Source: Clostridia bacterium (GTDB lineage Bacteria; Bacillota; Clostridia; Oscillospirales; CAG-272). From it: a stretch of DNA of 46,244 nt. Every line of letters starts with the position of its first letter. The first letter of the stretch is position 1. The DNA lies in NCBI GenBank assembly GCA_017468385.1, contig JAFUIQ010000046.1:1-46244 (forward strand), in the 5' to 3' direction. Below the pieces are notes generated by a model. The model was not told the DNA's origin. It ran no database searches and worked only from the letters and a program-made list of their open reading frames with translations. Positions 1 to 46,244 of this stretch are shown here, piece by piece. The translations under genes and the position numbers were made by a program.

Positions 1-1703
<1,703 letters not shown>

Positions 1704-1722
1704 TCAGTTATCGTGTGTTGGA

Positions 1723-4700
1723 TCAAAATTCGTCATCCAGGTCGTCGAGGTCCAGTCCGCTGGCCATAGCGGCTTCGAACTGCTCGTCGGTGGGTTCATC
1801 GTCTGCATCTTCCTCTGTGTAGGAATCGAACAGATCGTCCGTTGCCACGGATTCGCCCACATCATCCTCGGAGATGTCGCTGTCGCTGGAGACATAGTTC
1901 GGCGTTTCCAGATCGTCTTCGCCGATCTTGGAGAGTTCGATCTCCTCGCCGTTTTCGTCCAGAACCTTGATGTCGAGGGACAGAGCCTGCAGTTCCTTCA
2001 CCAGAACCTTGAACGCCTCGGGCACGCCGGGGGTAGGAATGTTCTGGCCCTTAACGATGGCCTCGTAGGTCTTGACACGTCCGGTGATATCGTCACTCTT
2101 GACGGTCAGAATTTCCTGCAGGGTGTATGCGGCACCGTAGGCTTCCAGTGCCCAAACCTCCATCTCACCGAAACGCTGGCCGCCGAACTGTGCTTTACCG
2201 CCCAGAGGCTGCTGAGTAACGAGAGAGTAGGGTCCGGTGGAACGGGCGTGAATCTTATCATCAACCAGATGATGCAGTTTGAGGTAATACATGATACCAA
2301 CGGTAACGGGGTTATCGAAGGGTTCACCGGTACGGCCGTCATACAGGATGGTCTTACCGTCCACGATCATGGTCTTTTCCTCGCCGGTGACGGGGTCCAC
2401 CTCGGTGAAGGTATCCTTACCCTGCGTGTTCTCGCCGGGCAGAACCTGGCGGGCCATGCCTGCCATGCGCATGCATTCGGTGATATCCTTCTCGTTGGCG
2501 CCGTCGAATACGGGGGTCATGATCTTCCAGCCCAGCTTTTTGGCGGCAATACCCAGATGCACTTCCAGCACCTGACCGATGTTCATTCGGGAAGGAACGC
2601 CCAGCGGGTTCAGAACGATATCCAGGGGAGTACCGTCGGGCAGGAAGGGCATATCCTCGGGGGGCAGAATGCGGGAAACGACACCCTTGTTACCGTGACG
2701 GCCCGCCATCTTATCGCCGACGGAGATCTTTCTCTTCTGGGCGATGTATACACGGACTACCTGATTGACTCCCGGCGGGAGATCGTCGGAATTGTCACGG
2801 GAGAATACCTTTACGTCGATTACGATACCGGATTCGCCGTGAGGCAGACGGAGGGAGGTATCACGCACCTCGCGTGCCTTCTCACCGAAGATGGCGCGGA
2901 GCAGTCTCTCCTCGGCGGTCAGCTCGGTCTCACCCTTGGGGGTAACCTTACCGACGAGGATATCACCGGGACGGACTTCCGTACCCTTCTTAATGATACC
3001 GTCGGCGTTCAGATCCTTCAGCGCGTCCTCGCCCACATTGGGGATTTCGCGGGTGATCTCTTCCGGCCCGAGCTTGGTATCACGGGCTTCGTGGGTATAT
3101 TCTTCAATATGAATAGAAGTGTAAACGTCATCGCGTACCAGGCGCTCGTTCAGAAGAACCGCGTCCTCGTAGTTGTAACCTTCCCAGGTCATGAAGCCGA
3201 TCAGCGCGTTTTTACCGAGGGCGATTTCGCCGTGATCCGTTGCGGGACCGTCAGCAATTACCTGACCCTTTTCCACGCGCTCACCGGCGTCCACGATGGG
3301 ATGCTGGTTCATGCACATGCCCTGGTTGCTGCGCTTGAACTTCAGGAGGTGGTATACTTCCTTCCGTCCGTCATCGTAGCGGAGGGTGATCTCATCGGCG
3401 GAAACGGCATCCACATAGCCGTCTTCCTTGGCCAGAACCACAACGCCGGAGTCAACGGCGGCCTTGTGCTCCATACCGGTGCCGACGATGGGAGAGTCGG
3501 TAGTGAGAAGCGGCACAGCCTGCTTCTGCATGTTGGAACCCATCAGTGCACGGGAGTTATCGTCGTTCTCAAGGAACGGGATGTGTGCGGTAGCAACGGA
3601 AACCACCATCTTGGGAGAAACGTCCATGAAGTCCACGCGGTCGTTCTCGATCTCGATGATCTCGGACTTGTCGCGTGCGGTAACCTTGCGGTTTACAAAG
3701 CGGTTGTTCTCGTCCAGGGGCTCGTTTGCCTGTGCTACGATATAACGGTCTTCCACGTCCGCAGTCATGTAGACCACTTCGTTGGTAACCACACCGGTCT
3801 CGCGATCCACGCGGCGGTAGGGCGCCTCAATGAAGCCGTACTTGTTGATGCGGGCGTAGGTTGCCAGATAGGAAATCAGACCGATGTTGGGACCTTCAGG
3901 GGTCTCGATGGGGCACATACGGCCGTAGTAGGTGTAGTGTACGTCACGGACTTCGAAGGACGCACGGTCACGGGACAGACCGCCAGGGCCCAGCGCAGAC
4001 AGACGGCGCTTGTGGGTCAGCTCTGCCAGCGGGTTGGACTGGTCCATGAACTGGGAGAGCGGGGAAGAACCGAAGAACTCGCGGATGGCGGTTACTACGG
4101 GACGGATGTTGATCAGCGTCTGGGGGGTCAGGGTCTCGTTGTCCTGAACGGTCATGCGCTCCTTAACGATCTTGTCCATACGGGACAGACCGATGCGGAA
4201 CTGATTCTGGAGCAATTCACCTACGCAGCGCAGACGGCGGTTGCCCAGATGGTCGATATCGTCGGTGGTGCCGATGTCGTGAGACAGGCAGAGAAGGTAG
4301 TTGATGGAGGCCAGGATATCGTCCTCGGTGATGTGCTTGGGCACCAGCTCCGCAATGCGGCGCATTACCTGAGCTTTCACTTCATCCTTGTCGTCACCGG
4401 CGGCTTCCATGATCTCCAGCAGTACGGAGGTACGTACCTTCTCCTCAATGCCGCAGTCGGTGAGATCGTAGCCCAGCAGAGCGGCGGGCTCGATGGTGTT
4501 GTTGCTGAATACCTTTACCTCGGTGCCGTCATCCAGTCTCAGATATGCCTCATTGATGCCGGCGCGCTCAATGGCCAGTGCATCCTCGGCGGACAGAAGT
4601 GCGCCCTCGTCGAAGAGGATCTCGCCGGTCAGGGGGCTGACTGCGGGACGGGACAGAGTGTGACCGGCAATACGGGAGTGGATTGCCAGCTTCTTATCAT

Positions 4701-5547
4701 ATTTATAACGGCCAACGGGAGCCAGATCATAGCGCTTGGGATCGAAGAACAGATTGTGGATCAGCAGCTCTGCACTTTCCACAATGGCAGGCTCGCCGGG
4801 ACGGAGTTTCTTGTAGATCTCCTTCAGCGCCTCATCCCGCACGGTAGTCTTGTTCTCCAGTGCCAGATTGTCGCACTCGTCTTTTTCCAGAGTAGCAGCC
4901 AGCTTCGGCTCGTCACCGAATACGGCACGGATCTCGTCAGCGGACTGGATACCCAGTGCGCGGATCAGCATGGTGATGGGGAGCTTGCGGTTCTTGTCGA
5001 TGCGTACATAGAACACATCGCTGGAATCCGTTTCGTACTCCAGCCACGCGCCGCGATAGGGGATCACGGTGGCGGTAAACATACGCTTACCGGTCTTGTC
5101 GATCTGCTGATCGTAGTAGATGCCGGGGGAGCGGACGATCTGAGAAACAACGACACGCTCGGCACCATTAATAATGAAGGTTCCGCTTTCGGTCATGAGC
5201 GGGAAATCGCCCATGAAGATTTCGGACTGCTTGACCTCACCGGTCAGCTTGTTGGAGAGGCGGACTTCCACCTTGAGGGGAGCGGCGTAGTTTACGTCGC
5301 GCTCTTTGCATTCCTCAACGGGATACTTGGGCTTGGAATCGAGAGAATAAGATACAAAATCGATGAAGAGGTTTCCGGAATAGTCCGTGATGGGGGATAC
5401 ATCCCGCAGCACTTCCATCAAACCTTCCTCGAGGAACCACTGATAGGAGTTCTTCTGAACTTCGATCAGATTGGGCATCTCAAGGATTTCGTCGATTTTG
5501 GAAAAGCTCATTCTGACGTTCTTGCCGACTTTCTGGGGCTTTACCAT
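1723..5547 (-). CDS. rpoB: DNA-directed RNA polymerase subunit beta
   Basis: Full-length beta subunit, 1274 residues. The start [17 protein letters not shown] at 5547 is chosen because GGAGTG lies just upstream and the protein then begins as family members do; an upstream extension to 5628 has no homologous look. The rifampicin pocket region (roughly 3985-4078) reads [17 protein letters not shown], followed by [13 protein letters not shown]. The Asp, His and Ser positions most often changed in resistant strains (E. coli 516, 526, 531) are unchanged, so the sequence gives no sign of rifampicin resistance; Pro replaces the E. coli Gln510. The C-terminus is a long acidic tail rich in Asp and Glu. 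Unlike the common Firmicutes order, no rplJ/rplL precedes it: the upstream neighbour is divergent and a good promoter lies at 5667-5695. Confidence 0.98.
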
Positions 5548-5666
5548 TCCAATATCACTCCGTTCTGTTCGATACCCGGATTCTGCCGCGCCGCCGGGGC
5601 GGAGGGGCAAAAAACAGGCAAATAACATAAATAATGTAGAAATAAACCATTCTAATGCAGTTTATT

Positions 5667-5695
5667 ATTTTATCATTATTCCATGTCGAAGTCAA
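5667..5695 (-). promoter_or_regulatory. Promoter of rpoBC
   Basis: On the minus strand TTGACT (5690-5695) is followed after 17 bases by TAAAAT (5667-5672). It lies about 120 bases upstream of the rpoB start and is the only strong sigma-A-type match in front of the gene, so it is the likely rpoBC promoter. Confidence 0.75.
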
Positions 5696-5750
5696 CAAAA
5701 AAATCGGAAATCAATAGGAATTCCGCCTAATTTACAAATCAACCTATAAA

Positions 5751-5777
5751 TGTTTACGAAATATTTAAATGTAAACA
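5751..5777. repeat. Inverted repeat in the rpoB / dehydrogenase intergenic region
   Basis: Perfect 7-base arms TGTTTAC and GTAAACA are separated by 13 AT-rich bases. It sits between the two divergent promoters, a placement that fits an operator or a bent-DNA element. No T-run follows, so it is not a terminator. Confidence 0.5.
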
Positions 5778-5828
5778 ATCTGTAAATATTCCTTGAGATC
5801 AAATATTTGCCGGATTTTTCATTTCGTA

Positions 5829-5856
5829 TTGCAAACGGAACAATTCCGATTATAAT
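5829..5856 (+). promoter_or_regulatory. Promoter of the Gfo/Idh/MocA dehydrogenase gene
   Basis: TTGCAA (5829-5834), a 16-base spacer, and TATAAT (5851-5856). The spacer contains the small inverted repeat CGGAA-CAA-TTCCG, which could bind a repressor. It lies about 80 bases before the start at 5936. Confidence 0.65.
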
Positions 5857-5935
5857 TAAAGTGAATGAAAAATCTCCCGGCCGTCATTGGCGGAAAATCG
5901 GGTATACTGTGATAGAAGCAGCGAGGTAGCAGGCT

Positions 5936-7012
5936 ATGAGCAAAATTATCGGATGTGCCGTGGTCGGTCTGGGCATCGGCCAGGCTCACGCGGATGGAAT
6001 CGCCGCCGCAGAGGGCGGACGGCTGGTGGCCGTGTGTGATCTTTTGCAGGAAAAACTGGACAAGATGACGGCGAAATATCCCGGCGTCAAAACCTATACG
6101 GATTTTGACGAGCTGATCCGGGACGCCGAGGTGGATCTGATCAGCATCTGCCTGCCCTCCGCCATGCATGCGGAGTACGCCGTTCGGGCCATGCGGGCAG
6201 GGAAGCATGTGCTTATCGAGAAGCCCATCGATATCACCCCCGAGGCGGCTATGCAGATCGAGCGGGTGCGCCGGGAAACCGGCATGAAAGCCGGCGTCGT
6301 CCATCAGAATCGCTATAATGTGGATATGCTGCCCATCCGCCAGGCCATCGAGTGCGATCACCTGGGTCGGGTGTATCTGGGAACTTTTGCTGTCAAATGG
6401 TACCGCAAGCAGGCTTATTATGAAGGATGGCACGGCACGTGGGACATGGACGGCGGCGGATCTCTCGTGAATCAGGCGGTCCATACGGTGGATCTGATGC
6501 AGTGGCTCATGGGCGACGTGGAAAGCGTTACATCGCAAATGGACATCTACGGCCACGATATCGAAACGGAGGATACCACAGCCTCGGTGATCCGCTTCAA
6601 AAACGGGGCCATGGCCACCTTTGTCAGTACCACCTGCGCCTATCCGGGCATCTCCACCGATATCAAAATCTACGGAACAAACGGCTCTATCGAGGCGGAT
6701 CAGGATGTGCTGAAAGTATGGAAGGTCAAGGAATTTTCCGACGATTTTGCGGATATGATGGAATTGGATGCCGCCGATGAGGAAGAGGAAGAAGAGGAAA
6801 TGCTGGCCCGATACGGCGGCGGCAATCCCGCGTACGAGGCGCAGCATCCCGGTACGCGGACGGGACACCGGGCCGTGGTGCAGGATATGATCGACGCCAT
6901 CCGCTACGATCACGATCCGCAGATCATGCCCCAGGAGGCCATCAAAGCCGTGCAGATCGTCTGCGCGGTGTACGAATCCGCCAGAACGGGAAAGACTGTT
7001 CGGCTAAGTTAA
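5936..7012 (+). CDS. Gfo/Idh/MocA family NAD(P)-dependent oxidoreductase
   Basis: Predicted NAD(P)-dependent dehydrogenase of the Gfo/Idh/MocA family, 358 residues, which typically oxidises or reduces sugars, inositols or related polyols. The N-terminus has a Rossmann fold with the dinucleotide loop GLGIGQAH, the second strand ends VAVCD, and the family EKP motif appears as VLIEKPIDIT. The C-terminal half is the usual alpha/beta substrate domain. An acidic run of Asp/Glu occurs near residue 282, probably on a surface loop. The start has GAGG 9 bases upstream. It is followed after 9 bases by a short-chain dehydrogenase gene, so both are likely co-transcribed and could act on the same metabolite; the substrate cannot be read from the sequence. 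Confidence 0.88.
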   Translation: MSKIIGCAVVGLGIGQAHADGIAAAEGGRLVAVCDLLQEKLDKMTAKYPGVKTYTDFDELIRDAEVDLISICLPSAMHAEYAVRAMRAGKHVLIEKPIDITPEAAMQIERVRRETGMKAGVVHQNRYNVDMLPIRQAIECDHLGRVYLGTFAVKWYRKQAYYEGWHGTWDMDGGGSLVNQAVHTVDLMQWLMGDVESVTSQMDIYGHDIETEDTTASVIRFKNGAMATFVSTTCAYPGISTDIKIYGTNGSIEADQDVLKVWKVKEFSDDFADMMELDAADEEEEEEEMLARYGGGNPAYEAQHPGTRTGHRAVVQDMIDAIRYDHDPQIMPQEAIKAVQIVCAVYESARTGKTVRLS

Positions 7013-7021
7013 GGAGTAATC

Positions 7022-7783
7022 ATGAAAATTGCAGTTGTTACCGGCGCGTCCTCCGGGATGGGACGGGATTTCGTCCGCCAGCTGGACGCGGCGGATACCT
7101 ACGATGAGATCTGGGTCATCGCCCGTCGGCGGGAGCGTCTGGAATCCCTGGCGGCGGATGTCCGCGCGCCCTTGCGCATCATGGCGCTGGATCTGACCAA
7201 GCCGGAGAGTATTGAGGAGTATAAATCCGCGCTGGCCAAGTACAAGCCCTCCGTTTCCGTCCTGGTCAACGGAAGCGGATTCGGCCGCTTCGGCGCCTTC
7301 AAGGATTTCCCCCTGGAGGATTACTATACCATGGTGGATCTGAACGTGAAGGCGTTGGTGGCCATCACCTATGCCACCTTGCCCTATGTGACAAAGGGCG
7401 GAGCGATCTATCAACTCGGATCCCTGTCCTCCTTCCAGCCTGTTCCTTATATCAATGTGTACGGTGCCACCAAAGCCTTTGTGTTGTCCTTCTCCCGGGC
7501 CCTCAATCAGGAGTTGCGGGGAACGGGCATCCGCGTTATGGCGGTGTGCCCCGGATGGGTGCGCACGGAGTTTTTTGAGCACGCCGTGAAGGATGATACC
7601 ATCAAATATTATAATAAGTTTTTCGATTCCGATGAGGTGGTCCGCCGCGCATTGAAGGATATGAAGCGGGGCAAGGACGTGTCCATCTGCGGATTGTCCG
7701 TCCGGGCACAGGTGCTGGCCACCAAACTCCTGCCCCATAAAATGGTCATGCACGTCTGGCTGAAACAGCAGAAGAAGCTGTGA
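7022..7783 (+). CDS. Short-chain dehydrogenase/reductase (SDR)
   Basis: A 253-residue classical SDR. The cofactor motif TGASSGMG is at residues 8-15 and the catalytic Tyr-x-x-x-Lys is in YGATKAF; the Ser of the triad lies in QLGSLSSFQPVP. After the active site comes the usual PGWVRTEFF stretch. Classical SDRs use NAD(H) or NADP(H) to interconvert alcohols and ketones or to handle acyl chains; the substrate here is unknown. AAGGAG precedes the ATG. It is the second gene of a two-gene unit with the upstream dehydrogenase and ends at a strong hairpin terminator. Confidence 0.88.
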   Translation: MKIAVVTGASSGMGRDFVRQLDAADTYDEIWVIARRRERLESLAADVRAPLRIMALDLTKPESIEEYKSALAKYKPSVSVLVNGSGFGRFGAFKDFPLEDYYTMVDLNVKALVAITYATLPYVTKGGAIYQLGSLSSFQPVPYINVYGATKAFVLSFSRALNQELRGTGIRVMAVCPGWVRTEFFEHAVKDDTIKYYNKFFDSDEVVRRALKDMKRGKDVSICGLSVRAQVLATKLLPHKMVMHVWLKQQKKL

Positions 7784-7799
7784 TCTTCGGGTGTTATGC

Positions 7800-7840
7800 A
7801 AAAACGGAGGATTCCCCGTATGGGAAATCCTCCGTTTTTT
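7800..7840. terminator. Bidirectional terminator between the SDR gene and the cwlD-radA operon
   Basis: A long hairpin whose arms begin AAAACGGAGGATT and end AATCCTCCGTTTTTT, giving T-runs in both directions. It sits between convergent genes ending at 7783 (plus) and 7848 (minus), so it can stop transcription from both sides. Confidence 0.85.
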
Positions 7841-7847
7841 ATGTTGT

Positions 7848-8591
7848 TCAGTCATTTTTCACCGCCAGAAGGTCGATGGTGTTCAAAAGTAGTTTGCGGC
7901 GGTCTGGGTGCTGTTTCGTGCCCGGAATCTGTGCGTACAAGAGCGGCAGATCCTCCGCTGTGCCGCGCCTGCCCAATATACGGACGGCGATTTCCCAGAA
8001 ATCCGGATCGTCCAGATGCAGTATTGCCCGTGCCAGCCCGGGCAGGGCAGGATCCTTGTTCTCTTCCATGAGCAGAAGCGTTTCCTCGGCCCGATAGTAG
8101 TCGGCGGAGGGGTATGTGTGACTCTGCGCCGCATTCAGAATGCGTGCTTCCCGTTCCTCGGGCGGGAACGGTTCGGGCGGCGGCGGTGGAGTCCAGGAGG
8201 AATCGGGGGTATACGGCGGGGGATCCTCCTTCAGCCTTTCCGCATGGATATCCGCGCAGATGATTTCCACGTAGCCGTTTTCCAGACAGATCTCATATTG
8301 ATAAAGCGGTTCATCGAACTGCTTTTCGAGCCGTTTTTTTCTCTCCGACGTGGTAAAGGCGGTAGTAGAGATAATCCAGAACAAAGGAAAATTCTGAAAA
8401 TGGTTCTCCGCCTCCATGCTGTAATAGCGGATTCCCTCAAATTTCAAAAGAAACGCATCCGAGTTTTCCTCGTTATCCCAGTCCTCGCGAATGCGTAACT
8501 GCAGACACTGTTCTTCGCGGCTGTACTGCCAATCCACACAGACAAAATCGTGAAAATGACAGGACAGATATGTACGGTCTTTCGGTGTCAT
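7848..8591 (-). CDS. Protein of unknown function with proline-rich linker and HEAT-like C-terminus
   Basis: A 247-residue protein I do not recognise. The first 125 residues look like a mostly beta domain rich in aromatic residues. A linker of about 25 residues full of proline (including WTPPPPPEPFPPEE) follows. The C-terminal third has paired helices with LARAILHLDDPDFWEIAVRILGRRG, resembling HEAT-type repeats. There is no signal peptide or membrane segment, so it is probably cytoplasmic. The ATG is preceded by GGAGG. It lies 18 bases after radA on the same strand and ends at the shared terminator, so it is the last gene of the cwlD-radA unit. Its link to DNA repair or cell-wall work is suggested only by position. 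Confidence 0.7.
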   Translation of the reverse strand: MTPKDRTYLSCHFHDFVCVDWQYSREEQCLQLRIREDWDNEENSDAFLLKFEGIRYYSMEAENHFQNFPLFWIISTTAFTTSERKKRLEKQFDEPLYQYEICLENGYVEIICADIHAERLKEDPPPYTPDSSWTPPPPPEPFPPEEREARILNAAQSHTYPSADYYRAEETLLLMEENKDPALPGLARAILHLDDPDFWEIAVRILGRRGTAEDLPLLYAQIPGTKQHPDRRKLLLNTIDLLAVKND

Positions 8592-8609
8592 TTCGTCATC
8601 CTCCGTTTT

Positions 8610-9980
8610 TTACTCTTTCTTCGCCAGCAAGGTCAGCGCGTCGTAAATGCCGCCCAGGGGAACCAGATCGATGCCGCCTGCGGCCATCTTTCCATCGATG
8701 CACCGCTTGGGGAGCGCAATCTTGGTGAAGCCCAGCCGTGCCGCCTCGGCCGCCCGCTGATCCGCGGAGGAGATGGTGCGGAACTCGCCCGCCAGGCCGA
8801 TCTCGCCCATGGCAATCAGATCCGGCGGGATCACGATATCCCGCATGCTGGAGATCAGCGCCAGCGCCACGGCGGCGTCCGCGCCGGGATCGTCGATGCG
8901 CAATCCGCCGATGACGTTCAGATACACGTCGCAGGAGGAGAAACGCAGTCCCAGTCGTTTTTCCAAAACGGCCAGCAAAAGAAACATACGGTTGTAATCG
9001 ATGCCGTTGGCCGTGCGGCGGGGATTTTGCGCGTTGGTCGGGGTGACCAGCGCCTGGATCTCCGCGATGATGGGCCGCGTGCCCTCCAGAATACAAACGG
9101 CACAGCTGCCCGATACGTTGGTAGGCCGCTCGGAGAGGAGCATGGCGGAGGGATTTTCCACCTCTCTCAGGCCGGTGTCGCACATCTCAAACACGCCGAT
9201 CTCGTTGGTGGAGCCGTAGCGGTTCTTTGCCGCCCGGATGATGCGGTAAGACTGGCTCCGATCGCCCTCGAAATACAGCACCGCATCCACCATGTGCTCC
9301 AGCACCTTCGGCCCTGCAATGCCGCCTTCCTTGTTTACATGACCCACAATGATCACGGAAACGCCGTCTGCCTTGGCTCTTTGCATCAGCGCGGCGGCAC
9401 ATTCCCGCACCTGCGTGATACTGCCCGGGGCGGAATTGGCTCTTTGAGAATAGATAGTCTGGATGGAATCCACGATGAGGATATCCGGCTTCACCCGTTC
9501 GTACTCTGTGAGAATCGTGTCCAGATCCGTTTCCGTGAGAAGCAAAATCCCCTCGCCGGCCGTGCCCAGCCGCTTGGCACGGATCTTCAATTGAGGTCGG
9601 GATTCCTCGCCGGACACGTACAGAAGCTTGCCCTCCGTACCCAAAGCACCGCACAGCTGCATGAGCAGAGTGGATTTACCGATGCCGGGCTCGCCGGCCA
9701 GAAGCACCACCGATCCGTCCACCAGACCGCCGCCCAACACCCGATCCAGCTCGCCGATGCCGGTGACGGTGCGGACGCAGTCCGCATCCTCCGTGTCCGT
9801 CAGCGGAGCGGCGTGCTCTGCTACGCGGGCGGATGACGTGACGGACACGGGAGAGGCCGATGCGGCATAGGTTTCCTCCACCAGGGAGTTCCATGATCCG
9901 CATTCGGGACAGCGTCCCAGCCACTTGGGCGTTTGGGCGTCACATTCGGTGCATACGAATATCTTTTTGGGTGCTTTCAT
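8610..9980 (-). CDS. radA: DNA repair protein RadA (Sms)
   Basis: RadA is a hexameric, RecA-like ATPase that helps branch migration during homologous recombination and natural transformation. The 456-residue length fits the family. The N-terminal zinc finger has CTECDAQTPKWLGRCPECG (four Cys), followed by Walker A GEPGIGKST, Walker B-type LIVDSIQT, and the RadA signature KNRYGSTNE. The C-terminus is the Lon-protease-like domain found in RadA. The ribosome site in front of 9980 is weak (AGAAAG only). It lies 29 bases after cwlD on the same strand, a likely operon of cwlD, radA and an unknown gene. Confidence 0.96.
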   Translation of the reverse strand: MKAPKKIFVCTECDAQTPKWLGRCPECGSWNSLVEETYAASASPVSVTSSARVAEHAAPLTDTEDADCVRTVTGIGELDRVLGGGLVDGSVVLLAGEPGIGKSTLLMQLCGALGTEGKLLYVSGEESRPQLKIRAKRLGTAGEGILLLTETDLDTILTEYERVKPDILIVDSIQTIYSQRANSAPGSITQVRECAAALMQRAKADGVSVIIVGHVNKEGGIAGPKVLEHMVDAVLYFEGDRSQSYRIIRAAKNRYGSTNEIGVFEMCDTGLREVENPSAMLLSERPTNVSGSCAVCILEGTRPIIAEIQALVTPTNAQNPRRTANGIDYNRMFLLLAVLEKRLGLRFSSCDVYLNVIGGLRIDDPGADAAVALALISSMRDIVIPPDLIAMGEIGLAGEFRTISSADQRAAEAARLGFTKIALPKRCIDGKMAAGGIDLVPLGGIYDALTLLAKKE

Positions 9981-10009
9981 AATCGTACCGTTATCTTTCT
10001 TGTGAGATT

Positions 10010-10771
10010 TTATTTTCCTGCCGTCCCGCTGAGGGATTCCGCCGCGGCACAGGCGATCACCAGGGCTAATTGCCGGCGGTAGATTTCGTCCTTCAGACGG
10101 GTCAGTTCTTCTTCATTGGAGAGAAATCCGCACTCCACCATCACCGCCGGCCGCTGTATCCGATGCAGCAGATAGATGGAGGAGGTGGCCGCCTTGGTCT
10201 CTCGCTCGTTTTCAGGCTGGAGATACAGTTTGGTGTAGCTGCGGATCACCTCCGCCACCGTGCGGCTCTCCGGTGCGGTGGGGGAATAGTACACCTGCAG
10301 TCCGCTGTACTGGGGTTGGGGAAATTTGTTCATGTGGATGCTGATCAGCAGATCCGCTCCCGCCTCCTCGGTGAAGCGCAGACGGTTGCGCAGATCGTAA
10401 GTTTTCTTATGCCCCGTGTAGTCCGTGAGATCCCCGTACAGATCGTAGAGCAAACGGTCGTCGGTGCGGGTCATGCGCACATCGTATCCTGCGGCGGTGA
10501 GAATATCGGCCAGGGACTGCGCCACCAGCAGATTCAGATCCTTTTCCTTCGTTCCGTCTGTCCCCGACGCGCCGCCGTCCTCCCCGCCGTGCCCCGCGTC
10601 GATGACGATAATGGGACGGGATGGCGCTGCCGCATCCTCGGCGGATGTGCCGCGGCCGCACAGAAGGATGGCACCGCACCAGATAAAGAAGGCGGTAAGC
10701 GCGGAAAACAGGATACAGAACAAAACAAAACAGGCAATATACCGATTGGCGTAACGTTTTTGTGCTTGCAT
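10010..10771 (-). CDS. cwlD: N-acetylmuramoyl-L-alanine amidase, CwlD type
   Basis: Zinc-dependent Amidase_3 enzyme that cuts the bond between muramic acid and the peptide stem of peptidoglycan. In sporulating Firmicutes CwlD helps make the muramic lactam of the spore cortex. With the start at 10771 the protein has 253 residues, close to CwlD, and begins with one membrane segment (about residues 11-38), so it acts outside the membrane. Zinc ligands are visible in IVIDAGHGGEDGG (His61), Glu76, and SIHMN; the last catalytic Glu is in VECGFLSNEEE. The start is chosen because GGGGGA lies just upstream; the longer version to 10885 would run through the promoter. First gene of the cwlD-radA unit. 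A general autolysin is the alternative. Confidence 0.85.
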   Translation of the reverse strand: MQAQKRYANRYIACFVLFCILFSALTAFFIWCGAILLCGRGTSAEDAAAPSRPIIVIDAGHGGEDGGASGTDGTKEKDLNLLVAQSLADILTAAGYDVRMTRTDDRLLYDLYGDLTDYTGHKKTYDLRNRLRFTEEAGADLLISIHMNKFPQPQYSGLQVYYSPTAPESRTVAEVIRSYTKLYLQPENERETKAATSSIYLLHRIQRPAVMVECGFLSNEEELTRLKDEIYRRQLALVIACAAAESLSGTAGK

Positions 10772-10856
10772 ATCGATCCCCCGAAAACAATTTCCTATGT
10801 GCCATTCATACGCGGACGGGGGCGGAAATATGAGAGATCGCGCAGGGTGTACTTGT

Positions 10857-10885
10857 ATTGTAAACGATTTTGTCCCCGCTTGCAA
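10857..10885 (-). promoter_or_regulatory. Promoter of cwlD-radA
   Basis: Minus strand TTGCAA (10880-10885), 17-base spacer, TACAAT (10857-10862), about 85 bases before the cwlD start. It resembles a vegetative sigma-A promoter rather than an obvious sporulation-sigma site. It is back to back with the promoter at 10913-10941. Confidence 0.65.
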
Positions 10886-10912
10886 GTCTGTGAGGAAAAT
10901 ATCTGCGATTTA

Positions 10913-10941
10913 TTGCAATCCGGCCAAGGGCGTGATACAAT
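10913..10941 (+). promoter_or_regulatory. Promoter of the AIM24-type gene
   Basis: TTGCAA (10913-10918), 17-base spacer, TACAAT (10936-10941), about 40 bases before the start codon at 10982. Confidence 0.65.
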
Positions 10942-10981
10942 AAATATTGAAGAAAAATCCATATCCGCAAAGGAGATGCAT

Positions 10982-11659
10982 ATGCAGTACAGAATTGTCG
11001 GAGACTCCCTGCCGGCCGTGATCTGCGACGTGGCAGAGGGGGAAACTTTGATCACCGAGCGGGGATCCATGAGCTGGATGACCCCCAATATGAAGATGGA
11101 AACCGTCAGCGGCGGCCTTGGCCGTGCCATCGGACGGATGTTTTCCGGAGAATCTCTGTTCCAGAACCGGTATACCGCCCAGGGCGGCCCCGGCCAGATC
11201 ACCTTTGCGTCCAGCTTTCCCGGGGCGATCCGCGCCATCCGGGTCACGCCGGATCATCCCGTGATCGTCCAGAAAAGCGCCTTCCTGGCCAGCGAGGCCA
11301 CGGTGGAGCTGTCCGTCCATTTCCAGAAGCGATTTGGTGCGGGCCTGTTCGGCGGCGAGGGATTTATCATGCAGAAGCTTTCCGGCGACGGCATCGCCTT
11401 TGTGGAGATCGACGGCTACGCCTGCGAGTACGAGTTGGCAGAGGGCCAGTCCATGGTGGTGGATACGGGATATCTGGCCATGATGGATGCCACATGCACC
11501 ATGGATGTGGTCAGCGTGCCCGGCATCAAAAACGCTCTCCTTGGCGGAGAGGGAATCTTCAATACCGTGGTCCGCGGTCCCGGGCGGATCATTTTGCAGA
11601 CCATGCCCATCAGCGCCGTGGCAGGTACGCTCCGCGCCTACTTCCCCTCATCGAAATAA
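10982..11659 (+). CDS. AIM24 / TIGR00266 family protein
   Basis: A 225-residue, beta-rich protein of the AIM24 (TIGR00266) family, whose molecular role in bacteria is not settled. Family hallmarks are the early GSMSWM segment after an acidic strand, the glycine-rich run GGLGRAIGRMFSGES, and the C-terminal GPGRIILQTM. There is no signal peptide, so it is probably cytoplasmic. AAGGAG ends 6 bases before the ATG at 10982; the in-frame ATG at 10976 would touch that site and is less likely. It is a single-gene unit with its own promoter and a strong terminator at 11666-11706. Confidence 0.85.
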   Translation: MQYRIVGDSLPAVICDVAEGETLITERGSMSWMTPNMKMETVSGGLGRAIGRMFSGESLFQNRYTAQGGPGQITFASSFPGAIRAIRVTPDHPVIVQKSAFLASEATVELSVHFQKRFGAGLFGGEGFIMQKLSGDGIAFVEIDGYACEYELAEGQSMVVDTGYLAMMDATCTMDVVSVPGIKNALLGGEGIFNTVVRGPGRIILQTMPISAVAGTLRAYFPSSK

Positions 11660-11665
11660 TGATAA

Positions 11666-11706
11666 AAACCAGCCGCTTCATACGGGAGCGGCTGGTTTCA
11701 TTTTTT
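11666..11706. terminator. Terminator after the AIM24-type gene, shared with the murD unit
   Basis: Hairpin with 12-base arms AAACCAGCCGCT and AGCGGCTGGTTT, followed by a T-run at 11701-11706. A-richness before the left arm makes it usable in both directions; genes converge on it from both sides. Confidence 0.85.
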
Positions 11707-11709
11707 GCA

Positions 11710-12294
11710 TCACAGCGTCAGTTGCATCTGCTCGGCGGGCGTATCTTTTTTTGCATCCTCCGGCGTGTCGGGAGCCAGAGACAACTGATCCACCGCCACA
11801 AAATAGCGGGAGATCAGATCGCCCAGTTTTCCGTCTTTGGTGAGGAACGCGCTCTCCCGCACCAGCACATCCGGGGTCAGCACCTTTTCGTCAATGATAT
11901 CGCACAAGGCCCCCGCAAAGGCTGCCTCAAACACTTCCTTGGGAATGCGGTGCAGCAGATTGGCACTGATGGTGGAGAAATGGGGCACGCTCTGATCCAG
12001 CGGACATCCGATGAACCAGCGGAAGGGCAGATTGGTCTGCATCTCCGCCGCTGCGGCGCGCAGGGAATCCACTCCGTAGATGTGCCGCCACAACGCAATC
12101 GCCAGAAGTACCTCCGGCTCAAAGGCGTGGCGTCCCCGATCCCGGTTGTACCAGGCGCGCATGGGTGCACAGCGGCCCTCCCAATCGATGGCGGCATCAA
12201 TCTGCCGGATGATGTGATCCTCGGGTATCAGCCCGTCCAGTGTGACGGAGGAAACAGCCGATCTTCCCTTATCCATTCGTTTGTTGGCAAGCAT
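11710..12294 (-). pseudogene. Free-standing transposase N-terminal domain (IS1182/IS5-type, DUF772), no DDE catalytic domain
   Basis: A 194-residue ORF matching only the N-terminal DUF772 part of IS1182/IS5-like transposases: LDGLIPEDHIIRQIDAAIDW, then PEVLLAIALWRHIYGVDSLR and LPFRWFIGCPLDQSVPHFST. A full transposase has about 450-550 residues with an RNase H-like DDE domain; here the frame ends soon after the DUF772 part, with a tail rich in Asp, Lys and Pro. No terminal inverted repeats are seen. It has a good ribosome site (AAAGG) and starts 18 bases after the murD stop, ending at a shared terminator, so it may still be translated. It is either a decayed IS remnant or a kept DNA-binding domain; the sequence does not decide which. 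Confidence 0.7.
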
Positions 12295-12312
12295 ATCGTT
12301 ATCCTTTCTGTG

Positions 12313-13722
12313 TCATTCAGTCAGTCCGCGTACGATCTCGCAGAAGCGGTCGCCCCGCACCTCGAAATTGGCAAAGGCATCAAAGCTGGCGCAGGCAGGG
12401 GAGAGAAGCACCGCGTCACCCGCTCGGGCACAGCGGGATGCCAGCAGTATTGCTTCGGTGAAATCCGCCTCGCGGTGGATTTCGAAGGAGCGACCCGCAA
12501 AGGCGGGATGCTCTCTCAAGGCATCTTCAATTTTCTGTGCCGTTGCGCCGGTCAGCACCAGCGCGCGAATGTTGTTCCGGGAAAGCAGCGCATCTGCCAA
12601 AGGAGCAAAGGGAATCTGCTTGTCGTATCCGCCGCAGATCAGTACCAGCGGCCGACTACCCATGGCGTTCAGCGCGGCGGCGGTGCGGGTGGGGGAGGAA
12701 TCGATGGAGCCGTTGTAGTAGGCCACACCGCCCATCTCCCGGACCAGCTCCAGACGGTGTCGTACCCCGCGGAAGGTCCGTGCCACCTCACCGATCTCCT
12801 CAGGACCGGCATAGCCCCGTACCGCGGCGATGGCCGCCATGTAATTCTCCACGTTGTGCCGGCCGGGCAGGAGGATGTCGCTGACTTGCAAAATGGGGAA
12901 TTCTTCCTCGCCGCGGGCGCGGAAGACGATCACGCCGTCTTTTTCGTATACGGCGCTGTCTCCCTCCCGCAGTTCCTCGTCGGGAATATACCCGTGGGAG
13001 AACAGCGTCACGGGACATGCCGCCCCGCGGGCCAGATCCCGGGTGATTTCATTTTCGTAATTCAATACGGCCCGGGCGCACCCGTCCAGAATCTTTGCCT
13101 TGGCGGCGATGTATTCATCCATACCCGTGTGCCAGTTCAGATGGTTGGGGGTGATGTTGGTGATCACCGCCACATCCGGAGCGGAGTCCGCCGTCATCAA
13201 CTGAAAACTGGACAACTCCACCACAGAGATGTCCGATTCTGCCATGTCCCCGATCCGGTACAGCATGGGCTTGCCGATGTTGCCGCCCAGGAATACCTTG
13301 TGTCCCAGGGAATCAAATGCCTTCGTGAGAATCTCGGAGATCAGCGTGGTGGTGGTGGTTTTGCCGTCACTTCCCGTAATGCCGATCACAGGGCAGGGTC
13401 GATTGGCAAGAAACAGCTCCATCTCTGAGGTGATTACCGATCCGCAGGCTTTGGCTTCCAGCAGCGCGGGAAGATCCGGCCGGAACCCGGGGGAGCGGAA
13501 TACATATTCCTCCCGGATGTCCGCAAGATAGTCCTCACCGCAAATCAGGTGCACGCCCCACTCCCGCAGTTTTGCTCCATCCTCGCCCAGATCCGCCTCG
13601 GATTTCTTATCCCGCGCGGTAACGATCGCGCCTTTGGCCGTAAGATATCCGGCCAGGGGCATATTGGAAACCCCCGCCCCGAGAAGGGTTACAGTTTTAT
13701 TCTGAAAATCCGGCAGTGCCAT
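12313..13722 (-). CDS. murD: UDP-N-acetylmuramoylalanine--D-glutamate ligase
   Basis: MurD adds D-glutamate to UDP-MurNAc-L-Ala in the cytoplasm, an essential peptidoglycan step. The protein has 469 residues, the family norm. The N-terminal Rossmann domain begins VTLLGAGVSNMPLAGYL. The ATP-binding loop is GITGSDGKTTTTTL, and the central domain has NITPNHLNWH. The C-terminal domain contains LICGGYDKQIPF, and LLSPACASFDAFANFEVRG is typical of MurD. ATG at 13722 is preferred over the TTG at 13728 because GAGG lies 6 bases before the ATG. It stands apart from a dcw cluster, as its neighbours are a transposase-derived ORF and divergent gdpP. Confidence 0.96.
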   Translation of the reverse strand: MALPDFQNKTVTLLGAGVSNMPLAGYLTAKGAIVTARDKKSEADLGEDGAKLREWGVHLICGEDYLADIREEYVFRSPGFRPDLPALLEAKACGSVITSEMELFLANRPCPVIGITGSDGKTTTTTLISEILTKAFDSLGHKVFLGGNIGKPMLYRIGDMAESDISVVELSSFQLMTADSAPDVAVITNITPNHLNWHTGMDEYIAAKAKILDGCARAVLNYENEITRDLARGAACPVTLFSHGYIPDEELREGDSAVYEKDGVIVFRARGEEEFPILQVSDILLPGRHNVENYMAAIAAVRGYAGPEEIGEVARTFRGVRHRLELVREMGGVAYYNGSIDSSPTRTAAALNAMGSRPLVLICGGYDKQIPFAPLADALLSRNNIRALVLTGATAQKIEDALREHPAFAGRSFEIHREADFTEAILLASRCARAGDAVLLSPACASFDAFANFEVRGDRFCEIVRGLTE

Positions 13723-13757
13723 ATCCAACCTCGAAATTCGTATTTATCCATACCATT

Positions 13758-13786
13758 ATTATATACAAAAAATCCGTCGGATGCAA
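13758..13786 (-). promoter_or_regulatory. Promoter of murD
   Basis: Minus strand TTGCAT (13781-13786), 17-base spacer, TATAAT (13758-13763), about 35 bases before the murD start. Confidence 0.75.
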
Positions 13787-13865
13787 CGCCGTCAGGGATT
13801 TTTTTCTTGCCGAATCGCGTTTATCGGAATGAATTGGAGAATTTGGCAGAATGATCAACAAATAC

Positions 13866-13894
13866 TTGCATTATTTGTGAAACCATGGTACAAT
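13866..13894 (+). promoter_or_regulatory. Promoter of the gdpP-rplI-dnaB unit
   Basis: TTGCAT (13866-13871), 17-base spacer, TACAAT (13889-13894). A second TATAAT at 13902-13907 has no matching -35. This places the transcript start near 13901 and leaves a leader of about 145 bases. Confidence 0.7.
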
Positions 13895-14045
13895 AATACA
13901 GTATAATGCTATACGTATAGGTATTCTGGGGATTTTGCGGATGTGACGCCTTTCCCGGATACATCCCGGTGATTTTTCGGCCTTTGTTTTCTGTTATTTA
14001 TATCGGTTTCGCATTTGTTTTGCGAAACAGGACAGGAAGGATATC

Positions 14046-16085
14046 ATGCCTAAAAATAAGAAACATAATCTGGAACTGAGCCGATTTTTCGGCAGTTCTC
14101 TGTGGATGGCGGCGGCGGGTGTTATCGCTGTGGCGATCCTTGTAGTGATCGGCACCTTTACCGAGATTCCTCTGTGGGCTGCCGCGGTTGTGGTGTTTGT
14201 GCTGCTGGTGCTGGCCTATGTGCTGATTCTTCGCTTCGCGGACCGCCGTGGTCCCCACGGCGCGGACAGTCAGCTGCTCAGTCCCGTTCTCGGCAATATC
14301 ATGCTGGATACGGTGATGAAACTATCCTCACCCGTATTTATCTGCGACGAGAAGGAAGAGCGGATCATCTGGTACAACAAGTCCCTTTCCGCCGCCTGCG
14401 ATACCAACGTACAGCTGTACGGCCATCGGGCCGAGGAATTCCTGAGCTGCCGCGTGGCCGATCTGCTTCGCGATAATGCGGGGGGCGGCGTGCCCGTCAT
14501 GATCGGGGATAATTCCTTCCGTGCCGGCGCGTCCCGCATCCGTGCCAAGGATAAGGTGTTCTTGCTTGTGACCATGGAGGACGTGACGGAAACGGAGCGT
14601 CTGTACACCCAGATCGCCCAGTCGGAGGCCGTTGTGGCCTATATCATGGTGGACAATCTGGATGAGCTTCTCCAGTATGAGCAGGAGAAATTCCGCACGG
14701 TTGCCGTGCAGATCGAATCCGTTCTGCGGGAGTGGGCGGAGCAGTCCGAGGGTATTCTGAAAGAATACGAGCGCGACCGCTATCTCTTCGTCTTTGAGGC
14801 CCATCACCTGGACGATTTCATCGTCCGCAAATTCGATATTCTGGATAAAATCCGCGATATTCGCGTGGGCGACGGCAAATTGCCCGTCACCGTGTCCATC
14901 GGTGTGTCCAACGTCCGCGGCGTGTTCAGTGAAAAAGAGCGCGCGGCGGCGGCCGCTTTGGATATGGCCCTGCAGCGCGGCGGCGACCAGGTCGTTGTGA
15001 AAAACGATAACGGCATCGAATTCTACGGCGGCCGTACCAAGACCGTGCAGAAGCGCACCAAGGTGCGTGCCCGTGTCATCGCCAACGAACTGATCACCCA
15101 TATTTCCCGTGCCTCCAATGTGGTGGTCATGGGACATAGATATGCGGATTTTGACGCCTTCGGCGCTTGCGTCGGCGTAGCACGTCTGGCCATGTTCTGC
15201 GGCATCCCCGTGAATATCGTCACCGATCTGCAGGATCGGAATCTGGCCGGCTGCCGGAAGATTCTCAGCCGACTGAAATCCTACACGGATGTGCTCATCG
15301 ATACCCGGGAGGCTTTGGAACTGGTCAGTGCCAACACCCTGCTGATCATCGTGGACGTAAACAATCCCGCTTTGTACGAGTCCCCCGCGCTGGCACAGAA
15401 TGTGGATAATATCGTCATTCTGGACCACCACCGCAAGACGGAAGAGTTTGAGCGCTCGCCCCTGATTTCCTATATCGAGCCCTCCGCCTCTGCCTGCTGC
15501 GAGCTGGTAGCGGAAATGATGGAGCAGGTATTGCCCGACGGAATCCTTTTGCCGGCGGAGGCCAATCTGATGCTGGCGGGTATCCTTCTCGATACCAAAC
15601 AGTTCACGAGAAATACAGGCTCCCGTACCTTCAGTGCGGCATTGTATCTGCGGGATCGCGGAGCATCGCCCACCGAGGTGCAGAATCTGTTCAAAACCAA
15701 CCTGGATGACTTCATCCGGGAGGCAAAATTCCGCTCCAATGTGGTGATCTACCGCGACGTGACCGCCATCGCTCTCGGAGAGGGCGAGGGAGATCCCAGC
15801 GATCGCATTGCGGCGGCCAAGGCAGCGGATAAGCTTCTGACCGTGACGGGCGTGCAGGCCGCATTTGCCCTGGTGCGGATCGGGGATATGGTCCATATAT
15901 CCGCCCGTTCCAGCGATACGGTCAACGTCCAGCTGATTCTGGAAAAGCTCCGCGGCGGCGGTCATTTCGATTCCGCGGCTGCCCAGGTCAGCGGCTCTAC
16001 CGTGCAGGATGCACTGGTGCAGCTGAAGGCTGCTATTGATTCGTACTTCGACGGTACGGATGACACTCCCCCACAGGGAAAATAA
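14046..16085 (+). CDS. gdpP: Cyclic-di-AMP phosphodiesterase GdpP
   Basis: GdpP (DHH/DHHA1 family) degrades the second messenger cyclic di-AMP to pApA at the membrane, affecting potassium and wall homeostasis. The 679-residue protein has the family layout: two membrane segments (about residues 18-65), a PAS-like sensor domain, a degenerate GGDEF domain without the catalytic GGDEF signature, then the DHH domain with [13 protein letters not shown] and VILDHHRK, and the DHHA1 domain with [11 protein letters not shown]. The metal-binding Asp and His residues look intact, so it should be active. AGGAAGG precedes the ATG. It leads the gdpP-rplI-dnaB cluster conserved in Firmicutes; the yybS-type gene that often precedes it is absent. 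Confidence 0.94.
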
Positions 16086-16109
16086 ACACAAAACTCAACA
16101 GGGAAAGGA

Positions 16110-16129
16110 TGTTTTCCTGCGGGAAAACA
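16110..16129 (+). promoter_or_regulatory. Hairpin between a strong ribosome-site sequence and the rplI start
   Basis: Perfect 8-base arms TGTTTTCC (16110-16117) and GGAAAACA (16122-16129) with a four-base loop. The best Shine-Dalgarno match, AAAGGA (16104-16109), ends exactly at the foot of this stem, 31 bases before the ATG. Folding would bring it to about 11 bases from the ATG. Confidence 0.5.
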
Positions 16130-16140
16130 GGTATAGATTC

Positions 16141-16587
16141 ATGAAAGTAGTATTGCTTGCCGATGTCAAAAGCCAGGGAAAGAAGGGGGATCTGATCAAC
16201 GTATCCGACGGATACGCCCGCAATTTCCTGTTCCCCAAAGGACTGGCCGCTGAGGCGGATGCCAAGGCAATGAACGAATTGAAAATGAAAGAGGAGGCCC
16301 GTCTCCATAAGATCGAGGTGGAGAAGGCAGCCGCCCGGGCAACCGCCGAGCAGCTTTCCTCCGTTGTGGTAAAGATCAAATCCCAGGCCGGCGCCGACGG
16401 CAGACTGTACGGCGCGGTGACCGCCAAGGATATCGCCGAGGCCCTCGCCTCCGCCCACAAGATCACCATTGATAAGAGAAAAATCCAGCTGGACAGCGCC
16501 ATCAAAGCGTTCGGTACGTACATGCTGGATGTGAAACTGTATCCCGAGATCATCGGCAAGATTCATGTCGTGATCTCCGATACCTGA
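16141..16587 (+). CDS. rplI: 50S ribosomal protein L9
   Basis: L9 is a two-domain protein of the large ribosomal subunit that helps limit frameshifting and hopping. The 148-residue length is typical. The N-terminal domain reads [19 protein letters not shown], then [16 protein letters not shown], the L9 signature. A long central helix rich in Glu, Ala and Lys connects to the C-terminal RNA-binding domain with [16 protein letters not shown]. The start at 16141 is set by homology. The only adjacent ribosome site is a weak AGG, but a stronger one lies behind a hairpin (see 16110-16129). It lies between gdpP and dnaB, a conserved order. Confidence 0.97.
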
Positions 16588-16594
16588 TTCGGTT

Positions 16595-17926
16595 ATGAAC
16601 GGTGAGTTGAGCCGTCGGATGCCCTTTTCCCTGGAGGCGGAGCAGTCCGTCCTCGGGGCCATCCTGATCGATCCTACCTGCATGGATCATCTGGCGGGCA
16701 TTCTGAATGCGGAAGATTTCATGCTGGAGGAACACAAGGATGTGTTCACCGCCATGCAGAAGATGTATCTGCGCAGCAAGACCATTGACGTGGTCACCCT
16801 GCTGGATGAATTGGTGCATGACGGCGTGTACGATGAGGCCGGCGGTAAGGATTACATCCGCCTCATCTCCGAAATCGTACCCAGTGCCGCCAATGTGATG
16901 GATTACGCGGAAATCGTCCGCGATAAAAGTATTTTGCGTGCTCTGATCGGTGCCTGTGACGATATTTCCGCCATGGCATACGGCGAGCAGGAGGATGTGG
17001 CCCACCTGGTGGAGATGGCAGAGCAGAAGATTTTCGCCGTGGCCGAGGGCAGGGAAAATAAGGGCTTCACCCACATTCGTGACGCCCTGGTGCAGGTGTA
17101 TGACCGGCTCCATCTGCTGGCGGAGAATAAGGCGGAAGCTTTGGGTATGCCTACCGGATTTTCCGGATTGGATCGCGTGCTGGTCGGCCTCGGTAAGTCT
17201 GACTTGGTGCTGGTCGGCGCCCGTCCCGGTATGGGTAAAACCAGTTTCGCCGTGAATCTTGCCACCTACGCTGCTACAACCACGAAGAAATCCGTGTGCA
17301 TTTTCTCCCTGGAAATGTCGGCGGAACAGCTCATCACCCGTGTTATGTCCAGCGAAGCGCTGATCGATTCCTACCGTCTGCGCTCCGGTGAGTTGACGGA
17401 TGAGGACTGGGGCAAGTTGGCCCACGCCGCTTCCCGCCTGTCGGATTGCGAGATCCTGATCGACGATACCACCGGTATTACCGTTACCGGTATGAAAGCC
17501 AAGCTGCGCCGGGTCAAGAATCTCGGCATGGTGGTCATCGACTATCTGCAGCTCATGCAGAGCGATCGCCGCATCGACAACCGCGTGCAGGAAGTGGCGG
17601 AAATCTCCCGCGGCCTGAAACTCTTGGCAAAGGAACTGCAGGTCCCTGTGATCTGCTGTGCCCAGTTGTCCCGAGGCCCCGAATCCCGAACGGATAAGCG
17701 CCCCATGCTGTCCGACCTCCGAGACTCCGGTGCCATTGAGCAGGACGCGGAGATTGTACTGTTTCTGTATCGCGATGAGTATTATAAAACGGAAAAAGAT
17801 GAGCCGCAGAACATTGCGGAAGTCATCGTTGCCAAAAACCGTCACGGCTCCACGGGTAACGTGAAGATGGGATGGTTCGGCCAGTATACGAAGTTTACCA
17901 CGCTGGAAGAAGATCGACAGGAGTAA
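16595..17926 (+). CDS. dnaB: Replicative DNA helicase
   Basis: Hexameric 5'-3' helicase that unwinds DNA at the replication fork (called DnaC in Bacillus). The 443-residue protein has the N-terminal DnaB domain beginning PFSLEAEQSVLGAIL and the RecA-like C-terminal domain with Walker A GARPGMGKTS (Lys215), Walker B LGMVVIDYLQLM, and QLSRGPESR followed by LSDLRDSGAIEQDAD-like residues of motif H4. No intein is seen. The ATG at 16595 lies 7 bases after the rplI stop without a clear ribosome site, suggesting translational coupling; ATG 16619 is a shorter alternative. Confidence 0.96.
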   Translation: MNGELSRRMPFSLEAEQSVLGAILIDPTCMDHLAGILNAEDFMLEEHKDVFTAMQKMYLRSKTIDVVTLLDELVHDGVYDEAGGKDYIRLISEIVPSAANVMDYAEIVRDKSILRALIGACDDISAMAYGEQEDVAHLVEMAEQKIFAVAEGRENKGFTHIRDALVQVYDRLHLLAENKAEALGMPTGFSGLDRVLVGLGKSDLVLVGARPGMGKTSFAVNLATYAATTTKKSVCIFSLEMSAEQLITRVMSSEALIDSYRLRSGELTDEDWGKLAHAASRLSDCEILIDDTTGITVTGMKAKLRRVKNLGMVVIDYLQLMQSDRRIDNRVQEVAEISRGLKLLAKELQVPVICCAQLSRGPESRTDKRPMLSDLRDSGAIEQDAEIVLFLYRDEYYKTEKDEPQNIAEVIVAKNRHGSTGNVKMGWFGQYTKFTTLEEDRQE

Positions 17927-17944
17927 CCGAAAGGAGTGCAGCCC

Positions 17945-18889
17945 ATGCAGACAGATTCCTTCTTTCTGATCAGCAAGTACGACGGTGCCCGCCTGGCGGT
18001 GAGCACAATCTGCCATGACTCCCCCCGCTTCTGTTTGCAGATCACCCATGGCATGGCGGAACACAGAAAGCGATACATACCTTTCATGGAGTATATCGCC
18101 TCCCTGGGCGGCGCCTGCATCGTCTCCGATATGCGCGGCCACGGCGAGACCTCCGACCCCGCGGATTACGGATATTTCGGTGCGGACGGCGTGGAGGCAA
18201 CCCTTTCCGATCTGCATCAGATCGGCGATGTGCTGCGCCTCCGGTATCCCACCCTTCCCATGATCCTCCTCGGACACAGCATGGGATCGCTGGTGGCCCG
18301 TGCCTATGCCGCCGAACACGATGAATCCCTTTCCGCGTTGATTCTGTCCGGCGAGGCGTCCAATAATCCGGCCGTCGGCGCAGGGTTGCTGCTCACCCGA
18401 CTGATCGCGCTGTTCCGCGGCGAGAGGCATATCTCCCCCCTTGTGGCTAATCTGGCCACGGGCGCGTACGACAATCCTTTCCGGGCGGAAGCCGCCGAGG
18501 GGGAGAAGTACCTGTGGCTCAGTGCCAACCGGGATAACCGAGCGGCGTACAATGCGGATCCGGCGTGCGGATTCCCGTTCACCTTGAACGGATACGATAC
18601 CTTGTTTTCCTTCATGAAACGGGCCTACGCCCCCAAGCATTACAACGTTCGGAATAAGGATATGCCGATTTTGTTCCTCTCCGGCGAGGACGATCCCGTG
18701 ATGGGAAGCAAAAAAGCCTTTGCCGATGCCGTCCGCATTCTGAAGGATATGGGCTATCGGGATGTGCGGGCCGGCTTGTACCCCGGTATGCGTCATGAAA
18801 TCCTGATGGAAACGGGACGGGACAAGGTGCAGCAGGATATCCGGCTGTTCGTGGAGGATGTGCTGACGAAATCCGCACAAACCACATAA
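17945..18889 (+). CDS. Alpha/beta hydrolase (monoglyceride lipase / lysophospholipase-like, S33)
   Basis: A 314-residue alpha/beta hydrolase resembling bacterial monoglyceride lipases and lysophospholipases. The oxyanion region HGMAEH is at about residues 35-40, the nucleophile elbow is GHSMGS with Ser112, the acid is probably in SGEDDPVMG and the His in GMRHEIL. There is no signal peptide. AAAGGAG ends 8 bases before the ATG at 17945; a GTG at 17936 overlaps that site and is unlikely. It lies 18 bases after dnaB, so it probably rides on the same transcript, although a functional tie to replication is not expected. The true substrate is unknown. Confidence 0.85.
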   Translation: MQTDSFFLISKYDGARLAVSTICHDSPRFCLQITHGMAEHRKRYIPFMEYIASLGGACIVSDMRGHGETSDPADYGYFGADGVEATLSDLHQIGDVLRLRYPTLPMILLGHSMGSLVARAYAAEHDESLSALILSGEASNNPAVGAGLLLTRLIALFRGERHISPLVANLATGAYDNPFRAEAAEGEKYLWLSANRDNRAAYNADPACGFPFTLNGYDTLFSFMKRAYAPKHYNVRNKDMPILFLSGEDDPVMGSKKAFADAVRILKDMGYRDVRAGLYPGMRHEILMETGRDKVQQDIRLFVEDVLTKSAQTT

Positions 18890-18959
18890 GATATATTTCA
18901 GAAATATTTTCTTTTTCCGGGAACATATTCCCACCCCATTCCGTCTATATGTTGGGAAA

Positions 18960-18984
18960 CGGCGCCAAATTCCGAAAAGCGCCG
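18960..18984 (+). repeat. Small inverted repeat upstream of the SLH surface protein gene
   Basis: CGGCGC (18960-18965) and GCGCCG (18979-18984) can pair over a 13-base loop. No T-run follows, so it is not a terminator. It may be in the leader of the surface-protein mRNA. No convincing promoter was found between 18890 and 19045. Confidence 0.35.
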
Positions 18985-19045
18985 CTCACAACATGAGAAT
19001 AGATTCAAAAACCAGTTTATTATTACTACTTTTAAGGAGTGCATT

Positions 19046-20878
19046 ATGAAAAAGTCTGTGAAACTGTTGGCTGCCGCATTTGCATCGATCATGCTTCTGG
19101 CCGCTGCAGCAACCCCTGTGGCAATGGCTGCATCGAACAACCTGACCGGAAGCAGCATTTCTGCCATCGATCGCTATATTCTTGAGCAGCTGCCCAATTC
19201 GATTCCCCTGGCAAACGGCAATTATTTCATCCCCGGATTCGGTGAGGTTTCCGGCGATGCGGTAAGAGAGTTGTACAAACTGTACTGGAGCACCATATAT
19301 CCTTCGTACAATCCGAATTATCCGACCTATCCCTTCTACCCCATGTATCCCGATGCCGGCGTGATTTTCCCTTCTGCCGGTATTCAGCAGATCACCATCG
19401 AGATGAATCAGTTCGAGAGAAAGAATATCGGTCTGGGCACTGCATACGATTATACCAGCCTGACTCCCGATCTCGTTTCGGTTGATGAGTACGGCAACGT
19501 GTATGCTCTCAAAGAAGGCGAGGCATGCGTCGCCGTTTCCAAGGGCGGATTTACGTATATTCTCGTAAAGATCACTGTCAAAGGTATCGATTTCGATCCC
19601 GATGAATACTCCATCGAGTTGTATGTTTACGACAAAGTGATGGCTGTGGATGACACCACCAATGTATTCGCACGAGTACTGAAGAACGGCTACTATGCTT
19701 CTACCAGCATCCAGTATCTGATCGAGTACAAAGTGGACGATACCTCTGTTGCTACGCTGAAGGACGGTGTACTGACTGCTGTTGGCGTGGGTACCGTGGA
19801 GATCACCGCGTACATTCCCGATACCGAGTTGTCGGATACGGTTCAGGTTCAGGTTATTGCCAAGGCAGTAAAGCCTGATACCCCCACCTATCCTACCTAT
19901 CCTTCTTACCCCTCTTATCCCAGCTACCCCTCCTATCCGTTCTACCCCGGATTCCCCAGCATTCCCAGCTTCCCCAGCTATCCTACCTATCCGGGTGTTG
20001 GTAATACATGGTATCCCACCTTTGGTACCAGCCTCGCAGAGTGGCTGGATATCGACGAGGATGTGTATAAGCTCACCTACAAGATGATCTTCCTGCACGG
20101 CGAGTGGCGTCAGGTTCTCGTGGCTGTTCCGAAGGACGGCACCCAGTTGGATATGAGCGACTACGTTCTCCGCTACAAACTCCTGTACAAGGACGGCGAA
20201 TGGGTTTACTTCCCCTACATGGTTCCCAAGGATTCCGTGACCGCGAAGCCCGAGACCCCCGAAACTCCCAAGGAAGAGGATAAGGAAGATACCAAACTGA
20301 CTCCCGAAGAGCAGGAAGCTATCAAGAAGGCAGAGGAAGAAGCCAAGAAGGCGGCTGAGGTGAAGAAGCTCGTTGCCAAGGCGCTGAAGGGTGAGCTGGA
20401 GTGGTACGAAGTGTACACCGATCTGAACGGTGACGCATCTTACTACGGCGGCGTATCCTATGTTCTGAATAACCAGTACCTGACCGGTAAGGATAACGGC
20501 AAGTTCGGTGTCAAGGACGAGATGACCTTTGACGACGTGAAGGCATTGCTTCTGAAGTATATGAACCTCACCTCCGAGGAGTTCGATAAGACCGGCATCC
20601 TCACCTTCGAGGACGGCAAGAAAGTGATCACCCGTCAGGAGATCACCCAGGCATTCTATAACCTGGCCGTATACATGAAGAAAGACGTATCCCCCGCCGC
20701 GTCTCTCTCCCGCTACCAGGATATCAATAAGCTGGACGGCGAATACCGCACGGCATTCGCATGGGCGATCAAGACCCACGTGATCATCACCACCTCTACG
20801 AAGATGACTCCCACCGACGCGGTAACCCGCGGTGCTCTGGCACAGATGCTGTACCGCTTCAACATCATCGTAAAATAA
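19046..20878 (+). CDS. SLH-domain surface protein with Big_2-like domains and Tyr-Pro repeats
   Basis: A secreted 610-residue protein, probably attached to the cell wall. It begins with a clear signal peptide (Lys-rich start, hydrophobic core, cut near MAA after residue 28). Two Big_2-like immunoglobulin-fold modules follow (LVSVDEYGNVYALKEGEA and VATLKDGVLTAVGVGTVEI). Tyr-Pro-rich segments occur near residue 90 and at about 280-317. A twice-repeated motif (YKMIFLHGEW at 345, YKLLYKDGEW at 377) and an acidic/Lys-rich helical stretch lead to at least two divergent SLH repeats at the C-terminus (for example VTRGALAQMLYRF), the type that binds pyruvylated wall polymers. AAGGAG precedes the ATG and a strong terminator follows. 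It is likely abundant, but no enzyme domain is seen, so the role is structural or adhesive at best guess. Confidence 0.82.
   Translation: MKKSVKLLAAAFASIMLLAAAATPVAMAASNNLTGSSISAIDRYILEQLPNSIPLANGNYFIPGFGEVSGDAVRELYKLYWSTIYPSYNPNYPTYPFYPMYPDAGVIFPSAGIQQITIEMNQFERKNIGLGTAYDYTSLTPDLVSVDEYGNVYALKEGEACVAVSKGGFTYILVKITVKGIDFDPDEYSIELYVYDKVMAVDDTTNVFARVLKNGYYASTSIQYLIEYKVDDTSVATLKDGVLTAVGVGTVEITAYIPDTELSDTVQVQVIAKAVKPDTPTYPTYPSYPSYPSYPSYPFYPGFPSIPSFPSYPTYPGVGNTWYPTFGTSLAEWLDIDEDVYKLTYKMIFLHGEWRQVLVAVPKDGTQLDMSDYVLRYKLLYKDGEWVYFPYMVPKDSVTAKPETPETPKEEDKEDTKLTPEEQEAIKKAEEEAKKAAEVKKLVAKALKGELEWYEVYTDLNGDASYYGGVSYVLNNQYLTGKDNGKFGVKDEMTFDDVKALLLKYMNLTSEEFDKTGILTFEDGKKVITRQEITQAFYNLAVYMKKDVSPAASLSRYQDINKLDGEYRTAFAWAIKTHVIITTSTKMTPTDAVTRGALAQMLYRFNIIVK
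19883..19996 (+). repeat. Tyr-Pro tripeptide repeat region in the surface protein gene
   Basis: About 38 codons encode repeating P-(T/S/F/G)-Y/F units such as PTYPTYPSYPSYPSYP. The 9-base DNA period varies at third positions, so the repeat is selected at the protein level and is not a simple DNA slippage tract. Confidence 0.85.
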
Positions 20879-20889
20879 TCCCTGCATCC

Positions 20890-20920
20890 AAGGGCGCACA
20901 AAAGTGCGCCCTTTCTTTCT
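20890..20920 (+). terminator. Terminator of the SLH protein gene
   Basis: Hairpin with arms AAGGGCGCAC and GTGCGCCCTT around AAAA, followed by TTCTTTCT. Confidence 0.85.
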
Positions 20921-20956
20921 GCGGTATTTATTTCATAAAAAAATTTAAAATGAGTA

Positions 20957-20985
20957 TTGCTATTTTTTTTTGCCTGTGCTATAAT
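20957..20985 (+). promoter_or_regulatory. Promoter of tRNA-Leu
   Basis: TTGCTA (20957-20962), 17-base spacer with a T-tract, TATAAT (20980-20985), about 50 bases before the mature tRNA. Confidence 0.7.
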
Positions 20986-21036
20986 ATACACGGCTCGTGA
21001 GCGGATCTGTGATTATCCGTTTCGGGCATAGCAAAA

Positions 21037-21123
21037 GCCGGTGTGTTGGAATCGGCAGACGAGGTGGACTCAAAATCCATTGGTAGCAATACCGTGCGGG
21101 TTCAAGTCCCGCCACCGGCACCA
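21037..21123 (+). tRNA. tRNA-Leu (anticodon CAA)
   Basis: 87 bases with encoded CCA. The acceptor stem is GCCGGTG / CACCGGC, the discriminator base is A. The anticodon loop CTCAAAA gives anticodon CAA, reading UUG. The long variable arm (around GGTAGCAATACC) is the class II feature of leucine tRNAs, and the T-arm has GGTTCAAGTCC. It has its own promoter and terminator. Confidence 0.95.
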
Positions 21124-21163
21124 AAATACAGGCACCGTCCATAGGACGGTGCCTGTATTTTTT
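21124..21163 (+). terminator. Terminator after tRNA-Leu
   Basis: Very strong hairpin starting right after the CCA end: AAAATACAGGCACCGTCC, loop ATA, then the exact complement and a T-run. Confidence 0.9.
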
Positions 21164-21205
21164 GATTGAGACGAGTTGTGTGAATTTACGCCACATGGAG
21201 GATAT

Positions 21206-21955
21206 ATGAAAATCGGAATTATCGGATTCGGCCATTTGGGAAAAGCGCTGGTGAAAGGATTGCTGAGTGATGCCTTTGTGCGCAGAGAGAATATCTGCGT
21301 TACTGCTAAATCGCAAAAAACCAAGGAGCTGGCGCAGAGTGAATACGGAATATGTGTTTGCAGAACCAATCAAGAGCTGATTGATATATCGGATATCATT
21401 TTTATTTGCGTGCCGCCTGACGTTTTCTTTGCGGAGTTCTGCGATTGCACCCCTGTGCCGGAGAGCAAACACATCATCAGCCTTATGGCGGGCGTGACGA
21501 TTTCCAAACTGAAAAACTGTTTGGGGCAGAGCAGTATTATACGCGCCATGCCGAATCTGGGGATAGAGAGAAATGACGGTATTATTTGTTATACAGAAAC
21601 GGATAACCAATACGTTGTTGCACTTCTGGATCATCTGGGATATTCATTCTGTGTTCCCGAGGCGGACATCGAAAAGGTAACGGCATTTGCTTCCTGCGGT
21701 ATCGGTTTTGCCGCCTATATCCTGAACTGCTTTTTTGAGAAAGGGAAAGAGTTGGGTTTTTCGCCGGATGCGTCCAGGCAGATGGCGGATAATATTTTCC
21801 GAAATGCGCTGCATGCCGCAAACTATTCCGAATTGGTCGATGCCGTAGCCACAAAAGGCGGTGCGACCGAGGCCGGTATCCAGCGGTTCGATAGGCATGA
21901 CGTAAAAGAAATCATCGGAGATGCTATCGACGCCGCCCATCGCAGGATGACGTGA
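21206..21955 (+). CDS. ProC-like pyrroline-5-carboxylate reductase family protein
   Basis: A 249-residue protein of the pyrroline-5-carboxylate reductase family, which makes proline using NAD(P)H. The Rossmann start is MKIGIIGFGHLGKAL, and VIFICVPPDVF-type and IIRAMPNLG segments are as in ProC. The C-terminal signature is VATKGGATEAG, where true ProC usually has SPGGTT, and the protein is somewhat shorter than usual, so it may be a divergent ComER/ProC-like reductase. The gene is clearly AT-richer than its neighbours and lies directly after a tRNA, both hints of transfer. GGAGG precedes the ATG. No strong promoter was found between the tRNA terminator and the start. Confidence 0.75.
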   Translation: MKIGIIGFGHLGKALVKGLLSDAFVRRENICVTAKSQKTKELAQSEYGICVCRTNQELIDISDIIFICVPPDVFFAEFCDCTPVPESKHIISLMAGVTISKLKNCLGQSSIIRAMPNLGIERNDGIICYTETDNQYVVALLDHLGYSFCVPEADIEKVTAFASCGIGFAAYILNCFFEKGKELGFSPDASRQMADNIFRNALHAANYSELVDAVATKGGATEAGIQRFDRHDVKEIIGDAIDAAHRRMT

Positions 21956-21960
21956 TCCCC

Positions 21961-21989
21961 TTGCACTTTCTCTCCCCCTGTGGTATAAT
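21961..21989 (+). promoter_or_regulatory. Promoter of the glycerol-1-phosphate dehydrogenase unit
   Basis: TTGCAC (21961-21966), 17-base spacer, TATAAT (21984-21989), 33 bases before the ATG at 22022. Confidence 0.75.
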
Positions 21990-22021
21990 TTACCCATATT
22001 CATTTCCGAAGCAGGTGAATT

Positions 22022-23050
22022 ATGAAAAGCAACATACTGAAAATCGGGCAGAAGAAGATTCTGGACGTGGGTGCCACTCTCCGCGAGGCGGATATCCACG
22101 GGAAGATTCTGTACGTTTCCGACCCGATCGTAGATACATTGTACGGCCATATCGTCCGTCCCCAGATCGAATCCGTGGGACAGATCAAGGTGGACACCGT
22201 GGAACAGAATACTATCCGTTACGCCATGTCCGTGGCGGAGCGGGTCATTGCTACCGATGTGGAATGCATCGTCGGCATGGGCGGCGGACGGGTACTGGAC
22301 GTGTGCAAATATGCGGCGTTCATCGCCAAAAAGCCCTTTTTGTCCATTCCCACCACCATGGCCAACGACGGCATCGCATCTCCCATCGCCGTTCTGAAGC
22401 GGGAGGATAACAAGCCCAAAAGCCTGGGCTGTGCCATGCCCTCTATGCTGATTCTGGATACGGAACTGATCGCTACCTGTCCTCCTGCTTTGATCAAGGC
22501 GGGTATCGGCGATACTATCTCCAACTATATGGCACTGAAGGACTGGGACCTGGCGGTTTCCCGGGGCAAGGAGGTCATGAACGGTTACGCCTACATGATG
22601 TCCAAAACCTCCCTGGATGCTCTGATGAAAACCCAGTACGATTCCATCACCCCGGAGTTTCTGGATGTGCTGGCCAATTCGCTGGTGCTCTCCGGCATCG
22701 CCATGGATTTCGCCGGCAGCAGCCGACCTGTCAGCGGATCGGAGCACCTGTTCAGCCACGCGCTGGATTATTATTGCGACACCCAGAACCTTCATGGCTT
22801 CAACGTGGCGCTGGGTACCATCGCCATTCTGAAACTGATCGGCGAGGATTACACCGAGGCACTGCACTATCTGCGTAAGTTTGAGGTAGACATCAACCCG
22901 GTCCACATGGGCATCGATGAGGATACCTTTGTGTACTGCATGCAGAATGCCACAGCCATGCGAAATAACCGCTACACCTATCTGCATGAGGTGGACCTGA
23001 ATACTGCCGTATTGCAGAGACTGTATCGGGATCTGCTGACGGAGCTGTAA
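22022..23050 (+). CDS. sn-glycerol-1-phosphate dehydrogenase family protein (AraM/EgsA-like)
   Basis: Member of the iron-type alcohol dehydrogenase superfamily closest in appearance to sn-glycerol-1-phosphate dehydrogenase, which reduces dihydroxyacetone phosphate with NAD(P)H. The nucleotide region is VGMGGGRVLDVCKYAA, followed by the characteristic IPTTMANDGIASP. Metal ligands are likely Asp in KAGIGDTISNY and His in SGSEHLFSHALD and NLHGFNVALG. The 342 residues are close to archaeal enzymes and shorter than Bacillus AraM. The stop is one base before the next gene, so both are tightly linked and probably serve one pathway that activates glycerol-1-phosphate or a similar polyol phosphate. 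Confidence 0.85.
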   Translation: MKSNILKIGQKKILDVGATLREADIHGKILYVSDPIVDTLYGHIVRPQIESVGQIKVDTVEQNTIRYAMSVAERVIATDVECIVGMGGGRVLDVCKYAAFIAKKPFLSIPTTMANDGIASPIAVLKREDNKPKSLGCAMPSMLILDTELIATCPPALIKAGIGDTISNYMALKDWDLAVSRGKEVMNGYAYMMSKTSLDALMKTQYDSITPEFLDVLANSLVLSGIAMDFAGSSRPVSGSEHLFSHALDYYCDTQNLHGFNVALGTIAILKLIGEDYTEALHYLRKFEVDINPVHMGIDEDTFVYCMQNATAMRNNRYTYLHEVDLNTAVLQRLYRDLLTEL

Positions 23051-23051
23051 T

Positions 23052-23774
23052 ATGAAAGCGTTGATTTTAGCGGCCGGTTTGGGTTCACGGCTGGCGCCTC
23101 TGACGGATCATCTGCCTAAATCTTTGGTGGAAGTAAACGGCACGCCCATTCTCATGAAGCAGATCGAGAATCTGCACGAAAACGGCATCACCGATATCAC
23201 CGTGGTGTCCGGCTATCTTTCCCCTGTGCTGGCCTCCGCTGTGGGCGGGAAATATCCGGAAATCCGGATTATCGAGAGCGTAGACTACGCCGCCACCAAC
23301 AATATGTATTCCGCCTATCTGGCAAGAGACCGTATGGCGGGCGAGCCGTTTCTCATGATGAATGCCGACGTGTTCTTTGACGCATCGGTGATCCGCGCTC
23401 TCCTGGATTGCCCCTCCCCCGATGCTATCGTCGTGGACGTGGGACAGTATCGGGAGGAATCCATGAAGGTAACGCAGAGGGACGGCAAACTGACGGCCAT
23501 ATCCAAAGCCATCCCGCCGGAGCAGGCACTTGGCTGCTCCATCGATGTGTATAAATTCTCCCCCCGGGGCGGCGAGGCCTTCTTCGCCCGGTGCGAGGAA
23601 TACATCGTCCGAAAAAACGACCGCAGGCAGTGGAGCGAGGTGGCACTGAACGATATCCTCCCCCATGTGGATTTTCAGGCCTGCCCCGTGTCGGGCCGAT
23701 GGTTTGAAATTGACAATCTTGATGATCTTGCGTCCGCCCAGAAACTGTTCGCGGACACGGCATATACCCAGTAA
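23052..23774 (+). CDS. Sugar-phosphate/alcohol-phosphate nucleotidyltransferase (LicC-like)
   Basis: A 240-residue nucleotidyltransferase of the GT-A fold, like LicC choline-phosphate cytidylyltransferase and related enzymes. The nucleotide-binding start is LAAGLGSRLAPLTDHLPKSL (GxGxR and PK), the first metal-binding Asp lies in LMMNADVFFD, and the C-terminal acidic motif is FEIDNLDDLASAQ. It transfers a nucleotide from CTP or another NTP to a phosphorylated small molecule. Fused in expression to a glycerol-1-phosphate dehydrogenase (one-base gap), it may make CDP- or NDP-glycerol; choline phosphate is the main alternative. No choline kinase is seen nearby. Confidence 0.85.
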   Translation: MKALILAAGLGSRLAPLTDHLPKSLVEVNGTPILMKQIENLHENGITDITVVSGYLSPVLASAVGGKYPEIRIIESVDYAATNNMYSAYLARDRMAGEPFLMMNADVFFDASVIRALLDCPSPDAIVVDVGQYREESMKVTQRDGKLTAISKAIPPEQALGCSIDVYKFSPRGGEAFFARCEEYIVRKNDRRQWSEVALNDILPHVDFQACPVSGRWFEIDNLDDLASAQKLFADTAYTQ

Positions 23775-23788
23775 CGAAAGGAATCCCC

Positions 23789-24853
23789 ATGAAAACCGTA
23801 AACACCAAACGTACCCTGAAAGAAATCCTCAAGCACTACGCCAAACGCTATTTTATCGACGCCATGGGTGCCATGGCGCAGGGCCTGTTCGCCTCGCTGC
23901 TCATCGGTACCATTCTGAATACGCTGGGAACCCAGCTGCACGTTCCGCTTCTGGCGGAAATCGGCAACTACGCCAAGGGCGTGTCCGGTGCCGCCATGGC
24001 CGTGGCCATCGGCTATTCGCTGAAAGCGTCACCGCTGGTGCTGTTTTCCCTTATCGCCGTAGGCACTGCTGCCAACGGCATGGGTGGAGCAGGCGGCCCC
24101 TTGGCCGTGTTCTTTATCGCCATCATCGCCGCGGAATTGGGACAGCTGGTCAGCAAAAAGACCAAGATCGACATTCTCGTCACTCCCACCGTGACCATCG
24201 TTTCCGGTACGCTTCTGTCCTATTTCTGCGCCTCCGCTATAGGCGAGGCGGCCCGCGCCTGCGGCCACTTCATCGTATGGGCCACAGAATTGCAGCCGTT
24301 CCTCATGGGCGTGATCGTATCCGTGGTGGTGGGCATCGTTCTGACTTTGCCCATCAGCAGTGCGGCCATCTGCCATTCCTTTGGCCTGATCGGCTTGGCC
24401 GGCGGCGCTGCCGTGGCCGGATGCTGTGCCCAGATGATCGGCTTTGCCGTCATCAGCTTCCGGGAGAATAAATGGGGCGGCCTGGTTGCCCAGGGATTGG
24501 GCACCTCCATGCTCCAGATTCCCAACATCATCCGCAATCCCCGGGTGTGGATCGCACCCACCCTGGCATCTGCCATAACCGGCCCCCTGGCTACCTGCGT
24601 GTTCAAAATGCAGATGAACGGTGAAGCCATCGCCAGCGGCATGGGCACTTGCGGCTTCGTGGGCCAGATCGGTGTCTACACCGGATGGCTGAGTGATATA
24701 GCCGCGGGTGTGAAGGATTCCATCACCGTGATGGACTGGGCGGGACTGATCCTTATCTGTTTCGTTTTGCCCGGTATTTTGTCCTGGATCATCCACGCAG
24801 GCCTTCGCCGGATCGGCTGGGTGAAGGACGGAGATCTGAAACTGGAAGTGTAA
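23789..24853 (+). CDS. PTS EIIC-like membrane protein (PfoR / PTS_EIIC_2 family)
   Basis: A 354-residue integral membrane protein with about nine or ten hydrophobic segments and glycine-rich loops (TAANGMGGAGGPLAVF, IGLAGGAAVAG). It resembles the PTS_EIIC_2 family that includes PfoR of Clostridium perfringens. No IIA or IIB domain is present here, so phosphotransferase-type uptake is not proven. GAAAGGA lies before the ATG, 14 bases after the nucleotidyltransferase stop. It is probably the third gene of the glycerol-1-phosphate unit and may move a substrate or product of it. Confidence 0.75.
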   Translation: MKTVNTKRTLKEILKHYAKRYFIDAMGAMAQGLFASLLIGTILNTLGTQLHVPLLAEIGNYAKGVSGAAMAVAIGYSLKASPLVLFSLIAVGTAANGMGGAGGPLAVFFIAIIAAELGQLVSKKTKIDILVTPTVTIVSGTLLSYFCASAIGEAARACGHFIVWATELQPFLMGVIVSVVVGIVLTLPISSAAICHSFGLIGLAGGAAVAGCCAQMIGFAVISFRENKWGGLVAQGLGTSMLQIPNIIRNPRVWIAPTLASAITGPLATCVFKMQMNGEAIASGMGTCGFVGQIGVYTGWLSDIAAGVKDSITVMDWAGLILICFVLPGILSWIIHAGLRRIGWVKDGDLKLEV

Positions 24854-24882
24854 AGAAAATTCCCCCGATTTTTCAACCCTTC

Positions 24883-24911
24883 TTGACAAACGTGTCTTTA
24901 TCTGTTATACT
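24883..24911 (+). promoter_or_regulatory. Promoter of the ZTP-riboswitch operon
   Basis: Consensus TTGACA (24883-24888), 17-base spacer, TATACT (24906-24911), placing the transcript start just before the riboswitch. Confidence 0.85.
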
Positions 24912-24923
24912 GACATTGTTAAA

Positions 24924-25026
24924 GAACTGCAGTTGCTGGCGGATAAGTGGAGTACACCACGTGTGGCTGCAGAATAACTATGCCGACCGCCTGGGCAATC
25001 CTGCACGATACAGGGTTGCCCTTTTT
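24924..25026 (+). promoter_or_regulatory. ZTP/ZMP (pfl) riboswitch with terminator
   Basis: The pfl/ZTP aptamer senses ZMP/ZTP, the purine intermediate that builds up when 10-formyl-THF is scarce. P1 is formed by CTGCAG at 24927-24932 and 24967-24972, P2 by GTGG/CCAC around 24947-24960, and the conserved P3 block GCCGACCGCCTGGGCA covers 24982-24997. The GGGCAA of this block is also the first arm of the intrinsic terminator, the arrangement expected for a switch that turns genes on when ligand binds. Downstream genes (formate channel, IMP cyclohydrolase, formate-THF ligase) fit the known regulon. Confidence 0.9.
24993..25026 (+). terminator. Riboswitch expression-platform terminator
   Basis: Arms GGGCAATCCTG and CAGGGTTGCCC pair over 11 positions with one G-T pair, followed by TTTTT. 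The left arm overlaps the aptamer P3 segment, so ligand binding and termination exclude each other. Confidence 0.85.
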
Positions 25027-25047
25027 GATTCTTAGGAGGATACACGT

Positions 25048-25677
25048 ATGAAATCAGACTTTGTTCGTTCCGTGCGCCATTCCTTTTTTCTGGCTGTCGC
25101 CGCCGGTGTCTTCATCGGCGTGGGCGGAAGTGTTTTGCTTTCCTGCGACAATCGCTACATCGGTGCGACGCTGTTCGCCATCGCACTTCTGGCCATCTGC
25201 ACCCTGGGACTGTACCTGTTCACCGGTAAGATCGGCTATATTTGGAACAGCCATACCGTCACCGACGTGACTTGCGTGGTGGTCGGTTTCCTCGGCAATA
25301 TGGCGGGCACCTGGCTCAGCGCCACGGCTCTGCGCTTCTCCCGCGCCCCGCTGATCGATGTGGTCCGCCCCATGGTAGATGCCAAACTGGCGCAGGCTCC
25401 CTTGCAGAGCGTTTTGACCGGTATCTTCTGCGGACTGCTTATGTACACAGCGGTGGCCATCTACAAAGAGAAAAGCACCCATCTGGGCATCCTGTTTTGC
25501 GTGCCTGTGTTCATCCTGGCCGGATTTGAGCATTCCATCGCCAATCTGTTTTACTTCTTCCTGGCGGGCGAGTATTCGCTCCGCGGCGTGGGATTCATTC
25601 TTCTCGTAGTACTCGGCAACACCGTCGGAGGCATGCTTTTGCCCGCACTCCGCACCTTTGCCGGCGAAAATAAATAA
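25048..25677 (+). CDS. Formate/nitrite transporter (FNT) family channel
   Basis: A 209-residue membrane protein with six hydrophobic segments, fitting the FNT family of pentameric channels for formate and similar anions. The family motif FEHSIANLFYF contains the conserved channel His, and the last segment has LGNTVGGMLLP. It is shorter than most FNT members (about 260-290), mainly at the N-terminus. AGGAGG precedes the ATG. As the first gene after a ZTP riboswitch and upstream of formate-THF ligase, formate is a much better guess than nitrite; it probably takes formate up for 10-formyl-THF synthesis. Confidence 0.85.
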   Translation: MKSDFVRSVRHSFFLAVAAGVFIGVGGSVLLSCDNRYIGATLFAIALLAICTLGLYLFTGKIGYIWNSHTVTDVTCVVVGFLGNMAGTWLSATALRFSRAPLIDVVRPMVDAKLAQAPLQSVLTGIFCGLLMYTAVAIYKEKSTHLGILFCVPVFILAGFEHSIANLFYFFLAGEYSLRGVGFILLVVLGNTVGGMLLPALRTFAGENK

Positions 25678-25706
25678 TATTACATTTACATACTCTGGAG
25701 GTAATC

Positions 25707-26426
25707 ATGAGCGTTTACAAGTGCCTGTCTTTGTCGGAGATTCTTGCAGCCAATACATACCCCGGCCGCGGCATCGTGGTGGGTATGAGCGCGGATAAGA
25801 AGTACGCAGTTTCCGCATACTTTATCATGGGCCGCAGCGAGAACAGCCGCAACCGCGTGTTCATCGAGGAGGGCGAGGAAGTGATCATCCATCCCTTCGA
25901 TGCATCCAAGGTGGAGGATCCGTCCCTCATCATTTATTCCCCCATCCGTAAATATGAGAACAACCTGATCGTCACCAACGGCGATCAGACCGATACCGTA
26001 TACGACGGCCTTGTGGCAGGGAAGAGTTTTTCCGATGCTCTCACCGCCCGCTGCTTTGAGCCGGATGCTCCCAACTTCACCCCCCGCATCAGCGCTATGC
26101 TGACCTTCGCGGACAGCGCATTCACCTACCAGATGAGCATCCTCAAGAGCGCGGATGCCGAGGGCAGCGCCTGCAACCGCTATACCTTTGCTTACGCTCC
26201 CATCGCCGGTGTGGGCCATTTCCTCCACACTTACAACTGCGACGGCAATCCCATTCCCACCTTTACCGGTGAGCCGGAGCGTGTAACCATTTCCGGCGAC
26301 ATCGATGCCTTCACGAAGGAAATCTGGGAAAACCTGAACGAGAAGAACAAGATTTCTTTGTACGTTCGCTTTACCGATCTTGCCACCGGCAAGACCGAAA
26401 ACCGTATGATCAATAAAAATACATGA
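25707..26426 (+). CDS. IMP cyclohydrolase (PurO-like)
   Basis: A 239-residue protein of the archaeal-type IMP cyclohydrolase family (PurO, PF07826-like), which closes the ring of FAICAR to give IMP, the last purine step. The hallmark is near the N-terminus: YPGRGIVVGMSADKKY and AYFIMGRSENSRNRVF. The usual bacterial PurH is bifunctional; a separate cyclohydrolase implies an AICAR formyltransferase elsewhere in the genome. A TGGAGG ribosome site precedes the ATG. It lies 29 bases after the FNT gene and 11 bases before fhs under ZTP control, which strongly supports the assignment. Confidence 0.87.
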   Translation: MSVYKCLSLSEILAANTYPGRGIVVGMSADKKYAVSAYFIMGRSENSRNRVFIEEGEEVIIHPFDASKVEDPSLIIYSPIRKYENNLIVTNGDQTDTVYDGLVAGKSFSDALTARCFEPDAPNFTPRISAMLTFADSAFTYQMSILKSADAEGSACNRYTFAYAPIAGVGHFLHTYNCDGNPIPTFTGEPERVTISGDIDAFTKEIWENLNEKNKISLYVRFTDLATGKTENRMINKNT

Positions 26427-26437
26427 GGTGAAAGAAC

Positions 26438-28111
26438 ATGGCATACTTGAGTGATATTGAAATTGCCCAGTCCATTACGATGCGCCCCATTTCCGAGATT
26501 GCGGAAAAAGCCGGTATTGAAGACAAATATGTGGAGCAGTACGGCAAGTACAAAGCAAAAATCGATCTGTCTCTTCTGAAAGATAAGAAAAATCCCGATG
26601 GAAAACTGGTTCTCGTAACCGCCATCACTCCCACCCCCGCCGGTGAAGGTAAGACCACCACCACCATCGGCCTGGCCGACGGCCTTGCCAAGATCGGCAA
26701 GAACGTCATGGTCGCTCTCCGTGAGCCTTCCCTTGGCCCCGTGTTCGGCGTTAAGGGCGGTGCCGCCGGCGGCGGATATGCTCAGGTCGTTCCCATGGAG
26801 GATATCAACCTCCACTTTACCGGTGACTTCCACGCCATCGGCGCCGCAAACAATTTGCTGGCCGCTATGCTGGATAACCACATCTACCAGGGCAACGCCC
26901 TGAATATCGATCCCCGCCGCATCACCTGGAAGCGCTGCGTGGATATGAACGACCGTCAGCTTCGCTTCGTGACCGACGGTCTGGGCGGCCGTGTCAACGG
27001 CGTGCCCCGCGAGGACGGATACGATATCACCGTTGCCTCCGAGATCATGGCTGTATTGTGCCTGGCCAACTCCATCGCCGATCTGAAGGATCGCCTGTCC
27101 CGCATCATCGTGGGCTATACCTATAAGGAAGAGCCAGTAACCGCCGGTCAGCTCAATGCCCACGGCGCCATGGCCGCCCTTCTGAAGGATGCTCTGAAGC
27201 CCAATCTGGTACAGACTCTGGAAGGCACTCCCGCTTTCGTACACGGCGGTCCCTTCGCCAATATCGCCCACGGATGCAACTCCGTGATCGCCACCAAGAT
27301 GGCTATGAAGATGGCGGATTATGCCATCACCGAGGCCGGCTTCGGTGCCGACTTGGGTGCAGAGAAGTTCCTTGACATCAAGTGCCGCTATGCCGGCCTG
27401 ACTCCCTCCGCTGTCGTTGTGGTAGCCACCGTTCGCGCACTGAAGATGCACGGCGGCGTGCCGAAGACCGAACTGGGAGAGGAGAATCTGGAGGCTCTTG
27501 CCAAGGGCCTGCCCAACCTGCTCCGCCACGTTTCCAATATCCACGACGTATACGGCCTGCCCACCGTGGTGGCTGTGAACCGTTTCCCCACCGATACGGA
27601 GGCCGAACTCAATCTGGTTATCGAGAAATGCCGTGAGTTGGGCGTCAACACCGTTCTGTCCGAGGTTTGGGGCAAGGGCGGCGACGGCGGCGTAGAATTG
27701 GCCAAAGCCGTTGTGGAACTGTGCGAGCAGCCCGGCGACTTCCAGTTCAGCTACGAACTGGATCTGCCCATCGCCGAGAAGATCGAGAAGCTGGTGAAGC
27801 GCGTCTATCGCGGCAGCGGCATCTCCATCATGCCCCAGGCCAAGAAGCAGATCGATCAGCTCACCGCGCTTGGATTTGATAAATTGCCCATCTGCGTGGC
27901 CAAGACCCAGTACAGCTTCTCCGATGATCCCACCAAGCTGGGCGCACCGGAAGATTTCACCGTAACCGTTAAGAACGTGAAGGTGTCCGCCGGTGCCGGC
28001 TTCATCGTGGTGCTCACCGGTGATATCATGACCATGCCCGGTCTGCCGAAGGTTCCGGCCGCGGAGCGCATCGACGTGTCCGATGACGGCGTGATCAGCG
28101 GTCTGTTCTGA
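26438..28111 (+). CDS. fhs: Formate--tetrahydrofolate ligase
   Basis: Fhs makes 10-formyl-THF from formate, THF and ATP in the cytoplasm, supplying purine synthesis and, in acetogens, the Wood-Ljungdahl methyl branch. The 557 residues fit the family. The nucleotide loop is [16 protein letters not shown], followed by [21 protein letters not shown] and the later LDNHIYQGN and [13 protein letters not shown] blocks, all characteristic. GAGGTGA precedes the ATG. It is the last gene of the ZTP-regulated unit and ends at a terminator. No other Wood-Ljungdahl genes are in the window, so a purine role is favoured here. Confidence 0.97.
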
Positions 28112-28124
28112 TTTCTCACAATAG

Positions 28125-28160
28125 GAAAGCCGTGCAAAAGCGCGGCTTTCTCTTTTTCTC
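28125..28160 (+). terminator. Terminator of the ZTP-regulated operon
   Basis: Arms GAAAGCCGTGC and GCGCGGCTTTC around AAAA, followed by TCTTTTTCTC. Confidence 0.85.
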
Positions 28161-28168
28161 TCCCATCC

Positions 28169-28197
28169 TTGACACAATTCTTTCCTTGATGTATAAT
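28169..28197 (+). promoter_or_regulatory. Promoter of trpS
   Basis: Exact consensus TTGACA (28169-28174), 17-base spacer, TATAAT (28192-28197), leaving a leader of under 30 bases before the ATG at 28231. Confidence 0.88.
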
Positions 28198-28230
28198 AAT
28201 AGGAAAGTCACTTATGAAAAGGACACCGCT

Positions 28231-29235
28231 ATGTATAAGGATAAAAAAGTTGTATTTTCCGGCGTGCAGCCGTCCGGTGTACTCACCATCGGCAACTACC
28301 TGGGCGCCATCCATAATTTCGCCTCCTTCTCCGAGCAGTATCGCTGCTACTACTGCGTGGTGGATATGCATGCCATCACCGTTCGCCAGAACCCGGCAGA
28401 ACTGCGCCGCCGCACCTACGAGACGCTGGCCTTGTATATGGCCTGCGGCCTGGATCCCGAAAAGAACGTGCTGTTCGTGCAGAGCCACGTTTCCGCCCAT
28501 GCGGAGCTGGGATGGATTCTCGATTGCTATACCATGTTCGGTGAGTTGTCCCGCATGACCCAGTTCAAGGACAAGAGCGCGAAAAACGCCGATAACATCA
28601 ACGCCGGCCTGTTCACCTATCCCTCGTTGATGGCGGCGGATATCCTTCTGTATCAGACGGAATTGGTGCCCGTGGGCAGTGATCAGAAGCAGCATCTGGA
28701 GCTGGCGCGTGACATTGCTACCCGCTTCAACGGCGTGTACGGCGATACTTTTGTGGTGCCGGAAGGATTTATTCCCAAGGCGGCCGCCCGGGTTATGTCC
28801 CTGGCCGATCCCACCAAGAAGATGAGCAAATCCGACGAGAACGAAAATGCAGTGGTCCGCATCCTGGATCCCCGCGATGTGATCCTGCGCAAGTTCAAGC
28901 GTGCCGTCACCGACTCCGGCAGCGAAGTGCGCCGCGGCGAGGGCAAGGCAGGTATTGAAAATCTCATGTCCATCTATGGCGTGTTCGCCGGTAAGAGTAT
29001 GGACGAGGTGGAAAAGGAATTTGAGGGCAAGGGCTACGGCGTGTTCAAGGAAGCCGTCGGCGAGGTCTGTGCCGATGCACTCGCTCCCATCCAGAGCGAA
29101 TTTACCCGCCTGATGAACGACAAAGCCTATTTGGAGAAGGTTATGGCGGACGGAGCCGCCCAGGCAGCTCACGACACTCTGCGCACCATGTCCAAGGTGC
29201 GCCGCAAGATCGGATTCACCGAAATCAAGCGATAA
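28231..29235 (+). CDS. trpS: Tryptophanyl-tRNA synthetase
   Basis: Class I aminoacyl-tRNA synthetase that charges tRNA-Trp. The 334-residue protein has the HIGH-type motif in GVQPSGVLTIGNYLGA, then the Trp-binding segment, the DQKQHLELARDIATRFN block and the KMSKS loop in DPTKKMSKSDEN. The start at 28231 is supported by AAAAGG upstream and by family alignment; the open frame extends farther but would cover the promoter. It is a single-gene unit with its own consensus promoter and terminator, and the leader is too short for the T-box that controls many Firmicutes synthetase genes. Confidence 0.97.
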   Translation: MYKDKKVVFSGVQPSGVLTIGNYLGAIHNFASFSEQYRCYYCVVDMHAITVRQNPAELRRRTYETLALYMACGLDPEKNVLFVQSHVSAHAELGWILDCYTMFGELSRMTQFKDKSAKNADNINAGLFTYPSLMAADILLYQTELVPVGSDQKQHLELARDIATRFNGVYGDTFVVPEGFIPKAAARVMSLADPTKKMSKSDENENAVVRILDPRDVILRKFKRAVTDSGSEVRRGEGKAGIENLMSIYGVFAGKSMDEVEKEFEGKGYGVFKEAVGEVCADALAPIQSEFTRLMNDKAYLEKVMADGAAQAAHDTLRTMSKVRRKIGFTEIKR

Positions 29236-29247
29236 TCTGACAAACAT

Positions 29248-29288
29248 AAAACACGGAGATGCGAGAGCATCTCCGTGTTTTGTTTGTG
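29248..29288. terminator. Terminator after trpS, also facing the ABC exporter genes
   Basis: Arms AAAACACGGAGATGC and GCATCTCCGTGTTTT around GAGA, followed by GTTTG. The symmetric A/T flanks allow use from both directions. Confidence 0.85.
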
Positions 29289-29387
29289 TTGCTTCGATGG
29301 TTAAACCCTTGGAAAATTTTCCGACAGGGAAATTCTCGCGCACTTGCCGGATGTCGTACGATTGAAGCTAAAGAATATGCAAGTGCA

Positions 29388-31304
29388 TCACTCCAGCTCA
29401 AACGCACCGGTATACAACTGATAGTATACGCCCTTTTCCGCAATCAGTTTTTCATGATTGCCTCGTTCAATGATCCGTCCTTGATCCAGCACCATGATTA
29501 CGTCGGAATTCATGATGGTGGACAAGCGGTGAGCGATTACGAATACGGTCCGGCCCTCCATCAGCTTGTCCATGCCCCGCTGCACGATAGCCTCGGTGCG
29601 GGTGTCAATGGAGGAGGTGGCTTCGTCCAGAATCATAACCGGAGGATCGGCCACCGCCGCCCGGGCAATGGCAATCAGCTGCCGCTGCCCCTGGGACAGA
29701 TTGGCACCGTTGCCCCGCAGCTCCGTGTTGTATCCGTCGGGCAGACGGGTGATGAAATCATCGGCCCCCGCCAGTTTGGCCGCCGAGCGGCATTCCTCAT
29801 CGGTGGCGTCCAGCCGGCCGTAGCGGATGTTCTCCATCACCGTGCCGGTGAACAGGTTCGTCTCCTGCAATACAATGCCCAACGACCGGCGCAAATCGGA
29901 TTTCTTGATCTTGTTGATGTTGATGCCGTCGTAACGAATCTTGCCGTCGGCAATGTCGTAGAAACGGTTGATCAGATTGGTGATGGTGGTCTTGCCGGCG
30001 CCGGTGGCGCCAACGAATGCCACCTTCTGACCCGGCTCCGCATAGACGGAAACGTCGTGAAGCACAGTCTTTTCGTCCGTGTAGCCGAAATCCACCTCGG
30101 TGAGACGGACATCGCCTTTCAGTTCCGTGTAGGTCAGCGTGCCGTCACCGTGGGGATGTTTCCATGCCCAGTGACCGGTGCGCTTGGTGGTTTCCGTGAT
30201 AGTCCCGTCCGGGGCAATTTCCGCATTGACCAGCGTCACGTATCCGTCGTCCACCTCCGGCGCTTGATCCATCAGGCCGAAGATGCGCTGTGCGCCGGCC
30301 AGGGCCATGACGATGGAGTTGATCTGCTGGGAGAAGGTGTTGATGTTGCCGGTAAACTGCTTGGTCATATTGAGGAAGGGAACGATGATGTCAATGGTGA
30401 AGGGAAGACCGGATAGGCTCAGATTGGGACAGTTTGTCAGCAGGAACAATCCGCCTGCCGTGGCGCAGAGCACGTACAGGATATTACCGATATTCATAAT
30501 GATGGGCCCGAGAGAGTTGGCGTAGGCATGGGCGCGGAAGCTGTCCGCATAGAGTTCTTCGTTGATCTGATCAAAGCCCGCCTTGGCATCTTCCTCGTGG
30601 CTGAATACCTTGATCACCTTCTGGCCGTTCATCATTTCCTGTACATATCCCTCGGCTTTACCCAGGGATTTCTGCTGGCGGATGAAGTATTTCGCGGATC
30701 CGCCGCCGATTTTGCCCGATACGAAGATCATGGCGCATACGCCGACCAGGATCAGAATGGTCATCCACACGCTGTAGTACAGCATGATAAAGAATACGGT
30801 GACCACAATGATGCAGGACTGCAAAAGCTGAGGCATGGATTGGGATACCAGCTGCCGCAGGGTGTCGATATCGTTGGTGTAATGGCTCATGATGTCGCCG
30901 TGCTTGGTGGTGTCAAAATACCGGATGGGCAAGTCCTGCATGCCGTCAAACATGCGGCGGCGCATCTTGCTTAAAAATCCCTGGGTGATGTATGCCATCA
31001 GCTGTGTGTGAATGGTAACAAATATAATGGAGCAAACATACAGCCCAACCAGGATCAGTACCTTCGGCAAAATTTCCTGTCTGGCTACCGTCCAGTCCAT
31101 AAGACCGGCTTCCGTGTATTCGGTGACCACCGCCAGCACCTTCTGGGTGAAGATGGAAGGGATGGAAGCCACCGCCGCCGAGAACATGATGCAGAACAAA
31201 GTGATCGGCAGCAGTACCGGATAGGCGGCGAACAGCATTTTCAGCACACGGCCGAGAACGCGGAAATCGATTTTGCGGGGATTGCCCGCCTTGCTTTTAT
31301 TCAT
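29388..31304 (-). CDS. ABC exporter half-transporter with intact ATP site (heterodimer partner B)
   Basis: A 638-residue fusion of a six-helix membrane domain and an ATPase domain, the type of multidrug or lipid exporter halves. Walker A is GATGAGKTT, the signature is LSQGQRQL and Walker B is MILDEATSSID with the catalytic Glu present. Between the membrane and ATPase domains there is an extra segment of about 50 residues (around TGHWAWKHPHGDGTL), as often found in the longer half of such pairs. The start at 31304 is preceded by GGAGG and overlaps the end of the partner gene by 8 bases, indicating tight coupling. The exported substrate is unknown. Confidence 0.9.
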   Translation of the reverse strand: MNKSKAGNPRKIDFRVLGRVLKMLFAAYPVLLPITLFCIMFSAAVASIPSIFTQKVLAVVTEYTEAGLMDWTVARQEILPKVLILVGLYVCSIIFVTIHTQLMAYITQGFLSKMRRRMFDGMQDLPIRYFDTTKHGDIMSHYTNDIDTLRQLVSQSMPQLLQSCIIVVTVFFIMLYYSVWMTILILVGVCAMIFVSGKIGGGSAKYFIRQQKSLGKAEGYVQEMMNGQKVIKVFSHEEDAKAGFDQINEELYADSFRAHAYANSLGPIIMNIGNILYVLCATAGGLFLLTNCPNLSLSGLPFTIDIIVPFLNMTKQFTGNINTFSQQINSIVMALAGAQRIFGLMDQAPEVDDGYVTLVNAEIAPDGTITETTKRTGHWAWKHPHGDGTLTYTELKGDVRLTEVDFGYTDEKTVLHDVSVYAEPGQKVAFVGATGAGKTTITNLINRFYDIADGKIRYDGININKIKKSDLRRSLGIVLQETNLFTGTVMENIRYGRLDATDEECRSAAKLAGADDFITRLPDGYNTELRGNGANLSQGQRQLIAIARAAVADPPVMILDEATSSIDTRTEAIVQRGMDKLMEGRTVFVIAHRLSTIMNSDVIMVLDQGRIIERGNHEKLIAEKGVYYQLYTGAFELE

Positions 31305-33039
31305 TCTCCGCACCTCCGTTCTTCTGCTGTGTGTAAACCTCGCGATAGATCTCGCTTTCCGCCATCAAATGTGCGTGATCGCCCATGGCGGAGATGGTAC
31401 CGTTGTCCATAACGATGATCAGATCCGCATGCTCCACGGATGCTACGCGCTGTGCAATGATGATCTTGGTGGTTTCGGGGATGTATTCCGCAAATCCTGC
31501 CCGGATCTGGGCATCGGTTTTGGTGTCCACCGCGCTGGTGGAGTCGTCCAGGATCAGGATCTTCGGCTTCTTCAGCAGTGCCCGGGCAATGCACAAACGC
31601 TGCTTCTGACCGCCGGATACGTTGGTGCCGCCCTGCTCGATCATGGTGTCGTACCCGTCAGGGAAGGAGCGGACGAATCCGTCGGCCTGTGCCAGACGGC
31701 ACGCCTCGGCGATTTCCTCATCGGTGGCGTTCGGATTACCCCAACGGAGATTTTCCTTGATAGTACCGGAGAACAACAGATTCTTCTGCAGAACCATGGC
31801 TACCGCGCCGCGCAGCGTGTCCAGATCGTACTTCCGTACATCCACGCCGCCCACCTTGACGGAGCCTTCCGTCACGTCGTACAGACGGGGGATCCGCTGC
31901 ACCAGGGTAGATTTGCTGGAGCCGGTTCCGCCCAGAATGCCTACCGTCATGACGGAGCGGATGTGCAGATCGATGCCTGCCAGCGCGTTCTTTTCCGCCT
32001 TGGCGGAATACTTGAAGCTGACGCCCTCAAAATCAATGGAGCCGTCCTTCACTTCGGTGATGGGGTCCGCCGGGCTGGACAGTGCCGGTGTCTCGTCCAG
32101 CACTTCCACAATACGGCGGATGGACTCGGAGGACATGGTCAGCATGACGTAGATCATGGACAGCATCATCAATTGGATCAGGATCTGCATGCCGTAGGTC
32201 AGCATGGCGGAAATCTCACCCACGTCGATGAGGGCGCCGCCGCTGGTGATGATCAGTCTGGAACCCACCAGCAGTACAAAGATCATGTTGAAATTCACGC
32301 AGATCTGCATGAGAGGGCTGTTCAGCGCCACAATTCGCTCCGCTTTTGTGAAATCCCAGCGGATGTTCTCGGATGCTGTGCCGAATTTCTCCTTCTCATA
32401 CTCCTCCCGGGAGAATCCCTTGACTACCCGCATGCCGCGGACATTCTCCTCAATGGATTCATTCAGCCGGTCGTATTTTTTGAATACGCGGCGGAATGCC
32501 GGCATGGCCTTGCGGCTGACCATAAACAATCCGGCCGCCAGAAAGGGAATGATTACCACAAAGGAAGTGGCCAGAGCACCGCCCATGATGTAGGCCATAA
32601 TGATGGAGAATATCAGCATCAAAGGCGCACGCACCGCCGTGCGGATGATCATCATGTAGGCCATCTGCACGTTGCTCACGTCCGTGGTCATGCGCGTCAC
32701 CAGAGAGGCGGATGAGAATTTGTCAATATTCTCAAAGGAGTAACTCTGTACTTTATGGAACACCGCCCGGCGCAGATTCTTGGCAAATCCGGCGGAGGCC
32801 TTGGCACAGGTGAATCCCGCGATACCGCCGCAGGAGAGGGACAGAATCGCCATGACGATGAGAAGAAGACCGATCTTCACAACCATCTGAATCTCCGCCC
32901 CGGCCTTGATCGTATTCACCAGATTGGCCGTAATAAACGGAATGAATGCTTCAATAATTGCCTCGGCAACGATAAAGAGCAGCGTCAGAATGGTGGGGGT
33001 CCGATACTCTTGAATGCAGCCGGCAAGCCGTTTCAACAT
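31297..33039 (-). CDS. ABC exporter half-transporter with degenerate ATP site (heterodimer partner A)
   Basis: A 580-residue membrane-ATPase half-transporter, first gene of a two-gene exporter. Walker A is GGTGSSKST, the signature VSGGQKQRL, and Walker B ILILDDSTSAVD, where Asp replaces the catalytic Glu. That change is the mark of the non-hydrolysing site in heterodimeric exporters such as BmrC/BmrD and TM287/288, and it fits the intact partner encoded next. The start at 33039 is supported by AAAGGAAC; the longer frame to 33063 starts inside that ribosome site. The gene is expressed from the promoter at 33105-33133. Confidence 0.9.
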   Translation of the reverse strand: MLKRLAGCIQEYRTPTILTLLFIVAEAIIEAFIPFITANLVNTIKAGAEIQMVVKIGLLLIVMAILSLSCGGIAGFTCAKASAGFAKNLRRAVFHKVQSYSFENIDKFSSASLVTRMTTDVSNVQMAYMMIIRTAVRAPLMLIFSIIMAYIMGGALATSFVVIIPFLAAGLFMVSRKAMPAFRRVFKKYDRLNESIEENVRGMRVVKGFSREEYEKEKFGTASENIRWDFTKAERIVALNSPLMQICVNFNMIFVLLVGSRLIITSGGALIDVGEISAMLTYGMQILIQLMMLSMIYVMLTMSSESIRRIVEVLDETPALSSPADPITEVKDGSIDFEGVSFKYSAKAEKNALAGIDLHIRSVMTVGILGGTGSSKSTLVQRIPRLYDVTEGSVKVGGVDVRKYDLDTLRGAVAMVLQKNLLFSGTIKENLRWGNPNATDEEIAEACRLAQADGFVRSFPDGYDTMIEQGGTNVSGGQKQRLCIARALLKKPKILILDDSTSAVDTKTDAQIRAGFAEYIPETTKIIIAQRVASVEHADLIIVMDNGTISAMGDHAHLMAESEIYREVYTQQKNGGAENE

Positions 33040-33104
33040 AACTTTGTTCCTTTCTTTTCTCAAACGTCACAAAAGATAGGCGTCTGTATAATCTTAACCT
33101 TATA

Positions 33105-33133
33105 ATTATATATCTGTTTTACCACAAATGCAA
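33105..33133 (-). promoter_or_regulatory. Promoter of the ABC exporter genes
   Basis: Minus strand TTGCAT (33128-33133), 17-base spacer, TATAAT (33105-33110), about 65 bases before the start at 33039. Confidence 0.72.
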
Positions 33134-33257
33134 TGAACCGCCTGTAAACAATGGGACATTCACAATAAAGTAACATTTTTTGTCAGAGATGTGCGAAAAT
33201 TGTGTAAAGAACCGCACAAATATCACCATTGAATTTTCACAAATTTCCCAAAGTATA

Positions 33258-33285
33258 TTGACGGGAAGAAGTTTTTTCGTATAAT
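33258..33285 (+). promoter_or_regulatory. Promoter of array genes 1 and 2
   Basis: TTGACG (33258-33263), 16-base spacer, TATAAT (33280-33285), about 90 bases before the ATG at 33376. Confidence 0.78.
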
Positions 33286-33375
33286 TATTTATGTAATTGT
33301 TTGGTTTTGGGCTAAAATTTCTTTTCGCCCTCACTATTTTTTTTGAACAGACAGCGTGCAGGCAGGAGGGAAGCC

Positions 33376-35115
33376 ATGAAAAAACAAAACATATGGATCA
33401 TCAGCTTGATGCTTGTGATCCTTATGATAGTTGTGCCGGGATGTACCGACACCAACACCCCCGGAGAGAATACAGGTGATCCCGGTGTCGTGACGCCTGT
33501 CGTGCAGGATCTTTCCGTCGTGGCGGACGGTGCGTCCTCGTATTCCGTTATCGTCCGGGAGTCGGCATCGGATGCGGTGGCGGAAGCAGCGCGGAACGTG
33601 CTCAATACCATCCAATCGGCTACCGGGGCGAAATTGACCTTTTGTGACGATTACGTCATGAACGGCGATCCCATCCCGGAGAAGGAGATTCTGGTCGGGG
33701 TGACCAACCGGGAGGAGAGCTTGTCCCTTTTGAAGGACGTTCCCTACGGTGCCTATGCCATCCGTGTGGTGGACGAGAAAATCGTCATTGTCGCCTGGGA
33801 TGAAGATTCTCTGAATAAAGCCTGTGCTGTCTTTTCCGCTATGGTGCGGAAAACGGGCACAGAGGGAAGCTTGCTTATCCCCGCGGATTACACTGAGGTT
33901 GGTGTGGGATGCGAAGCACTGCAGCAGCTGCCCCATTACGGCGCGGCGGATGAAGCGATTCAGACCGTGGACCTGGGGGATGCCTGTTATATGGTATACG
34001 CCAAGGATACCGATGCGGAGGAGTTCCGCGCCTACCAGACCGTTTTGGAGAATGCAGGCTATACACAGTTTGCATCCCGTCAGTACGGAAACAATCTGCA
34101 TATGATCTATACAAACGAGGAGAAGATCATCTGCGCCTCCTTCATGGCGAAGGACAAAGATGCCCGTATCTCCATCGAGGATGCCTACGATATGACTCTG
34201 TTCACGGAGCAGGAGTATGAGAAGATCTGTGAGCCTTCTGTCACTCTGGTGGGACAGGAAGGATACATGAATGACTCGGAAGGCGTACCCAACCAGATCG
34301 GATTGTGCCTCATTTTCCGTCTGGAGGACGGACGGTTCATCGTGGTGGACGGCGGTGACTACGTGCCTGCGGCCGGTCCTTTGCTGATGCGTACATTGCG
34401 TAATCTGGCGGTGGATCAGAGCAACATTACCATTGCCGCATGGATTGTCACACATGCTCACAGCGACCATACCGGCGGATTTGTTCACTTCACGGAGGAC
34501 TTGAAGTATCACAGACAGGTCAAGGTGGAGAATATCATTCACCATCTGGTCCGTACCGAACAGTATGATACCCTGGGCGACCCCGGACAGTCCCAGCGGG
34601 TGCGCAATATGCTGCCGCGGGAATATCCCAAGGCCACGGTAATCAAAGCCCATACCGGTCAGCTGTTTAAAATCGCCGGCATGGAAATCGAAATGCTGTT
34701 CACCTATGAGGATCTGGAACCCTCCCCGCTGGAGTACCACAACACCTCCTCCCTTGTCTTCCGTGTGACCGCCCAGGACAATACCGTTCTGGTGTTGGGA
34801 GATGCGTCCAACCGCTCCTGCGGATATTTGGTCCACTCCTACGGCGATTTCCTGAAGAGCGATATCGTGCAGGTGGCCCATCACGGCTACACCGGCGGTA
34901 CGATTCCGCTGTACGAAGCCATCGATGCGGATGTTTTGCTGTGGCCCTGCGGCGTGGCGTCCATTGATGGATCGTATGAAAGACTTATGGAGCGGGACTA
35001 CAATGCCAAGGCTGTAGAGTTGGCGGAGGAAGTGTACATCGCGGGTAAGTTTATCCATACCTTGCCCCTGCCGTATACGCCCGAGGACGTGGAAACTCCC
35101 CGGATCATTTATTGA
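33376..35115 (+). CDS. Metallo-beta-lactamase-fold surface lipoprotein, array gene 1
   Basis: First of six tandem paralogues; 579 residues, specific function unknown. A signal peptide ends in lipobox VPGC (Cys23), so it should be anchored to the outer face of the membrane. Residues about 46-160 form an alpha/beta domain like the N-terminal domains of GH67/GH20-type glycosidases, with the marker EILVGVTNREES. A middle domain (about 195-290) contains CYMVYAKDTDAEEF. The metallo-beta-lactamase domain has THAHSDH (His360, His362, Asp364, His365), KAHTGQ (His426), LGDAS (Asp476) and VAHHG (His502, His503), matching the ComEC-like branch. AGGAGG precedes the chosen ATG; the earlier start at 33343 lacks one. 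Co-transcribed with gene 2. Confidence 0.85.
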   Translation: MKKQNIWIISLMLVILMIVVPGCTDTNTPGENTGDPGVVTPVVQDLSVVADGASSYSVIVRESASDAVAEAARNVLNTIQSATGAKLTFCDDYVMNGDPIPEKEILVGVTNREESLSLLKDVPYGAYAIRVVDEKIVIVAWDEDSLNKACAVFSAMVRKTGTEGSLLIPADYTEVGVGCEALQQLPHYGAADEAIQTVDLGDACYMVYAKDTDAEEFRAYQTVLENAGYTQFASRQYGNNLHMIYTNEEKIICASFMAKDKDARISIEDAYDMTLFTEQEYEKICEPSVTLVGQEGYMNDSEGVPNQIGLCLIFRLEDGRFIVVDGGDYVPAAGPLLMRTLRNLAVDQSNITIAAWIVTHAHSDHTGGFVHFTEDLKYHRQVKVENIIHHLVRTEQYDTLGDPGQSQRVRNMLPREYPKATVIKAHTGQLFKIAGMEIEMLFTYEDLEPSPLEYHNTSSLVFRVTAQDNTVLVLGDASNRSCGYLVHSYGDFLKSDIVQVAHHGYTGGTIPLYEAIDADVLLWPCGVASIDGSYERLMERDYNAKAVELAEEVYIAGKFIHTLPLPYTPEDVETPRIIY

Positions 35116-35139
35116 TAGCAAAACGAAAGGATATATCCT

Positions 35140-36894
35140 ATGAAGAATCAGTGGAAGATACTTTTGTGCCTGGTGCTGGCCGTGCTTGCCGTTCTCGGGA
35201 CGGGATGCGATAAGACAGACGTCCCCGGCGAGGATACCGGCGATTCCACGGTGGTCACCCCCGTCGTGCAGGATCTGGCCGTCGTGGCAGACGGCACCTC
35301 GGCCTATTCCATCATTATCCGGGAAGAAGCTGCGGATGCGGTGGCTAATGCTTCCCGCCAGATTATGAGTGCCATCCAGGACACCACCGATGTGAAACTG
35401 AAATGGACGGACGACTATCTCGATCCCGATGACGCCGTCCCGACTAAGGAGATCCTGGTAGGGCTGACCAATCGGGCAGAGAGTTTATCTGTTCTGCAGG
35501 ATGTGAAATACGGTGAATTTGCCATCCGCATCGTGGGCGAAAAAATCGTCATCGCCGCATGGGATGAAGCATCCGTCAAAGCCGCCTGCAACCAGTTTGT
35601 CAATTACATAAAACGAAATGCGCAGGCAGGTACGTTTACGCTGGCCGGCGATTACACGGCAGACGGTACAGCACTGCAGGGAATTTCCCAGCTTCCCCAT
35701 TACGGCGCGGAAGACGAGTATGTGGAGTTCATCGATCTGGCGGATGCCTGCTATATGCTGTATGCGCAGGATACGGATCTGACGGAGTTTGAGGCGTATT
35801 ACGATACGCTGGAAGCGGCGGGCTATACCCGCGTTTCTGCCCATCAGCTGGGCGATAACCACTACGCCATCTACACAAACGAGGAAAAGATCATCCACGC
35901 ATCGTATGAGAAAGCAAAACGGGATGCCCGCGTCACCATCGAAAAAGCCTACGATGTGAGCATCTTCACCGAAAGCGAGTATGAGAAAGTCTGTGAGCCT
36001 GCCGTAACATTGGTGGGCCTGGAAGGCTACGGCGGTATTGAGGGTACAATCCCGGGCACAAGATACGGCAATCCCATCGGCCTTCTGATGATTTTCCGCA
36101 TGGAGGACGGCCGGTTTGTCATCGTGGATGGCGGCGGTATGGCGAATGAAACCATCTCGCTGATCTATGACAACCTCTATGAGCTGGCGGTGGATAAGGA
36201 TAACATCGTCATCGCCGCGTGGATGTTGACCCACGCCCACGGCGACCATGTGGGCGGATTCAGTATGTTTACAGGCTCCGCCAGGAAGGATCTGGTCACC
36301 GTCCAGAATATCGTTCATCATTTCTGTACCAATGAGCAGTATAAGAACTGCAACGACAGCGGTCGCGCGGCGGAAACCCGTGCGCTGATGAAGCAATATA
36401 AAGGAGCCAACATCATCAAAGCCCATGCCGGCCAGATTCTGAAGATCGGCGGAGCGGAGATCGAAGTTTTGTGCACCTCCGGCGATCTGGAACCCTACAC
36501 CCTGCAGGATCACAATACCTCCTCTGTGGTATTCCGCGTGACGGCGCAGGACAACAGCGTGCTGGTCCTGGGTGATGCCAGCTATATCACCTGCAGTTAC
36601 CTGGTGAAGGCCTATGGCGACTACCTGAAGAGCGATATGGTACAGCTCGCTCACCACGGATATGCAGGCGGTACTATCGCCCTGTATGAAAAGGTAGATG
36701 CGGACGTATTGCTCTGGCCCGGCGGAGTAGGCGGCTTTGACGGCGGCCTGGAACCGCAGGATCTGAAGAATCGGGAAACCAATGCGGTGGCGATTTCTCT
36801 GGCCAAAGAGGTATACGTGGCCGGTGAATCGGTGTTTACCTTCGTAATGCCGTATACCCCCAAGGATACGGATAAACCGATAATCATCAAATAA
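35140..36894 (+). CDS. Metallo-beta-lactamase-fold surface lipoprotein, array gene 2
   Basis: Second paralogue, 584 residues. The signal peptide ends in a lipobox LGTGC (Cys near residue 25), so it should also be a lipoprotein. The domain order is the same as gene 1, with EILVGLTNRAES, CYMLYAQDTDLTEF, THAHGDH (His365, His367, Asp369, His370), KAHAGQ, LGDAS and LAHHG all kept, so the metal site looks intact. It begins 24 bases after gene 1, with GAAAGG as ribosome site and no promoter between, so both share one transcript, which ends at the hairpin 36910-36948. It has a short insertion before its metallo-beta-lactamase core (around GIEGTIPGTRYGNP). Confidence 0.85.
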   Translation: MKNQWKILLCLVLAVLAVLGTGCDKTDVPGEDTGDSTVVTPVVQDLAVVADGTSAYSIIIREEAADAVANASRQIMSAIQDTTDVKLKWTDDYLDPDDAVPTKEILVGLTNRAESLSVLQDVKYGEFAIRIVGEKIVIAAWDEASVKAACNQFVNYIKRNAQAGTFTLAGDYTADGTALQGISQLPHYGAEDEYVEFIDLADACYMLYAQDTDLTEFEAYYDTLEAAGYTRVSAHQLGDNHYAIYTNEEKIIHASYEKAKRDARVTIEKAYDVSIFTESEYEKVCEPAVTLVGLEGYGGIEGTIPGTRYGNPIGLLMIFRMEDGRFVIVDGGGMANETISLIYDNLYELAVDKDNIVIAAWMLTHAHGDHVGGFSMFTGSARKDLVTVQNIVHHFCTNEQYKNCNDSGRAAETRALMKQYKGANIIKAHAGQILKIGGAEIEVLCTSGDLEPYTLQDHNTSSVVFRVTAQDNSVLVLGDASYITCSYLVKAYGDYLKSDMVQLAHHGYAGGTIALYEKVDADVLLWPGGVGGFDGGLEPQDLKNRETNAVAISLAKEVYVAGESVFTFVMPYTPKDTDKPIIIK

Positions 36895-36909
36895 TTATTG
36901 ACTGTATGA

Positions 36910-36948
36910 GAACCATCCGACCCATCGGGTGGTTCTTTCCCCTTTTTC
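36910..36948 (+). terminator. Terminator between array genes 2 and 3
   Basis: Arms GAACCATCCGA and TCGGGTGGTTC (one G-T pair) around CCCA, followed by a pyrimidine run with TTTTT. Because no promoter is visible before gene 3, it may leak. Confidence 0.75.
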
Positions 36949-36986
36949 GTGCGGAATGAAGTCTAATGCCAAAAGGAGAATCGTAT

Positions 36987-38723
36987 ATGAAACAATCGTG
37001 GAAGGTTCTTTTGTGTCTTGCCCTCACAGTCGTGGCCCTTGTTTTGCCTGGCTGCGACAACACGGAGCCGCCGGTGGAGAGTTCCGGCGATCCGGTGGTG
37101 GAAACGCCCGTACAGCAGGATTTGTCCATTGTAAGCGGCGGCACCTCTGCCTATTCCATCATTATCCGGGAGTCCGCCTCCGAAACAGTGTCCGAGGCAG
37201 CCCGTGAGATTATAAGCGCGATTGAAACAAAAACAGGCGTGAAACTTGCGTGGACCGATGATTATTTGGCCGACGGGGATCCGATACCTCCGAAGGAAAT
37301 TCTCATCGGAATAACCGATCGTGAGGAAAGCGCGGCCGTTCTCGGAGAGTTGAAATACGGTGAGTACGCGATCCGCCCGATGGGGGATAAACTGGTCATT
37401 GCCGCCTGGGACGATGCCTCTCTTGCCAAGGCCTGCGGTGTCTTTGTCAATCAGATCAAACGATTTGCCGCGGAGGGACAATTTGTTCTTCCCGGGGATT
37501 ACGCGGCACAGGCAGAGGGCCTTAAGGTGCTGACAGAGATGCCCCATTACGGCTCCGCGGGCGAGAAAATCCGCTTTGTGGATCTGGCCGACGATTGCTA
37601 TATGCTGTACGCGGATGATACGGATGAGGCGGAATTCAAGGCGTACCTTTCCGTTTTGGAAAATGCCGGCTATACCTCCTTTGCCACCCGTCAGATGGCG
37701 GACAATCTGTATGCAACCTATGTCAGCGATACCAAAGTGATCCACGCTTCCTATACCGCCTCTAAAAAGGACGCCCGCATTGCCATTGAGGATGCCTACG
37801 ATATGACTCTGTTCACCGAAACCGAGTACGAGAAGATCTGTGAGCCGTCGGTGACGCTGGTGGGACTGGAGAGTTACGGCGGCGATGAGGGATTGGGTGT
37901 GGGCAACCAGCTGGGCCTTTGCCTGATCTTCCGCATGGCGGATGGCCGTTTTGTCATCGTGGACGGCGGAAATCATAACAACGCTACCATTCCCCTGCTC
38001 AATAACAATCTTCGCGAATTGGCGGTAGATAAAGACAACATTGTCATTGCCGCATGGATTATGACCCATGCCCACGGCGACCATGTGGGTGCCTTTGTAA
38101 AGTTTTCCAATTCTGCCTATAAGAATAAGGTGACGGTGCAGAACTTCGTGCATCACCTCTGTACCGCGGAGCAGTACGAGAATTGCAACGATGCGGGTCG
38201 TGCGGATCAGACACGCCAGCTGATGAAGACCTACAAGGGGGCCAACATCATCAAGGCTCACACCGGCCAGGTGATGAAAATCGCCGGTGCGGAGATCGAG
38301 ATGCTCTTTACTTCCGCCGATCTGGAACCCTATGTGCTGGATTATCACAATACATCGTCTCTCGTTTTCCGCGTAACGGCAGAAGGGAATTCGGTGATGG
38401 TCCTCGGCGACGCCAGTACGGTGTCCAACGGCCACATGGTGAAGATTTACGGGGATTATCTGAAGAGTGATATGGTGCAGATCGCCCACCACGGATTCCA
38501 GGGCGGCACGGTTCCTCTGTATGAAGCCATTCAGGCAAAAGTGGCGCTGTGGCCTACCGGTGTTGCCAGCATTGACGGATCCTATAAGAGTCTCATGGAT
38601 AAAAACTACAATGCCAAGGCGGTGGAATTGGCAGACGAAGTATACATCGCCGGTATGGTAGGACATACGCTGATTATGCCATATACCCCCGTGGCGAACG
38701 ATCCCGCCAAAATCTATACCTGA
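36987..38723 (+). CDS. Metallo-beta-lactamase-fold surface lipoprotein, array gene 3
   Basis: Third paralogue, 578 residues. Signal peptide with lipobox LPGC. The conserved blocks EILIGITDREES, CYMLYADDTDEAEF, CEPSVTLVG, THAHGDH (His361, His363, Asp365, His366), KAHTGQ, LGDAS and IAHHG are present. The ATG at 36987 is chosen because AAAAGGAG lies just upstream; the earlier ATG at 36966 overlaps it. No clear promoter lies between the preceding terminator and this start, so it may depend on read-through from genes 1 and 2 or on a weak unrecognised promoter. Confidence 0.85.
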   Translation: MKQSWKVLLCLALTVVALVLPGCDNTEPPVESSGDPVVETPVQQDLSIVSGGTSAYSIIIRESASETVSEAAREIISAIETKTGVKLAWTDDYLADGDPIPPKEILIGITDREESAAVLGELKYGEYAIRPMGDKLVIAAWDDASLAKACGVFVNQIKRFAAEGQFVLPGDYAAQAEGLKVLTEMPHYGSAGEKIRFVDLADDCYMLYADDTDEAEFKAYLSVLENAGYTSFATRQMADNLYATYVSDTKVIHASYTASKKDARIAIEDAYDMTLFTETEYEKICEPSVTLVGLESYGGDEGLGVGNQLGLCLIFRMADGRFVIVDGGNHNNATIPLLNNNLRELAVDKDNIVIAAWIMTHAHGDHVGAFVKFSNSAYKNKVTVQNFVHHLCTAEQYENCNDAGRADQTRQLMKTYKGANIIKAHTGQVMKIAGAEIEMLFTSADLEPYVLDYHNTSSLVFRVTAEGNSVMVLGDASTVSNGHMVKIYGDYLKSDMVQIAHHGFQGGTVPLYEAIQAKVALWPTGVASIDGSYKSLMDKNYNAKAVELADEVYIAGMVGHTLIMPYTPVANDPAKIYT

Positions 38724-38760
38724 TGCGAAAATGCTGTGCAATCATTGGCTTTTGACCAAG

Positions 38761-38795
38761 TGGAAAAAACCCATGTGTTGTGGGAAATTTTCCAT
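38761..38795 (+). repeat. Imperfect hairpin before array gene 4
   Basis: TGGAAAA...CCCA (38761-38773) can pair with TGGG...TTTTCCA (38781-38795) with a small internal loop. It ends exactly where the gene 4 promoter begins and lacks a proper T-run, so it may be a weak terminator for gene 3 or an operator. Confidence 0.4.
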
Positions 38796-38823
38796 TTGAC
38801 GGGTTTGGAGTTTGTGCTAAAAT
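38796..38823 (+). promoter_or_regulatory. Promoter of array gene 4
   Basis: TTGACG (38796-38801), 16-base spacer, TAAAAT (38818-38823), about 95 bases before the ATG at 38920. Confidence 0.7.
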
Positions 38824-38919
38824 ACCAATAAGATGAGGATGAGATGCTTTTGTTTGTCGCATCCGTACAGCGTCTCGGTCTGTACACCCGTTTGTTGAAA
38901 AGCAGAAAGGATGTTATTT

Positions 38920-40677
38920 ATGAAGAAACAACACGGAATTCTTTTGTGCGTATTGCTCGTGATCTTTGCCATTTTGATGCAGGGATGTACCAACGAGCCC
39001 GTCGATCCCATCGATACCTCGGCGGATACAGGCGTAGTCACACCTGTGGTACAGGATCTGTCCATCGTCGCCGATGGCGCATCGGCCTATTCCATCATCG
39101 TTCGCGAAGGCGGATCGGATGCCTTGACGGAGATGTCCCGGCAGGTACGGAATGCGATTAAAGAAGCTACCGGCGTCCAGCTGGCATGGACCGACGATTT
39201 CATCGAGCGCGGCGGGACCGCACCGGCTGCGGAGATCGTGATCGGTATCACCAATCGCGAAGAGAGCATCAGCGCCCGGCAGGATCTGGCGTACGGCGAG
39301 TATGCGATTCGCGTGATGGGTGAAAAGATTATCATTGCCGCGTGGGATGAGATGTCCCTCCGCGCCGGCTGTGAAGCATTCTGCTCTTTGGTACAGGAAA
39401 ATACCGTTGACGGTCGGTTTACCCTGAAACAGGATTACGCCGTCACGGATGTGGGCTTTGCGGCACTGAAGGACATGCCTCACTACGGTGAGGCGGGTGA
39501 GGTCGTTCAATTTGTGGACCTGGACGACGATTGCTATATGCTGTATGCATCCGATACGGACGAGGCGGAATTCAAAGCCTACGCCGGTGCGCTGGAAAGT
39601 GCAGGGTATACCCAGTTTGCATCCCGTCAGTTCGGAAACAATCTGCATATGATCTACACAAGCGAGGATAAGGTTATCCACGCATCCTATGTTGCGAAGG
39701 ATAAAGATGCCCGCATTTCCATTGAGGATGCCTATGATATGAGCATCTTCACGGCCAGCGAGTACGAGAAGATCTGCGAGCCCTCCGTTTCTCTGGTGGG
39801 ACTGGAATGCTACGGAAAAGATTCAAAAACCGGTGTCTTCAACCAGATCGGCCTGTGTATGATCTTCCGGCTGGAGGATGGACGCTTCATCATCGTGGAC
39901 GGAGGCGGATATACTCAGGATACAGCAGGCCTGGTGTACAGCAATCTCCGCAAACTGGCAGTGGACAAAAACAATATCACCATTGCCGCTTGGATTCTGA
40001 CCCACGCGCATGGAGATCACACCGGCGGATTTTTGAAATTCACCGAAGCGAAGTACCATACAAGAGTAACTATCCAGAACATCATTCATCATTTCTCCAC
40101 CCCCGAGCAGTATGCGGGTATTGAGGAAGGGGCGGATTCGGGACGCTCCGAGCAGGCGCGTAAGACGTTTATCAATGAATATCCGAACGCTACTATTATC
40201 AAAGCCCATACCGGTCAGCTGATTCAGGCTGGCGGTGTGGAAATCGAAATGCTCTATACCTATGAGGATCTGGAACCAAGCCCGTTGGAGTATCATAACA
40301 CCACCTCTCTCGTGTTCCGCGTCACGGCGCAGGATACCTCCGTGATGGTATTGGGCGACGCGTCCAACCGTGTCAGCCTCCGTCTGGTCGCTGTGTATGG
40401 CGATTATCTGCAGAGCGATATGGTACAGATTGCTCACCACGGCTATACGGGCGGTACCATTGCCCTGTACGAAGCCATCGATGCGGATGTGGTGCTGTGG
40501 CCGGGCGGCGTGGATTCCTTTGATGGAAATAAGGGATTGGAAGCTATAAAATTCAGAGGATATAATGCCAAGGCACTGGAGTTGGCGGAGGAAGCCTACG
40601 TCGCCGGTAGGGCAGTATATACCTTGATCTTGCCTTACACCCCGGAAGACGTCGAGGAAACCAAGGTTATCAAATAA
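38920..40677 (+). CDS. Metallo-beta-lactamase-fold surface lipoprotein, array gene 4
   Basis: Fourth paralogue, 585 residues, with lipobox LMQGC in the signal peptide. It keeps EIVIGITNREES, CYMLYASDTDEAEF, CEPSVSLVG, THAHGDH (His362, His364, Asp366, His367), KAHTGQ, LGDAS and IAHHG. A 45-base stretch at 39613-39657 differs from gene 1 (34066-34110) at only two positions, though the genes differ more elsewhere. ATG 38920 follows AAAGG at nine bases; the in-frame ATG at 38911 abuts it. It has its own promoter and a strong terminator, so it is a single-gene unit. Confidence 0.85.
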   Translation: MKKQHGILLCVLLVIFAILMQGCTNEPVDPIDTSADTGVVTPVVQDLSIVADGASAYSIIVREGGSDALTEMSRQVRNAIKEATGVQLAWTDDFIERGGTAPAAEIVIGITNREESISARQDLAYGEYAIRVMGEKIIIAAWDEMSLRAGCEAFCSLVQENTVDGRFTLKQDYAVTDVGFAALKDMPHYGEAGEVVQFVDLDDDCYMLYASDTDEAEFKAYAGALESAGYTQFASRQFGNNLHMIYTSEDKVIHASYVAKDKDARISIEDAYDMSIFTASEYEKICEPSVSLVGLECYGKDSKTGVFNQIGLCMIFRLEDGRFIIVDGGGYTQDTAGLVYSNLRKLAVDKNNITIAAWILTHAHGDHTGGFLKFTEAKYHTRVTIQNIIHHFSTPEQYAGIEEGADSGRSEQARKTFINEYPNATIIKAHTGQLIQAGGVEIEMLYTYEDLEPSPLEYHNTTSLVFRVTAQDTSVMVLGDASNRVSLRLVAVYGDYLQSDMVQIAHHGYTGGTIALYEAIDADVVLWPGGVDSFDGNKGLEAIKFRGYNAKALELAEEAYVAGRAVYTLILPYTPEDVEETKVIK

Positions 40678-40681
40678 TATG

Positions 40682-40709
40682 AAAAACCACCCGAGAGGGT
40701 GGTTTTTTT
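40682..40709 (+). terminator. Terminator of array gene 4
   Basis: Arms AAAAACCACCC and GGGTGGTTTTT around GAGA, ending in seven T. Confidence 0.9.
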
Positions 40710-40720
40710 CATAGGTGTTC

Positions 40721-40749
40721 TTGACAGATATGATCTTGATGTGTACAAT
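40721..40749 (+). promoter_or_regulatory. Promoter of array gene 5
   Basis: TTGACA (40721-40726), 17-base spacer, TACAAT (40744-40749), only 11 bases after the preceding terminator and 40 bases before the ATG. Confidence 0.85.
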
Positions 40750-40789
40750 GAAACCACAGCAGCATAAAACAAGAAGTGAGGATACGTAA

Positions 40790-42517
40790 ATGAATCGGAA
40801 ATACAAAGCGGCGGGATGGCTTTTGCTGGTAGCTGCCGTTCTCCTTCTGCACGGATTGATCGGCAGAACGGAGGCATGGGCCGCAGATACGCCCGCATCG
40901 GAAACGGCGGCTGCGGAAACGCTGATGGTCGTCTCCGGCGGGAAGTCATCCTATGTGATCGTTACCCCAAAAGCTGCTTCCGAGGAGGTGGAGAGTGCCG
41001 CGCAGGAGCTTCGTGACGCCATTCGGAAGAAGACAGGGGTGTCGCTGAAGCGAAAAAACGATCTTCTTACCATCACCTCCAAGGCGTCTGAGACGGAGAT
41101 TCTGATCGGCAATACCAACCGGGAGGAATCAAAGGCCGTCATGCAGGATGTTCCCTACGGGGAATACGCCATTCGCGTGGTTGGCAAGAAGGTTGTCATC
41201 GCTGCCTGGGATGAGACAACTTTGCAAAAGGCCTGCGAGGTTTTTGCGGAATACGTACAGGAAAAAGGGAAGTTTGGCCGCTTGACATTGGCTTCCGACT
41301 ACACCGCATCCGGTGACACGTTTAAAGGCGTGGGTGCGATTCCTCACTACGAGGATAAGGGGATCACTACACAGTACATCGATTTGGCGGACGGCAGTTG
41401 CATGTTGTACGTGGCCAATACCTCCCGCGGCGATTTCGTGAAATACGTGGAAGGGCTGAGTGATGCCGGCTTTACGGAATTTTCCTTCCGGCAGGCCGGA
41501 AAGATGCTGTACGCCATCTACAACAATGAGGAAACCATCCTCCACGCCTCTTTCAATACTACGACTCGCGAGGCGCGCATTGCAGCGGATAAGGCCTACG
41601 ACATGACCATCTTCACGGATACCGAATACGAAAAGGTGTGCGAGCCTACGGTTTCCTTGGTTGGTCAAGAGGTTGAGGTGAGCACCGGATGGATCTATAA
41701 CGCAATGTGTTTGGTGTTCCGTGCGGAAGACGGACGCTTTATCATTGTAGACGGCGGCTATGGCTTGTTTTCTGTAAACAAACTGTATAAAACTCTTCGT
41801 TCTCTCCATGTGAACGATGGGAAGATCACCATTGCCGCATGGATCATGACTCATGCGCATAGTGATCACACGGGGGCTTTCCAAACCCTTTCCAACACTA
41901 CCATGAAAAAACGCATTGTTGTGGAGAATTTTATTCACCATTTCTCCACGGATGCTCAGCATGAGGCAATAGGCAGTGCCGGTACATCGCAGAAAACCCG
42001 TACGGCTATGAAAGGATATCGAGACGCTAACATCATCAAAGCCCATTCAGGACAGGTGATTCAGGCAGGTGGTATGGAGATCGAAATGCTGTTTACCTAT
42101 GCGGATATGGAGCCAGCCGTTTTGGACGAGATGAATACTACGTCTCTTGTGTTCCGCGTGACAGCCCGTGACAATTCCATCATGGTGCTGGGAGATGCGT
42201 CCAATCGGTCGCTGAATTACCTTTGCAATATCTACGGAGATTATCTGAAGAGCGATATGGTGCAGATTGCCCATCACGGCTATAACGGCGTGGCCAAAGC
42301 CTATGAATGGATCGATGCAGATGTGGTTCTTTGGCCCGGCGGAGTGAGACAGTTCTACGGCAGAGAGGGGTTGTATCGCATCAAGGATTGGAAGTTCAAC
42401 AAGAAAGCCTTGGATCTTGCGGAAGAAGCCTATATCGCCGGCGATGATGTTTATACGCTGATTCTCCCCCACACTCCCGAGGATAACGACACGGTTAAAA
42501 TTTACGACGGAGAATAA
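40790..42517 (+). CDS. Secreted metallo-beta-lactamase-fold protein, array gene 5
   Basis: Fifth paralogue, 575 residues. The signal peptide ends TEAWAADTP with no Cys, so signal peptidase I should release the protein, unlike genes 1-4. The N-terminal glycosidase-like domain carries EILIGNTNREES. The middle and metallo-beta-lactamase domains keep CEPTVSLVG, THAHSDH (His355, His357, Asp359, His360), KAHSGQ, LGDAS and IAHHG. With gene 6 it forms a subgroup marked by SGGKSSYVIVTPKAASEEV. GTGAGG precedes the ATG. It has its own promoter and terminator. Confidence 0.85.
   Translation: MNRKYKAAGWLLLVAAVLLLHGLIGRTEAWAADTPASETAAAETLMVVSGGKSSYVIVTPKAASEEVESAAQELRDAIRKKTGVSLKRKNDLLTITSKASETEILIGNTNREESKAVMQDVPYGEYAIRVVGKKVVIAAWDETTLQKACEVFAEYVQEKGKFGRLTLASDYTASGDTFKGVGAIPHYEDKGITTQYIDLADGSCMLYVANTSRGDFVKYVEGLSDAGFTEFSFRQAGKMLYAIYNNEETILHASFNTTTREARIAADKAYDMTIFTDTEYEKVCEPTVSLVGQEVEVSTGWIYNAMCLVFRAEDGRFIIVDGGYGLFSVNKLYKTLRSLHVNDGKITIAAWIMTHAHSDHTGAFQTLSNTTMKKRIVVENFIHHFSTDAQHEAIGSAGTSQKTRTAMKGYRDANIIKAHSGQVIQAGGMEIEMLFTYADMEPAVLDEMNTTSLVFRVTARDNSIMVLGDASNRSLNYLCNIYGDYLKSDMVQIAHHGYNGVAKAYEWIDADVVLWPGGVRQFYGREGLYRIKDWKFNKKALDLAEEAYIAGDDVYTLILPHTPEDNDTVKIYDGE
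40932..41031 (+). repeat. 100-base near-identical repeat, copy 1 (array gene 5)
   Basis: Identical to 42752-42851 except at 40999 (C here, A at 42819). It encodes part of the N-terminal domain. Flanking sequence on both sides is clearly diverged, including silent positions. Confidence 0.95.
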
Positions 42518-42520
42518 AGA

Positions 42521-42549
42521 AAAAGCCATCCCGCACGGATGGCTTTTTT
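42521..42549 (+). terminator. Terminator of array gene 5
   Basis: Arms AAAAGCCATCC and GGATGGCTTTT around CGCAC, followed by T. Confidence 0.9.
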
Positions 42550-42560
42550 CAGTTGGTTCG

Positions 42561-42589
42561 TTGACAGGGATATTGCCGCGTGATACAAT
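42561..42589 (+). promoter_or_regulatory. Promoter of array gene 6
   Basis: TTGACA (42561-42566), 17-base spacer, TACAAT (42584-42589). It is the same -35, spacing and -10 as the gene 5 promoter, and likewise 11 bases after a terminator. Confidence 0.85.
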
Positions 42590-42624
42590 AACGGTAGAAA
42601 TACGGGAAATATTAGGAGAAACGT

Positions 42625-44349
42625 ATGAAAACAACGTGTCGTATTCTTTCTTTGAGCCTTGTGCTGATTGCCGCAGTGACCATGCTGGTTGGTCTTGCAA
42701 AACCCGCACAGGCAGCCGATACGGCAGGGAAAGCACAGACCCTTGGGATTATCTCCGGCGGGAAGTCATCCTATGTGATCGTTACCCCAAAAGCTGCTTC
42801 CGAGGAGGTGGAGAGTGCAGCGCAGGAGCTTCGTGACGCCATTCGGAAGAAAACCTGGGTGTCCCTGAAAGTGAAGACCGATTTGCTGAATGTGGCATCG
42901 AAAAAATCTGACACAGAGATCCTCATCGGCCATACCAACCGTGCGGAATCGGCGGAGGTCATGAAGGATGTCCCCTACGGAGAGTACGCCATCCGCGTTG
43001 TCAATCAGAAGATCGTCATTGCCGCCTGGGATGACGCGTCGCTGCTTAAGGGATGCGAGGCTTTCGCGGAATATGCTGAAAAAAAGGGAAGATTCAGAAA
43101 GCTCACGGTAGATCCCGATTATACCGCATCCGGGGTTGCATTCGAAGGAGTGGGGGCTGTCCCTCCCTACGAGGATAAAGGCATTACTACCCGGTATATG
43201 GATCTGGCGGATGAGTGCTATATGGTGCATATAGCCAACACCTCCCGCGGCGATTTTCTCAAGTATGTGAAAAGCTTGCCCGATGCCGGCTTTACGGAGT
43301 ATTCCTACCGCCAGGCAGGAAAGATGCTGTACGCCATTTACGGAAACGAGGATACAATCCTCCACCTGTCCTTCAACGGCCTCACCCGCGAGGCCCGCAT
43401 CGCGGTAGAGGACGCCTACGACAGAACGATCTTCACGGAAGTGGAATATGAAAAGGTGTGCGAGCCATCCGTCTCCATGATCGGTCAGGAGTTTACCGAC
43501 AGCAATGATCCTGCTGCTGCCCCTGTCCCGAATGGGTTGTGCCTGGTGTTTCGGTTGGAGGACGGCCGGTTTATTATCGTAGACAGCGGCGCTACAGTCA
43601 AATCGGTAAACCTGTTGTACGAAACACTCCAAAAACTCCATGTGAATGAAGGCAAGATCACCGTAGCCGCGTGGATCCTGACCCACCCCCACGGGGATCA
43701 CACCGGCGGTTTCCAGTATCTTTCCACTACGGCCTTAAAGAATCAGATCGTTGTGGAAAATATCATTCACCATTTTTCTTCCGATGCCCAGCATGCGGCG
43801 ATCAAGACAGCCGGAACCTCTGCCAACACTCGATTGGCCATGAAGAGATTCAGGGGCGCCAACATCATCAAAGCCCACTCCGGCCAGGTGATCCAGGCGG
43901 GCGGCGCAGAGGTTGAGATGCTGTTTACCTATGCGGATATGGAGCCGATGGTGCTGGATCAGATGAACACTACGTCCCTTATACTTCGTGTAACGGTACA
44001 GGGAAATTCCGTGATGGTGTTGGCGGATACCACCAGCCGGGCCATTAATCACATATACAAAGTTTACGGAAACTACTTGAAGAGTGACATGGTGCAGTTG
44101 GCTCACCACGGAGTCAACGGTGGCGTGCTTCTGTATCAGACGATTGATGCGGATGTGGTTCTGTGGCCGATCGCTGTGGATGCGAGCTACAATCAGGGTG
44201 TAGAACTCATCCGGGATGTTGCGTACAATAAAGTGGCTACCGACCTGGCCGAGGAGGTCTATGTGGCCGGCAATGCTGTCTTTACGCTGATCCTTCCGTA
44301 TACGCCGGCTGACAATGAGTCTGCTGTGTTCTATATGGGTAAAGAATAA
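42625..44349 (+). CDS. Secreted metallo-beta-lactamase-fold protein, array gene 6
   Basis: Sixth paralogue, 574 residues. The signal peptide ends KPAQAADT, a good signal peptidase I site, with no lipobox. It keeps EILIGHTNRAES, CEPSVSMIG, THPHGDH (His354, His356, Asp358, His359), KAHSGQ and LAHHG. The usual LGDAS is LADTT, so the Gly before the metal-binding Asp is Ala, but the Asp stays. It is nearest to gene 5. AGGAG precedes the ATG. It has its own promoter and ends at a terminator shared with the convergent EamA gene. Confidence 0.85.
   Translation: MKTTCRILSLSLVLIAAVTMLVGLAKPAQAADTAGKAQTLGIISGGKSSYVIVTPKAASEEVESAAQELRDAIRKKTWVSLKVKTDLLNVASKKSDTEILIGHTNRAESAEVMKDVPYGEYAIRVVNQKIVIAAWDDASLLKGCEAFAEYAEKKGRFRKLTVDPDYTASGVAFEGVGAVPPYEDKGITTRYMDLADECYMVHIANTSRGDFLKYVKSLPDAGFTEYSYRQAGKMLYAIYGNEDTILHLSFNGLTREARIAVEDAYDRTIFTEVEYEKVCEPSVSMIGQEFTDSNDPAAAPVPNGLCLVFRLEDGRFIIVDSGATVKSVNLLYETLQKLHVNEGKITVAAWILTHPHGDHTGGFQYLSTTALKNQIVVENIIHHFSSDAQHAAIKTAGTSANTRLAMKRFRGANIIKAHSGQVIQAGGAEVEMLFTYADMEPMVLDQMNTTSLILRVTVQGNSVMVLADTTSRAINHIYKVYGNYLKSDMVQLAHHGVNGGVLLYQTIDADVVLWPIAVDASYNQGVELIRDVAYNKVATDLAEEVYVAGNAVFTLILPYTPADNESAVFYMGKE
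42752..42851 (+). repeat. 100-base near-identical repeat, copy 2 (array gene 6)
   Basis: Partner of 40932-41031, one mismatch in 100 bases, in the same reading frame and same protein position. Confidence 0.95.
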
Positions 44350-44356
44350 CAAAAAC

Positions 44357-44395
44357 GGGCTGTTGCCATGTGGCAGCAGCCCATTCTTTTATTTT
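44357..44395. terminator. Bidirectional terminator between array gene 6 and the EamA gene
   Basis: Arms GGGCTGTTGCCA and TGGCAGCAGCCC (one G-T pair), T-rich on the right and A-rich on the left, between convergent genes. Confidence 0.85.
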
Positions 44396-44396
44396 G

Positions 44397-45293
44397 TTAT
44401 GCTTTCTTGACGGCTTCTTTCTTCTTCACCAGATCCGCACAGGAGGTGCAGAGCAGGCCCAAGAGAATCAGACCGCATCCCAATCCCTTCTGCAGAGAGA
44501 AGAGATCGTGCAGAAGAAGCACGCCGAAGACGATGCTGGTCAGCGGCTCAAGGAGAGAGAAGATGGCCGCATTGGCGTCACCCACACGGCGCACGCCCGC
44601 CTGGAACAGCACGCATCCCACAATGGCAGTCAGCATGGCTACGCATACCGCATAGCCCCACGCGGGAGCCGTCAAAGCGACGGTCAGCTTGCCCATGGCC
44701 AGACCGACGACAGCACACAGCACCGCGCCGGCGGCGGATACGATGGTCATCAGCTGGTACAGCGGCATGGGTGCGGCGGATTCCTTCTGCAGAACCAGAA
44801 TGTAAGCCGCATAGAAAATGCCGGACAGAAACGCCAGAAGCAGTCCCACCGGATCGGTGCTTCCGCCCAGATCCACCAGAAGGGCCGCGCCGATGAGTCC
44901 GAGGACCATTCCGACAATGCGGATCATCCCGGGCTTTTGCCGGCGGAAGATGGCGTTAAACAGCACCACGTACAAGGGATACATGAAATGAAGCGTGGTG
45001 GCGATGCCGGGGGAGATATAAGCGTAGGAAGAGTACAGAAGCAGGGTGCATCCGAAGAGCAGTCCGCCCAGAATCACGCCCGTCCCCACCTGACGGCGGG
45101 AGGGAATGGATTTGCGTGCGGTGAAGAACCACAAAAGAAGCAGTACCGGGATCGGCAGAAAGGCCCGCAGAAAGGCCATATTGATGCCGTTGTTGCCGCC
45201 CTGATAGGAGATGGCGGCCAACACCGGAGTGAATCCGAAAATCACGGCGGACAGAAAGACAAAAATGACGCCGGAGATCTGATTTTTTCTCAT
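44397..45293 (-). CDS. EamA/DMT family transporter
   Basis: A 298-residue membrane protein with about ten hydrophobic segments in two homologous halves, the layout of the drug/metabolite transporter (EamA) superfamily, whose members export amino acids, nucleotide sugars or other metabolites. The start MRKNQISGVIFVFLSAVIFG and the second-half start GLLLAFLSGIFYAAYILV are typical repeats. The ATG at 45293 has GAGGAA about ten bases upstream, within the end of the preceding serine hydrolase gene; the TTG at 45317 is unlikely. The stop of the upstream gene lies 7 bases before, so both are co-transcribed. Substrate unknown. Confidence 0.85.
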   Translation of the reverse strand: MRKNQISGVIFVFLSAVIFGFTPVLAAISYQGGNNGINMAFLRAFLPIPVLLLLWFFTARKSIPSRRQVGTGVILGGLLFGCTLLLYSSYAYISPGIATTLHFMYPLYVVLFNAIFRRQKPGMIRIVGMVLGLIGAALLVDLGGSTDPVGLLLAFLSGIFYAAYILVLQKESAAPMPLYQLMTIVSAAGAVLCAVVGLAMGKLTVALTAPAWGYAVCVAMLTAIVGCVLFQAGVRRVGDANAAIFSLLEPLTSIVFGVLLLHDLFSLQKGLGCGLILLGLLCTSCADLVKKKEAVKKA

Positions 45294-45300
45294 CCTGCCA

Positions 45301-46155
45301 TCATTCCTCGTAGGCAAGAATCCAGTTGTGCATATCGGAGTTGTGACGGGTGTAGCCGTGCCATGCCACTACGCGATTCTTCTCGGGGAATACCCACAGC
45401 TGCTGGCCGTTCATGCCGCCTTTGCCGTAGGTGTTTGCCTTCATCTTGTTCAGTTCATAGCCGTTCTGCAGAGTCAGATTTACCCATTCCTCGGAAACGA
45501 TGCGGGTGTCGCCGTACATACCGCCGCTCAGATATACCTGGCCCAGCTTGACCATATCCTTGGTGCGGATGTACAGACCGGTGGCTCCCATCGGATGACC
45601 CATGGGGCAGCGGCTCCATGCCATTTCCTGGAATCCCAGCGGGTAGAACAAGGTGTCCCACAGGAAGTTGTCGATGGGCATACCTGCCTTCTTCTCTACG
45701 ATGCGGGCCAGCATATAATAAGCGCCGTCGGTGTAGGAGCGCTGTACACGGGGCTCGTGATCGAAGGGATACTTGAACATATACGTCAGATAATCCCGTC
45801 CGAATTCCTCGGCCTTGTGGGTGTCGATGTCCAGGAATCCGCCGGGCAGACCGAGGCGGTGCAGCAGAGCATCGTGCACGGTGATCTCGTGCCAGCGGGG
45901 ATCCACGTCAGCGGGGCATTCCTCGGCGAGGATCTCGGTGATGCGATCCTCCGGCTTGATCAGTCCGCGGTCGTACAGAATACCGATGGCGGTTACCACG
46001 AAAGCCTTTGCCACGGAGTAGGAGTTCTGGCAGGCATTGGTGGGGATGGTGGTTTTCACCTCCGGCTCACCGCCGTCCTTGATCTCGGCTACGCGGTATA
46101 CCGTGTAGTTGTTTTCCTTGATGAATGCGGAAATGTCTTCCAAAAATTTGCTCAT
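45301..46155 (-). CDS. Serine hydrolase, beta-lactamase (class C / PBP4*) family
   Basis: A 284-residue member of the serine beta-lactamase-like family, which includes esterases, DD-peptidases and peptidases. The active-site SxxK is SVAK (Ser47, Lys50), and a Tyr motif appears in RSYTDGAYYMLA (Tyr-Thr-Asp where Tyr-x-Asn is usual). No signal peptide follows the chosen start, so it is probably cytoplasmic and not a drug-resistance enzyme. ATG 46155 is preceded by GGAAGGTGA; the longer frame to 46242 would cover the promoter. It is the first gene of a two-gene unit with the EamA transporter. Confidence 0.83.
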   Translation of the reverse strand: MSKFLEDISAFIKENNYTVYRVAEIKDGGEPEVKTTIPTNACQNSYSVAKAFVVTAIGILYDRGLIKPEDRITEILAEECPADVDPRWHEITVHDALLHRLGLPGGFLDIDTHKAEEFGRDYLTYMFKYPFDHEPRVQRSYTDGAYYMLARIVEKKAGMPIDNFLWDTLFYPLGFQEMAWSRCPMGHPMGATGLYIRTKDMVKLGQVYLSGGMYGDTRIVSEEWVNLTLQNGYELNKMKANTYGKGGMNGQQLWVFPEKNRVVAWHGYTRHNSDMHNWILAYEE

Positions 46156-46192
46156 GTCAGTCACCTTCCGGTTGATAAAATTGGTATGCTTC

Positions 46193-46221
46193 ATTATACT
46201 ATCGTGAGCAATAAATGTCAA
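46193..46221 (-). promoter_or_regulatory. Promoter of the serine hydrolase / EamA unit
   Basis: Minus strand consensus TTGACA (46216-46221), 17-base spacer, TATAAT (46193-46198), about 38 bases before the ATG at 46155. Confidence 0.85.
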
Positions 46222-46244
46222 GTTTTTCGCATCTATTGACAAAG

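Follow-up and report, generated by a model that had tools for sequence, protein, structure and literature searches.

A tandem gene array of a Clostridia bacterium probably encodes exported metal enzymes that cut phosphate links on sugar-containing polymers

Sugars bearing phosphocholine or phosphoethanolamine are found in bacteria, fungi, nematodes and other organisms, and the enzymes known to attach or detach these groups are few (PMC10704324). The same work describes GlcNAc-PDase, a group of exported sugar phosphodiesterases of the EEP superfamily, mostly of Clostridia; this work, on a different fold, is the nearest published idea that we found. Nearest in structure to the proteins described here are two phosphodiesterases of metallo-β-lactamase (MBL) fold, the teichoic acid phosphorylcholine esterase Pce (CbpE/LytD) of Streptococcus pneumoniae (PDB 2bib and 1wra) and the C-terminal domain (CTD) of ComEC/Rec2 (PDB 9ic4). 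Motif II reads HxDxDH in ComEC and HxHxDH in Pce, and motif III holds an Asn in ComEC and a His metal ligand in Pce, as given in PMC8579336 and PMC12455585.

Here we describe six tandem genes in a 46,244-nucleotide stretch of DNA from a Clostridia bacterium (contig JAFUIQ010000046.1; the window), for which architecture, fold, conserved metal-site residues, array, one-clade origin and neighbours were computed. Judged from sequence, its products are probably exported metal enzymes that cleave phosphate linkages on polymers containing sugars, and they form part of a family that is undescribed in the open-licence literature and has been tandemly multiplied several times over. The catalytic domain represents a known type, but neither the domain combination nor the array habit is described in any open-licence paper listed by searches with few keyword sets. 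A first-pass annotation of the same DNA knew of no system with this architecture in six tandem copies; its interpretation, a surface-displayed hydrolase family expanded in situ and perhaps acting on a phosphodiester or glycan polymer, is supported in part.

Layout and transcription of the six copies

The open reading frames and translations of the window contain, as the first-pass annotation had it, six consecutive forward-strand genes of one common layout: copy 1 (33376..35115, 579 residues), copy 2 (35140..36894, 584 residues), copy 3 (36966..38723, 585 residues), copy 4 (38911..40677, 588 residues), copy 5 (40790..42517, 575 residues) and copy 6 (42625..44349, 574 residues). Each encodes an export signal, an N-domain, a middle domain and an MBL domain, the last carrying THAHSDH, LGD and AHHG in copy 1. 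Judged by eye, copies 1–4 are lipoproteins with lipobox-type cysteines (PGC, TGC, PGC and QGC, respectively), whereas the signals of copies 5 and 6 have an A-x-A end and lack a lipobox. The shared motifs listed earlier are present in the six copies, but with departures: copy 4 has EIVIG in place of EILxG, the LGD of five copies is LAD in copy 6, which also has THPHGDH, still conforming to HxHxDH, and the expected LPYTP end is found in three copies, the others ending in MPYTP (two) or LPHTP (one).

The resemblance among the copies is beyond chance. Copies 2 to 6 are 55, 58, 62, 47 and 43% identical to copy 1, respectively, and mean identity among the six rises from 48.5% in the N-domain to 53.5% in the middle domain and 55.3% in the MBL part. 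Values of dN (0.24–0.54) and dS (1.4–2.7, with one pair saturated) between copies indicate that they are old and under overall purifying selection. Chance or assembly duplication as the origin of the array was rejected on the 43–62% identity to the first copy and the near saturation of synonymous sites. In a tree of 83 of 160 segments, from loci chosen by hand and built by a quick method with SH-aLRT and no bootstrap, the six copies form a single clade (SH-aLRT 100), and copies 5 and 6, also the two without a lipobox, are sisters (SH-aLRT 99).

Flanking the array, all on the opposite strand, are two ABC transporter genes before it and an EamA gene after it; no GDPD or EEP gene is among the flanking genes. 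The gap between copies 1 and 2 is 24 bp, and in a scan of the array region it holds no promoter-like site of at least 10 matches. Forward-strand promoter-like sites precede copy 1 (TTGACG-16-TATAAT, 33258..33285, 11/12), copy 4 (TTGACG-16-TAAAAT, 38796..38823, 10/12), copy 5 (TTGACA-17-TACAAT, 40721..40749, 11/12) and copy 6 (TTGACA-17-TACAAT, 42561..42589, 11/12); all three 11/12 sites of the region are thus on the forward strand in gaps before copies. Following copies 2 and 6 are forward-strand terminator-like hairpins (36908..36937 and 44357..44382), and following copies 4 and 5 are perfect inverted repeats of 11 bp (40682..40707) and 12 bp (42520..42548), which the scan lists as terminator-like on the reverse strand. 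In the seven-gene array of another genome (locus L129), 25 promoter-like sites were found against 10.7 expected by chance (sd 3.7), both 12/12 sites lie directly before genes, and five of six gaps contain a hairpin of at least 10 pairs on the gene strand. These sites and hairpins in the gaps of the two arrays make it likely, from consensus matches, that several copies are transcribed separately. One long operon was discarded as the only reading: four of the six sites of at least 10/12 are in the gaps before copies 1, 4, 5 and 6, one of the others being within copy 4 and one on the reverse strand within copy 6, although the region's total of 12 promoter-like sites shows no excess over chance (shuffled mean 12.1).

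The metallo-β-lactamase domain and its active site

The predicted structure of copy 4 (588 residues, pLDDT 90.7, pTM 0.86) ends in the MBL domain (residues 286–579, 39766..40647), whose αβ/βα fold places it in the MBL-fold metallohydrolase superfamily. Pfam Lactamase_B matches all six copies above cut-off (E 5e-7 to 2.7e-12). Among the candidates forwarded by Foldseek to structural alignment, the top three rows are ComEC once and Pce twice, 8 Z units above the next; the ComEC CTD is the top match of the domain by both fold and profile, and Pce is near-equal structurally. A sequence search of the PDB with one copy gave a best E of 0.089.

MBL folds also cover thioesterases, lactonases and sulfatases. 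The six could accordingly share no more than the fold and hydrolyse another bond (lactone, ester, thioester, sulfate or β-lactam), which we regard as improbable: the three leading fold matches, clear of the rest, are all phosphodiesterases, and NCBIfam β-lactamase models score far below their cut-offs on the six copies.

The metal-site residues (HxHxDH, D and H) are present in all six copies. Their conservation was assessed in 179 aligned rows from 178 proteins, picked with a profile built from the family itself; as these include a few stand-alone MBLs and contigs that, judged by their length, are repeated (such as L018/L140, L023/L139, L026/L141, L037/L147 and L051/L133), the counts are of rows, not independent species. 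In HxHxDH, the Asp and the two outer His do not vary across 176 of 176 ungapped rows, and the second His is conserved in all but one of the 176 (175); the GD aspartate D483 and both HH histidines, H509 and H510, are found in 178 of 178 rows. N463, invariant in 176 of 176 rows, is aligned by the profile to an Asn in both ComEC and Pce. Compared with the published motifs, the family thus combines a Pce-type motif II with a ComEC-like Asn (N463, by alignment).

According to PMC12455585, changing S728 of ComEC lowers its nuclease rate about 3-fold. This residue would be the Ser of HHGS, and the matching position is Ser in only 9 of 179 rows, of which 4 are small stand-alone MBLs and not of array type. 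TIGR00361 (ComEC/Rec2) covers the MBL part alone of each copy, at 26–38 bits against a cut-off of 190, and NCBIfam gave no match to the OB fold or competence parts of ComEC/Rec2 in the six copies, the N-terminal half of which is instead signal, N-domain and middle domain. A ComEC remnant was therefore dismissed on its different N-terminal half, its different motif II and the unconserved HHGS-type Ser.

A role as exported nucleases, breaking down DNA or RNA outside the cell as a source of nutrients in the manner of a ComEC CTD without its channel, would agree with the leading fold and profile match and with the invariant Asn. This use of the domain nevertheless seems unlikely to us, as motif II is not that of ComEC, the S728 position is rarely Ser, the N-domain suggests carbohydrates, and no nucleotidase appears in the 25 neighbour families listed first, out of 113.

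Accessory domains and neighbouring genes

Ahead of the MBL domain in copy 4 are the α/β N-domain (residues 47–181, 39049..39453) and the middle domain (residues 180–302, 39448..39816). The middle domain has the order E-E-H-E-E-E-E and was compared with the Mog1/PsbP/DcrB-like fold, with modest matches to PA1624, LppA and DcrB; its profile reached a best E of 0.35 against PDB sequences. The N-domain may be related to the N-terminal domain of GH67 and domain 2 of GH20 (PF03648 and PF02838). Pfam Glyco_hydro_20b and 67N match copies 5 and 6 weakly, below cut-off, and copies 1–4 not at all, whereas GH67N (PF03648) exceeds its cut-off over the N-domain stretch of three DUF4838 proteins (L125, L123:6178 and L175). 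The Foldseek list for the model includes 8pxu, 8pxv, 8pxt and 4h04 (lacto-N-biosidase), which we take to be GH20 enzymes, over 134–164 columns and without ranges; the part they match is presumably the N-domain. Against PDB sequences the N-domain profile scored best with an S-layer chain (E 3.4e-4), and an EEP protein bearing an N-domain had no match at E 0.01. In contrast to GH67 and GH20 enzymes, the module is joined here to phosphoesterase folds and not to a catalytic barrel; a working glycosidase was ruled out, as no glycosidase barrel was matched or modelled.

Ten proteins of the window's own genome carry the N-domain: seven MBL, one GDPD and two EEP proteins, one of the latter below the Pfam cut-off. 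The exported EEP proteins of these genomes, some with an N-domain, recall GlcNAc-PDase, as does the predicted export and phosphodiesterase type of the array proteins; the likeness is one of role only, since the array proteins have the MBL and not the EEP fold, and the EEP group is not necessarily the same. Two sister genomes yielded 22 N-domain proteins, and the 16 scanned comprise 1 metallophosphoesterase, 5 DUF4838 proteins, 3 of beta-helix/pectate-lyase type, 1 CBM96 protein and 6 without a Pfam match above cut-off. With partners there mostly not phosphoesterases, the N-domain is a sign of export and, for the most part, of glycan targeting more than of phosphoesterases; it serves as a general accessory to proteins that are exported and largely directed at carbohydrates and, in the array's own genome, to phosphoesterase-type ones.

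Close same-strand neighbours of the family were surveyed in 114 of 123 proteins, after seven of fewer than 100 residues and two others were dropped; twelve loci (repeated contigs, stand-alone MBLs and one near relative) were left out. GDPD accounts for 6 of the 114, and GDSL lipases equally for 6. From the 82 GDPD matches in ten carrier genomes about 0.4 would be expected (Poisson P 3e-6 to 8e-6, at an assumed gene density), a P to be taken only as a guide because neighbours are not independent, loci are partly orthologous and the test was devised with the data already in view. The distance from array to GDPD gene is 33 bp at L129 and 731 bp at the four-gene L131 array. The seventh MBL gene of the window's own genome follows a GH63/MGH1-like gene and has a solute-binding-like gene on one side and a GDPD gene on the other. 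The solute-binding-like cluster is near the family in 16 loci, by a weak assignment (E 2.4e-4, below cut-off); three other such proteins had no Pfam match, and the neighbour matches sugar-binding proteins at E 0.001–0.005.

Within the window, 9.6 kb from the array, is a LicC-like gene, whose best match of solved structure is the CTP:phosphocholine cytidylyltransferase LicC (E 2.7e-19, residues 1–109) and which adjoins a glycerol-1-phosphate dehydrogenase-like gene. This pair, the genome's one LicD-family match and the near-equal structural match to Pce would suit a self-directed remodelling of the envelope, with Pce-like trimming of phosphocholine or similar caps from the cell's own surface polymer. 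We give this little credence, given the distance of the LicC-like gene and the results from other genomes: G083 and G021, with seven- and four-gene arrays, have no LicD match, and five genomes have no match to CDP-glycerol glycerophosphotransferase. Six or seven diverged copies would also suit several substrates better than one self-polymer. The proteins share with Pce the MBL domain with HxHxDH, but its choline-binding repeats have no Pfam match in the six (E up to 1), and the family differs in its N-terminal accessory and middle domains, in being lipoprotein or free and in its tandem occurrence.

Distribution and a proposed role

Searches of whole genomes detected the family in 71 of the 118 genomes sampled from the same taxonomic family (E 1e-20), 52 of 295 of the order (E 1e-40) and 1 of 348 of the phylum (E 1e-50), this last being the array's own genome; all are lower bounds at unlike thresholds, with 11, 4 and 3 candidates scored per genome, respectively. 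In a public genome collection 158 stretches were confirmed, and the best 80 represent 77 distinct loci, all titled Clostridia or groups within Clostridia; 35 of these 77 titles mention the gut or faeces of deer, goat, sheep or horse. Family architectures include zero, one or two N-domains. Runs of at least three genes occur at 15 loci, the window's and 14 further ones, so an array unique to one genome is excluded; when five genomes of the genus are compared, the array is seen in the window's alone (completeness is 64% and 83% for two of the others). The largest array has seven genes (L129, in G083), followed by five-gene arrays at L052, L064 and L079 and four-gene arrays at L131 (G021), L134 (G096), L047 and L053. 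The four copies of G096 form their own clade (SH-aLRT 100). Those of G083 and G021, which belong to one genus, are interleaved in the tree, and their array therefore seems to predate the split of the two.

The reading we favour, at about even chances, is that the tandem array is lineage-specific and that its six products are exported phosphodiesterases, metal-dependent and from the ComEC/Pce branch within the MBL superfamily, acting on phosphodiester-bearing glycans. The fold, metal-site residues and company of the proteins would point to metal binding, phosphodiesterase activity, a glycan substrate and a role in feeding. Four copies would be anchored in the membrane as lipoproteins and two released. 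In the MBL domain, HxHxDH, the GD Asp and the HHG His may together coordinate a pair of metal ions, and this site, by analogy with ComEC and Pce, would activate water for the cleavage of a phosphodiester bond. Attachment of the enzyme to a carbohydrate target would fall to the N-domain, which is of glycosidase type, and to the small middle domain; this makes phosphodiester-bearing glycans or glycopolymers, cut extracellularly, the likely substrates; candidates are zwitterion-capped sugars and glycerol-phosphate or teichoic-type polymers. Products may be imported and finished intracellularly, in some relatives with a GDPD encoded nearby.

Phosphodiesterase activity is suggested by the nearest structures, by the presence of the N-domain on EEP, GDPD, metallophosphoesterase and glycan-type proteins, and by the enrichment of GDPD nearby. 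Against it stand the lack of a GDPD gene beside the window's array, the equal frequency of GDSL lipases among neighbours, the mostly non-phosphoesterase partners of the N-domain in the sister genomes and the occurrence of the MBL fold in other hydrolases.

A wider proposal, which we put forward tentatively, is that one order of Clostridia has an enzyme class so far undescribed, made up of MBL phosphodiesterases that are exported, transcribed separately and built on a targeting module of glycosidase descent, which EEP, GDPD and calcineurin-type enzymes also carry. These phosphodiesterases would strip different phosphodiester caps or links from gut glycans and would have been tandem-amplified several times independently. 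One accessory module is common to four unrelated phosphoesterase folds (MBL, EEP, GDPD and metallophosphoesterase). A large family with adjacent, diverged copies would be a source of enzymes for phosphocholine and phosphoethanolamine sugars, could explain how gut Clostridia use phosphodiester-bearing polymers, and offers a natural case for testing what drives the repeated tandem amplification of a single enzyme class.

Small and very long MBL proteins

Stand-alone ComEC-like metallo-beta-lactamase (MBL) proteins, small in size (292–303 aa), are found in four genomes of the genus (L112:1183-2061, L126:6493-7404, L127:4146-5027 and L128:5861-6751); HHGS is present in these proteins, yet their motif is HxHxDH. 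Forming the C-terminal end of a 1713-aa protein encoded at L037:11836-16977 is the unit of N-domain, middle domain and MBL domain, and proteins of a similar kind are encoded at loci L080 (1644 aa) and L081 (1631 aa).

Other genes in the window

At window positions 22022-23774 (+), a glycerol-1-phosphate dehydrogenase-like gene, for which the closest solved structure is 3ce9, followed by 4rgq/4rfl, lies immediately upstream of a LicC-like CTP:phosphocholine cytidylyltransferase gene (match to solved structure 1jyk, E 2.7e-19). This pair perhaps represents a CDP-activated polyol or choline route toward a surface polymer. Close to the array is a serine beta-lactamase-family (PF00144) gene (window 45301-46242, −); we propose no connection between the two.

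Chromosomal place and tandem growth

The two-N-domain arrays of loci L053, L068 and L069 are all flanked by one pair of genes, c3 (alaS-like) and c4 (pantothenate-kinase-like), both names being assigned by eye, and those of L052 and L064 have this setting on one side; the arrays thus occupy one conserved chromosomal place. Located at L123:6178-14854 (genome G002, contig 78) is a further tandem run, with the N-domain on four consecutive proteins. As DUF4838 is present in both of the two members scanned, tandem growth is not limited to the MBL type.
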